NCBI GenBank assembly: GCA_007844125.1
Contig: CM017572.1
Coordinates: 32,549,764-32,613,763 of the forward strand
Reading direction: 5' to 3'
DNA: 64,000 nt
DNA from: Sinonovacula constricta
Taxonomy: Eukaryota > Mollusca > Bivalvia > Cardiida > Solecurtidae
Part shown: positions 1 to 64,000 of the stretch, one piece after another
Numbering within the stretch: the first letter of the stretch is position 1
How the letters are laid out: each line of letters starts with the position of its first letter
Program-made: the position numbers and the translations under genes
The notes under the pieces: model-generated
Told to the model about the DNA's origin: nothing
The model's database searches: none
The model's input: only the letters and a program-made list of their open reading frames with translations

Positions 1-88
1 CACTTAGCTCATTGTGCCATTATTGGGGTGCGTATCAGACAATACCAAAGCTGTTGATTTTGAGCAACTGAAAAACCTTGCTGCTGAG

Positions 89-336
89 AATAGGTAAATA
101 AGAAAAGGTCCTATCAAAACTCTAACAGATATTTAAATTTTATCTACACGTAGATAAAAGTAAACAAGGTAAATGCAAATGTGAAAAACAAATAAACACA
201 GAGACGAGACATAACATACATAAAGAAAAACCATCAGTTACCGCCTTGGAACGGTCAGTCGGCAAAAGGGCCAACTGGGGTGCTTAAACCTGGTTTGTGG
301 AGCGCTCCAACCTCTGCACTTCCTGAGGTTTTTCTA
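89..336 (-). repeat. Solo/truncated copy of the Naiad terminal repeat
   Basis: This ~250-bp stretch is closely similar to 13492-13735, the terminal repeat of the Naiad element further right. Both begin AATAGGTAAATAAGAAAAGG, share the GGAGCGCTCC palindrome and end at a TTTTTCT tract, after which they diverge. No coding part of the retroelement follows, so this is a 5'-truncated insertion or solo end, oriented like the Naiad (minus). The 88 bases before it could encode a short peptide in one plus frame, but this is too little to call. Confidence 0.7.
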
Positions 337-3300
337 GAATTGTTCAGCCCATAAGTCTATTTGAAGGTAATGAGTTTAAAGTTTTTAATTTAAATGTATT
401 GAACAATTGACTTTATATGAACCCTGTAATTTGGCCTTTCTCACTGCTTTTTTAGTATGGACATGTCAAGATGATGACTGGAGACTGGTTAGCATAATTG
501 TAAAAGTGTCATCAGGTGTTAACTGTGCATCAATATTTTAAAGGATTAATTTGTTTGGAAATAACCAACACACCATTATTCAAAAATATGTCAAGACAAA
601 ATATTGAGCATAAATCTGGTATTAATTTTCAAATAAAGAAGCATTTGTCAAGAATGGCAATTAGTCAGTCAGGTTTTACTGGGAAAACTTACATTTTCCA
701 AATACCATCTTTACAAATATAGTCTTTAAACAGAACTCTGATGTAAGATAAGCCATTCACTTCCAGTCTAATCGATAGGGCGACTTTAGTTTTGTATGTT
801 TTTTGTCAAATCTTGTTTTGTAACGTCTCATAAAAATGAAAAACATATTAAGACTTCAAGCAAAATGGGTTTTCTAGGAGGAAAATTATACAATAAAACA
901 ACCTTCAAATATGCACCTCTAAAATCTATTACAGTGTGGTAAATTATTAAGAATTCAATGCACTTACCTGAATTTCTATATATAATTTATGTGTTTTTTA
1001 TGAAATTAGGTAAAGATGTTACAATATACTAAGTCAGTTCCAATTTCACTAGCCAAAACTCTTTAGGATAAATACTAATTTGATCATTGTTACTGTGTAT
1101 TGCTTACAGTAGAAGAAGTTTGAGCACTCGTCAAACATAACAAGGATTGAAGCAACACAGATGGTGTGAATATAGGAGTTAATACTACTAAACAGCACGA
1201 GGAAAAGGTCACTTAAGCGTGATCCACTCATGCTAAGAAGACTTACGGTAGCAATGTTGAAAGCATTTGTTTTTATCCACTGTTTTTTTAATCTTAGTTG
1301 CAAGATAAGCAGCTATACAGTGTAGGGCTTCTTTACTCCTTTAATATGGAACTATTTTTGTATCGGGAAAACTCAAATCTAGGGTACACTGCATTTTACA
1401 TAAAGCCTGCTAAGCTTAGAGCATCTTTGTTACATTTTTATAGATACTTAAAACATAGAACCACACAATCCACACTTATATTTATTTATGCAATTTGTTA
1501 AGGATTGGAAGAAAACGGCACTTTTAAGGCACAAATGAAAACACAAGGCCAAGGTTGATTGAAATGGGCATTTTCGGGGAATGCCTGTTTTAATTTTTAC
1601 ATGATGAAAAAGCGGCATACCGAAAAATGCCTAATGAAAATTGTTCTTGTGCATCAAGCCCATCATCATATTGTTAAAGACTGACAGACGCACGTGGCAT
1701 ATATTGGAGATATACTAGGTTTTTTAACTTATAATAGCAAAAACAAACTAAAAGCATTGCTATTGATTCTCCACACTTGTAGACAACATTTTTTAAGACA
1801 ATCATTCACATGTAATAGTGACCAGAGGTTATATCGTAATATATAAATTGATGTTGTTTTACAAAGTTTTGTGTTTCTGAGAACAAAATATATAATGTGA
1901 CTAAATGTAGCAAAGTAGGTGGAATGTTTATGCTGTAGAATTGCATATATAAATAAAAATGAATTTAAATAAAAATGGTGTTTATACATCAGGTATACTT
2001 GTTGGTAAACTTAATATTGTTATACTGTTTTCTATGCAAGACGAGTTGTAAAGATAACAAGCATATTAGTTATTTTATATGGATGTCAATGAATACCTTT
2101 TGGCTATCCGGATAGCCATAAACACCATCCGGATAGTACTTGGTTAACCAGATGTTATGTCTGTGTATACAGTCAAAACTGTACAGTAAAGTTTTACATA
2201 TGTACGTGGTGGAAATTTTGCTAAAATAGTCAGGTGATAAAATCATAGCATCATGCTACTAAATCGAAACTACTTTGCTACAAATATAACAAACTAAAGA
2301 CAGTTTAACATATTTAAACTGCTGATGGATACTAGCGTTAAAAAATAAACTTGGATAGACATCAACATGTTTTGGATTTATATTATGGAATTCGGTAAGA
2401 TAATTATGAAAGGACAACAACAAAAACAGAAATAAAGGCATAAACAAATCACAATTTTTAAAATTCAACAGTGTCGATCGATGATCAAAGTTATAGTCCG
2501 TTTGATAAATGTCATCTCATATCTTTAATGTGTGTTTTGTAACATTATGACAAAAATAGACACACAAAAAGACCCCCAAAAAAAAAAACAAATAAAAAAT
2601 AGACCTTAAAAAGTTGCCAAAAAGGTCAAGCTAAACATTGCAGGGCAGAAAATTGTTGATATCGCAGTGTTAAATGGAAACTACTAGAGAAGAAGGAAGT
2701 CTATGTAGCTGAATGATAGGCCTAACTGTATATTTGTTAACATATTGACTATGTACTGTAATTTAAAATAATGCAAGTTCTGAACATTTATATGTGTATG
2801 ATGAATTTGACAAGATGATGTACGTTGTGTACAAATGTGATCAATAAAAATATGTTCTGATTAACTGCATTAAAACAGCATGTTTAGTTGAATATGGTAT
2901 TTACACGCTAGCCTGATTGTCACATAATACAGCTTGGTAGAGATACATAGTGACTGTCAGACTTAATTGGACTAGGTAATTACCCTAACAATAACCAAAC
3001 ACATGTGGTTATTGCTAGCCAGTCCCCGTGTTCGCAGCTTGTCTTAAGTAACCTTGAAAAGGGGTAGAGGAGAAGTGATATAATTAACCACAAAACGTTA
3101 GAAAATTTAGCACAGTTGGACATTTGAAAATATTAATTTTAAAGTTATTACCATTGTAAGGTGATCGAACAGTAAATTCGATGGCTGGATGCACAACTGT
3201 CGTAACTCACATTTTTAAAACTTTCCAGGAAACAAAAAAGAACTATATTTTTTTACTGTCTATATTTAGGTTAAACTGTATGAAATAATGTTTTTATGTT

Positions 3301-6000
3301 TTTTATACATTTTTTCAGTTATATAAAAGACATTTATGATAAATTTTATGGAAAAAGTTATTGATAAAAAATTAACATACAACAGTTTTCCCTTTGAAAT
3401 GTTAATAAATATTCAGCAAGTTTTTGCCATTAAGATTTTCATTATGAATACATATTTCTTAGTAAAACTGTGGTATCTTTTTTCTTTTACTTTTATTTAG
3501 ATCTAAATGAAAGAGGAAACTTTTTCATTGTATCTTTTATTTAAATTTCTGTCACTGTTTTATAGTACTTATGAGAAATTTCATAACTGTCTTTCATCAA
3601 GGGAAAATAATGCATTATCTCATTTTTAAACTTGTTTAGCCTTTTGACTTTTAGTCATTATGTTTTGTTGCTTTTTTGTTAGATATTCTTTTATTGAATA
3701 AACTTAAATTAAGTACATGCAATGCAGAACTTTTGGACTTATTTTTTTAAGACAGATTACACTTGTTTCTATAATTGAAAAAGTGTACCAAAGTACAACA
3801 ATAATTTAAACACAAATAAAAGTTAAAACTATATTTTTAATCAAAACTAACTTCATTATATTGTTTCCACTTGATCATAAACATTCTTTTACCAATCTTA
3901 AACATTAAAACTATAATAACATACCTCTCAAACATTATCTTTGTGCATAACTAATTTAGTTCTCTAATACATTAGTGAAACAAGTGATTTGATTATCATC
4001 ATGATTATCATCTTTTGACATGTATTTCATCGCTGTTACCCTATTAAGTATATAAATCACAAACAATGCCAACTTTGTCTTCAGTCATCATCAACTGTAA
4101 ACTGTGAAATTATCTCAAATAATCATGAACATTGTCATCAGTTCATCCTGATAATTGTAAACATAAAATCAACATTTATTCACACATTCAGTTTATCATC
4201 ATAACTCTTATCAGCATAATAATCTTTATCAACTTTTCATGTACAGTAAAAAGTTCAGAATCACTATTCATTAATATCATCCATAACAACCATCCATATT
4301 ATTCAGTTAATCATTTTTATAACCAGTGAAATCATCATTGACAATCATTCGCATTGTCAGTCATTAGTCACCATAATAAAAAAAGGTCATTTACAACCAT
4401 GCACATTTTTATATCATCATCATAATCCTGAACAACTTTGATCATCTGGCTACTGTCATTCTCACTATATTTTATTTTTACAACATTATTTACTCAAAAA
4501 TATATTTTCTGGGAAGCAACAGTGTTGTAATAGCTTATAACAGAATTACACCTACCAACATCTGCCAATATTTTGCCTTATAACTATCTCACAGTTACTC
4601 TTACCCCTTTCGCTTTCACTAAACATAAATTCAATCCCAGTTAAGATTTACTGCACTGAAACTTATTCATGAGGAAGTAGAAGGTAGAAAGAATGGTGGA
4701 CAAAAGGCACAATGTAGGTCACACAGAGACTCAGTAGGTCTGCAAACTTTTGCCTACTGATAGGCATACCTTCCTGTCTTAGACCTGGGGCAGAGCTGGG
4801 GCAGAGACAAGTTGCATGGTGATGTTTGTTCTTTGCCTTCGCATAAGGTCAACATGAAAAGCTTGACCAGCATGATTTAACTTACACAAAAACATGTTGG
4901 GGTCTGAGTAACTCAAATGGATAGATTTAATCTTGATCCAATAAAAAAAAAAAAATCAAATTTCATGCAATGGTGGAAAAATAAAGAAAGTCCTGAAAAG
5001 CCATCTTTGTAACAATATATGGGTGGTTTCTTGATCTGACCATTCTGGTGATGGAGGCCCACTGGGTATACACTTAAATGTTTTTACTTGCGGTTTCAAT
5101 TGTTGCATGAATGGAATCATTTTCCTTTTGGGTATGCCCTTTTTCTAAATACTTATGTGTGATTTGAACTTTTTAAAACAAAACTACAACATTGCAAGGT
5201 AGTATCAGCTTTTTTTTGGGTGTCGCAGTTATCACTGTAATAAAATAAACTTGGTTTTTGTTTTATAAAATTTTATACACATGAGGCAATTTGAGAAGCT
5301 CCTCTATTTGAGATGGAGTTATTCCATACAAAGCAGTGACCATTTTTGTTTGCCATGTCATACATAAAACAATTAATGTACCAAGGCATCGCTTGTAGTA
5401 CAGACAACTTTCAAAACTATGAGGTGTGTGTTCTTGCAAATCGAAACATGAACTTTTGAGTCTGAACTTCTGATGTTTTATTGGGTCTGTTATTATGTTT
5501 GCCCCTTTAATAATCTTAAGGGGGCCATAGTTCAGTTATCTTGTGTGCAGAAGAAATATATCTTTCAGATACAGAAAGAGTAAAAAAAGAATATCTTATA
5601 TACTTTAACAATTTTGGAGCAGTTCGGTGTTTCTTTAACAGGAAAAGAGTAATGCACTGTGGATTTGCAATGCGACTGGCTTTCACCTTTTTGTGTTTTA
5701 GCTTTCTGTGATACATATTTTAAAATAAAACTTATCTGTGTATATATCAAGACTCCAGAAAGGATGAAAAAGGTTTTGCTGGTGACATTTATATCAACAC
5801 TATACTCCATACCCTGTCTTTATTGCTCTAGCTCTATGTATTTTTCAGTTCTAACAAAGTAATATTTCCCTTCATTTCTGTTTCTTTTCATAACATTTCT
5901 TTTCCATACAACTGTATTTCTCATTCTCTTGCTGCATCTTTTTGTTTCTGTGTCTGATAGATTGACTGTATTCATTGGAGTTTTATCAGTGTTCTTTTTT
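337..6000. other. AT-rich non-coding stretch, no gene recognised
   Basis: Only short open frames (under about 85 codons) occur here, none with a recognisable domain or splice context. The region has A/T runs and scattered simple-sequence drift, for example CATCAT-rich stretches near 3960-4440. An 18-bp perfect palindrome lies at 2101-2118. Nothing else can be supported; it could be intergenic or intronic. Confidence 0.6.
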
Positions 6001-6250
6001 TAAACAAAGTTTATGAGAGGTATGTTGTCTTCATTATCACTTACAACACTATTCACACCATGTACCCCATCTCTTGCTACATCGTTTGTATCATTCACAC
6101 TCTTTTCCTCCTTTCCCTTCTCTTCTTCCTCTCACATATCAGCCTCTCCCTCTTCATCATAATTAGGTTCATAGTTAGCATCATTCCCCTCCTCCTCATA
6201 GCTCTGTTCCTTCTCTTCCAAATAAACAACAACCTCTTCCATCCGCCTAT
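6001..6250 (-). other. Acidic coding-like flank of the minisatellite (possible 3' end of a repeat-protein exon)
   Basis: On the minus strand the repeat frame that reads GEKGVDDK continues out of the minisatellite into unique sequence rich in Glu, Asp and Lys. It meets an in-frame TGA at 6132-6134, then runs about 42 more acidic codons to a TAA near 6001. The acidic composition carries across the TGA, which suggests former or present coding sequence. No family is recognised. A non-coding origin with chance openness is possible, because a 24-bp repeat stays in phase by itself. Confidence 0.35.
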
Positions 6251-9200
6251 CATCAACAACATTCCCGCTTATTATCATAACCCTTCTCCCCGATATCAGT
6301 AACACCCTTCTCCCCCTTATCATCAACACCCTTCTCCCCCTTATCATCAACACCCTCCTCCCCCTTATCATCAACAGCCTTCTCCCACTTATCATCAACA
6401 CCCTCCTCCCCCTTATCATCAACACCCTCCTCCCCCTTATCATCAACACCCTCCTCCCACTTATCACCAACAACATTCCCGTTTATCATCAATACACTTC
6501 TCCCCCTTATCATCAACAATCTTCTACCCCTTATCATCAACACCATCCTCCCCTTATCACAACAACCTTCCCGCTTATCATCAGCACACCTTCTCCCCCT
6601 TTTCATCACCAACCTTCCCGCCTATCATCAACAACATTCCCGCTTATTATCAAAACACTTCTCCTCGATATCATTAACACCCTTCTACCCCTTATCATCA
6701 ACACCCTTCTCCCACTTATCATCAACACCATCCTCCCCCTTATCATCAACACCATCCTCCCCTTATCACCAACAACCTTCCCGCTTATCATCAACATCCT
6801 TCTCCCCCATATCATCAACACCCTTCTCCCCTTATCATCAACACCCTTTTCCCCTTTATCATCGACACCCTTCCCGTTTATCATCAACACACTTCTCCCC
6901 CATATCATCAACACCCTTCTCCCACTTATCATCAACACCCTTCTTCCTCTTATCACCAACAACATTCCCGTTTATCATCAACACACTTCTCCCCTTATCA
7001 TCAACAACCTTCTCCCCCTTATCATCAACACCATCCTCCCCTTATCACGACAACCTTCCCGCTTATCAACAGCACCCTTCTCCCCCTTTTCATCAACAAC
7101 CTTCCCACGTATCATCAACAACATTCCCGCTTATTATCAAAACCCTTTTCCCCGATATCATTAACATCTTTCTCCCCCATATCATCAACACCCTTCTCCC
7201 CCTTATCATCAACACCATCCTTCCCCTTATCATCAACACCATCCTCCCCTTATCACCAACAACCTTCTCGCTTATCATCAACACCCTTCTCCCCCATATC
7301 ATCAACACCCTTCTCCCCCTTATCATCAACACCATCCTCCCCTTATCACCAACAACCTTCTCGCTTATCATCAACACCCTTCTCCCCCCTTATCATCAAC
7401 ACCCTTCTCCCCCTTATCATCAACACCCTTCTCCCCCTTATCATCAACACCATCCTCCCCCTTATCACCAACAATCTTCCCGCTTATCATCAACACCCTT
7501 CTCCCCCTTATCATCAACACCCTTCTCCCGCTGATCATCATTAACCTTCTCCCCCTTATCATCAACATCATCCTCCCCTTATCACGACAACCTTCCCGCT
7601 TATCATCAGCACCCTTCTCCCCGTTTTCATCAACAACTTTCCTGCTTATCATCAACAACATTCCCGCTTATTATCAAAAACCTTCTCCCAGATATCATCA
7701 ACACCCTTCTCCCCGATATCATCAACACCCTCCTCCCCCTTAGCATCAACACCCTTCTACCCCTTATCATCAACACCCTCCTCCCCTTATTATCAACAAC
7801 CTTCCCACTTATCATCCACACCCTTCTCCCCCATATCATCAACACATTCTCCCCCTTATCATCAACACCTTCTCCCCCTTATCATCAACACCCTTCTCCC
7901 CCCTTATCATCAACACCCTTCCCGTTTATCATCAACACACTTCTCCCCCCATATCATCAACACCCATCTCCCCCTTATCATCAACAACCTTCTCCCCCTT
8001 ATCATCAACACCATCCTCCCCCTTATCATCAACACCATCCTCCCCTTATCATCAACAACCTTCCCGCTTATCATTAACACCGTCCTCCCCCTTATCATCA
8101 ACACCATCCTCCCCTTATCATCAACAACCTTCCCGCTTATCATTAACACCCTTCTCCCCCATATCATCAACACCCTTCTCCCCATTATCATCAACACCCT
8201 TCACCCCTTATCATCAACACCCTTCGCGTTTATCATCAACACACTTCTCCCCCATAATATCAACACCCTTCTCCCCCTTATCATCAACACCCTCCTCCCC
8301 TTATCACCAACAACCTTCTCGCTTATCATCAACACCCTTCTCCCCCTTATCATCAACACCCTTCTCCCCCTTATCATCAACACCCTTCTCCCCCTTATCA
8401 TCAACACCATCCTCCCCCTTATCACCAACAACCTTCCCGCTTATCATCAACACCCTTCTCCACCTTATCACCAACAACCTTCCCGCTTATCATCAACACC
8501 CTTCTCCCCCTTATCATCAACACCCTTCTCCCCCTGATCATCATTAACCTTCTCCCCCTTATCATCAACACCATCCTCCCCTTATCACGACAACCTTCCC
8601 GCTTATCATCAGCACCCTTCTCCCCGTTTTCATCAACAACTTTCCCGCTTATCATCAACAACATTCCCGCTTATTATCAAAAACCTTCTCCCAGATATCA
8701 TCAACACCCTTCTCCCCGATATCATCAACACCCTCCTCCCCCTTAGCATCAACACCCTTCTACCCCTTATCATCAACACCCTCCTCCCCTTATTATCAAC
8801 AACCTTCCCACTTATCATCCACACCCTTCTCCCCCATATCATCAACACTTTCTCCCCCTTATCATCAACACCTTCTCCCCCTTATCATCAACACCCTTCT
8901 CCCCCTTATCATCAACACCCTTCCCGTTTATCATCAACACACTTCTCCCCCATATCATCAACACCCATCTCCCCCTTATCATCAACAACCTTCTCCCCCT
9001 TATCATCAACACCATCCTCCCCCTTATCATCAACACCATCCTCCCCTTATCATCAACAACCTTCCCGCTTATCATTAACACCCTTCTCCCCCATATCATC
9101 AACACCCTTCTCCCCATTATCATCAACACCCTTCACCCCTTATCATCAACACCCTTCGCGTTTATCATCAGCACACTTCTCCCCCATAATATCAACACCC

Positions 9201-11280
9201 TTCTCCCCCTTATCATCAACAACCTTCCCGCGTATCATCAACAACATTCCCGATTATTATCAAAACCCTTCTCCCCGATATCATTAACATCTTTCTCCCC
9301 CTTATCATCAACAGCCTTCTCCCCCTTATCATCAACACCATCCTCCCCCTTATCATCAACACTATCCTCCCCTTATCACCAACAACCTTCCCGCTTATCA
9401 TCAACACCCTTCTCCCCCTTATCATCAACACCATTTCCCCTTTATCATCAACACTATCCTCCCCTTATCACCAACAACCTTCCCCCATATCATCAACACC
9501 CTTCTCCCCCTTATCATCAACACCCTTCTCCCACTTATTATCAACACCCTTCTCCCCCTTATCATCAACACCATCCTCCCCCCTTATCACCAACAACCTT
9601 CCCCGCTTATCATCAACACTCTTCTCCCCTTTTCATCAACACCCTTCTCCCCCTGATCATCATTAACCTTCTCCCCCTTATCATCAACACCATCCTCCCC
9701 TTATCACGACAACCTTCCCGCTTATCATCAGCACCCTTCTCCCCCTTTTCATAAACAACCTTCCCGCTTATCATCAACAACATTCCCGCTTATTATCAAA
9801 ACCCCTCTCCCTTATATCATTCACACACTTCTCCCCGATATCATCAACACCCTCCTCCCCCTCATCATCAACACTCTTCTCCCCCTTATCATCAACACCC
9901 TCCTCCCCCTTATCATCAACACCCTCGTCCCACTTATCATCAACACCCTCCTCCAACTTATCATCGACACACTCTTCCCACTTATCATCAACACCCTTCT
10001 CCCCCTTATCATCAACACCCTCCTACCCCTTATCATCAACAGCCTTCTCCCACTTATAATCAACACCCTCCTCCCCCTTATCATCAACACCCTCCTCCCA
10101 CTTATCACCAACAACATTCCCGTTTATCATCAATACCCTTCTCCCCCTTATCATCAACAATCTTCTACCCCTTATCATCAACACCATCCTCCCCTTATCA
10201 CAACAACCTTCCCGCTTATCATCAGCACCCTTCTCCTCCTTTTCATCACCAACCTTCACGCCTATCATCAACCACATTCCCGCTTATTATCAAAACACTT
10301 CTCCCCGATATCATTAACACCCTTCTCCCCCTGATCATCAATACCCTTCTCCCACTTATCATCAACACCCTCCTCCCACTTATCATCAACACCCTCCTCC
10401 CACTTATCATCAACACCCTTCTCCCCCTTATCATCAACACCCTCCTCCCCCTTATCATCAACACCCTCCTCCCACTTATCATCAACACCCTCCTCCCACT
10501 TATCACCAACAACCTTCTTCCCCTTATCATCAACACCATCCTCCCTTATCACGACAACCTTCCCGCTTATCATCAGCACCCTTCTCCCCCTTTTCATCAA
10601 CAACCTTCCCGCTTATCATCAACAACATTCCCTCTTATTATCAAAACCCTTCTCCCCAATATCATTAACACCCTTCTGCCCGATATCATCAACACCCTCC
10701 TCCCCCTTATCATCAACACCCTTCTCCCCCTTATCATCAACACCCTCCTCCCGCTTATCATCAACACCCTCCTCCCACTTATCATCAACACCCTCCTCCC
10801 CCTTATCATCAACACCCTTCTCCACCTTATCATCAACACCCTCCTCCCACTTATCATCAACACCCTCCTCCTCCTTATCATCAACACCCTCCTCCCACTT
10901 ATCATCAACACCCTTCTCCCCCTTATCATCAACACCCTCCCCCCTTATCATCAACACCCTCCTCCCACTTATCATCAACACCCTCCTCCCACTTATCACC
11001 AACAACCTTCCCGCTTATCATCAACACCCTCCTCCCACTTATCATCAACACCCTTCTCCCCCTTATCATCAACACCCTTCCCCCTCTTATCATCAACACC
11101 CTTCTTCTGCTTATCATCAACACCCTTCTCCCCCTTATCATCAACACCCTTCTCCCCCTTATCATCAACACTCTTCTCCCCCTTATCATCAACACCCTCC
11201 TCCCACTTATCACCAACAACCTTCCCGCTTATCATCAACACCCTTCTCCCACTTATCACCAACAACCTTCCCCCTCTTAC
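6250..11280 (-). repeat. Large 24-bp minisatellite encoding GEKGVDDK-type octapeptide on the minus strand
   Basis: About 5 kb consists of roughly 200 variants of a 24-bp unit beginning TTATCATCAACA and ending CTTCTCCCCC. Because 24 bp is eight codons, frames stay open. The minus strand reads GEKGVDDK / GEEGVDDK in one frame and GRRVLMIS / GRRVLMIR in another. Units of 22, 23 or 25 bp break each frame every 60-130 codons. Variant units ending CCTTCCCGC or carrying TTATTATCAAAA recur at longer intervals and mark a higher-order structure; the segment near 7630-7845 is nearly repeated at 8633-8848. The unique flanks on both sides continue the GEKGVDDK register. Confidence 0.85.
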
Positions 11281-11360
11281 CATCAACACAATCCTTTCCC
11301 TTATCAACTTCAACTCCCTTCTCTTCCTCTATATCATCAAGAATATTATCAGCAATATTT
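11280..11360 (-). other. Coding-like upstream flank of the minisatellite
   Basis: Read on the minus strand, the unique sequence next to the array gives an acidic peptide (NIADNILDDIEEEKGVEVDK) in the same register as the VDDK repeat. An AG dinucleotide just upstream (minus strand ...GATGATAG) could be a splice acceptor. Together with the acidic segment at the other end, this suggests the array grew inside an exon. No homology is recognised and the frame is broken many times inside the array. Confidence 0.3.
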
Positions 11361-12684
<1,324 letters not shown>

Positions 12685-12945
12685 AGCTGTGACCAAAATT
12701 ACTTGGTCCAGACATTAGAAGGAAGTTGTTAACCGATCTGGATTAGTTATGTAATCTACATAGAACAAGGGCCATGCCTCCTGCCAGGTGATACTATTTA
12801 GTATTTAATATAATTGATTTCTCCAAACTAATATGTTAACATCTATATTACAGTTCTGTGTGCTTTATGTATGCATCTCATATTTGTAAAATTGCAACAA
12901 CAAAAATCAACATATGGTAAGTTGTCTATACCCCCAATAGTCATT

Positions 12946-12992
<47 letters not shown>
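12946..12992 (-). repeat. (GAT)n tail of a non-LTR retrotransposon
   Basis: About 15 ATC units on the plus strand, i.e. GAT/ATG units on the minus strand, lie exactly at the 3' end of the reverse-transcriptase-like sequence read on the minus strand at 12990-13491. Several non-LTR families end in simple-sequence tails rather than poly(A), so this is best read as the element's 3' tail. Confidence 0.65.
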
Positions 12993-13491
12993 GTTTAGAC
13001 TATCTAGGCCTTTTATTAATCCTTATCGAAGGGTGAGGCCTGGCTGTCCAGTCGAGAACGAAGTCTCCCTCTCCAACTACGGCGATCCAGTGGATTAGCG
13101 TCACCCATTCCTCTGGATGTACTTTCCCGTTTCACTAGGTCATCGCAAGTCAGTTAAGGTCTACCGAGGCCCGATGACAATCGACATTTTGAGTATGGAT
13201 CTTTGATATCCATCCTGCACTGTGTTCTGCATGGCCGAACCATCTCCACCTGCTCGTCTGGAGAATTTCAGAGATATCTTTGTTGTCTAGCTAAGAAAAA
13301 ATAGAGTCTATGGGTACATCGACTTCTGTTTGACAAGACAGATCCATCATATCATGGCTCTATCAATGCGTCGAAGCCTCTTAAGAGTAGCAGCTGTCAT
13401 TGTCATTGTTTCAGAGTCATACAGCAAAACAGGTCTGATGTAGCTTGTGTAGAGGCGACCTCTTGTTGTGATAGGCAGATGTTTGTTTGTT
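12993..13491 (-). pseudogene. C-terminal fragment of a non-LTR retrotransposon reverse transcriptase
   Basis: On the minus strand, starting at the Naiad junction, the translation shows the post-catalytic RT region of metazoan non-LTR elements: GRLYTSYIRPVLLYDSETM, then RLRRIDRAMI, then a stretch ending near a GRP...DD motif. It is interrupted by several stop codons and at least one frameshift. It is the downstream half of the ORF whose upstream half lies at 17685-18130; the two were separated by the Naiad insertion. The element ends in a (GAT)n tail. Known role: target-primed reverse transcription. This copy is dead. Confidence 0.7.
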
Positions 13492-13735
13492 AATAGGTAA
13501 ATAAGAAAAGGTCCCATCACAATTTTAACAGATATTTAAATTTTATCTACCTGCAGACCAAGGCAGACAAGGTAAATGTAAATGTGACAAAAAACACAGA
13601 GACGAGACATAACACACAAAAAGAAAAAACATCAGTTACCGCCTTGGAACGGTCAGTCTGCAAAATGGCGAACTGGGGTGCTTAAACCTGGTTTGTGGAG
13701 CGCTCCAACCTCGCACTTCCTGACGGTTTTTCTAT
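13492..13735 (-). repeat. Full-length terminal repeat (pseudo-LTR) of the Naiad, 3' side
   Basis: This ~245-bp sequence is closely similar to 89-336. Its outer 46 bp are repeated at 17639-17684 at the other end of the element (AATAGGTAAATAAGAAAAGG, then CC/TATCA, then ACAGATATTT). It contains the GGAGCGCTCC palindrome. Confidence 0.75.
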
Positions 13736-14236
13736 CAAACAAACAGTGTAAATAAAAGTATCCCGTCAAAGTGACACAACTAACAATAAGCACCTGCATC
13801 GGGAGTTAAAACAGATATAATGAACATATGTACAGTATTTACAGTAGATAAAAGCCTCGGCAACCAAAAAATTCCACATGAGAGAGTAGTTTAAAAATAA
13901 AATAAAGCAGTACAAGCGCTGATATATTATAAGAACCATATAACGACGTCATAAATGCCATGACGTCATATGCCAAAAGTGTCAAAAGTGAAATGTAAAC
14001 AATATGGAAGAAACAATAGAATTTTAGAAAATCAACAAAATAAAACGTAGTATTGTTTAGAGTTAATCGTTTAAAAAACATATTATAAACGCCGAGGATT
14101 TATCCGCAGTTGACATATTATATATGATAAAGATTAAAAAAAATCCCGATGTTATACCTACTGTGCAATCTCACGTAAAGGGTATGGAGACTGCTCAAGT
14201 TGTCCCACCTATATAGGGAACGACTGGAGAGATGAA

Positions 14237-14300
14237 GAGACAAGAAATCCAACAGTGACTGTCCAATTATGGCTTTAAGTCACTGTTTTCATATAGTCTC
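14237..14300 (-). promoter_or_regulatory. SECIS element (type II) in the 3' UTR of the Naiad
   Basis: On the minus strand this folds as a textbook eukaryotic SECIS. Helix I is GAGAC/GUCUC, followed by a short internal loop. The non-Watson-Crick quartet is UGAA opposite GGAU (U.U, G.A, A.G, A.G). Helix II is ten perfect base pairs, AACAGUGACU with AGUCACUGUU. One U then leads into the AA of the apical bulge, and a CCA/UGG mini-stem caps the hairpin, which is the type II form. The quartet-to-AA distance is 11 nt, within the usual 10-13. It begins about 26 nt after the TAA stop of the RT frame. SECIS elements recruit SBP2 and the Sec-tRNA elongation factor so that upstream UGA codons are read as selenocysteine. 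Confidence 0.85.
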
Positions 14301-14326
14301 AACGACCTGTCCGGTCATCGTGTAAT

Positions 14327-16130
14327 TTAAAAGCAATGCAAGTTCTTGACTGTAAAAGGGTCAATTGCAAGCAATGCAGTACATCGAAGTATTCCCGGGT
14401 TGAAACCGTCTGCAATACATTTTCTGATAAGTTTTGTAAAGTGGTCAGAAAAGTTATTGAGACCCTTGATCTTCTTTAACTTGTATAAAACATTTCCATA
14501 AAATGCAGGATGGCTTATGCCTTTCTGCATAAGTGTTTTTATACTGCTATTATACTTAGAAGCAATAAAATCATTGCGGTGAAAGAATTTTGAAAACGCC
14601 TTTCTTAATCTATGAAAACGAAAGCCTTGCTGTAACAGTTTAGAAGAAATAAACAGGTTTCTAGCATTGAAATCTTCTACTTTAGTACAAACTCGTGCAA
14701 ACCTTGTAAGTTGTGGTATGTAAATACCATAGGGGGTAGCACGAGGTGAATCACCATCATGGTATGGATAATTCACAATACTAAAGTTGAAATCATCTCT
14801 CTTGTCATAGATTTTAGTAGAGACGTTTTCATTGGAAATATTGATCTCAATGTCTAGAAATGCTGCATTTAAATGTCAGTTATTTGCTTTATTAAGGGTA
14901 AGTTCTGGAGGGTAAATCAGATGGATCATTTGAGAAAAGAAAGGATTATCTATAGTTAGAATATCGTCAAGATAGCGTGACGTTAAATTGAAAGCCTCTA
15001 TAATGTGGCTTTGGTTTGAAGGGGATAAAGTTAACATGAAATCACGTTCAAAGCAGTATAAAAACAAATCTGCAATTAATGGTGCACAGTTGGTTCCCAT
15101 AGGGATACCAATTACTTGTCTAAATAAAGTGTCACCGCATTTTATGTAAATATTGTCTAATAGAAAACGTAAAGCTTCACAAACATCCGTGCAAGTCCAC
15201 ATAGTAAACTTTTCTAAGAATGTGTTGGTAAAAAAAGCATTACTTTCATGACATGCAATATATAGACGTTGCTCTCGAGCAAATGTTTTCTCAATAAGAG
15301 CAATCAATTTGGTCTTAATTAAATCATGAGGTAAAGAAGTGTACAGCGTAGAGAAATCGTAAGTATTAACTGCAGAGCAATGGAAGTTTAAAGTACGAAA
15401 CTTGTCTAAGTCTTCTGAAGAATTTTTAATAGACCAAAAAATGTTAATTCCTGAATTTTCATACACTTTTTCACAATATTTAACAACGTGATTGCGAACG
15501 GCTGTAAGGCAAGACGTAAGTAGTTTAGATATGTGAGTGGTGGTGCTAGAGCTGGCATTAGCTATGAATCGTGACTTGTATGGTGTTTTGTGAAGCTTAG
15601 GAATCCAGTACAAGGAAGGAAGTTTTTCTTGCTTTGTTTCTATTTTGATATTGAAATTATGCAATATCTGTTTATGTTTGTCAATGACTGTCTGAAAGTC
15701 AAGGTTGGTGCAAGAGTAAGAACTGGTGGTGGATAACTCAGCACTCAGTATATTTTTGTAATAAAGTCGTCAGACAAAAATTATGTTGTTTGAAGCTTTG
15801 TCTGCAGGTACAAGTACAAATTTATCGTGAATATTCTGAAAGGACTGTTTTAGATGTTTTAAGTGATAAAAAGGTTTCTTAGGTATACTAGAAGGATGGG
15901 AGCGGTAGAATTTAACGCGATTTTTTATTATCTTAAAAATGGCTTTCTATCAAGTATTAAGTGCTACTGTATCCGTGTTTTCTCTCTTACACCAGCGATC
16001 GGCAAACAGATTAATTGCATCAGAAATTTCTTTGCAACAAAGGTCAAAATCTATGTCATCTGGCAGGCGATATTTCGGGCCCTTAAAGAGTAATTTTCTC
16101 AATTTGTAGTCATCGATGATGTTTAAAAAT
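14327..16130 (-). pseudogene. Naiad reverse transcriptase domain with in-frame TGA codons
   Basis: One minus-strand frame stays open from about 16130 to a TAA at 14327-14329 except for TGA at 15950, TAG at 15947, TGA at 15770 and TGA at 14876. Visible RT motifs, in order: PADKASNNIIFV just before the 15770 TGA; LPSLYWIPKLHKTPYKSRFI; motif A around YDFSTLYTSLPH; motif B GIPMGTNCAPLIADLF; and motif C RYLDDIL with the catalytic Asp pair. A C-terminal thumb-like region follows to the TAA. The 15770 TGA follows FV and precedes RLYYK, where related RTs commonly have Cys. The 14876 TGA lies in the LNKANN segment before AAFLDIEI. The TAG marks this copy as damaged. The enzyme would copy element RNA at the target. 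Confidence 0.8.
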
Positions 16131-16690
16131 CCCAGTAATGATATGGCCAGAAGGTAAATAACAGAAAGGTGAAGTGGAACAGTTACAAGAATCTTGAGAA
16201 GGGTCATTTAGGTTAAGGTCTGCTACTGTTTGGTTGTAATTAAAAATAAGACCTCTAATGGGTTTTTTGTACTTATAACAAATCATTGGGTTTTCTTTGT
16301 TTTCGAAGTAACACGGGATTTTATTGATGATATTTTTGTCCCGAAAGATACTAGGTAAGTCGATAAAATCAATCCCTTTATTAATGTATTTGATTTTCAT
16401 GAAATGTCGTTTATGTTGAGACTGTTTATCTATATGAGGTCTTAAAGCATGGGTAGTATACTTTTGAATGATGGAAGCCACCTCATATAAAGGATGAGTA
16501 CGTAAATATATTTTATCTGCCTCATTGTCCAAAATAACTAGTGATTTCAAGGGTAGATTGGTAACTGTACAAAGTAAGGCGTGAATACCAGATCGAATAT
16601 AAAGTGTGTTCAGATCTTGAATAGAAACTGTTTTCCTAAATCTGCGCTTAAGATTATGATTTTTTTCTAATTCCATGAGACCGTCGTTTG
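16110..16690 (-). pseudogene. Naiad linker region with CxC motif, between endonuclease and RT
   Basis: This part reads in another minus frame than the flanking domains, so a frameshift lies near 16690 and another near 16125. It contains SCNCSTSPFC followed by LPSGHIITG, the CxC-type linker expected between the N-terminal endonuclease and the RT in Naiad elements. The RT frame then picks up at LNIIDDYKLRKLLFKGPKY. The junction residues match well across both frames, which supports simple indel damage rather than separate genes. Confidence 0.7.
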
Positions 16691-17478
16691 CGCTTGCGTA
16701 AAGATAGAATACTAAAGATGTCAATGTTCGAATTTTTAGAAATATTGCCCGCCTGATAAATATTGTCATTAAGACCGAGTGGAAATGGAGTCTGAAGTTT
16801 TTTAATCCAATCAAGTTCGGCACTGTTTCTGGCCTGTAATTTAAATCCTTTAGAAACATCGTCATCGAAAACAATTTTTTGCAAAGGTTGTATGTTCACA
16901 TATTTTAAAGAATGTCCTGTAGTTAGAAAATGATTATAAAGGTAGTTCTTAAAACGACGAGCGTTACGGATTTTATATGAATGTCCTCGAAATCTTATTT
17001 TAAGCGCCCGCCCCGTTTGTCCAACGTACTGCAGTTTACAGTTAGGATGGTTTCATGTTATAACATAAATTATGTTGTTACTTTGTCAATCAACATCACA
17101 AGGTAAGGAAATGTTAAATGTACGGCCATTTACAGTAGACTTGACAGTGGAGTTACAGTTAAGGAATCTACATGTACTACATCTTGTATAATTACACTTG
17201 TAGATATTAAAGTACACATTATGTCCACTTTGCATTTGTGCGGGGGAATTCTTTACATTACTACTAGGAACGTTACGTAAAATACACGACTGCCGAAGAA
17301 ATAAATTACTCGAATTGGAAATATAAACCCGGGAAGACGGGTGTAATTTTATTGGTGAAATATTGACAGTGACTCTTCTAGAAAATATATCATCAGAACC
17401 ATGAGCCAAATGCACAGTAGACACATTATGCAATTTTAAGGGAGAAATATTTATGTTTGGTTTTAGTAGTCTGTTCAT
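16654..17478 (-). pseudogene. Naiad N-terminal region and GIY-YIG endonuclease with two in-frame TGA codons
   Basis: Starting from the Met at 17478, the frame shows an internal duplication (INISPLKLH and VNISPIKLH), then a Cys-rich stretch (KCNYTRCSTCRFLNC), then the endonuclease: NIIYVIT, QYVGQTGRALKIRFRGH, NHFLTTGHS and AELDWIKKLQTPFPLGLND. These are the two tyrosine motifs, the conserved Arg, the His and the Glu/Trp segment of Penelope-type GIY-YIG nucleases. TGA codons at 17086-17088 and 17053-17055 lie 11 codons apart. The second directly follows YVIT, where Penelope-type endonucleases have a zinc-binding Cys. No other stop interrupts the frame down to the frameshift near 16690. The domain nicks target DNA for integration. 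Confidence 0.8.
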
Positions 17479-17638
17479 GGTTGTTTTATTTCAAGTAAAA
17501 TAAACCTAAGTCCAAGGTATGTCAAAAGAAAATATACGTAACAATCCTGATAGGATGATAGGATGACAACATAGATCACATGCACGGGGAGATTTTTTAC
17601 GACCGCCACACTGCACAAGCAACACTGTTGTGATTATG

Positions 17639-17684
17639 AATAGGTAAATAAGAAAAGGTCCTATCAAAATGTTCACAGATATTT
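17639..17684 (-). repeat. 46-bp partial terminal repeat, 5' side of the Naiad
   Basis: This matches the outer 46 bp of 13492-13735 in the same orientation with a few mismatches. Host non-LTR sequence resumes immediately at TGAAGCAGCTCTCTGAAC, so it marks the right boundary of the insertion. Confidence 0.75.
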
Positions 17685-18130
17685 GAAGCAGCTCTCTGAA
17701 CTTTTTCCGTGCTGACTTGCATCTTGTTGTTACAACGAGCTCACATCCACCTCCAGATGACAACATATCATGAAGGTAGCAGAAGTCTGTTACTACTTCA
17801 AGCTTTTCCTCACCGACTGTAACCTCTGGTAGTGGCCTACCATCAATGGTACGAGCAAGTCCATTACAGCGAGGGCACTTGTAGTTAAGAACAAGCTTGA
17901 GGGGTCTTTTACTTCCACTACACTTCTTATGTACCCAACCAGAGCAATTTGAGCCGATAATGGAGTTTCTGCCTGTACCATTGAAACAGACACCACATGG
18001 ATACTTTCTAGATCTTCTTAGGGTATCCTGATTTGGACTGGAGATCGTTACCTTTGTCTTATTCATGCTGACTCTGAGCTCTTTCTCCTCCATACTCATC
18101 TTCTATGTGGCAACTCTTTCCAGCAACGAT
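17685..18130 (-). pseudogene. Middle fragment of the same non-LTR retrotransposon ORF, with a PHD-like zinc cluster
   Basis: On the minus strand this reads MEEKELRVSMNKTK, then a PHD-finger-like cluster (CGVCFN...C..WVHKKCSG...YKCPRC), then PEVTVGEEKLEVVTDFCYL and KKFRELLQ up to the Naiad border. This order is familiar from invertebrate non-LTR RT ORFs. A TAG replaces an expected Trp just upstream of the first Met, and similarity fades at about 18130, so the element is 5'-truncated. Translation resumes across the Naiad at 13491 (ITTRGRLYTSYIRP). Confidence 0.7.
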
Positions 18131-18332
18131 AGTGTTTCCCTTCATTCCTATTTAATGGCAGATATATGTGAATAAGCTATGTTCACCAGGTATGATCAGG
18201 TGGTTGTCAGATGTAGTATTACAGCAGATGAAGACAGGGTGAGTTCTACAATAACACATTATCGCCTAAAAATAACTAACTATACGTTCTGAAGAATGTC
18301 AAAACTTTTTAACAAATTCAACGAACATATAT
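18131..18332. other. Short spacer between the non-LTR fragment and the transposon array
   Basis: No gene or repeat recognised. It ends in ACATATA, the TA-rich target next to the first transposon copy. Confidence 0.5.
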
Positions 18333-18339
18333 AGGAGAT

Positions 18340-18450
18340 TTTGGGAATCCCCGTAATGGCGTCATTCTTGCGCATGCGCAATGACTGGCCGTCAATTAGT
18401 CGGCCATTCGCCATTGTTGTCACTCGTTGACCCGTAAAGATTGAAAGGTC
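18340..18450 (+). promoter_or_regulatory. Left-end promoter region of copy 1 (NRF1-like palindrome, mutated CRE)
   Basis: It lies upstream of the SWIM-gene ATG. It contains the 14-bp palindrome TTGCGCATGCGCAA at 18368-18381, which matches the NRF1 consensus, and CGCCATTGTT, which resembles a YY1 site. The CRE palindrome found in copies 2 and 3 reads TGGCGTCA here, so one base has changed. No TATA box is seen. Confidence 0.5.
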
Positions 18451-18729
18451 ATGGAAGAAAAGGAACCGGAAATTTTGACGGACGGAAGTGTCTATTTACG
18501 TTCGAGGACTTGAGAGAGAAGGAAGAGAACGGTATTTCACAAAGCTGAAGTACGAAAAGGGACAGAAAACTCTCCCCGATCCCTACAAAATACCACTGGA
18601 TAAATGGAGCCGTGACCTTACCAAACGGCCGAGCGTAGATTTTGGACAGCTTTACACATACCTCATCTTGAGTCCTGCTCTATTTAGTCCTACCACAATG
18701 AAAAACTACAAGAGTCTCGAAGCGTACAG
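18451..18729 (+). pseudogene. SWIM-YqaJ gene exon 1, copy 1 (4-bp insertion)
   Basis: Same exon as 27237-27511, but GACGGACGG replaces GACGG near 18480. This shifts the frame and produces a stop about 20 codons after the ATG at 18451. The intact peptide resumes out of frame (YVRGLEREGRERYF). The donor ACAG|GTATAT is unchanged. With this start the downstream protein cannot be made, although an internal start in exon 4 remains possible. Confidence 0.75.
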
Positions 18730-19074
18730 GTATATTTAAAATAAACATTTTCAGTTCATAATATAGCTTTAAGTTATCGAAGCATAAACTTACATTTTTT
18801 GCAACTTAGTCCACCAGCATTGACACCGTTTTCTTAAACTTTCGAACTGATACATTCAATTAATCGATTTTGTTTTTATTAATCTTATTTCCACCATATA
18901 CTTAAAATTGCATTTCATCCTTTATTCGTCTATTATGAAAGTGAAATAAATACAGATAGGTCTACTCTAGGTAGACAGATGAAGATATGATACACACATT
19001 CAGTTTTTTTTTACTTTAATAGCTTTGCATGTATGTTGTTGTTTTTTTCTCAGTAATTTTGTATATCTTTTCAG

Positions 19075-19257
19075 GTACGTAGAGAGTCGTCATCTGCAAG
19101 TTGTATTCTACTATGATGTAGAAGACAGTCCTTACTGCTTCCTCCGTGCAGCTGTGACGCCCTCCATGCGGACAAGAGACGAGCCACATCAAGCCTGGGT
19201 CTGCATTGAGAAGGAAACTGCCAATATCTAATGTGCACACTGCACATGTATGGCAGG
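19075..19257 (+). pseudogene. SWIM-YqaJ gene exon 2, copy 1 (premature stop)
   Basis: Acceptor TTTTCAG|GTACG and donor GCAGG|GTATGTG are intact. The exon encodes YVESRHLQVVFYYDVEDSPY and the first half of a SWIM zinc finger (CAHCTCMAG). A TAC codon just before this motif has become TAA (19229-19231), truncating the protein. Copies 2 and 3 keep TAC. Confidence 0.75.
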
Positions 19258-19708
19258 GTATGTGCAAAATCACAGTTTTGTTTTAGTGATTGCTGATGTT
19301 CTTACTGCACTTACAATAACAGCAAGGGTCACATCAAGAGAAATTTGGTCATTCTAGATAACAAATGCCACCAAAACGTGATTGTTAAGTGCCCCTATCT
19401 TTATAGATTGTAACAAACACATTTTCTTCACCTGTCAGCCAACATCTTAATAATAATGGTTGTGCATTAGTGTGTGAAATCAGTAAATATATATGCACAA
19501 GTTTATATCTTCTTGACCATACTTAATTTACATAATATTAAAAAATTTAAAAAGAATTATCTCGTGAATAAGTTTATTATTTAGTTTCAGGTACATGACA
19601 AATGCAAAAAAAACAAAGTAGATTGGATTTATATGTTTTGTGTTGTCTTAATTTGTTCGGATTTACAACGTCATTATTTGTTTATCTCAATTATCTTTAC
19701 TACTTTAG

Positions 19709-19835
19709 ATTGGGAGAAACATGCAGCCATGTAGCAGCCATACTCTTTAAGGTGGAGAGAGTAGTCCGATGGCAGTACACAGAAAAGTCTTCCACTGATG
19801 TGGGCCGAATGTGGAATCAACATTTCAAAGAGCAG
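19709..19835 (+). pseudogene. SWIM-YqaJ gene exon 3, copy 1 (lost splice donor)
   Basis: Encodes LGETCSHVAAILFKVERVVRW, the second half of the SWIM finger (CxC...CxH with exon 2). The 3' donor GTAAGT of copies 2 and 3 has become GAAAGT here, so normal splicing into exon 4 should fail. The acceptor is intact. Confidence 0.75.
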
Positions 19836-20375
19836 GAAAGTTACTCCCTTTTTAGACTGTCAGATGTATAAACATTACATGTATATAACAACAATAAAAC
19901 ACCAAATCTTGCAACTATGCTTGTGTACTTATCATCAAATTAATGAGTATTTTCAATTGATAATTTTTTTTTCATTAATTCTTTTTGCAAGAACCCTAAT
20001 AAAAAAGAAAGAACACACATTTTGTTTCTTTGTAAACAGTCTAAAGGGAATTATGTATCAATAGAAAGAATTCCATTAAATAATTCCATCAAGATATCTG
20101 AATAAAATTTGTAGTTAACTGAAGTGAAAGCAAAATACCTTTTGTCACATTTCAAAAATTTATATTTGTAATAACATTACAATTACATAAACAAATGAGG
20201 AGTAAGTATGCATCTTGATGTTGAATTGACCAAGAATTGTTAGTATTTGTAATTTTCTTTGCCCAGTGGAATACTTAAACAGCCCGTGCCAAACATACCC
20301 TCATTGTGATATATACATGTACTTTACTTTCTGTAGATGTTAATCATGAGCCTGAAATACCTTTTATTGTTTTAG

Positions 20376-21578
20376 GTTGATCCTAGCCCAGTTACAAAAA
20401 TGCAGCACCTGTTTGGAAGCAGAAAAAAGATAGTTGAGTCAGTGACGCCAACCAGTAGAGATCCTCTGCCATCTTGTGATGACCTGAAGGCACTGTATGC
20501 TGTCTGTCCTGATGCATCATTCTTCAACTTAATTCCGCCAGTTTTTCCAGAACAACAACAGAAGAAACAACACCTCACAGAAGAACCCCTGCCTCTTCTG
20601 CCATTAAGTTTGTTGGAAGAAAAAAACAAAGAATTGTGTGAAAAGGACTTAAAGCATAGGGTAGAGTGTATACAAAGTTCAACAGAAGTCACATCACAGC
20701 AGATAATAACACTTTTTAACAAAACAAAGACACAAAACATATCAACTCTTTGGTATAGACACAGAGCTGGCAGAATAACAGCATCAAAGGCTCATGACAT
20801 TATAACAAGAAAGGAAACAACCTGTCCAGACAACCTTGTGATGCGTGTTGCAGGCTACAAGTCCTATGACCTAAGCAAGAAAGATGGTGTTAAGTGGGGA
20901 CTTAAGAATGAAGCCAGTGTGAGAGACATGTATGCAAAACATGTCAATGTCCAATACCAAAACTTCAGCTGTGACACATCTGGGTTTCTTGTTAGTGACA
21001 AAAACCCATTTTTTGGAGCAACAGCTGATGGTGTCATCAGTTGTAATTGCTGTGGGATTGGAACACTAGAGATAAAGTGTCCCTTTAAGCACAGATCTGT
21101 GATGGCACAAAATGCTGCAAAAGAAGACAAGGACTTCTGTCTTGATGAACATTTAAATCTCAAGCGTACTCACAGGTATTACACGCAAGTGCAATTCCAA
21201 ATGATGGTGTTTGATGTGCAATACTGTGACTTTGTCGTTATGACACAGCCGTCAGGTACACCAGTGTTAGTTATAGTTAGGGTTGGTCGGGAAGGTGACT
21301 TCTTGGAGAAGCTGCAGAGAAAGTGTTCTGCCTTTCTGAAGGATAATCTGCTTCCTGAGCTGCTTACTTCCAGACTGAAAGATAAGCAGATGTCAAATCC
21401 AACAATTGAACAATATGAACAATTGCAGCGTTGGTGCATCTGCAAGGAACCTGAATATGGAAAGATGATAATGGGTTCACATGAGGGCTGCCAAATTGGT
21501 TGGTTTCACTACAGATGTGTAGATGTAAAACGTAAGCCCCGTGGAAAATGGCTGTGTCCAAGGTGTAAACATGATTAG
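20376..21578 (+). CDS. YqaJ-type exonuclease domain + PHD finger (exon 4, copy 1), intact
   Basis: This exon stays open for 400 codons, with an internal ATG at 20400 that would give 392 aa. The first ~100 residues are of unknown fold. A YqaJ/lambda-exonuclease-like core follows: LWYRHRAGRITASKAHDI, NPFFGATADGVI with the metal-binding Asp, LEIKCPF (the E-x-K pair) and YYTQVQFQMMV with the conserved Gln. The C-terminus is an ING-like PHD finger (WCICKEPEYGKMI, GWFHYRC, RGKWLCPRC) in which the expected third zinc-ligand Cys is missing (MIMGS instead of MIGC). YqaJ enzymes are two-metal nucleases; PHD fingers of the ING type bind histone H3 tails. Its role in transposition is inferred. Exons 1-3 are damaged in this copy, so expression is uncertain. 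Confidence 0.8.
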   Translation, partial: VDPSPVTKMQHLFGSRKKIVESVTPTSRDPLPSCDDLKALYAVCPDASFFNLIPPVFPEQQQKKQHLTEEPLPLLPLSLLEEKNKELCEKDLKHRVECIQSSTEVTSQQIITLFNKTKTQNISTLWYRHRAGRITASKAHDIITRKETTCPDNLVMRVAGYKSYDLSKKDGVKWGLKNEASVRDMYAKHVNVQYQNFSCDTSGFLVSDKNPFFGATADGVISCNCCGIGTLEIKCPFKHRSVMAQNAAKEDKDFCLDEHLNLKRTHRYYTQVQFQMMVFDVQYCDFVVMTQPSGTPVLVIVRVGREGDFLEKLQRKCSAFLKDNLLPELLTSRLKDKQMSNPTIEQYEQLQRWCICKEPEYGKMIMGSHEGCQIGWFHYRCVDVKRKPRGKWLCPRCKHD

Positions 21579-21765
21579 TGATGTGTTTGATTTGTAATTA
21601 TTGAGGTCATAATATAGAATTCTTGGACTGTCATTGCTGTCGTGTTTTTACAAAATTTAAATATCTGTGATATCATCTTCAATATTTCACCTCTTACTTC
21701 CTGTTGTTGTTTGAGAGAAGCAGACGTGTTTAAGGTTCTTAATTTGACATGCCATTTCCATTATT

Positions 21766-22669
21766 CAGGGTTGGCAAAATGCCGGCAAATATGAGTATTT
21801 TCCATGCCGGCGGTATTTACCAGCAAATACTGGTTGATTGAATTGACCAGTCTGGAATATATACAATATTCCCTATTATCTTCATTCATATGGATAATAT
21901 CAAGTTTACCCATCAATTGCCATTTTATTTATACTTAAGTTTTACACTTTATTCATAATAAATAAATATTTAAGGGGCTTTGGCACTAACCACTGTCTTG
22001 CAGTTAATGCATTTAGCATTAGTCTTGTTGTCTTGGTCTACAATGGCAAAAAAGTTCCAGACTGGATCCTTTGGCTTCATAGTGAATAGTAGCTTGGTAA
22101 TAGTGGGGAGTGCAGTTATAGAAATGATGATGACAAGAGAATTTCTGTCTGTTATAAATGTAACTCAAGAATGAAGCCATACAGATGACACTGTAGCTCA
22201 TGTCATACCAATATACAACCACTTGCTTGCACCTAGACAAATTGTCTAGGTAATTTATGACACTTTACTGTTGTCTTTGTTGCCCCTAGCTATTACAGCC
22301 CCATGTTTGAAACCTGTTGTTTTAATTGTCTAGACAATATGGCTTCGCTTGTTAAATGTCAATAGCAAGGTGCACAGGTGAATTTGCATTAATTTCTCAC
22401 CTGCTGTATTTTAGGTTCTAAGTAAAAAAAGACAGTTATTTAAAAATTAATTTTACCCTATGTGCTTATAATGATCACCTGATATGATATTTAAATAAAA
22501 TGTCTGAGTAATTGAATTATTATTATGATTATACATTAATAACTGTCAACTAAATTGAGATTTCTGTAGTATTTTAAGGCAAACAACCTCATCTTTGTAG
22601 TATTTGCCACTTTGGGGAGTATTTTCCAGGCCGGTAAATACCGGGAGTGGTATTTACCGCCCAACCCTG
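21766..22669. mobile_element. Nested non-autonomous hAT-like element (copy 1)
   Basis: 904 bp with terminal inverted repeats CAGGGTTGG...CCAACCCTG and a perfect 8-bp target duplication CCATTATT (21758-21765 and 22670-22677), the hAT hallmark. The inner ends have GCCGG-containing subterminal repeats related to TATTTACCGGC. No transposase ORF is present. It lies between the two convergent genes of the host transposon. Confidence 0.9.
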
Positions 22670-23564
22670 CCATTATTTTACATCACAATATAAATGATTG
22701 TACTAGTAATAAAAGTACATGGATAGACCAATGCCATGAATATATATTTTAGCATTTCTGAATAAAACATTGGTGTTTATTTCCTATTTATTTTATTGTA
22801 TAGGAAATATGTGATGCAAGAGAAGTCATTTGCTGTCTTTTCAATAAAAGTTATTTTGAAGTTTGTCATTGTTTTGCTTATTTGTGTTTCCCTTATTGGT
22901 AGCAATACAGAATAAGAGTTTTAAAGTAAAATTTCAACTTTCTTTCATGCAGTTTTTAATTACATATTTTATTTCAATGAATGATCTCTGTTAAGAGAAA
23001 CAAAAACAAAAAAAAAGTGTAATGTAAATCCTTTATTATCTTGATATGCACATGTGACATGGTAACAAGCATACTAAAGCTAAGAAATTAAAAGAATACA
23101 CACAATATAACAGTTGTATTATTTAATACCCTTGTTTACCTTACTGCTCTATGCCTATACATCACCATTTGACTAATGAAAAGTTACCTGCATATAATCA
23201 TGCTTAAATTAATCATGAAACTTTTAACATAATGAAAAATAATACTAGTAATTCAGATGGAAGTTTAAGTTCACTTTACATATATTTTTCATGCTAATCA
23301 GTTTTAAACTCCCATTAAAGCAACAAATACAATAATAGTTCAAATTAAGGTCACATCCCTTTAGAGAGGGGCATCTCCAAGTGGAGTAATGTGACTGCTG
23401 TAGGGTAAAAACGTTATCCAGAACAAACATTGCATATAATATATATGATAACACATAGATTTTCTGGATAGCCCGCATACTTCCTTTATGTGGGTAACAA
23501 ATGACCCCTTACAATTTAGTGTTGGCAACAACACTCAATGTCTACATTATTTATAGAGTATACT

Positions 23565-24551
23565 TCAAGACACCAGACTGGGATGTAGATTGACAATGCC
23601 AGCACAAATAGTCATTATACTATCAGCATGAGGCACAATATTTGAATGCATCTTCTCGCTTAATATTCTGAAGTTCTTTAAACGTTCCATTGCTCTTTCA
23701 ACATGAATGCGCACATTTGAGATTTTTCTTCCTTTCTCCACATCTCGTGCACTCAGTTGCATTTTCCCTCAGGTAAATGCTGGGATAACAAGCTCTGCAC
23801 CTAACTCGTTAAGTTCATCAGAGATGAGGAAGCCACGGTCGGCCAGCACAACATTACCATGCTCAATAAAGTTAAAATATCCACAGTCATTTGCTAATAT
23901 CTTGTCTGAGGTTTTTCCGGGGTAAGCCTGTGATATAAAGGACACAGACCCTGCAGGTGTTATGCTGACAAAGAACTTTAAAGTATGTGCATGTTTGTAA
24001 GTGCTGTAGGTAGCATTTCTGGCTGCAAAGTCTGCTGGACTGTCAATGAATACTTCTGTGCAGTCGATTATCGATACGCACTTTGGAAAAGTATCCTTGA
24101 AGCATTGTGGACGTGTCCGAATAATTTCTTCATGTCTTGGCCAGCGAATTAAAAATACCAGCCTTTTGGCCAGAACTGGTACTGTAGCATCTATGTATGA
24201 AGTGACAGATGTCTCTGACACTCCAAACCTAAAGGCAAGGTCCTTCTGGGGTGAATTAAGCCTTATTTTCATCAAAGTCAGGAGAAGAATATCTGCAGCT
24301 GTCATCAGGGTTGACTTGGGCAAAATGTCCTCAACATACCCAAGAAGCCACTGGTAACATGCTGTAGATGGCAAACCAGTGTAAAATTTAACCTCCTCTT
24401 CTGACAGCTGATTAAATCGGAGCTTGGTGGTTGTGTTCCTCAACGCGTCGTTCTCCAGAGTCAGTCTGTTGAGCTCCTGCATGACTTGCTTGGTCTTGAT
24501 ATTGGCCTCTGCTAGTAGTTTTATGCAGGTGTCGTGACGACCCCCCTTTGT
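23565..24551 (-). pseudogene. THAP-DDE transposase exon 3 (catalytic), copy 1: stop codon and frameshift
   Basis: Same exon as 40896-41881. Coiled-coil-like start, then a DDE_Tnp_4 core with first Asp in SIIDCTEVFID, second Asp in VVLADRGF, and Glu in RIHVERAMERLKNFRI. A TGA at 23769-23771 replaces AGA in PAFTRGK, cutting the protein before the catalytic Glu. One extra G near the exon start shifts the frame relative to the splice site. Copy 2 carries the same lesions. Confidence 0.8.
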
Positions 24552-24955
24552 CTGTAATAAACACAATTATATTACTAAACATTTTAATTCAAATGCATCT
24601 AAATGTTGTCAAGGTGGTTGTGAATAAAAACTTGCGTAAGTACTTAAATGTCTAGTACAGTTATTTTTAACAGTTTCTAAACTTCACAAATCAAAAGATA
24701 ATATTTACTTTCCCAAAATATTAAGTTCTCCTTAATTTCAGCAGTAGTGTGTTTTTTAAAACTTGATTCAATATTTCAAAAATATTTTCTGTTTAACAGT
24801 TAAAAGATAGAGTTTGTTTCTGAGGTAGTTTATCATTATAGAGTAAGACGTTTTTAGAAGTACAGAGCACAATTATACTTAAAAAAATGTAGGTAACACC
24901 AGCATATATAAGCTCACCAAACACTTTAACAACAGCATGAATTTCATCACCTTAC

Positions 24956-26272
24956 CTGAATTTTCTTTGTTGTCGTGATTTGGTGGAGTTGATGACAGGC
25001 CAAGTGTGACAAAATGGCCAAGAGGTGACTCACCAGGGTAGAATATAAAACTCAAAAGACAATTTAAAATCAAATTATACTTTATATACAAAACAATATA
25101 CATACAAGATAAAAGAAAATGATTTTAATACAATAGAAAAACAAAACCCCGCCGGCTTATATTAAGTCTGATAACTGTCCGCTGGTCTTAACTGTGCACT
25201 GTATCTATACTTCCTACACAACAAACAACACTTCTCTGATACACAATCCTTAGTATATGTGCTACGACATAGCTGTCCGATATGGTATCTGCTCGTGCAG
25301 CTCACTCCTGCGACGAAACTGTCCAATATGGTATCTGCTCGTGCAGCTCACTCCTGCGACGAAACTGTCCAACATGGTATCTCCCTTGCCGTTCCCCACA
25401 CAGAGTCTACCCCGTCGTACATGTAACGAATGCGTGGTACAAGTCGACCTTATATCGCTGTCCACCAATGGGCCTCTGCTTGTCTACGTCTAAGTACGGC
25501 TCTTTACTGGCCTACATACGGCTCTTCACTGGCCTAAATACGGCTCTTCCCTGGCCTAAATACGGCTCTTCCCTGGCCTAAATACGGACATATTCCGTAG
25601 TGTTATGGTACAGCATCATCAACGTCCCCTATCAACGCATCTCGATAACTGACCTCAACACTTGGAGCGTACAGATATTTATACAAATAGACAGCCCCGT
25701 AGCCTGACTTAATTCAAGAACCCCGAGAATTTGTAACCCGTGATTCCTCAGACTTCTCGTGAAAAACCAATTGCATACACCTTTAGTACGCCTCACCTTT
25801 TTAAGATAAAAAAAGGCCTAATGTAAATAAACTATGGGTTAACGTTTCAAGACCCTTTCAAAATGAATAAAAAACACTCTATTCATGTAATTATAAAAAC
25901 AACATAATTAGAACCTCTAAAAACCCTTTACACACCAAAAGGCAACAAAATAATCCTAAGATTATCCCTAATTTACTAAAATCAAACTCTGCAGTATCTC
26001 TCTGGCCTACGTGACATAAGCCTCGTACACAAAATCACTATATAAAATAAGGCCACGACTATGTTATTTTGTGACACCAAGCAAGACTTCTGCAGCTTCA
26101 GAATCCAAAACTGATAGGCTCAAAGAATCCTGGAATGGCAGCTGACGCTTCGCATTCTGTTCTGCTGTTCGATTAACTGTTCTGTTGAAGCGGTCCAGAG
26201 TTCTCATAGGAGTATGATAACCAAGGTTGACCGATGGAACGTTGTCAGGACTGATAGGGTCATCACTTTTGC
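24956..26272 (-). pseudogene. Transposase exon 2, copy 1, interrupted by a solo LTR
   Basis: The uninterrupted exon (42286-42525 in copy 3) encodes a low-complexity linker (KSDDPISPE..., RTLDRFNRTVNRTAEQ, LSLSVLDSEAAEVLLGLSS). Here a 1072-bp LTR sits between LLG and LSS. Splice sites at both ends are retained. Confidence 0.75.
25005..26076. mobile_element. Solo LTR in transposase exon 2 (copy 1)
   Basis: 1072 bp, beginning TGTGACAAAAT and ending ATTTTGTGACA, flanked by the 5-bp duplication CCAAG (25000-25004 and 26077-26081). TG...CA ends plus a 5-bp target duplication indicate an LTR; absence of internal sequence indicates a solo LTR. Copy 3 has the exact empty site at 42334. Inside are a 46-bp tandem unit near 25278-25375 and three to four ~23-bp units (CTCTTCCCTGGCCTAAATACGG type) near 25500-25585. 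Confidence 0.85.
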
Positions 26273-26760
26273 CTGAAGTAAATAAACATTTTTAAGATAA
26301 ATGACACATTCTTTTTTTTCCTCATTAAAATATGAAATGATGTCATAACAGTGTAGTGCATATAGGTACTTCCCATTACCGACGTGTATGAGTCTCTGTC
26401 TACAGAACTGAAGATCCCGGGTTCAACCCCATTTAGGGACAGGATTGTTATCCTCCCCGATTTACTTAACAGCAACAAGAGCAGCAGCACATACTGATTA
26501 TCTCACTGATCATGGTAATTTATCCTGCAAACGTGTTCACAGGATTTAATTATAAAAGAATTCCCGCCAACTTTTGAAATGTAAAAGATTCTAGCCCCCT
26601 GACATTTATTTAGAAATTAACAGGAACTTATACCAATATATAAACCGTGCACCGAATGGATGAGCAGCTATTTCGCATTTACTCCGATCATGATCAACAT
26701 ATTGGCATAAGTATTTATTTGGAAAGTGCAAGTATTTATAAAATAATCTCTAGTCGGTAC

Positions 26761-26961
26761 CTTGTATGAAATGTTCGCTGCAAACGCGTGCTCCATCATC
26801 CCCGGGGATCCAGTCTTTCCCCGTCACAGGGTCCTTTCTGTTGATAGCTTTCAACCACTGTTTCTCCTCTTTTCATCTTTAGAAAGTCGGTGGAATTTAA
26901 GTCCGATCTGCTTATCAGTGTCTCTGTTACAGCACCCGACAACAATGCACTCCTTTCCCAT
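26761..26961 (-). pseudogene. THAP-domain exon 1 of the transposase, copy 1 (frameshift)
   Basis: Begins at ATG 26961 with MGKECIVVGCCNRDTDKQIG, a THAP zinc finger start. A 1-bp deletion in the KDEKRRKLW segment shifts the frame relative to copy 3. The donor ACAAG|GTACCG is retained. Copy 2 has the same change. Confidence 0.75.
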
Positions 26962-27236
26962 TCTGATGCACGTAATTATGATAAAAAATGCGAAGGTTTA
27001 CGGCGTGATAAGATAAACTTCTACAGAAAACAATGGCGGACGAACTAGAGCTTGACGGCCAGGCTATTTTTAGTAACAGGAAACTCCCGGAAGTGACGAC
27101 ACGACAAATTCCCCTATAAGGAGATTTTGGGAATCCCCGTAATGACGTCATTCTTGCGCATGCGCAATGACTGGCCGTCAATTAGTCGACCATTCGCCAT
27201 TGTTGTCACTCGTTGACCCGTAAAGATTGAAAGGTC
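26962..27236. promoter_or_regulatory. Head-to-head promoter at the copy 1/copy 2 junction
   Basis: Only 275 bp separate the ATG of the copy 1 transposase (minus, 26961) from the ATG of the copy 2 SWIM gene (plus, 27237). The interval holds both transposon ends joined by ATA (27116-27118). It also has CRE palindrome TGACGTCA (27143-27150), NRF1-type palindrome TTGCGCATGCGCAA (27154-27167), and inverted CGCCATTGTT blocks at 27195-27204 (plus) and 27029-27038 (minus). The inverted CTGGCCGTCAA blocks are at 27171-27181 and 27052-27062. It is TATA-less. Promoter function is inferred. Confidence 0.55.
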
Positions 27237-27511
27237 ATGGAAGAAAAGGAACCGGAAATCTTGACGGAAGTGTCTATTTACGTTCGAGGACTTGAGAGAG
27301 AAGGAAGAGAACGGTATTTCACAAAGCTGAAGTACGAAAAGGGACAGAAAACTCTCCCCGATCCCTACAAAATACCACTGGATAAATGGAGCCGTGACCT
27401 TACCAAATGGCCGAGCGTAGATTTTGGACAGCTTTACACATACCTCATCTTGAGTCCTGCTCTATTTAGTCCTACCACAATGAAAAACTACAAGAGTCTC
27501 GAAGCGTACAG
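27237..27511 (+). pseudogene. SWIM-YqaJ gene exon 1, copy 2 (exon intact, gene broken downstream)
   Basis: ATG at 27237, MEEKEPEILTEVSIYVRGLE, through SLEAYR at donor ACAG|GTATAT. It has 91 codons plus two bases, and joins exon 2 in frame (AG|G TAC GTA). No domain is recognised in this part. The exon itself is undamaged; the gene fails in exon 4. Confidence 0.75.
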
Positions 27512-27866
27512 GTATATTTAAAATAAACATTTTCAGTTCATAATATAGCTTTAAGTTATCGAAGCATAAACTTACATTTTTTTTCTCAAAGTGCAACTTA
27601 GTCCGCCAGCATTGACACCGTTTTCTTAAACTTTCGAACTGATACATTCAATTAATCGATTTTGTTTTTATTAATCTTATTTCCACCATATACTTAAAAT
27701 TGCATTTCATCCTTTATTCGTCTATTATGAAAGTGAAATAAATACAGATAGGTCTACTCTAGGTAGACAGATGAAGATATGATACACACATTCAGTTTTT
27801 TTTACTTTTATAGCTTTGCATGTATGTTGTTGTTTTTTTTCTCAGTAATTTTGTATATCTTTTCAG

Positions 27867-28049
27867 GTACGTAGAGAGTAGTCATCTGCAAGTTGTATTC
27901 TACTATGATGTAGAAGACAGTCCTTACTGCTTCCTCCGTGCAGTTGTGACGCCCTCCATGCGGACAAGAGACGAGCCACATCAAGCCTGGGTCTGCATTG
28001 AGAAGGAAACTGCCAATATCTACTGTGCACACTGCACATGTATGGCAGG
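27867..28049 (+). pseudogene. SWIM-YqaJ gene exon 2, copy 2 (exon intact)
   Basis: Encodes YVESSHLQVVFYYDVEDSPY to CAHCTCMAG, the first half of a SWIM zinc finger. Both splice sites and the frame are intact, and the TAC codon mutated in copy 1 is present. Confidence 0.75.
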
Positions 28050-28499
28050 GTATGTGCAAAATCACAGTTTTGTTTTAGTGATTGCTGATGTTCTTACTGC
28101 ACTTACAATAACAGCAAGGGTCACATCAAGAGAAATTTGGTCATTCTAGATAACAAATGCCACCAAAACGTGTTGGTTAAGTGCCCCTATCTTTGTAGAT
28201 TGTAACAAACACATTTTCTTCACCTGTCAGCCAACATCTTAATAATAATGATTGTGCATTAGTGTGTGAAATCAGTAAATATATATGCACAAGTTTATAT
28301 CTTCTTGACCATACTTAATTAACATAATATTAAAAAATTTAAAAAGAATTATCTCGTGAATAAGTTTATTATTTAGTTTCAGGTACATAACAAATGCAAA
28401 AAAACAAAGTAGATTGGATTTATATGTTTTGTGTTGTCTTAATTTGTTCGGATTTACAACGTCATTATTTGTTTATCTCAATTATCTTTACTACTTTAG

Positions 28500-28626
28500 G
28501 TTGGGAGAAACATGCAGCCATGTAGCAGCCATACTCTTCAAGGTGGAGAGAGCAGTCCGATGGCAGTACACAGAAAAGTCTTCCACTGATGTGGGCCGAA
28601 TGTGGAATCAACATTTCAAAGAGCAG
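28500..28626 (+). pseudogene. SWIM-YqaJ gene exon 3, copy 2 (exon intact)
   Basis: Encodes LGETCSHVAAILFKVERAVRW to FKEQ. Joined to exon 2 it completes the SWIM motif C-x-C...C-x-H. The donor CAG|GTAAGT is canonical. SWIM fingers occur in many transposon proteins and are thought to bind DNA or protein. Confidence 0.75.
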
Positions 28627-29176
28627 GTAAGTTACTTCCTTTTTTAGACTGTCAGATGTTATAAACATTACATGTATATAACAACAACAAAACACCAAAT
28701 CTTGCAACTATGCTTGTGTACTTATCATCAAATTAATGAGTATTTTCAATTGATACTTTTTTTTTCATTAATTCTTTTTGCAAGAACCCTAATAAAAAAG
28801 AAAGAACACACATTTTGTTTCTTTGTAAACAGTCTAAAGGGAATTATGTATCAATAGAAAGAATTCCATTAAATAATTCCATCAAGATATCTGAATAAAA
28901 TTTGTAGTTAACTGAAGTGAAAGCAAAATACCTTTTGTCACATTTCAAAAATTTATATTTGTAATAACATTACAATTACATAAACAAATGAGGAGTAAGT
29001 ATGCATCTTGATGTTGAATTGACCAAGAATTGTTAGTATTTGTAATTTTCTTTGCCCAGTGGAATACTTAAACAGCCCGTGCCAAACATACCCTCATTGT
29101 GATATATACATGTACTTTACTTTCTGTAGATGTTAATCATGAGCCTGAAATACCTTTTAGGCTTTTATTGTTTTAG

Positions 29177-30344
29177 GTTGATCCTAGCCCAGTTACAAAA
29201 ATGCAGCACCTGTTTGGAAACAGAAAAAAGATAGTTGAGTCAGTGACGCCAACCAGTAGAGATCCTCTGCCATCTTGTGATGACCTGAAGGTACTGTATG
29301 CTGTCTGTCCTTATGCATCATTCTTCAACTTAATTCCGCCAGTTTTTCCAGAACAACAACAGAAGAAACAACACATCACAGAAGAACCCCTGCCTCTTCT
29401 GCCATTAAGTTTGTTGGAAGAAAAAAAACAAAGAATTGTGTGAAAAGGACTTAAAGCATAGGGTAGAGTGTATACAAAGTTCAACAGAAGTCACATCACA
29501 GCAGATAATAACACTTTTTAACAAAACAAAGACACAAACATATTACCTTTTTGGTATAGACACAGAGCTGGCAGAATAACAGCATCAAAGGCTCATGACA
29601 TTATAACAAGAAAGGAAACAACCTGTCCAGACAACCTTGTGATGCGTGTTGCAGGCTACAAGTCCTATGACCTAAGCAAGAAAGATGGGGACTTAAGAAT
29701 GAAGCCAGTGTGAGAGACATGTATGCAAAACATGTCAATGTCCAACACCAAAACTTCAGCTGTGACACATCTGGGTTTCTTGTTAGTGACAAAAACCCAT
29801 TTTTTGGAGCAACAGCTGATGGTGTCATCACTTGTAATTGCTGTGGGATTGGAACACTAGAGATAAAGTGTCCCTTTAAGCTGCAAAAGAAGACAAGGAC
29901 TTCTGTCTTGATGAACATTTAAATCTCAAGCGTACTCACAGGTATTACACGCAAGTGCAATTCCAAATGATGGTGTTTGATGTGCAATACTGTGACTTTG
30001 TCGTTATGACACAGCCGTCAGGTACACCAGTGTTAGTTATAGTTAGGGTTGGTCGGGAAGGTGACTTCTTGGAGAAGCTGCAGAGAAAGTGTTCTGCCTT
30101 TCTGAAGGATAATCTGCTTCCTGAGCTGCTTACTTCCAGACTGAAAGATAAGCAGATGTCAAATCCAACAATTGAACAATATGAACAATTGCAGCGTTGG
30201 TGCATCTGCAAGGAACCTGAATATGGAAAGATGATAATGGGTTCACATGAGGGCTGCCAAATTGGTTGGTTTCACTACAGATGTGTAGATGTAAAACGTA
30301 AGCCCCGTGGAAAATGGCTGTGTCCAAGGTGTAAACATGATTAG
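29177..30344 (+). pseudogene. YqaJ-PHD exon 4, copy 2 (several frameshifts)
   Basis: Compared with 20376-21578 this exon has an extra A in the A-tract near 29430, small changes near 29537, a 10-bp loss near 29690 and a ~25-bp loss near 29880, directly after the E-x-K motif. The reading frame is broken four times. The C-terminal YqaJ and PHD part (29955-30344) is undamaged. All four lesions are shared with copy 3. Confidence 0.8.
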
Positions 30345-30531
30345 TGATGTGTTTGATTTGTAATTATTGAGGTCATAATATAGAATTCTTGGACTGTCAT
30401 TGCTGTCGTGTTTTTACAAAATTTAAATATCTGTGATATCATCTTCAATATTTCACCTCTTACTTCCTGTTGTTGTTTGAGAGAAGCAGACGTGTTTAAG
30501 GTTCTTAATTTGACATGCCATTTCCATTATT

Positions 30532-31435
30532 CAGGGTTGGCAAAATGCCGGCAAATATGAGTATTTTCCATGCCGGCGGTATTTACCAGCAAATACTGGT
30601 TGATTGAATTGACCAGTCTGGAATATATACAATATTCCCTATTATCTTCATTCATATGGATAATATCAAGTTTACCCATCAATTGCCATTTTATTTATAC
30701 TTAAGTTTTACACTTTATTCATAATAAATAAATATTTAAGGGGCTTTGGCACTAACCACTGTCTTGCAGTTAATGCATTTAGCATTAGTCTTGTTGTCTT
30801 GGTCTACAATGGCAAAAAAGTTCCAGACTGGATCCTTTGGCTTCATAGTGAATAGTAGCTTGGTAATAGTGGGGAGTGCAGTTATAGAAATGATGATGAC
30901 AAGAGAATTTCTGTCTGTTATAAATGTAACTCAAGAATGAAGCCATACAGATGACACTGTAGCTCATGTCATACCAATATACAACCACTTGCTTGCACCT
31001 AGACAAATTGTCTAGGTAATTTATGACACTTTACTGTTGTCTTTGTTGCCCCTAGCTATTACAGCCCCATGTTTGAAACCTGTTGTTTTAATTGTCTAGA
31101 CAATATGGCTTCGCTTGTTAAATGTCAATAGCAAGGTGCACAGGTGAATTTGCATTAATTTCTCACCTGCTGTATTTTAGGTTCTAAGTAAAAAAAGACA
31201 GTTATTTAAAAATTAATTTTACCCTATGTGCTTATAATGATCACCTGATATGATATTTAAATAAAATGTCTGAGTAATTGAATTATTATTATGATTATAC
31301 ATTAATAACTGTCAACTAAATTGAGATTTCTGTAGTATTTTAAGGCAAACAACCTCATCTTTGTAGTATTTGCCACTTTGGGGAGTATTTTCCAGGCCGG
31401 TAAATACCGGGAGTGGTATTTACCGCCCAACCCTG
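30532..31435. mobile_element. Nested non-autonomous hAT-like element (copy 2)
   Basis: Same insertion as 21766-22669 with the same CAGGGTTGG/CCAACCCTG ends and 8-bp CCATTATT duplication. It was present before the array expanded. Confidence 0.9.
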
Positions 31436-32330
31436 CCATTATTTTACATCACAATATAAATGATTGTACTAGTAATAAAAGTACATGGATAGACCAATGC
31501 CATGAATATATATTTTAGCATTTCTGAATAAAACATTGGTGTTTATTTCCTATTTATTTTATTGTATAGGAAATATGTGATGCAAGAGAAGTCATTTGCT
31601 GTCTTTTCAATAAAAGTTATTTTGAAGTTTGTCATTGTTTTGCTTATTTGTGTTTCCCTTATTGGTAGCAATACAGAATAAGAGTTTTAAAGTAAAATTT
31701 CAACTTTCTTTCATGCAGTTTTTAATTACATATTTTATTTCAATGAATGATCTCTGTTAAGAGAAACAAAAACAAAAAAAAAGTGTAATGTAAATCCTTT
31801 ATTATCTTGATATGCACATGTGACATGGTAACAAGCATACTAAAGCTAAGAAATTAAAAGAATACACACAATATAACAGTTGTATTATTTAATACCCTTG
31901 TTTACCTTACTGCTCTATGCCTATACATCACCATTTGACTAATGAAAAGTTACCTGCATATAATCATGCTTAAATTAATCATGAAACTTTTAACATAATG
32001 AAAAATAATACTAGTAATTCAGATGGAAATTTAAGTTCACTTTACATATATTTTTCATGCTAATCAGTTTTAAACTCCCATTAAAGCAACAAATACAATA
32101 ATAGTTCAAATTAAGGTCACATCCCTTTAGAGAGGGGCATCTCCAAGTGGAGTAATGTGACTGCTGTAGGGTAAAAACGTTATCCAGAACAAACATTGCA
32201 TATGATATATATGATAACACATAGATTTTCTGGATAGCCCGCATACTTCCTTTATGTGGGTAACAAATGACCCCTTACAATTTAGTGTTGGCAACAACAC
32301 TCAATGTCTACATTATTTATAGAGTATACT

Positions 32331-33317
32331 TCAAGACACCAGACTGGGATGTAGATTGACAATGCCAGCACAAATAGTCATTATACTATCAGCATGAGGC
32401 ACAATATTTGAATGCATCTTCTCGCTTAATATTCTGAAGTTCTTTAAACGTTCCATTGCTCTTTCAACATGAATGCGCACATTTGAGATTTTTCTTCCTT
32501 TCTCCACATCTCGTGCACTCAGTTGCATTTTCCCTCAGGTAAATGCTGGGATAACAAGCTCTGCACCTAACTCGTTAAGTTCATCAGAGATGAGGAAGCC
32601 ACGGTCGGCCAGCACAACATTACCATGCTCAATAAAGTTAAAATATCCACAGTCATTTGCTAATATCTTGTCTGAGGTTTTTCCGGGGTAAGCCTGTGAT
32701 ATAAAGGACACAGACCCTGCAGGTGTTATGCTGACAAAGAACTTTAAAGTATGTGCATGTTTGTAAGTGCTGTAGGTAGCATTTCTGGCTGCAAAGTCTG
32801 CTGGACTGTCAATGAATACTTCTGTGCAGTCGATTATCGATACGCACTTTGGAAAAGTATCCTTGAAGCATTGTGGACGTGTCCGAATAATTTCTTCATG
32901 TCTTGGCCAGCGAATTAAAAATACAAGCCTTTTGGCCAGAACTGGTACTGTAGCATCTATGTATGAAGTGACAGATGTCTCTGACACTCCAAACCTAAAG
33001 GCAAGGTCCTTCTGGGGTGAATTAAGCCTTATTTTCATCAAAGTCAGGAGAAGAATATCTGCAGCTGTCATCAGGGTTGACTTGGGCAAAATGTCCTCAA
33101 CATACCCAAGAAGCCACTGGTAACATGCTGTAGATGGCAAACCAGTGTAAAATTTAACCTCCTCTTCTGACAGCTGATTAAATCGGAGCTTGGTGGTTGT
33201 GTTCCTCAACGCGTCGTTCTCCAGAGTCAGTCTGTTGAGCTCCTGCATGACTTGCTTGGTCTTGATATTGGCCTCTGCTAGTAGTTTTATGCAGGTGTCG
33301 TGACGACCCCCCTTTGT
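32331..33317 (-). pseudogene. Transposase exon 3, copy 2 (stop codon and frameshift)
   Basis: Nearly identical to 23565-24551, with the same TGA in place of the Arg codon of PAFTRGK (32535-32537) and the same extra G near the exon start. The DDE residues are otherwise readable. Confidence 0.8.
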
Positions 33318-33721
33318 CTGTAATAAACACAATTATATTACTAAACATTTTAATTCAAATGCATCTAAATGTTGTCAAGGTGGTTGTGAATAAAAACTTG
33401 CGTAAGTACTTAAATGTCTAGTACAGTTATTTTTAACAGTTTCTAAACTTCACAAATCAAAAGATAATATTTACTTTCCCAAAATATTAAGTTCTCCTTA
33501 ATTTCAGCAGTAGTGTGTTTTTTAAAACTTGATTCAATATTTCAAAAATATTTTCTGTTTAACAGTTAAAAGATAGAGTTTGTTTCTGAGGTAGTTTATC
33601 ATTATAGAGTAAGACGTTTTTAGAAGTACAGAGCACAATTATACTTAAAAAAATGTAGGTAACACCAGCATATATAAGCTCACCAAACACTTTAACAACA
33701 GCATGAATTTCATCACCTTAC

Positions 33722-35038
33722 CTGAATTTTCTTTGTTGTCGTGATTTGGTGGAGTTGATGACAGGCCAAGTGTGACAAAATGGCCAAGAGGTGACTCACC
33801 AGGGTAGAATATAAAACTCAAAAGACAATTTAAAATCAAATTATACTTTATATACAAAACAATATACATACAAGATAAAAGAAAATGATTTTAATACAAT
33901 AGAAAAACAAAACCCCGCCGGCTTATATTAAGTCTGATAACTGTCCGCTGGTCTTAACTGTGCACTGTATCTATACTTCCTACACAACAAACAACACTTC
34001 TCTGATACACAATCCTTAGTATATGTGCTACGACATAGCTGTCCGATATGGTATCTGCTCGTGCAGCTCACTCCTGCGACGAAACTGTCCAATATGGTAT
34101 CTGCTCGTGCAGCTCACTCCTGCGACGAAACTGTCCAACATGGTATCTCCCTTGCCGTTCCCCACACAGAGTCTACCCCGTCGTACATGTAACGAATGCG
34201 TGGTACAAGTCGACCTTATATCGCTGTCCACCAATGGGCCTCTGCTTGTCTACGTCTAAGTACGGCTCTTTACTGGCCTACATACGGCTCTTCACTGGCC
34301 TAAATACGGCTCTTCCCTGGCCTAAATACGGCTCTTCCCTGGCCTAAATACGGACATATTCCGTAGTGTTATGGTACAGCATCATCAACGTCCCCTATCA
34401 ACGCATCTCGATAACTGACCTCAACACTTGGAGCGTACAGATATTTATACAAATAGACAGCCCCGTAGCCTGACTTAATTCAAGAACCCCGAGAATTTGT
34501 AACCCGTGATTCCTCAGACTTCTCGTGAAAAACCAATTGCATACACCTTTAGTACGCCTCACCTTTTTAAGATAAAAAAAGGCCTAATGTAAATAAACTA
34601 TGGGTTAACGTTTCAAGACCCTTTCAAAATGAATAAAAAACACTCTATTCATGTAATTATAAAAACAACATAATTAGAACCTCTAAAAACCCTTTACACA
34701 CCAAAAGGCAACAAAATAACCCTAAGATTATCCCTATTTTACTAAAATCAAACTCTGCAGTATCTCTCTGGCCTACGTGACATAAGCCTCGTACACAAAA
34801 TCACTATATAAAATAAGGCCACGACTATGTTATTTTGTGACACCAAGCAAGACTTCTGCAGCTTCAGAATCCAAAACTGATAGGCTCAAAGAATCCTGGA
34901 ATGGCAGCTGACGCTTCGCATTCTGTTCTGCTGTTCGATTAACTGTTCTGTTGAAGCGGTCCAGAGTTCTCATAGGAGTATGATAACCAAGGTTGACCGA
35001 TGGAACGTTGTCAGGACTGATAGGGTCATCACTTTTGC
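33722..35038 (-). pseudogene. Transposase exon 2, copy 2, interrupted by a solo LTR
   Basis: Same structure and insertion point as copy 1; splice sites retained. Confidence 0.75.
33771..34842. mobile_element. Solo LTR in transposase exon 2 (copy 2)
   Basis: Same 1072-bp LTR and CCAAG target duplication as 25005-26076, differing by a few bases only. It was copied with the array rather than inserted independently. Confidence 0.85.
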
Positions 35039-35526
35039 CTGAAGTAAATAAACATTTTTAAGATAAATGACACATTCTTTTTTTTCCTCATTAAAATATG
35101 AAATGATGTCATAACAGTGTAGTGCATATAGGTACTTCCCATTACCGACGTGTATGAGTCTCTGTCTACAGAACTGAAGATCCCGGGTTCAACCCCATTT
35201 AGGGACAGGATTGTTATCCTCCCCGATTTACTTAACAGCAACAAGAGCAGCAGCACATACTGATTATCTCACTGATCATGGTAATTTATCCTGCAAACGT
35301 GTTCACAGGATTTAATTATAAAAGAATTCCCGCCAACTTTTGAAATGTAAAAGATTCTAGCCCCCTGACATTTATTTAGAAATTAACAGGAACTTATACC
35401 AATATATAAACCGTGCACCGAATGGATGAGCAGCTATTTCGCATTTACTCCGATCATGATCAACATATTGGCATAAGTATTTATTTGGAAAGTGCAAGTA
35501 TTTATAAAATAATCTCTAGTCGGTAC

Positions 35527-35727
35527 CTTGTATGAAATGTTCGCTGCAAACGCGTGCTCCATCATCCCCGGGGATCCAGTCTTTCCCCGTCACAGGGTCC
35601 TTTCTGTTGATAGCTTTCAACCACTGTTTCTCCTCTTTTCATCTTTAGAAAGTCGGTGGAATTTAAGTCCGATCTGCTTATCAGTGTCTCTGTTACAGCA
35701 CCCGACAACAATGCACTCCTTTCCCAT
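35527..35727 (-). pseudogene. THAP-domain exon 1, copy 2 (frameshift)
   Basis: Same 1-bp frameshift as copy 1 in the segment after HRL; start ATG and donor retained. Confidence 0.75.
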
Positions 35728-36002
35728 TCTGATGCACGTAATTATGATAAAAAATGCGAAGGTTTACGGCGTGATAAGATAAACTTCTACAGAAAACAAT
35801 GGCGGACGAACTAGAGCTTGACGGCCAGGCTATTTTTAGTAACAGGAAACTCCCGGAAGTGACGACACGACAAATTCCCCTATAAGGAGATTTTGGGAAT
35901 CCCCGTAATGACGTCATTCTTGCGCATGCGCAATGACTGGCCGTCAATTAGTCGACCATTCGCCATTGTTGTCACTCGTTGACCCGTAAAGATTGAAAGG
36001 TC
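35728..36002. promoter_or_regulatory. Head-to-head promoter at the copy 2/copy 3 junction
   Basis: Same arrangement as 26962-27236: transposon ends joined by ATA (35882-35884), CRE palindrome TGACGTCA (35909-35916), NRF1-type palindrome (35920-35933) and inverted CGCCATTGTT blocks between the two ATGs. Confidence 0.55.
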
Positions 36003-36277
36003 ATGGAAGAAAAGGAACCGGAAATCTTGACGGAAGTGTCTATTTACGTTCGAGGACTTGAGAGAGAAGGAAGAGAACGGTATTTCACAAAGCTGAAGTA
36101 CGAAAAGGGACAGAAAACTCTCCCCGATCCCTACAAAATACCACTGGATAAATGGAGCCGTGACCTTACCAAATGGCCGAGCGTAGATTTTGGACAGCTT
36201 TACACATACCTCATCTTGAGTCCTGCTCTATTTAGTCCTACCACAATGAAAAACTACAAGAGTCTCGAAGCGTACAG
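36003..36277 (+). pseudogene. SWIM-YqaJ gene exon 1, copy 3 (exon intact)
   Basis: I saw no difference from 27237-27511; encodes MEEKEPEILTEVSIYVRGLE to SLEAYR with donor ACAG|GTATAT. Confidence 0.75.
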
Positions 36278-36632
36278 GTATATTTAAAATAAACATTTTC
36301 AGTTCATAATATAGCTTTAAGTTATCGAAGCATAAACTTACATTTTTTTTCTCAAAGTGCAACTTAGTCCGCCAGCATTGACACCGTTTTCTTAAACTTT
36401 CGAACTGATACATTCAATTAATCGATTTTGTTTTTATTAATCTTATTTCCACCATATACTTAAAATTGCATTTCATCCTTTATTCGTCTATTATGAAAGT
36501 GAAATAAATACAGATAGGTCTACTCTAGGTAGACAGATGAAGATATGATACACACATTCAGTTTTTTTTACTTTTATAGCTTTGCATGTATGTTGTTGTT
36601 TTTTTTCTCAGTAATTTTGTATATCTTTTCAG

Positions 36633-36815
36633 GTACGTAGAGAGTAGTCATCTGCAAGTTGTATTCTACTATGATGTAGAAGACAGTCCTTACTGCTTCC
36701 TCCGTGCAGTTGTGACGCCCTCCATGCGGACAAGAGACGAGCCACATCAAGCCTGGGTCTGCATTGAGAAGGAAACTGCCAATATCTACTGTGCACACTG
36801 CACATGTATGGCAGG
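36633..36815 (+). pseudogene. SWIM-YqaJ gene exon 2, copy 3 (exon intact)
   Basis: Carries the first half of the SWIM finger (CAHCTCMAG) with intact splice sites, matching copy 2. Confidence 0.75.
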
Positions 36816-37265
36816 GTATGTGCAAAATCACAGTTTTGTTTTAGTGATTGCTGATGTTCTTACTGCACTTACAATAACAGCAAGGGTCACATCAAGAGAA
36901 ATTTGGTCATTCTAGATAACAAATGCCACCAAAACGTGTTGGTTAAGTGCCCCTATCTTTGTAGATTGTAACAAACACATTTTCTTCACCTGTCAGCCAA
37001 CATCTTAATAATAATGATTGTGCATTAGTGTGTGAAATCAGTAAATATATATGCACAAGTTTATATCTTCTTGACCATACTTAATTAACATAATATTAAA
37101 AAATTTAAAAAGAATTATCTCGTGAATAAGTTTATTATTTAGTTTCAGGTACATAACAAATGCAAAAAAACAAAGTAGATTGGATTTATATGTTTTGTGT
37201 TGTCTTAATTTGTTCGGATTTACAACGTCATTATTTGTTTATCTCAATTATCTTTACTACTTTAG

Positions 37266-37392
37266 GTTGGGAGAAACATGCAGCCATGTAGCAGCCATAC
37301 TCTTCAAGGTGGAGAGAGCAGTCCGATGGCAGTACACAGAAAAGTCTTCCACTGATGTGGGCCGAATGTGGAATCAACATTTCAAAGAGCAG
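37266..37392 (+). pseudogene. SWIM-YqaJ gene exon 3, copy 3 (exon intact)
   Basis: Completes the SWIM motif (ETCSHVAAILF) and has the canonical donor CAG|GTAAGT. Confidence 0.75.
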
Positions 37393-37950
37393 GTAAGTTA
37401 CTTCCTTTTTTAGACTGTCAGATGTTATAAACATTACATGTATATAACAACAACAAAACACCAAATCTTGCAACTATGCTTGTGTACTTATCATCAAATT
37501 AATGAGTATTTTCAATTGATACTTTTTTTTTCATTAATTCTTTTTGCAAGAACCCTAATAAAAAAGAAAGAACACACATTTTGTTTCTTTGTAAACAGTC
37601 TAAAGGGAATTATGTATCAATAGAAAGAATTCCATTAAATAATTCCATCAAGATATCTGAATAAAATTTGTAGTTAACTGAAGTGAAAGCAAAATACCTT
37701 TTGTCACATTTCAAAAATTTATATTTGTAATAACATTACAATTACATAAACAAATGAGGAGTAAGTATGCATCTTGATGTTGAATTGACCAAGAATTGTT
37801 AGTATTTGTAATTTTCTTTGCCCAGTGGAATACTTAAACAGCCCGTGCCAAACATACCCTCATTGTGATATATACATGTACTTTACTTTCTGTAGATGTT
37901 AATCATGAGCCTGAAATACCTTTTATTGTTTTAGGCTTTTATTGTTTTAG

Positions 37951-39118
37951 GTTGATCCTAGCCCAGTTACAAAAATGCAGCACCTGTTTGGAAACAGAAA
38001 AAAGATAGTTGAGTCAGTGACGCCAACCAGTAGAGATCCTCTGCCATCTTGTGATGACCTGAAGGTACTGTATGCTGTCTGTCCTTATGCATCATTCTTC
38101 AACTTAATTCCGCCAGTTTTTCCAGAACAACAACAGAAGAAACAACACATCACAGAAGAACCCCTGCCTCTTCTGCCATTAAGTTTGTTGGAAGAAAAAA
38201 AACAAAGAATTGTGTGAAAAGGACTTAAAGCATAGGGTAGAGTGTATACAAAGTTCAACAGAAGTCACATCACAGCAGATAATAACACTTTTTAACAAAA
38301 CAAAGACACAAACATATTACCTTTTTGGTATAGACACAGAGCTGGCAGAATAACAGCATCAAAGGCTCATGACATTATAACAAGAAAGGAAACAACCTGT
38401 CCAGACAACCTTGTGATGCGTGTTGCAGGCTACAAGTCCTATGACCTAAGCAAGAAAGATGGGGACTTAAGAATGAAGCCAGTGTGAGAGACATGTATGC
38501 AAAACATGTCAATGTCCAACACCAAAACTTCAGCTGTGACACATCTGGGTTTCTTGTTAGTGACAAAAACCCATTTTTTGGAGCAACAGCTGATGGTGTC
38601 ATCACTTGTAATTGCTGTGGGATTGGAACACTAGAGATAAAGTGTCCCTTTAAGCTGCAAAAGAAGACAAGGACTTCTGTCTTGATGAACATTTAAATCT
38701 CAAGCGTACTCACAGGTATTACACGCAAGTGCAATTCCAAATGATGGTGTTTGATGTGCAATACTGTGACTTTGTCGTTATGACACAGCCGTCAGGTACA
38801 CCAGTGTTAGTTATAGTTAGGGTTGGTCGGGAAGGTGACTTCTTGGAGAAGCTGCAGAGAAAGTGTTCTGCCTTTCTGAAGGATTATCTGCTTCCTGAGC
38901 TGCTTACTTCCAGACTGAAAGATAAGCAGATGTCAAATCCAACAATTGAACAATATGAACAATTGCAGCGTTGGTGCATCTGCAAGGAACCTGAATATGG
39001 AAAGATGATAATGGGTTCACATGAGGGCTGCCAAATTGGTTGGTGTCACTACAGATGTGTAGATGTAAAACGTAAGCCCCGTGGAAAATGGCTGTGTCCA
39101 AGGTGTAAACATGATTAG
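37951..39118 (+). pseudogene. YqaJ-PHD exon 4, copy 3 (several frameshifts)
   Basis: Shares all four frame-breaking changes with copy 2. It adds private changes in the C-terminal part: Asn to Tyr in KDYLLPELL and Phe to Cys in GWCHYRC of the PHD finger. The polypyrimidine tract before the acceptor carries an extra 8 bp relative to copy 2. Confidence 0.8.
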
Positions 39119-39305
39119 TGATGTGTTTGATTTGTTATTATTGAGGTCATAATATAGAATTCTTGGACTGTCATTGCTGTCGTGTTTTTACAAAATTTAA
39201 ATATCTGTGATATCATCTTCAATATTTCACTTCTTACTTCCTGTTGTTGTTTGAGAGAAGCAGACGTGTTTAAGGTTCTTAATTTGACATGCCATTTCTA
39301 TTATT

Positions 39306-40209
39306 CAGGGTTGGCAAAATGCCGGCAAATATGAGTATTTTCCATGCCGGCGGTATTTACCAGCAAATACTGGTTGATTGAATTGACCAGTCTGGAATAT
39401 ATACAATATTCCCTATTATCTTCATTCATATGGATAATATCAAGTTTACCCATCAATTGCCATTTTATTTATACTTAACTTTTACACTTTATTCATAATA
39501 AATAAATATTTAAGGGGCTTTGGCATTAACCACTGTCTTGCAGTTAATGCATTTAGCATTAGTCTTGTTGTCTTGGTCTACAATGGCAAAAAAGTTCCAG
39601 ACTGGATCCTTTGGCTTCATAGTGAATAGTAGCTTGGTAATAGTGGGGAGTGCAGTTATAGAAATGATAATGACAAGAGAATTTCTGTCTGTTATAAATG
39701 TAACTCAAGAATGAAGCCATACAGATGACACTGTAGCTCATGACATACCAATATACAACCACTTGCTTGCACCTAGACAAATTGTCTAGGTAATTTATGA
39801 CACTTTACTGTTGTCTTTGTTGCCCCTAGCTATTACAGCCCCATGTTTGAAACCTGTTGTTTTAATTGTCTAGACAATATGGCTTCGCTTGTTAAATGTC
39901 AATAGCAAGGTGCACAGGTGAATTTGCATTAATTTCTCACCTGCTGTATTTTAGGTTCTAAGTAAAAAAAGACAGTTATTTAAAAATTAATTTTACCCTT
40001 TGTGCTTATAATGATCACCTGATATGATATTTAAATAAAATGTCTGAGTAATTGAATTATTATTATGATCATACATTAATAACTGTCAACTTAATTGAGA
40101 TTTCTGTAGTATTTTAAGGCAAAAAACCTCATCTTTGTAGTATTTGCCACTTTGGGGAGTATTTTCCAGGCCGGTAAATACCGGGGGTGGTATTTACCGC
40201 CCAACCCTG
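39306..40209. mobile_element. Nested non-autonomous hAT-like element (copy 3)
   Basis: Same insertion as in copies 1 and 2; the left target duplication has one change (CTATTATT against CCATTATT). Several scattered substitutions show copy 3 is the most divergent on this side. Confidence 0.88.
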
Positions 40210-40895
40210 CCATTATTTACATCACAATATAAATGATTGTACTAGTAATAAAAGTACATGGATAGACCAATGCCATGAATATATATTTTAGCATTTCTGA
40301 ATAAAACATTGGTGTTTATTTCCTATTTATTTTATTGTATAGAAAATATGTGATGCAAGAGAAGTCATTTGCTGTCTTTTCAATAAAAGCTATTTTGAAG
40401 TTTGTCATTGTTTTGCTTATTTTTGTTTTCCTTATTGGTAGCAGTTGTATTATTTAATACCCTTGTTTACCTTACTGCTCTATGCCTATACATCACCATT
40501 TGACTAATAAACAGTTACCTGCATATAATCATGCTTAAATTACTCATGAAACTTTTAACATAATGAAAAATAATACTAGTAATTCAGATGGAAATTTAAG
40601 TTCAATTTACATATATTTTTCATGCTAATCAGTTTTAAACTCCCATTAAAGCAACAAATACAATAATATTTCAAATTAAGGTCACATCCCTTTAGAGAGG
40701 GGCATCTCCAAGTGGAGTAATGTGACTGCTGTAGGGTAAAAACGTTATCCAGAACAAACATTGCATATAATATATATGATAACACATAGATTTTCTGGAT
40801 AGCCCGCATACTTCCATTATGTGGGTAACAAATGACCCCTTACAATTTAGTGTTGGCAACAACACTCAATGTCTACATTATTTATAGAGTATACT

Positions 40896-43212
40896 TCAAG
40901 ACACCAGACTGGGATGTAGATTGACAATGCCAGCACAAATAGTCATTATACTATCAGCATGAGGCACAATATTTGAATGCATCTTCTCGCTTAATATTCT
41001 GAAGTTCTTTAAACGTTCCATTGCTCTTTCAACATGAATGCGCACATTTGAGATTTTTCTTCCTTTCTCCACATCTCGTGCACTCAGTTGCATTTTCCCT
41101 CTGGTAAATGCTGGGATAACAAGCTCTGCACCTAACTCGTTAAGTTCATCAGAGATGAGGAAGCCACGGTCGGCCAGCACAACATTACCATGCTCAATAA
41201 AGTTAAAATATCCACAGTCATTTGCTAATATCTTGTCTGAGGTTTTTCCGGGGTAAGCCTGTGATATAAAGGACACAGACCCTGCAGGTGTTATGCTGAC
41301 AAAGAACTTTAAAGTATGTGCATGTTTGTAAGTGCTGTAGGTAGCATTTCTGGCTGCAAAGTCTGCTGGACTGTCAATGAATACTTCTGTGCAGTCGATT
41401 ATCGATACGCACTTTGGAAAAGTATCCTTGAAGCATTGTGGACGTGTCCGAATAATTTCTTCATGTCTTGGCCAGCGAATTAAAAATACCAGCCTTTTGG
41501 CCAGAACTGGTACTGTAGCATCTATGTATGAAGTGACAGATGTCTCTGACACTCCAAACCTAAAGGCAAGGTCCTTCTTGGGTGAATTAAGCCTTATTTT
41601 CATCAAAGTCAGGAGAAGAATATCTGCAGCTGTCATCAGGGTTGACTTGGGCAAAATGTCCTCAACATACCCAAGAAGCCACTGGTAACATGCTGTAGAT
41701 GGCAAACCAGTGTAAAATTTAACCCCCTCTTCTGACAGCTGATTAAATCGGAGCTTGGTGGTTGTGTTCCTCAACGCGTCGTTCTCCAGAGTCAGTCTGT
41801 TGAGCTTCTGCATGACTTGCTTGGTCTTGATATTGGCCTCTGCTAGTAGTTTTATGCAGGTGTCGTGACGACCGCCTTTGTCTGTAATAAACACAATTAT
41901 ATTACTAAACATTTTAATTCAAATGCATCTAAATGTTGTCAAGGTGGTTGTGAATAAAAACTTGCGTAAGTACTTAAATGTCTAGTCCAGTTATTTTTAA
42001 CAGTTTCTAAACTTCACAAATCAAAAGATAATATTTACTTTCCCAAAATATTAAGTTCTCCTTAATTTCAGCCGTAGTGTGTTTTTTAAAACTTGATTCA
42101 ATATTTCAAAAATATTTTCTGTTTAACAGTTAAAAGATAGAGTTTGTTTCTGAGGTAGTTTATCATTATAGAGTAAGGCGTTTTTAGAAGTGCAGAGCAC
42201 AATTATACTTAAAAATATGTAGGTAACACCAGCATATATAAGCTCACCAAACACTTTAACAACAGCATGAATTTCATCACCTTACCTGAATTTTCTTTGT
42301 TGTCGTGATTTGGTGGAGTTGATGACAGGCCAAGCAAGACTTCTGCAGCTTCAGAATCCAAAACTGATAGGCTCAAAGAATCCTGGAATGGCAGCTGACG
42401 CTTCGCATTCTGTTCTGCTGTTCGATTAACTGTTCTGTTGAAGCGGTCCAGAGTTCTCATAGGAGTATGATAACCAAGGTTGACCGATGGAACGTATTCA
42501 GGACTGATAGGGTCATCACTTTTGCCTGCATTAAATAAACATTTTTAAGATAAATGACACATCGTTTTTTCCTCATTAAAATATGAAATGATGTCATAAC
42601 AGTGTAGTGCATATAGGTACTTCCCATTACCGACGTGGATGAGTCTCTGTCTACAGAACTGAAGATCCCGGGTTCAACCCCATTTAGGGACAGGAATATT
42701 ATCCTCCCCGATTTACTTAACAGCAACAAAAGCAGCAGCACATACTGATTATCTCACTGATCATGGTAATTTATCCTGCAAACGTGTTCACAGGATTTAA
42801 TTATAAAAGAATTCCCGCCAACTTTTGAAATGTAAAAGATTCTAGCCCCCTGACATTTATTTAGAATTAACAGGAACTTATACCAATATATAAACCGTGC
42901 ACCGAATGGATGAGCAGCTATTTCGCATTTACTCCGATCATGATCAACATATTGGCATAAGTATTTATTTGGAAAGTGCAAGTATTTATAAAATAATCTC
43001 TAGTCGGTACCTTGTATTAAATGTTCGCTGCAAACGCGTGCTCCATCATCCCCGGGGATCCAGTCTTTCCCCGTCACAGGGTCCTTTCTGTTGATAGCTT
43101 TCAACCACAGTTTTCTCCTCTTTTCATCTTTTGGAAGTCGGTGGAATTTAAGTCCGATCTGCTTATCAGTGTCTCTGTTACAGCACCCGACAACAATGCA
43201 CTCCTTTCCCAT
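40896..43212 (-). CDS. THAP-DDE transposase, three exons, intact (copy 3)
   Basis: Exons 43212-43011, 42525-42286 and 41881-40896 join at GT/AG sites to 1428 nt, exactly 476 codons, giving 475 aa; phases match at both junctions. Exon 1 is a THAP zinc finger (CIVVGC...FHRLPKDEKRR...LWLKAINRKD...VCSEHL; C-x4-C and C-x2-H ligands). Exon 2 is a polar linker. Exon 3 starts with a coiled-coil-like segment (KQVMQKLNRLTLENDAL), then the DDE_Tnp_4 core: first Asp in SIIDCTEVFID, YKHAHTLKFFVSITPAG, second Asp in VVLADRGF, and Glu in HVERAMERLKNFRI. It would bind the element ends through THAP and catalyse cut-and-paste transposition. It is the only undamaged transposase here. A THAP HF motif has become HL, of unknown effect. 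Confidence 0.85.
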
Positions 43213-43366
43213 TCTGATGCACGTAATTATGATAAAAAATGCGAAGGTTTACGGCGTGATAAGATAAACTTCTACAGAAAACAATGGCGGACGAACTAGA
43301 GCTTGACGGCCAGGCTATTTTTAGTAACAGGAAACTCCCGGAAGTGACGACACGACAAATTCCCCT
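43213..43366 (-). promoter_or_regulatory. Right-end promoter region of copy 3 transposase
   Basis: Between the transposase ATG and the transposon terminus. It contains the CGCCATTGTT block (minus strand) and the CTGGCCGTCAA block shared with the left end. No TATA box is seen. Confidence 0.45.
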
Positions 43367-44503
43367 ATATATGACCATCTGAGATATTGATTGACTGAGG
43401 TTTATAAGGTATACATTCAAACTGCTCTAAAAGGGTACTTCTGAGTGAAGGCTACCTGTTTTTTAACACTTTCTCTCTCCCATATCTTGGTCATTATTTA
43501 AGTTTAGACAAAAATGGGTTCAAAAGCTTGTGGAGGTTATGTAACCCAGTGGTTTTTATAAGGTTCGTTTGATAGTGAGGACGAATGTGGTGTTTTAAAT
43601 ATTCAATGACCCGTCTTGTTCTATTTATAGGACCGCGCGCTTTTGGTCATGTGACTAGTATTTTTTCTCAGTCTTGTTTGAGTTTCTATTGGGAATGGTC
43701 AGGCATTTTTAGTTTTAGTTATTCTTTGGTTATTATAAAAGTTTTAAGGGTGCTCAGCCATTGTAAGAGGTAAGTGGTGTTCGGTCTGCCAACATGTATT
43801 GTTGTTGTGGTTGCAAATGAGTTACACGTCATTTGAGTTATTGTCTTTATTAATTTGACATGGTTGAATTAAAGATGGCTGCCTGTATTGTGTACTATGA
43901 TATGACTGTAGTGGTCTTTGGTTCTATCACCATTTCTGTTTGGAATGCTCACACATCCTTTTACTTACAGCATGTAATCCAGCACTACACTGAAGTGGGA
44001 GACTGAGGAGACTGTGTGGTTAGATAGAGTCTGGTCCACAACTGGTATGTAATTGTAATACATATATGTACATGTTTATTAACTGTTTAATTATTAGATT
44101 TATAAATGAATAATGGTTTTATATGTTTCAATTATTGCACTGTTATCTTGGCCACTGATCTCAAGATATAATTCATGTTGATTTTATAAATGGTTTGTCT
44201 GCAGAGAGATATCCATTAAATGAATATATTGTTTGAATATGAATATGTGATTCTATAATTATAGGTACAATTGTATTATGTAAACGTATGTAGTTGTATT
44301 AATGATGTTAGTCCTGCAAGGTATTTTTATTGTTTATTGGTTTATTTGCAGGGCTCGAGCTGGAGAAGGATAAGAACAGGATACAGCCATAATACTGGAT
44401 TATTATGTTTTAAATAAACTAAATCTGTGTAATTGTACACCACCTCATCTGTTCTATTCGAACCCCATCCTAGACTTTATTATTTTTAAGCCAGGATACA
44501 GAA
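43367..44503 (+). other. Possible LTR (or its 3' part) of a retroelement
   Basis: The region has TATAAAA at about 43734, AATAAA at about 44412 and ends in GGATACA just before a primer-binding-site-like sequence. That order (TATA box, polyadenylation signal, CA end, binding site) fits an LTR. The 5' boundary was not found and no second LTR or pol gene is present, so this is a fragment. Possible splice-like signals near 43770 and 44350 leave room for another reading. Confidence 0.4.
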
Positions 44504-44505
44504 AT

Positions 44506-44525
44506 GGCGCCCAATGAGGGACTTA
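44506..44525 (+). promoter_or_regulatory. Primer-binding-site-like sequence
   Basis: TGGCGCCCAATGAGGGAC resembles the 18-nt primer-binding sites of retroelements primed by lysine tRNAs (TGGCGCCC start). It lies a few bases after the putative LTR end. About 450 bp of non-coding leader-like sequence follows before other repeats begin. Confidence 0.5.
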
Positions 44526-45027
44526 ACGTGTTTAAGGTGGTTTATGTAAACAGAACTCAACATATATAGTGACTTATTGTCACTTGGATTTATTTTACCT
44601 CATATAGTGGTTTATTTCTACTTGGATTTTTATATTGGTATTTATTACCAGTGACGATTGTGAATGTACATACTTAATAACCTAGGTTAAACTACAGTGT
44701 GCACACACCATAAATTTATTTTATAAACTCATATATTGACTGGAGCTACAAGATCTTTACACGTGTGATTGGACATTTTATCAGCCACAAGAATTCCTGA
44801 GGATTTAGAAAGGATGGACTTTTAAAACTATACTCTGGTGTCAGTTGATGTGAATTATAATACAGCCAGGACATTCTGTGTGTTATACTTTATATTTTGG
44901 GTGACAAAGTAATCAGTGGCCAGTTCAAGGAACAGTACAGCTATGATAGTTCAGTGGTTGTGAGTATATCTTGAGATAAAATTTCAAACTTGCAGTTACT
45001 TTTCTTACTTTCAACATAGGGAGAAAA

Positions 45028-45092
45028 ATGTGCAGCCAGTCCGGGACTCGAACCCGGGACACTTCGCTTACAGGGCGAATGTTCTACAGACG
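45028..45092 (-). repeat. Truncated tRNA-Thr(TGT)-like sequence (SINE head or tRNA pseudogene)
   Basis: On the minus strand there is an anticodon stem-loop TTCGC-CCTGTAA-GCGAA (anticodon TGT), a T-arm with B box GGTTCGAGTCCCGG, and an acceptor-like end. The D-arm and 5' acceptor strand are missing: the sequence meets the MULE inverted repeat at 45097. It cannot fold as a full tRNA, so it is a pseudogene or part of a tRNA-derived SINE. Confidence 0.6.
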
Positions 45093-45096
45093 GGTG

Positions 45097-45221
45097 CAAG
45101 TCAATCCGGCCACAAACAAATCCGGCCACAAGTTAATCCGGCCAAAAAATAAGTCAATCCGGCCACAAAAATGTCAATCCGGCCTCACTGCCCTGGGAAA
45201 GCGGTCAAACCGGCCACATTT
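45097..45221 (+). repeat. Left inverted repeat of the MULE-like element
   Basis: ~125 bp made of CGGCCACAA-containing sub-repeats. It is the inverted complement of 46871-46972, with an extra or diverged sub-unit. Confidence 0.8.
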
Positions 45222-45601
45222 TAGATATATCCTCATAATGAACAAATATTTATGCTTTGATTTTGTGTTTTATTTAAATCTTTTCGTATATATTATCATC
45301 ATTAAATATGTTAATAAGTATAAATATTTGTATAACGTCGTTTTAATTTCATCTTGTATTTTATGCTGTTTTTGTTTGTCTAATAAATGATTAATTGTAT
45401 CATAATAAAAAGATTGAATATTGTTTTTTGCAATATTTTTATTTCATTTCCATTGTAAACTGTCGGCGGCATGTCCAGGTAAATAATATTAAGTTGATAA
45501 AAAATTGCACTTCTGAAAAATATATTTATATGATAAATTTTATTATAAAAATGCCTATGAATCTTATAACATATTTTATTCACTTACACCTGTTTTTCCA
45601 G

Positions 45602-46398
45602 ATGCAGGGTCTAGCCACCCAGTATCTCTACGACAGGGGGACACAGGCCCTTCTACGGATGCTGTTCTGTCTGCCTTTCCTACCGGCGGAGCATATAGAG
45701 GCCACTGTGCAGGCGCTGGAGGACCTGAACACCGCTGACAACGTCCAGCCAGTGTTCCAGTACATCAACAGGACCTGGATCAACTCCAGTATGTGGCCCG
45801 TAGAGGTATGGTCTGTGTACGGGCAGTCAGTCCGCACCAACAACGACGTAGAAGGTATTATTATTATTATTATATTACTATTATATTGTTATTATGTTAT
45901 AGAAGATGATAGTACATTTGATCGTTATAGTATGTTAACAAAAATCTTAATAATTTTAAATATGATCCTTTGATATCTGCTTTCAGGCTGGCATCGTCGG
46001 CTAAACATCCGTGCCGGAGCAGGACCGCCTTTCTATACCTTGCTGACCCTGCTCCACAACGAGGCCAAAGACGTTGCAGCTCAGCGACAGTTGGTCTGTG
46101 AGATGGCCCTGCGGAGTCTGCAGCGCAAAGAGTACAGGCGGATGCAGGGTGAGATCTTTGCCGCATGGGATAGGTTAGTATAGAACTATATAGCAGTTGT
46201 ATTATACTAAAAATATTTAAGTGATACAATCAGTGAATCATTTAATCATTATGTGGCGACAACTAATCTACGTCTATTATCAATTTCAGTTACAGGACAA
46301 ATGGCTTGTCAGCGACCGGCCTACTGAAGAAGGTATCCTGCATGTATCGTCCAGCCCTGTTGAGAGTTGCACCCGATGAAGTGGCGGTTGACTCCTAA
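45602..46398 (+). CDS. MULE transposase C-terminal fragment, three clean exons (182 aa)
   Basis: Exons 45602-45854, 45987-46173 and 46290-46398 join at GT/AG sites to 549 nt in one frame ending TAA. It starts MQGLATQYLYDRGTQALLRM and contains FLPAEHIEATVQAL, then SMWPVEVWSVYGQSVRTNND|VEGWHRRLNIRAG across the first junction, the signature after the catalytic core in animal MULE transposases. The DDE residues and the preceding zinc signature are absent. An AG acceptor lies directly before the ATG, so upstream exons were probably lost. It cannot catalyse transposition; the preserved frame and splice sites suggest recent deletion, or possibly retained function. Confidence 0.65.
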
Positions 46399-46627
46399 AT
46401 GAGATGACCAATCAGCAAGTCTCACTTAAGTGAAAAGAAGTGAAAAGAGAACTGCTCACTTGTTACTACCACCATTTTAAACTGTTAATAATATGATATT
46501 TTAATTATTCTTTTTGAATAAATGTTCCTTATGCATATGTGTATGTTTTTTCTTTGTAAAATACATGATATAACAACAACAATAACTACTACTACACAAA
46601 CACCAACTGGTGATGATGATAATGAAT

Positions 46628-46631
46628 AGTA

Positions 46632-46667
<36 letters not shown>

Positions 46668-46672
46668 TAAAT
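46628..46672. repeat. (AAT)n microsatellite
   Basis: An imperfect tract of about 14 AAT units inside the MULE-like element, downstream of its gene. Confidence 0.85.
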
Positions 46673-46870
46673 AATGTTAACAATAATAAAAATAAATACT
46701 ATCAATATAAATAAATAAATAATAGTATAAGTCATGACGCAAACGTAATAAAAATAACCAATCCTATGATTATCGTACTTTTTCCTACAACAACAACAAA
46801 AAAAAATAATGCAAATCTCAAAATAATTACGCTATTGTTAACAAAAACATGCTAACAAAAGTTAGTTTAT

Positions 46871-46972
46871 AAATGTGGCCGGTTTGACCGATTTCCAAGG
46901 GCATTGTGGCCGGATTGACTTTTTTTGTGGCCGGATTGACTTGTGGCCGGATTTGTTTGTGGCCGGATTTGC
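46871..46972 (-). repeat. Right inverted repeat of the MULE-like element
   Basis: ~102 bp, the inverted counterpart of 45097-45221; CGGATTTG/CGGATTGAC sub-repeats. Confidence 0.8.
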
Positions 46973-48100
46973 TGTGCGCATACCACAAAGAACAAGCCTG
47001 GTTCAGATAGGCAAGACAACATAGCAATGGTGTCTTTACACCATAGCAATGGTGTCTTTTAGACAGAGGATTCCTGAGGTTGCTGTGAAATTTAGTGAAT
47101 GCCAACAATGAGGGGACGTTCAATGAGAGAACAAACAATCAATAAACTACCCCTGAGTTTACAAATTATCCTTAATTACAACAACATTTTGCGGAAATGG
47201 CTCCTAGTGAAAAAGGTTATTAAGGTGTATTCTAACACTAACAGAAATATAACCTAACTTCAACAATACTTGGTTCATTCCTGCAAATTGCATGACTACA
47301 ATTCAGTCATGTGGTTAAAATCCTTCAGAGCAAAGCATATTTCAATCATTCTTCATAACGATGATTTGTCTGTTCGCAGAAATTGTTCACTTTTATTTAA
47401 AGACAACTTTTTTGAAAATAAAATAAGTAGCAACATATTTTGTCTGCATAAGTGCAGGATATAAGCATATAAGGTGAGTAGCTTAACAAACTATATATCA
47501 TGATTAATGTTGCCTCAACAGGGATTTAGGGCCTTCCGTCCATCAACAATGCCAGGGTATCTTTGTACTACAAACTGGTGGATACGCTCTCACAAAATTT
47601 TAAAGGAACAATATCTTGATAAGAACTCTATCAGCAATGTCACTTGGCTGAAGACAGTTTTGCTGCATGAGTGTTTTCCTGAAAGATTCCAGCGGTAAAT
47701 TAGAATGGACATTTTAACAGTAAAATATTTGCTTGAAAGTTACAAATATATAAAAAAAATGTCACATTAGCATCATAAAATTATGTTTGAGTAAAAGCCT
47801 TGTGCTGTGAGGGATTGGACCACAAATGAATCATATCACATGAAATACATACAATGTATTCAAAACAAAGTTCTGGTTAGGACATATGTTTACCATCAAT
47901 TAGCTTGCTGCTTAACTAAGGAAAGAAAAATTCTGAGTATACCTGTGGATTAAAATTGATGTAACAGAAAATACAAATCTGGTAACTTAAGACACTTCCT
48001 GGAAGTACAGTAGTCAAAATCTGGCCTTCCAACACAAGTGGCCGAGAACTTTCATACAACACTGCATGGAGAGACAGAGTCGTGGACATTAAGTTCTAAT
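46973..48100. other. Mostly non-coding stretch with one exon-like segment
   Basis: AT-rich sequence. A short duplication, CACCATAGCAATGGTGTCTTT-like, lies near 47025-47060. Apart from the exon-like segment at 47522-47694, nothing is recognised. Confidence 0.4.
47522..47694 (+). other. Exon-like open segment, unknown product
   Basis: Flanked by a plausible acceptor (TGCCTCAACAG) and donor (CG|GTAAAT). The open frame reads GFRAFRPSTMPGYLCTTNWW, continuing through ILKEQYLDKN and HECFPERFQR. Its Trp/Cys-rich composition is more protein-like than the surroundings. No family is recognised; it could be an exon of an undetected gene or an old transposon remnant. Confidence 0.25.
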
Positions 48101-48107
48101 GATTTTA

Positions 48108-48395
48108 GCTCACCTGAACTTATGCTCAGGGTGAGCTATTGTGATCGCATTTACAAATGATATCTCCCTTGAAACTGCTCTACTTTATTCAGCCAAACTT
48201 TCTCAGAAGCTTAAGTTGGTAAGGGGAATGAAAACTTGTTCAAATATTTTTGATCTGTCAAAAAAAATTGCCAACAGGGGCGAGGCCATTTTCCTTGTAA
48301 GGCTTTATATGAAAACTTTATCCAATTGTCATAATTTTTTTTTCTTCTGTCAGAAAAAACTCCCATGCACAGGAGGTCAACATGATAGATGAAGA
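48108..48395 (+). repeat. Dispersed repeat of the GCTCACCTGA type common in bivalves
   Basis: Begins AGCTCACCTGAACTTATGCT followed by the inverted AGGGTGAGCTATTGTGATCGC, then AT-rich sequence. Sequences with this GCTCACCTGA...TGAGCTATTGTGATC signature are familiar from bivalve genomes. The right boundary is a guess. Confidence 0.45.
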
Positions 48396-48639
48396 CACAC
48401 TTGGTAAAAAGCTAACTCATTCCCCCCTTTTTAACTATTTATAATACTTACAATATGAGACACATATTACCACTTAATTAAAAATAAAACAATTCTTGTT
48501 TACTAATATACGTTTGGTAAGCGATGATTTTAGAAGACATTTAGACAGTGTATCATACAATATCTTAAGTAATATTTCTTCTATCGCTAACACAATACAC
48601 TTCACTTGACATGTTTATATCAATATAATTTATCAACTT

Positions 48640-49640
48640 TAAGTGCAGTATGATGTGACAGGAATTTCCCAAGCCAATGCACAAGGAAAGTTATACTGGA
48701 GGTAATTATACTGGCTCGGTGGTTTCTCCATAAGGCACAATAAAGGAATATTGTTTTAATGAACATGTTTAAGCTTCTCCTTATACTATAACTTCATTTA
48801 TGCAAAGTTTTGTTTTTATAGTAAGCAAAGTCTGTGCTGTTCGGTATTCCCTCGATATAGATACCATGAATATCAAATATATTTGTCTTTTCCATGTTGC
48901 TATTTAAAACACTTAATACAAATATATTTTAAGCTACAACTAGAATTGTTTTAGATTTTGAATTACATTTAAGGCCGACATTATTTTTTGTTACATATTA
49001 GTTCATTTATAGTGCTGTAGTCTAATACCTGTACTTCTTTCTAAGAATCTGCAGCACAGAAGGAAATGTCGTGGCGACATTGGGTCAGTGTAAACTTACA
49101 TGTTAAATTGAAAAATGTCCAATATATTGAAAAGAGTAAATATGCGCTTTATTGACTCTTGTAACTTGAACTGTTGCAAGCATAGACATGATTATGCGCC
49201 CAATCAAAACTGTAATTTTGTTCCTTTTCTAGTACCGTCAAGAAGTTGTCTCATATTCTTTGTTTATATTTTATCTGTTTTACAGATGATTATATTTATA
49301 TAATTTATACAATTTAATGGAGTTTGATGTGACATGAATTTCCCCAGAACAAGTCCATGAGGAGAGTTGTAATGAATAATAGCGTACTGTCTCTTTATAT
49401 CAGTCTCTTCACATGTTCCAATTAATTGGCCTTATATAAATTAGATATTGTTAGCTTCAATTAAAAAATCATTAGATTTTGAAGGAAACTTTATGCCTTG
49501 TTCATAAGTTCTTAACATAGTGGTACATTCACGTTTTGTATTGTCAAATACCTGTATTTTCCCCAAGAATCACCAGAACAACAGAAGGAAAGGTCGCTCG
49601 TGGAACCATTAAGTCAATGTTTATATGCGCTTAATTGACA
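48640..49640 (+). repeat. Diverged tandem duplication
   Basis: Segments near 48650-49150 and 49320-49640 share an order of similar blocks: TGATGTGACA(G/T)GAATTTCCC; then AATACCTGTA with CAGAAGGAAA(T/G)GTCG; then ATATGCGCTT(T/A)ATTGAC. They are heavily diverged and not coding. Confidence 0.5.
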
Positions 49641-51940
49641 CATATTAACCCAAAGCTATTTGAGATTCCTGGAGGAAGAGTGGAACTCGTTGTAATTCTA
49701 CTGACTAAATTGGTTCTACATAGAAAACGATGATTGTGTATTGCATGAAAATGTTTAACATTTGGTGTATTTACCTAATCGTAACCTCATTTGTGTCATA
49801 CCATGACTCACAGTATGCTCTTAAAATAACCAAATACCTACTGAATATATAACGTTATCAAAGTCTTATCATTGTTCTATTTTAAGGAACAACTAATCCC
49901 CCCATGAAACCGCCAGGACCTGAGCAGATTGCTGACAGTAATGTTTGCAGAGATAAATTGTTAGCCTTCTTTTTGCCTTTGTCACATGGTAGTCAAAGCA
50001 GTTTGCATATCATATTATGTTGCATGTAAAATGGCTTGTTTCATCACAATACACGTTAATGTTGCAATGAAGCATAATAATGGACTCTTGCTACAGACAA
50101 CTCTTATTGGGCACAAATAAGAGAAACTTGTTGACATCAGGTACACATGGGGTTAATACTAGCCAAGACAGAAGCTATATATAAATAGACATAGAATATA
50201 TGGCCCGTTAAAGTAGACCACAGTCTTTTGTCGAGACAGTGTACATTTGAAGCAGTTATAGTGCTGCCTCCACAGCATGCAGTTAACACCCAGCATGATA
50301 TCACACCCAGTCATATTATCCTGACACCGGGCCAACCAGTAGTGGAACTACCCTTATATTTACTTAAGCATTAGCAAGGGAGCTAAACCACTACCATTTT
50401 TAACGCCTGTGGTATGTCGCGAACCGGGATCGAGCCCGAGACCTCCTGTAGCTATAGCCGATGCTTCTGTCATTATGTTTTAGTATTTTAACCGCTTTAT
50501 ATATGTTTTCAACACATTCTAGTATTTTATATCATAAATTAATACAAAGGAACAAAAGAATTGAAAAGGCTCATACATTCCCTTACATTCATGTGAACAG
50601 CATATCAACCATAGAATAAATTAAATATGTTTAATGCAGGAAATTCACTTCAAAAGGCAGATATACCTACAAACAACAAGCATGTTTTATTATAGACAAA
50701 ATCATTCATCTTCACTTAAACCTTTTATTGTTCACAGGAGGACAAGAAATGTCCTGGTACTTTGATCTAACAAAGAGATGAATAGTTTTAAGAAATGTTT
50801 TTCATTTAGAAGAGAGTAGAGTGGCCCTTAGGAGTCGTTGCTGGCTGCGACTTTCAAAGACATGATTAGGGTGCTCCAGCTAATGCACATTTGTCTCTTC
50901 TCAGTAGTTTGCAGGTGAATCAAAGCATAGTCTCAGTAAATTTTCAAGAAAGACATTTCAACATCGAAATCATAAAAGGCTTTTCAGACAGAAAGGACAA
51001 CCTGTCTCCATGACTTGGCTACGAACCTGTCCATAATAATTGTGTGTCCACTTTGCGGTAATATTTTTTCTTTTGTCCTTTTATCCTTTTGTCCTTTTTT
51101 TTCATAGTTCTTACCTTATTGGGCCATTTTCTCTCAGTCAACCGTTTAAATTATTGTTAACTGAAAAGGCCCATGAAACCACACTAGTCATTACAAACAT
51201 GTTTTTATTTTCTGAGCCACTTAGAAAACCACATGACCATTTACTTTTCAGATCACTTTATGTCATCATCTGAGTAATTCACTCTGGCGTCGATATCTAT
51301 TTTAGCAGAAATCCCCATAGAGATTGTTTGTAGATTTGGAAATTGTGAAAATTAAGAATGAACTTTTCACGATTTGTACTGTCTAACTATTTGGGTATTT
51401 TTTTTAAATTGTCTTTATTTACACTAAAACATAAGTTTTTGCAGAAATTATGAAGTCCTGCAAACTGGGGTATGTTTTTTAATTGTTTTTGAAACAAGCA
51501 AACTTTTGGATACCACCTTTTTATTTTGTTCATATTTCACTGTTAGAAATGATTTTTGTTATTAATTACTTGTCCAAAGATTAAGGATATTAAAAGTTTT
51601 GACCTTTCTAGAAATAATGTTTCACATGATGCCTTGTATTTATTTCCAACAGTTTATTATCTTCACATTTGTTTGTTTGTTTAAAAAGGTTAACTCCTCT
51701 GGAAGTTATAAACTTGAACTTTTCTGGAAGTTGAAGGATGGACTGGTCTTTCACACATGTGTCACAGCATTGCTGGGTCGCAGGCTGTGATGGCGGCTTT
51801 ATATTGTTAGTCTGAAAATAAAGATGCCATCTGGATGGTTACTGGTGTTTTATATGTGACACTTGTCTAGTCCCATCAAAAAGGTTAAAACTTGAAAATA
51901 AATTAAAATTATAATATACGTATAGATATGTATATTTCAG
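49641..51940. other. Non-coding stretch, no gene recognised
   Basis: Only short open frames (under about 80 codons) without domains. It contains one tRNA-like fragment at 50405-50465 and T-rich runs around 51070-51110. Confidence 0.5.
50405..50465 (-). repeat. tRNA-like T-arm remnant (SINE fragment)
   Basis: On the minus strand, GGTCTCGGGCTCGATCCCGG resembles a T-arm with a B box (one mismatch from GGTTCGANNCC). No complete cloverleaf was found. Confidence 0.35.
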
Positions 51941-52170
51941 GGATATCACCAATGGATATGCTGGCTCTCACAGCTGAGGGTAATGAACTCAAGCAAACAG
52001 TAGCAGAAGAACACAGAACAATAGATCAACTACAGGAAGAAGTCTGCAAAGATTGATTGACTCAACTCAAAACAGTCAAAGCGCAAAAATATTATTGTGA
52101 AAACAGTTTGTCAGAAAGAGGGTTAATTGAAAAACAATTTTCAGTACTGCGCTGGAATAACTCTTATTAG
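51941..52170 (+). pseudogene. Coiled-coil-like remnant of unknown gene
   Basis: After a good acceptor (TATATTTCAG), one frame reads MDMLALTAEGNELKQTVAEE then HRTIDQLQEEV, meets a TGA at 52054, and stays open for over 30 more codons (LTQLKTVKAQ ... LIEKQFSVLRW) to a TAG. The heptad-like Leu/Glu pattern resembles the coiled coil before transposase cores, but the catalytic part is not seen. Confidence 0.3.
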
Positions 52171-53970
52171 ATTGTTTGGCTTTAACAATTCTGACTCCAG
52201 ACAGCTTCATTGTGACTTACCTACAGTTGTGGCAGGGAAGAGGTCAGGATTAGGAAATACAAGAAATGTCAATTCCGGATATAGTGTAAATTAAGACATG
52301 GATTTGGTTTAAAATACTATGCAATGAGGAATTGCATTGGCACACAGTCTGTGAGAATAATATTGAATGCTTGGTAGTATCTCCTTTATTTTTAGCTTCG
52401 AGGTGAAAGTATAAAATGTATTCCTTCTGACTGCAAAATGGATTTTTCCTACAATGCTTTTAAGTATAAATGCAACAGAGATTTATCATTAAAACACAAG
52501 TCACCAGTGTGTCAGGCCTACATAATTTATAGTAATAATAAGTCAGCTACAACATTGACACCTTCATTGGTTGTGATCCTAATGAATGTTTTATTTTTGT
52601 TTTATTGCCCTTCGTTAGGATTACAGAATGAAGCAACGCTGTTCAATTTTCTTTCAATACAGACTTAAAATATTTTACTTATAGTTGAATACATTGTGAA
52701 CCCAAACGAGTTATTAATTTTTATACTTGTGAGGTAAACACCTAATATCTTAACATTAATGCAACAACAGCTGACCATTTTTATCAGAAAGCTTGGATTA
52801 AGCATCTTTTGTTAGTTTGATTTTTCTAAAGAGTCGGGCATGTACAGGCACAATATGCTACATCAAAGATTATGTAGTGTTTGAAACATTGAGAAAAACT
52901 TTATGGGTGAGGCCTTGCACCGCTGCCTGCCTCCCCCAGCTGGACTGACCATACAATTTTTCTAGCCTATATTTCTTTAGAATAGACCTCATCAAACAAA
53001 TGTAGACCTTGTAGAGACCATCACTGTTTCTCTGACCCCACAGGCAGCCATATATTTAGCCACCTGAGTAGTAACTCAGGTCCCATGCTGCTAGTCAGAC
53101 CCCTGAGGCCATCTTTCTCATTTACAACAATTGCTGTGTGTATAGCATTCCCTATCACCTGTCCCACTGACGAGCCTTATTAGAACACCTTGGCAAAGTG
53201 ACAGCATAATCGGGGAGGTATTTCCATTGTTTGTCATCTTGCATCTTGTTACTCAGCTAATTTTCAGTATTCTTAAAGTTAACTTTTCAGGTCATGACAA
53301 AAATGGTTAAAATAACTTCATTGTTTTTAAAAGGATTGTTTTGTGAATTACAAAAATGTATGGAGGTAATAGCTTTGAGATTTTGTCATAGAATAGAGCA
53401 AAACTGCAATTTTGAGTTATATCAAAGTAAAATAAAAACACAAAGAGTGGCAATAGTTCTTAGCAGGTGTAGGTCAAAAGTCCTCCTCGACAAAATCGCT
53501 TCTATTCAATTGGCATAGGTGGAAAAAATCCCTCCCGAAAAATCAACAAAAGCAGACAAAAACACTTCCATAAATGTTAAAGAAAAATATCCCTCTGGGT
53601 TAGATTTCCCTATGAAAAGTCCAGTGTTATTACAATTGTATTTCAAGACTTCTGCAAGGATTTTGTCCATAATCAGTTTTAACAGTAATCCGGGGTTTAC
53701 AGAATGTGTATCAAGTTGCAAAAAAATAAAAGTTCTATTGTAAAGTTGCCCTAACCTTGAATATACTCTTTAACTGTAAAGTTAATAATGGTTTTATAAT
53801 CTAATGATCTGCAGCTGCAGGAAGCACCATGTATAGAAATAATACTTAGTTTTTGTTCTCTCAATAATGTTGCTGTTGCAAACATTTGAAAACACCTATA
53901 ATAACTTAACCAGAAAGGGATCTTATTTGGAATTTTTAGTTATATTTTGTGTTGCTCAAAGTACAAAGTA
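52171..53970. other. Non-coding stretch, no gene recognised
   Basis: Short open frames without recognisable domains on either strand; A/T-rich. Confidence 0.5.
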
Positions 53971-54084
53971 TACCTACCTACCCACCTACCTACCTACCTA
54001 CCTACCTACCTACCTACCTACCTACCTACCTACCTACCTACCTACCTACCTACCTTCCTTCCTTCCTTCCTTCCTTCCTTCCTT
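53971..54084. repeat. Compound microsatellite (TACC)n(TTCC)n
   Basis: About 21 near-perfect TACC units run to about 54054, then about 7-8 TTCC units to 54084. The open frame across it (TYLPTYLP...) is a by-product of the repeat. Confidence 0.95.
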
Positions 54085-57000
54085 GGAAAAAAAATCTACT
54101 TATATGTCAATATTTAAGGCAGATCAAATTTTCCTAGCTAATACTGTACTAAACGGTTTGTATAAAATGTGTTGCTTTGGCAATTATTTGTTGTTTTTTT
54201 CTAAAATCCAAGTCTTCAGTGTTCTGGAACATGACGGTTTTTTGACAGTGTGTACACAATCTGTATATTTTGATCCAAGTTTAAAGAAATGCTTTGCTTG
54301 GAAATTTAATTCAATAAATTGTTATGCCAAAACTTCAATGTATACTTTAGAGAAAAAGATCTTAATTTGAAAAAGTTATATTTTGGTTCGTCAAAATTCC
54401 AGTGAACGGTCTCTGGGAAAAAGTTTGACAATATTTATTAATAAATGTATTTCGTTTTTTTTTCTTTTGGTCCAACATCTAATAAAGCCTTCACAACGGA
54501 TCAGTTCTAATTCGTTGTCACATCATTTTTGAAGGCTGCACAGTTAATTTTTGTATTAGATGAGTTTTAGTTCTAATTTCCATAAGTATGCTATTGCGAC
54601 ATTATGCAGAACACGTTCTCGAACACCCAACAGAAATATTAATTTAGGCAATATTAATGTATATTTGTTAAGCATAACATCTAATGATATTGCAATGGTC
54701 ATTTGCTAAAAAATTGTGCTAAGAAAGTAAGGTTGTTTTTCACTATTTTCTTTTCTAATATACAAACGATGATTGATTAGAAGACAGAGCTAAAAATGTA
54801 ATCCAGTTGCATGTTATAGTCGAACTTAAAGGGACATATGTGTTTACTTCTTTTGACATATATTTTGTAGAAACATTTTTTTTTCGGCAGAGCATGTCCT
54901 CGGACCCCCTACAACATTTCAAAGTTTGTCATCAGCCCCACTAGCTGAAATAATCTAAATTAGGGTCTGAGATTGGTCTATATTGGTTGTACATCTGACT
55001 ATGAGGCAGTGATAAAAACAGAACATAAAAGAAATATAATTATGCCAAGTGTGTTTTTCTAAATATGATTGGTTGTAATTACTTGTAACCTTTGTTTGTT
55101 ATATTTGTCATATCTCAGTTTATCATGTTTCTTCATGTTGTTTAGGTTAATAGGGAGGTTTATAATTACATTGTAAATCATCATACACTGAATATTTTCA
55201 ACCAAGTAAAACTCATACGTCATAACAAAAGTTAACATATTCCCCATTCCGAATAAGATTGTTGTATTATGCTAAATACTTTTCACAAGCATGTAGAGCA
55301 CCAATAGACAGCATTTGGTGGGATTTCACATTCTTTATATTGTCTATTTTGCTTGCTTTACCTTAAACCAAAGACTGTTCATATTTTAAACCAAACATAA
55401 TTCATATAAACCCATTTTGTTATTTGAATGTACCACAATTTAAATATGACCAGTCTCATAAAAAAATGAACCATAACTTCCATGTTACAGCAATATATTT
55501 AAATCTATTTGACTAAAATAATATAATGCATACACGTATCCATAAATCATATGATGGACCTTTGGAAACAGGACCTTGAAGAAATGGTCTATGTCTTTCA
55601 AAGGAAATAGCATTAGTCTACATTTTTTTGAAGCACTAACAGTGTGCTCACCAACAGATGCGATCATTGAAAACTTTTTTTTCAGACTCAGCATGATAAG
55701 TCCATCTGTTATCCCTATTTACAATTTCATTTAAGCATCTTACTCTTTTTTTCTGTCTCTAATCCAACAGGTTTTTCTTTCTGCTCAGTAATCAGAATAT
55801 GAGGGGCCCATCTAGCTAACACTTTCTTAAGAAGTAGCTTTCTCTGTCAATATGTGATAGACTGATGACCAGTTGATGCCAGATGCTTGAACTAACATTT
55901 GGGATTTTCGCTTCAACAATAAGTAAAGCAGAAATTGTTGTGATGAAGAATTGTTAAAAGTTAAAAGCTTATCAGAGATACACACAGCCTATTACTACAT
56001 CGGTTCGGGTCCTGGACAGGGCTAAATCTCTCGGATGATGACAATGGTTACACCAGTGGTTCTACTTAGATATTTGTCTGCAGTCTTCCTCAACAAAGTT
56101 TGCTGGACATCGCAAATATAACATTTTTTGAGGCGATGTAGCAAATAAAACAAACTGTAAACACTGTTTAATGTCTGTTAACCTTTATATAGCCTGCCAA
56201 ATACAAATGTCAAGGGCAAAATAATGTATACCTGAACTATTCTCTATTATGTCCCAAGTCATATCGTTAGCTAACCTGGCTTGCTGTTATAACAAATACC
56301 AGTAGCCACAAAAAAAGGAATGGTCAAAAAGCAAACAGCTTTAGGAATGTTGAATAGCAAACATAGCAATGAAAATATGTTAATACCTACGCATTGTCAT
56401 TAATATTTAAACAATAATGCTATTGTTCAGCTGCAATTTTTGCTGTGGTCTTAATAACTATTATCATTGCTCATTCAAAATTTTGTCAACAATTTACCAG
56501 TGTTAAAAGCTACTTTTGTCATGTAGTGGTACCCGTGGCCAAGCTGTTAGTCATTGGGCAGTTTGGGATGTCTTCCGGCAGTCTGGGAGCGAAACTAGCT
56601 GATCTGGAACTTCACTATTTACATATGCCTGATCAATTCATACTTAACAGTCTAGGAGTTCAGAGACAAAAGTTTCTGTTTGATATATAAAACACTTCCA
56701 ACTGTTGTATGACTGTTTAAAGATGGAAATAGGAAAAATAAGCAAACACACATTTCAAAAGCAAATGGCATTTATTTTGTGAGGTGATAGAATAAACAAA
56801 TATTATTAATATACAATTAAATCATTGAATGATGACAATACAAGTGTAGCAAATAGTGTATCAAGCCAGGTTAAAAACCGGAGATAAACCTAAAAGAACT
56901 CCGGAAAACTGTTCCTTATACACTACAGCTTTTGGTCGTTTAAACCTGTACTTTTTTCATTTCAGTCAACTTTTTATAAATTAACAAAAACATAACAATG

Positions 57001-57838
57001 GCCTTACTATTGCAAATATAAAATGTATTGCTGTTGACAGCATGACATCTTTGACAGAACTTAGTGTTCCCCTATAAATTAATTTCTGTTCCCGGGTACA
57101 GCATATACTAGACTACTACAATTTCACAGCCACGCCTCAATTAAGACATAACATACAACTGATGTAGAAGTAGAACAACATAAAAAAAACTATATTAATT
57201 TAAATAAGCATGATAATGATGCAAAACAGCAACATATACCTAGAGACACACTTGCTTATAAAGGATACATACATACATGTACAAGTAGTCAAAATGGTTA
57301 TAGTCTTATCTTTCCAAACATTATACAATACAAACGAAGAAAAAAAAACAAGACACAACAACAACACAAAAACATAAGAGAAAAAACTTAACCCAATGTC
57401 TGCGATCATGCTGAAATCAGTGCATACATTTCCTTTCAATATAAAATTGCATCAAATTCCCTTCAGATAACTGGACCCAATAACTGAAGTAAAGGTATTC
57501 CTTTAACTTTAAACACTAAATTTACAACTACACATTGTGGCAAGCCACCAACTTTGTACATACTATATGGAACCTAATTGAAATTCATCATAAGATTTGG
57601 ATGTTTGCACATTATTCATCCATTTTATCTTCCAATAGTTGAACAATTCACAAACTTAACAGTTAATATGTAATTTTGTAAAATAAATGAAAAAAAAATG
57701 TTTCAAGTTTCAAACTGAGGGCCTCACCTATTAGACTGAAGCACATTAACCACCTGACCTTCCAGACATATGCTCTTCTGCAGCCACAATTATCACTTGT
57801 TTCACTTTACTCAATACCTGGAATAATCTTGTTAAAAA
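54085..57838. other. Non-coding stretch, no gene recognised
   Basis: AT-rich DNA with no open frame over about 85 codons and no domain match on either strand. Confidence 0.5.
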
Positions 57839-57892
57839 AGCTGTCCAGGAAGTTACTGATAACATAGCTGTCCAGGAAGTTACTGATAACAT
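57839..57892 (+). repeat. 27-bp perfect tandem duplication
   Basis: The 27-bp unit starting AGCTGTCCAGGAAG occurs twice in tandem without mismatch. Confidence 0.95.
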
Positions 57893-60800
57893 AACATATA
57901 AAAAGCTACATGAAGACTAATGTTTGGGAAGATTGTAAAAAACACTTTTAGTAAAAAATATATTTAACTTCATGCAGTCTGACCTACTGACAGACAAGAC
58001 CTTTTAGAGCACAAACAATAATTGTAACAATGAAATCATGGGCATTGCTTTTTTGTATTGGATTTGCCGGTAATTAACAAAGAAGTGCATTTGTCATTTA
58101 AATTGAATTTAAGATGTTCATCCTTTAAAATGTATTAATAGTTGATAGAACATTTAAATCACTTTTAGACTAAAACTGAATATAACAAACAGGGAAAGAA
58201 TTTACATTTCAAAATATGCTTTTTAGAATACAACATACTACATTTGTATATGTACTTCTAACATCCAGTAGTTAAAGAAAAAAAGTCATATTTGGCAATT
58301 ATTTAAAAAAGCCATTTATTTATACCAAAAGTTTATTTAAAAACATTATCAAGCAAACCCTTTAGATAACAGAGACAGTCTACTTGCAGACGACAGTTTG
58401 GCTGTGTGAGGTATACAAGTACCTCAGACAAATGACATGTTCTATAAAAACTACTGTGCCTTAATCATTAAACCACCAAAGATACCAGAACCAAAAATAA
58501 TTTTGAATAAAACTTATTCTACTAATTCTTTTTACTAGCCAAATGCACCAAAACAAAAATAATTTTGAAAAGTGTCATATGCCATGATTTTTTAACTAGG
58601 GTGAACCTTAATCCAGGCTCTCAGACACCCCACCAATCATTAACCATCTGCTGCTACTTTCACCATCATAGTACGATAAGTATACATCACCGTTTGTCCA
58701 CTGAACCACTGCTGGACAGAGGAATTTACACCCATTTTCACTGCAGTATTAATGTTTGGAAAGAGCTGAAATCATTCAAAAACCATTGACATATGACAGA
58801 ATGTACACTACCATGGTTAACGTTACACAAACAATACTGTTTTTACAAATAGCTTTGTTATATTATAAGAGTAAAAATGAACATGTTTTGAGAAGTCTGG
58901 TACTTCTATCCCTTAAGGCTGATGGCCGAGGTATGATACCACAATGTAAGCAGGACAATTTAAACTCCATGTAGAATAGTAACTATTTTACTATTGGATG
59001 ATTTGCATATTTATGCACACATGTACTTCATAGACAGATAGTGTCTAAAGTGCTAAATGTATCAAGATTGGCTTGCATTTTAAATCTTTCAAAAACTGTA
59101 CAAGTGCCTACTTTAGATTTGCAAAAGAAACAAAATATACACTAAAACAAACTTAAGCAGAATATAATAAAGATAAACTTATAATTTTCTTTCTAATGAA
59201 AAGACAAGCATTAACACTAATACGATTATAATACACTAATAACATTGCTGAAAGTCCCAACATGAATATTCTTTAAATGTTAATTTGAAAAGCATTTTTT
59301 TTTAATCTACTACACAGAAACTGTTCAAAATCATTTCTATATCAACTCTGAGTAACCATAAATAATACCTTAACAATTAAAATGCTAGTAGGTCAACACA
59401 ATTAGAGTAATGTAAGTTTCTCTTGGGAATAGAAGGTCTAAAAAACTATGTTACCTTATTCAAATCAATGAAGAACGAGCTTTTTCTAGGGCTGGAAATT
59501 TCACTTCAAGACCTCGATTAACTTAGCACAAAATACATGATCCTAAACAGCATCGTTAGCTTAGACACAAATAAGAAAACTACAGTTTCAAAATCTACAT
59601 TAATGAAAGGGCTCTGTCAGATTCCTTCAACAAAATTTTTAATACATGTATTTTGACTTAAATCTTGTAGACAAACACATATCTGAATTTTGTCAAAAGA
59701 TTACTGAACTTACAAAGTACAGGCTTTTTTAACTATCAACAAACTAAGACGTATCAGTACATGGGATTAATACTGGCTAGTCAAATTTCACAACACATAT
59801 TTAAAGTTTTCTTTCTGAAGACTTATTTACAATCATACACAGTATTACCAAAAAATCTAATAAAAATATACTCTGATGTACTTATAAATAAATCATTCCT
59901 TTATAGTGTGGCTCTCAATTGAGGAACAAAAAATGGACCAAAAATGAACATCATCAGCTTTTGTACAATTAAAATGTCCCTTTTCTTATTTACCTATTAA
60001 ATTTACTAGAAAAAATAACAGAAGTAAATACTTCAGACAAAGACAGTTCAAACTTACTAACCATTTCACAACAGAGAAAATGTTTGAAAAATACTAAAAT
60101 CATCCAAAAACCACTGACATAATAGTATGATGACAAGTGTATAAAATACTTATAAATATTTATGCAAGGATCCCATTTAACAAGTATAAAACTGAGACAA
60201 TAATTTATTCTTAAAGTTTAACTGCAAAAATCTTTGCAAACAGAAACAATATTATCTAAATTATATTTTAACAAAAGATCATTTGTCTTAATTTTTATTT
60301 ATGTATTTTGTATCTTGACTTTGCACAGTCAAGCTGTGGACATGTATATAGAACTTCAATTTTCATCCGGGTTTTATTTTCAGTTTTCAATATCCCACCT
60401 CTGAGCTGAAGGTCCAGTTCTATGGCGTCACTCTTCAACACCTGATAATATTTGAAGGACTGGGTATAGTTAACAAAACAAGCACAGACTTCAAATATCA
60501 TTTACCAAATTGAACTTATCGGACCAAGTTCAAAGAAAACATTTATTAATTTAAAAGTGTCATACTTTGCAGTCATTTAAAATTGTCAAATGTGTCACTG
60601 TTAAGCTTGCTGGGTGATCTTTGTAATCTGTTCTGGCAGGGAACAACTTGTGACCAACCACTAGCAGTGACTACACAATTTAGCCACCACAAATTATTTA
60701 GTTTAATACTGTATTAAAATGTACAACACCTTGTACATTTCTAAACATACATCTTCACAGTCATCTAATGTACGCTAAGTATCAGTCTGTGCTCTAGCAT

Positions 60801-61451
60801 ATATTTGTACACAGTTGAAGGAGCACAATTTGACATCTTAAATTGCCTCTGGAAGGAAGGGCCTAGTGAATGCCTTTCCAGGAAGGGTCTGGTATACATG
60901 GGTCTGCTTAACATGCGCCATCTGAAGATACCACTGAACGTCCGTCTTTAGGACGAAGAACCTTGTGATTGTAGGCCTCAAGAAGGGTCTGGTGAATGGA
61001 AGGGTCTGATGGATGACTGCCTCTTAAATAAAGGGCTTTGTTGAACGCCACTAGAATGACAGGGATTCAACATCAAAAGATTAGAAAACATATTTTCAGT
61101 ATATAGAGAAATAAAAAGCATAATGAGCTAGATTTTAAGCAAGCAATAATAATCTGAAATATATTTAATATTTTAACAATTATTATTTTTACAATTTAAC
61201 AATGTGCAGCCAAGAGCCCAATGGGGATCTTCAGATCTGGTTATGTTTGGGTTTTTAAATAAAAAGTTAATAGTTATTCCATTTTTACCCTGAGAGGTGC
61301 TTGTGGTCTCTGGTAAAGAGAGATTTGTGGACATCTGCCTTGGGACCAAGAACCTGGCAAACATCTACCTCAGGAAGGATGGGTTTAGTATACCTCTGGC
61401 CTGGTAAGGGTAGAGTTGATAAAGGTAGACCCAAGTGAACACAAGGCCTCC
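57893..61451. other. Non-coding stretch, no gene recognised
   Basis: AT-rich sequence. Around 60845-61010, diverged GAAGGGTCTGGTGAATG-like blocks recur three to four times without a clear period. A 68-codon minus frame at 60295-60501 has no recognisable domain. Confidence 0.45.
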
Positions 61452-61534
61452 AACTGCCTAGGACTGAACCTATGGCTCCGCACTGCCTAGGACTGAACCT
61501 ATGGCTCTGCAGTACTTAGGACTGAACCTAGGAT
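61452..61534 (+). repeat. ~29-bp tandem repeat, about three units
   Basis: Units built on ACTGCCTAGGACTGAACC followed by TATGGCTC(C/T)GC; the third is diverged. Confidence 0.85.
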
Positions 61535-62360
61535 ACCACACTTCCTTAACAATTATAACATCAACCTTACAGAAACTAGTTTATAGCTCCGCATTAATCT
61601 ATGTAGAACTGAACTAAACATTAAACAAAACTTAAATTTTAACAAATTTAGCATATATTCAAACCTTACTAAGTTTTAAATACTTGATGACTTAGAAAGT
61701 TGAATGTAAAGTTATGGAACGAGGTTGATCAGAGAATAAAGAAAGAAAATTACCTCTCCATGGTCAACATCTTGAACTGTGCCATCTTGGGTCAACATCC
61801 TCTTGGTGCAGACAGACATCAGCATACCATTCCTTGTACCACCACATTGACATCAAATGATTAATCTCCACAATATAGACCTATCTGTAAAATTCAAGTA
61901 TCTAGATTAATAGCATATCTATTAAATCTTTACATTAAATCATTTATTATATTATGATTCTATATTAAAAAAAGATATTTACAGCTTAATTCACCTGAAA
62001 TGAGCCCCTAAATTTGATGTTAATCGACTTTCGCGTTGGTTCAAGGCCTAGTCACGGTGAAAACTCTTAACTGTGCAGGTCTTCCAGAGACTCCCCTGGG
62101 ACATCAACTGTAACACCTATCACAGTTTTTGGATCAGTCGATTCCACCTCTTTTGCTGTCCCGACCTTTGCACAGTATTAACCGTTCCCGTTCTAGATAA
62201 ACACTTATAGATGTCTAAATGTTTCCTTATAAGTGTCCAACAATTATAAGACTTTAATCCCAGACACCAAGCTATTACAAACCCTATTTTCTTAACAATT
62301 AGAACCTCAACCTTACAGAATCTATTATACAGATTTTATTCCTAACTATCCTAACCAAAT
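61535..62360. other. Non-coding stretch, no gene recognised
   Basis: No open frame or repeat worth calling. A phrase near 61550 (TTAACAATTATAACATCAAC CTTACAGAA) recurs in altered form near 62292, suggesting an old duplication. Confidence 0.4.
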
Positions 62361-62365
62361 AAATA

Positions 62366-62505
62366 AATAAACATCATCATCAACATCATCATCATCACTT
62401 TCATGATCTTAATCGCCATAATCATCATCATTACCATCATCATCAGAACCAAAATCATCATCATCGCTATTATCGTCTTAATCGCCACCATAATTATCAT
62501 CAAAT
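62366..62505. repeat. Imperfect (ATC)n low-complexity tract
   Basis: ATCATC-rich sequence interrupted by CTTAATCGCCAT blocks that recur twice. Open frames through it are repeat artefacts. Confidence 0.8.
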
Positions 62506-62924
62506 ACTGTTCATTTTCTTTTGGTTTCTTTCCCGCCATATACTAATAATTGCGACAAGCTCTGGTGAGCAGCTCAACCTATAATGACGTATTAGTTTAT
62601 TGTCATGGTAATGATTTTCATTTTCGTGTAGTGGAATGGGACTTTTTCAAAATTGTGGTTGTTATTGAAAAACACGAGTTATGAGACATTGTTTCTATCA
62701 TAAAAACTGTGCGTTTATATAAATACAACTAATAATACAACAACCATGTTCATATGACTTATTTCCTTCACAAAATCCTCATCTACGTCTAAACAATCAT
62801 TAAAAGAATATCAGTTACGTACTCCAAGGAAGCGCATTAAATTCAATGTCATTTATTTACCACAATTAAGTAACAACTGACTACCACCCTGACAAAAGTA
62901 GCATTTTTGTTGCAACAAAAAAGT
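62506..62924. other. Non-coding stretch, no gene recognised
   Basis: Nothing recognised on either strand. Confidence 0.45.
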
Positions 62925-62927
62925 ATG

Positions 62928-62990
62928 TGTCAGAAGTAGGATTTGAACCCATGCCCACATTCGTGGACCAGAACGTACAAGGAAATGAAT
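62928..62990 (-). repeat. tRNA-Leu-like 3' half (pseudogene or SINE)
   Basis: On the minus strand, GGTCCACGAATGTGGGC looks like the long variable arm of a type II tRNA, followed by ATGGGTTCAAATCCTACTTC (T-arm with B box) and the acceptor end TGACAC. The 5' half is not recognisable. Confidence 0.45.
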
Positions 62991-63341
62991 TTGTCAGATT
63001 AAGCACAAAATATCCCATAAAAAATATTTAAATGAAAAGACAACTGTGCTTCTTAATCTCGTATGTGTTTCAAAGCAGGTCAATTTCAAATACATGTCCT
63101 CTAAATAGAGGTGTTGTGTTACATTTGTTATATGTAAGAGACCTTAATAAGCATTTTTTCCAAAACGTATCTGATGTTTGTTTTGTTTTTATTACATCAT
63201 CCTGTCAGAATTATGGCCTTACTGGCGACATTCAGATAAATATGGGTTGAGGAGGACCCCAGACTTATGACTAATGTCTAGTTAAAAAACTATCGGCACA
63301 CCACAAGATAGCTGGAAAACCTTCGCACATGAAAATTCTTG

Positions 63342-63436
63342 CCCTAGCCGGGACTCGAACCTACACAGTTGATGGGGGTGGGGGGGCTGAAGAGTAACCA
63401 GTCAGAGACATGAACAGCTCGGCCACACATCCCATA
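63342..63436 (-). repeat. tRNA-like SINE head with A and B boxes
   Basis: On the minus strand, GTGTGGCCGAGCTGTTCA matches a Pol III A box of Leu/Ser tRNA type. About 60 nt later GGTTCGAGTCCCGG is a perfect B box. The middle is expanded by a C-rich run (the plus-strand G-tract near 63377), so it is not a functional tRNA. A second similar T-arm-like piece (ACCGGGGCTTGAACTC) follows at 63470-63485. Confidence 0.5.
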
Positions 63437-63499
63437 ACCACTGGAAGGTTTTTTAAATTTTTTATCTCAACCGGGGCTTGAACTCACTCAGCCATGTGC

Positions 63500-64000
63500 A
63501 TTGCTTGTCTTGTTGGCTGGAATTTAAACAATGCACATTCACAATAACAGGAAATCATTTTACCATATAAAAACTAAATATACCATTGGTTAAAGATGCA
63601 TGAACAATATCCACAAAGTGGTTTGTGAGACCTTATTTGAACAGTCTCAGTAGAACCGCATTGCTTCATTTCATCCTTGAAAAGTCATTGCATACAGATG
63701 AGCTGTAAAAATAAATGCACCTTGATTAATGGTATTCCTTGATTAATGGTATTGTTAATTCAAAGTACATAACTTTTCGTTCAGGGTAGTTAGAAGTACC
63801 ACATTGCAATGTATTCAAACATACAAAAAAGTTCCTAAAACAACGTGTACATATTTCATATAATTTAAGAATTACGAGGTAACAATGTATAAAGGTCGTT
63901 TTAAGACTTCACATAGTGCAGTTTTAAATATAATAAAAGGCGAATATTCGTGAACAAAATCAGTTGAGGAAAGTTTAAAGATTAAGTCATTTAAAGATGT
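63500..64000. other. Non-coding end of window
   Basis: AT-rich; a 19-bp direct duplication (CCTTGATTAATGGTATT) lies at 63719-63755. Nothing else recognised. Confidence 0.45.

What the first reader, a model, noticed from the sequence alone, without database searches (positions are those of the whole stretch)
14327..17478. Retroelement ORF whose in-frame stops are almost all TGA, several at expected Cys positions
After allowing for two frameshifts, the Naiad frame is interrupted six times: TGA at 17086, 17053, 15950, 15770 and 14876, and TAG only at 15947. Random decay should give a mix of TAA, TAG and TGA. The TGA at 17053 follows YVIT, where Penelope-type GIY-YIG domains carry a zinc-ligand Cys. 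The 15770 TGA sits in FV-x-RLYYK, where related RTs commonly have Cys. The 17086 and 14876 codons fit less certainly, and the 15950 TGA sits beside the TAG and may be decay. Established: Naiad Penelope-like elements in clams have been reported to encode multiple selenocysteines. The assignment of this copy is my inference.
Basis: partly seen in the sequence, partly recalled or inferred. Interest (0 to 1): 0.9.

Follow-up and report, generated by a model that had tools for sequence, protein, structure and literature searches.

The report
Jumping gene that probably uses selenocysteine
This is a damaged copy of a young, abundant animal jumping gene whose protein is interrupted by four fixed UGA codons and whose RNA carries the hairpin that tells cells to read UGA as the rare amino acid selenocysteine; it is a clear case of a kind of element already reported, not a new kind.

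Summary
The window holds a minus-strand Penelope-like element of Naiad layout with two frameshifts, five in-frame TGA and one TAG. Sibling copies in the same 1.22-Gb genome separate signal from decay. TGA at 17088, 17055, 15772 and 14878 is fixed (23/23, 23/23, 38/39, 39/39 readable copies); the TGA at 15952 is TGG and the TAG a Lys codon in 39/39, so those two stops and the frameshifts are decay. Eight fetched copies have an open frame (1049 codons in seven) broken only by the same four TGAs. Three TGAs fall on Cys columns of relatives, the fourth on a Ser column. Of 120 listed relatives, 63 end exactly at the third TGA column and 42 at the Cys of a CxC motif; Cys and stop interchange there at least 11 times on a tree. 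Best explanation: UGA is decoded as selenocysteine. Sec-coding clam Naiads are, as I recall, published (Craig et al. 2021), so this is a new member of a known kind. Translation was not shown.

The parts
13480..17687 (-). Approximate extent of the element unit, with 57-nt direct repeats at its ends (13484-13540 and 17631-17687, 86% alike, spacing 4147)
   Evidence: homology to sibling copies reaches these ends; neighbouring head-to-tail copies elsewhere lie about 4145 apart (C5:64572049 and 64576194; C10:43909118 and 43913262).
14327..17478 (-). Coding region of the element protein (1049 codons in seven open sibling copies); in the window broken by two frameshifts and two private stops
17086..17088 (-). 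TGA, protein position 131, Cys column just before the GIY-YIG motif
   Evidence: TGA in 23 of 23 readable copies; Cys in the one relative that covers it, P0123
17053..17055 (-). TGA, protein position 142, Cys column before YVGQT; possibly a zinc ligand of the endonuclease (recalled, not tested)
   Evidence: TGA in 23 of 23 readable copies; Cys in 3 of 3 relatives; 28 of 120 relatives begin at residue 149, just after it
15950..15952 (-). TGA private to the window copy: decayed Trp codon
   Evidence: TGG in 39 of 39 readable copies; Trp in 15 of 18 relatives that cover it
15947..15949 (-). TAG private to the window copy: decayed Lys codon
   Evidence: AAG in 38 and AAA in 1 of 39 readable copies
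15770..15772 (-). TGA, protein position 569, conserved Cys column in the N-terminal part of the RT region
   Evidence: TGA in 38 of 39 readable copies, AGA in 1; relatives: 19 Cys, 11 Trp, 63 end exactly here
14876..14878 (-). TGA, protein position 867; Ser column in relatives, so a lineage-specific site
   Evidence: TGA in 39 of 39 readable young copies; 7 TGA and 1 CGA in 8 readable older copies; relatives 99 Ser, 9 Thr, 2 Cys of 122
14237..14300 (-). [quoted passage not shown]
   Evidence: Rfam RF00031, 45.7 bits, E 3e-7, whole model matched; its stretch folds at -25.8 kcal/mol, z -3.4
16780..17086 (-). N-terminal GIY-YIG endonuclease region (IIYVIT...YVGQTG), approximate ends
   Evidence: Aligned to P0123, whose residues 109-200 match Pfam GIY-YIG at E 0.0012, 19.5 bits (below the 22.6 cut-off)
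14330..16120 (-). Reverse transcriptase region (GIPMGTNCAP, SRYLDDI)
   Evidence: 1624 homologues, 120 listed; the predicted fold of the whole protein matches telomerase RT best

Best explanation
The window holds one decayed copy of a young, high-copy Naiad-type Penelope-like retrotransposon that encodes a selenoprotein. In open copies a single mRNA would be translated into a 1049-residue endonuclease-RT protein. Four UGA codons (positions 131, 142, 569, 867) are read as selenocysteine because the 3' UTR carries a SECIS hairpin that recruits the host's SECIS-binding protein, eEFSec and Sec-tRNA (the pathway is established knowledge). Shown here: the four fixed UGAs in an otherwise open frame, the SECIS, Cys or chain end at three of the columns in relatives, and signs of selection across the frame. 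Inferred: that Sec is actually inserted, and that the host supplies the machinery. The window copy itself is broken (two frameshifts, two private stops).
For: Fixed TGA at four columns in 123 of 124 codons against 22 scattered private stops; eight open copies with only those four TGAs. SECIS over the gathering score right after the ORF in the window and in 4 of 5 sampled young copies (L012, L024, L044, L050; L031 did not pass). Of 13 SECIS matches in the genome search (8 over the cut-off), 11 have this RT upstream and the other two (L055, L062) align to its 3' UTR at 73-81%. SECIS diverges less than the neighbouring 3' UTR in young copies (1.8% against 4.2% and 2.9%). Three TGA columns are Cys columns. 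In relatives, chains end at Cys columns 431 (42) and 569 (63) and only once at the other 32 Cys or Sec columns of the query (three more end at 429). Trp stands at column 431 or 569 or both in 15 proteins whose unaligned tails are Trp-rich (32 of 875, against 11 of 1066 in the Cys569 set and 10 of 2457 in the rest), as if TGA had been read as Trp by a gene caller. pN/pS 0.42 over young copies and 0.24 for changes shared by three or more.
Against: No peptide, ribosome footprint or reporter was seen. Host Sec machinery was not tested (the tRNA-Sec search did not complete). UGA 867 lies on a Ser column. After UGA 867 the pN/pS of distinct changes is 0.94 and of singletons 1.18, so selection there is weakly shown (4 against 3 shared changes). 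Within this genome the fixed TGAs could be inherited from one recent founder; no second Naiad family with its own sites was found there. In the metagenome relatives the stop was inferred from protein ends, not read in DNA. The genome search for SECIS scored only 150 of 29838 candidates and did not list the window's own. One of 5 young copies (L031) and two further copies (L066, L067, 3' part different) gave no SECIS match.
Confidence: 0.93

Rival explanations
1. All stops are ordinary decay of a dead element; the excess of TGA is chance or a mutational bias.
For: The window copy is decayed: two frameshifts, a TGA where siblings have TGG and a TAG where siblings have a Lys codon.
Against: Four TGAs are fixed in siblings while private stops are mostly TAA (14 of 22) and never recur; eight copies have no other stop; a SECIS lies downstream.
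Confidence: 0.02
2. UGA readthrough without selenium: near-cognate tRNA (Trp, Arg or Cys) at leaky UGA codons, or a host that reads UGA as Trp.
For: Three of the four codons are UGA-C, a context I recall as leaky; some relatives carry Trp at the same columns.
Against: Apart from Trp, Cys is the only residue at column 569 (19 of 19) and nearly the only one at 431 (68 of 71), and the Trp proteins look like table-4 gene calls; a full SECIS would be unexplained.
Confidence: 0.03
3. The UGAs divide the element into separate ORFs that are started again on their own, so that endonuclease and RT are separate proteins.
For: Many database relatives begin just after 142 or 569, but these are gene-caller starts.
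Against: Relatives with Cys run through as one chain (P0123, 988 aa; P0122, 859 aa); UGA 131 and 142 lie 11 codons apart; starts after the stops are scattered, whereas ends are exact.
Confidence: 0.02

Closest known systems
Sec-encoding Naiad Penelope-like elements of clams and spiders (Craig et al. 2021, Mol Biol Evol 38:5005; content recalled, paper not held; its reference seen in PMC11167929)
   Same: N-terminal GIY-YIG endonuclease followed by RT in one long ORF, telomerase-like RT, tandem copies, high copy number, several in-frame UGAs (recalled features, compared).
   Different: I could not compare sequences or UGA positions with the published clam families, so this may be one of them. 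A UGA at a Ser column and repeated Cys/stop interchange at the CxC Cys are features I do not recall from that paper.
Selenoprotein P of bivalves (46 Sec in oysters, 132 in one bivalve species; passages of PMC8230778)
   Same: One mRNA with several UGA-Sec codons, in molluscs.
   Different: A host gene, not a mobile element; the passages seen say the vertebrate mRNA has two SECIS elements, while one was found here.
Cys-containing relatives P0123 and P0122
   Same: Endonuclease-RT order (P0123 whole; P0122 begins inside the endonuclease) and 29-31% identity over most of the chain.
   Different: Cys instead of UGA where covered (131, 142, 569 in P0123; 142, 569 in P0122); no Cys at 867.

Membership tests
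Naiad (Penelope-like element with N-terminal endonuclease) | GIY-YIG endonuclease lies N-terminal to the RT | tested here: met
   residues about 137-230 align to the N-terminal GIY-YIG region of P0123 (Pfam E 0.0012, below the cut-off); RT follows. Pfam found no domain in this protein itself.
Naiad (Penelope-like element with N-terminal endonuclease) | RT related to telomerase RT | tested here: met
   Foldseek against PDB: ranks 1-15 are telomerase structures, best E 3.6e-11; model pLDDT 80.2, pTM 0.63. Sequence search of PDB: no match.
Naiad (Penelope-like element with N-terminal endonuclease) | Linker domain with a CxC motif (recalled) | tested here: met
   C431-N-C433; Cys at 433 in 82 of 82 relatives that cover it. 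That this is the named CxC motif is my inference.
Naiad (Penelope-like element with N-terminal endonuclease) | Tandem arrangement with pseudo-LTRs | tested here: met
   Neighbouring copies about 4145 apart; 57-nt terminal repeats in the window
Naiad (Penelope-like element with N-terminal endonuclease) | No hammerhead ribozyme (recalled) | tested here: met
   No hammerhead among the 7 Rfam matches up to E 10 in 12800-18000
Naiad (Penelope-like element with N-terminal endonuclease) | Insertion bias for microsatellites (recalled) | tested here: inconclusive
   (TCA)n at 12932-13001 and (TA)n at 12527-12616 lie about 0.5-1 kb from the 3' end; not counted over copies
Naiad (Penelope-like element with N-terminal endonuclease) | Insertion-in-fingers domain in the RT (recalled) and place inside the Naiad clade of a PLE tree | not tested
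   No named Naiad reference sequences were at hand
Eukaryotic selenoprotein | In-frame UGA at Cys columns of relatives | tested here: met
   Positions 131, 142 and 569; not met for position 867 (Ser)
Eukaryotic selenoprotein | SECIS in the 3' UTR | tested here: met
Eukaryotic selenoprotein | Host Sec machinery (tRNA-Sec) | not tested
   The search was sent nine times and never answered (last try)
Eukaryotic selenoprotein | Sec present in the protein | not testable with these tools
   Needs mass spectrometry or a reporter assay

The most novel reading that the evidence does not exclude
Sec coding is not a rare invention of clams and spiders but is widespread in this branch of Naiads. One UGA site (column 569) is held by many of the sampled lineages, while the first Cys of the CxC motif (column 431) has switched between Cys and UGA at least 11 times. 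Once a retroelement carries a SECIS, UGA becomes a tolerated codon, so sites can toggle between Cys and Sec and new UGAs can settle even on non-Cys columns such as 867. A mobile element would then carry selenium dependence between genomes.
Probability: 0.55. Interest if true: 0.72.

Novelty: new member of a known kind. Interest (0 to 1): 0.6.

Why it matters
Retroelements with several selenocysteines would tie transposition to the host's selenium status, and repeat annotation that counts UGA as decay would discard live elements. If Cys and Sec toggle repeatedly at the same sites, these elements are a natural replicate experiment on why a Cys becomes Sec, an open question in selenoprotein evolution. 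For this window, the practical lesson is that stops in repeats can be sorted into recoded and decayed by comparing sibling copies and looking for a SECIS.

Tried and rejected
Rejected: that 15952 is a Sec codon (TGG in 39 of 39 readable siblings; Trp in 15 of 18 relatives). Rejected: that the TAG belongs to the element (Lys codon in 39 of 39). Rejected: that L065-L067 are separate families (they are further copies of the same one; L065 has a SECIS, L066 and L067 showed none in the fetched stretch).

Led nowhere: viral-contig scans (no relative; two pattern matches, L068 and L069, not read further). The genome-contig scan gave three fragments, only one covering a site (L002, TGT at column 569) and none with a SECIS. 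PDB sequence search of A2: 0 matches. Papers: one search found none with all three terms; the listed parts (20 of 635; 15 of 27; 20 of 83; 6 of 6) show none on Sec-coding Penelope-like elements by title and abstract start; the 2021 paper is not held. The search with P0123 for other Naiad families in the genome did not complete.

A limit of the comparison: the 13 SECIS loci were picked by SECIS score, so their lower SECIS divergence (8.9% against 18.7% and 19.4%) is biased and is not used; only the young copies are. Relatives were tallied from the listed rows alone (120 of 1624, 2 of 2, 120 of 216).

Full report
What is there. On the minus strand, 17478 to 14327, the window carries a Penelope-like retroelement protein in three frames with five TGA, one TAG and a TAA end. 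No second copy was found in the window. The genome (G000, 1.22 Gb, 177 contigs; window at C18:32549764-32613763) returned 44 DNA matches, 96-100% identical (40 of 4484 candidates scored), and two protein searches had 7646 and 7066 first-look candidates. The unit spans about 13480-17687, has 57-nt terminal direct repeats and occurs head to tail elsewhere at about 4145.

Which stops are real. I fetched 40 stretches with further copies (L012-L051) and read the codon at each position. TGA is present at 17088 in 23 of 23 readable copies, at 17055 in 23 of 23, at 15772 in 38 of 39 (one AGA) and at 14878 in 39 of 39. The codon at 15952 is TGG in 39 of 39, and the one at 15949 is AAG in 38 and AAA in 1. 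The window's frameshift near 16660 is absent from 28 of 29 copies that cover the place fully, the one near 16125 from 39 of 39. Walking back from the TAA, eight copies (L012-L018, L021) have only these four TGAs in frame, with 1049 codons in seven and four more in L021. In 40 young copies, other in-frame stops were 22 at 22 sites (14 TAA, 5 TGA, 3 TAG). In 11 older copies (83-93% identical), TGA is kept at 569 in 2 of 2 readable and at 867 in 7 of 8 (one CGA).

The SECIS. Rfam's SECIS_1 model matches 14300-14237 over its whole length at 45.7 bits (gathering 35), 26 nt after the stop codon; the stretch folds at -25.8 kcal/mol, z -3.4. A genome search with this model (150 of 29838 candidates scored, so a lower bound; the window's own was not among those listed) returned 13 matches, 8 over the cut-off. 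Eleven have this RT upstream and the other two, L055 and L062, align to the element's 3' UTR. Of five young copies tested, four passed the cut-off (L012, L024, L044, L050) and L031 did not; L065 passed, L066 and L067 gave no match. Young copies differ less in the SECIS (44 of 2432 positions) than in the next 200 nt (308 of 7419) or the following stretch (324 of 11315).

Relatives. The RT search gave 1624 proteins, of which 120 were listed. The search with residues 80-300 gave 2. The search with the stretch between UGA 142 and UGA 569 gave 216, 120 listed. Of those 120, 63 end exactly at residue 568 (one, P0124, 97% identical; the other 62 are 43-62%) and 42 at residue 430 (46-65%), and 28 begin at 149. 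The choice of query stretch favours proteins of that length, so these shares are not frequencies in nature; the exactness of the ends is the point. Over the 242 listed relatives, column 569 shows 19 Cys, 11 Trp and 63 ends; column 431 shows 68 Cys, 11 Trp, 3 others and 42 ends; the other 32 Cys or Sec columns of the query together show one end, and three more chains end at 429. Column 867 is Ser in 99 of 122; proteins ending there would mostly have been too short for the search, so the lack of ends at 867 says nothing. P0123, an unbroken 988-residue relative, has Cys at 131, 142 and 569. A fragment from a mussel-symbiont assembly (L002) has TGT at 569.

Toggling. On a tree of 109 rows over residues 150-428, Cys431 against stop431 needs 19 changes, at least 11 forced by well-supported branches; 52 rows combine Cys431 with an end at 569. 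Two of the four Trp rows sit inside a clade of stop rows, and the 15 Trp proteins have Trp-rich unaligned tails (32 of 875 residues, against 11 of 1066 in the Cys569 set and 10 of 2457 in the rest; P0171 is in two sets), which fits TGA read as Trp by a gene caller. That the stops are TGA in these relatives is therefore inferred, not read.

Selection. Over 40 young copies pN/pS is 0.42 (451 nonsynonymous, 344 synonymous; transition weight 2), and 0.42, 0.37, 0.50 and 0.44 for residues 2-130, 143-568, 570-866 and 868-1049. Counting each distinct change once gives 0.64 overall and 0.94 for the last segment (singletons 0.74 and 1.18); changes shared by three or more copies give 0.24 overall (17 against 23) and 0.42 in the last segment (4 against 3). 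So the frame was under constraint in the source lineage; for the part after the last UGA the evidence from copies alone is weak, but that part is also conserved against distant relatives.

Fold. The model of the open sibling's protein (60-row alignment, Cys in place of Sec) has mean pLDDT 80.2 and pTM 0.63. Its best PDB matches are telomerase reverse transcriptases. TM-scores are low (0.2-0.3 by query), so this supports the RT class, not details. The GIY-YIG assignment rests on P0123 (Pfam E 0.0012, below the cut-off).

Mechanism and standing. The simplest account is a selenoprotein retroelement: UGA 131, 142 and 569 stand at cysteine columns and UGA 867 at a serine column, all decoded through one SECIS. 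Craig et al. 2021, as I recall its abstract, reports that Naiads in spiders and clams independently evolved to encode selenoproteins with multiple selenocysteines. I saw only its reference. The finding is therefore a well-supported new member, possibly even a described family, and the less expected part is how often the stop/Cys exchange occurs in relatives.

Noticed in passing
18328-40443: A tandem array with a period of about 8.8 kb (97-99% alike) with a YqaJ/PHD protein on + and DDE_Tnp_4 transposase ORFs on -, apparently a transposon carrying a YqaJ nuclease.
   Followed up: partly
6227-11340: A long tandem array whose copies are about 82-86% alike; one frame (10619-11005) reads as a repeat rich in GVDDK.
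   Followed up: no
17506-18099: A 197-aa minus-strand ORF with a weak PHD-finger match (below the cut-off) that overlaps the 5' end of the element; may be part of another retroelement.
   Followed up: no
L066, L067: Copies of the same element whose 3' part differs and in which no SECIS was found in the fetched stretch; L067 keeps all four TGAs, so such copies might not be decodable on their own.
   Followed up: partly
P0005, P0006, P0007, P0085 and others: Database proteins with Trp at columns 431 and 569 and Trp-rich tails look like eukaryotic Sec genes called with TGA as Trp.
   Followed up: partly
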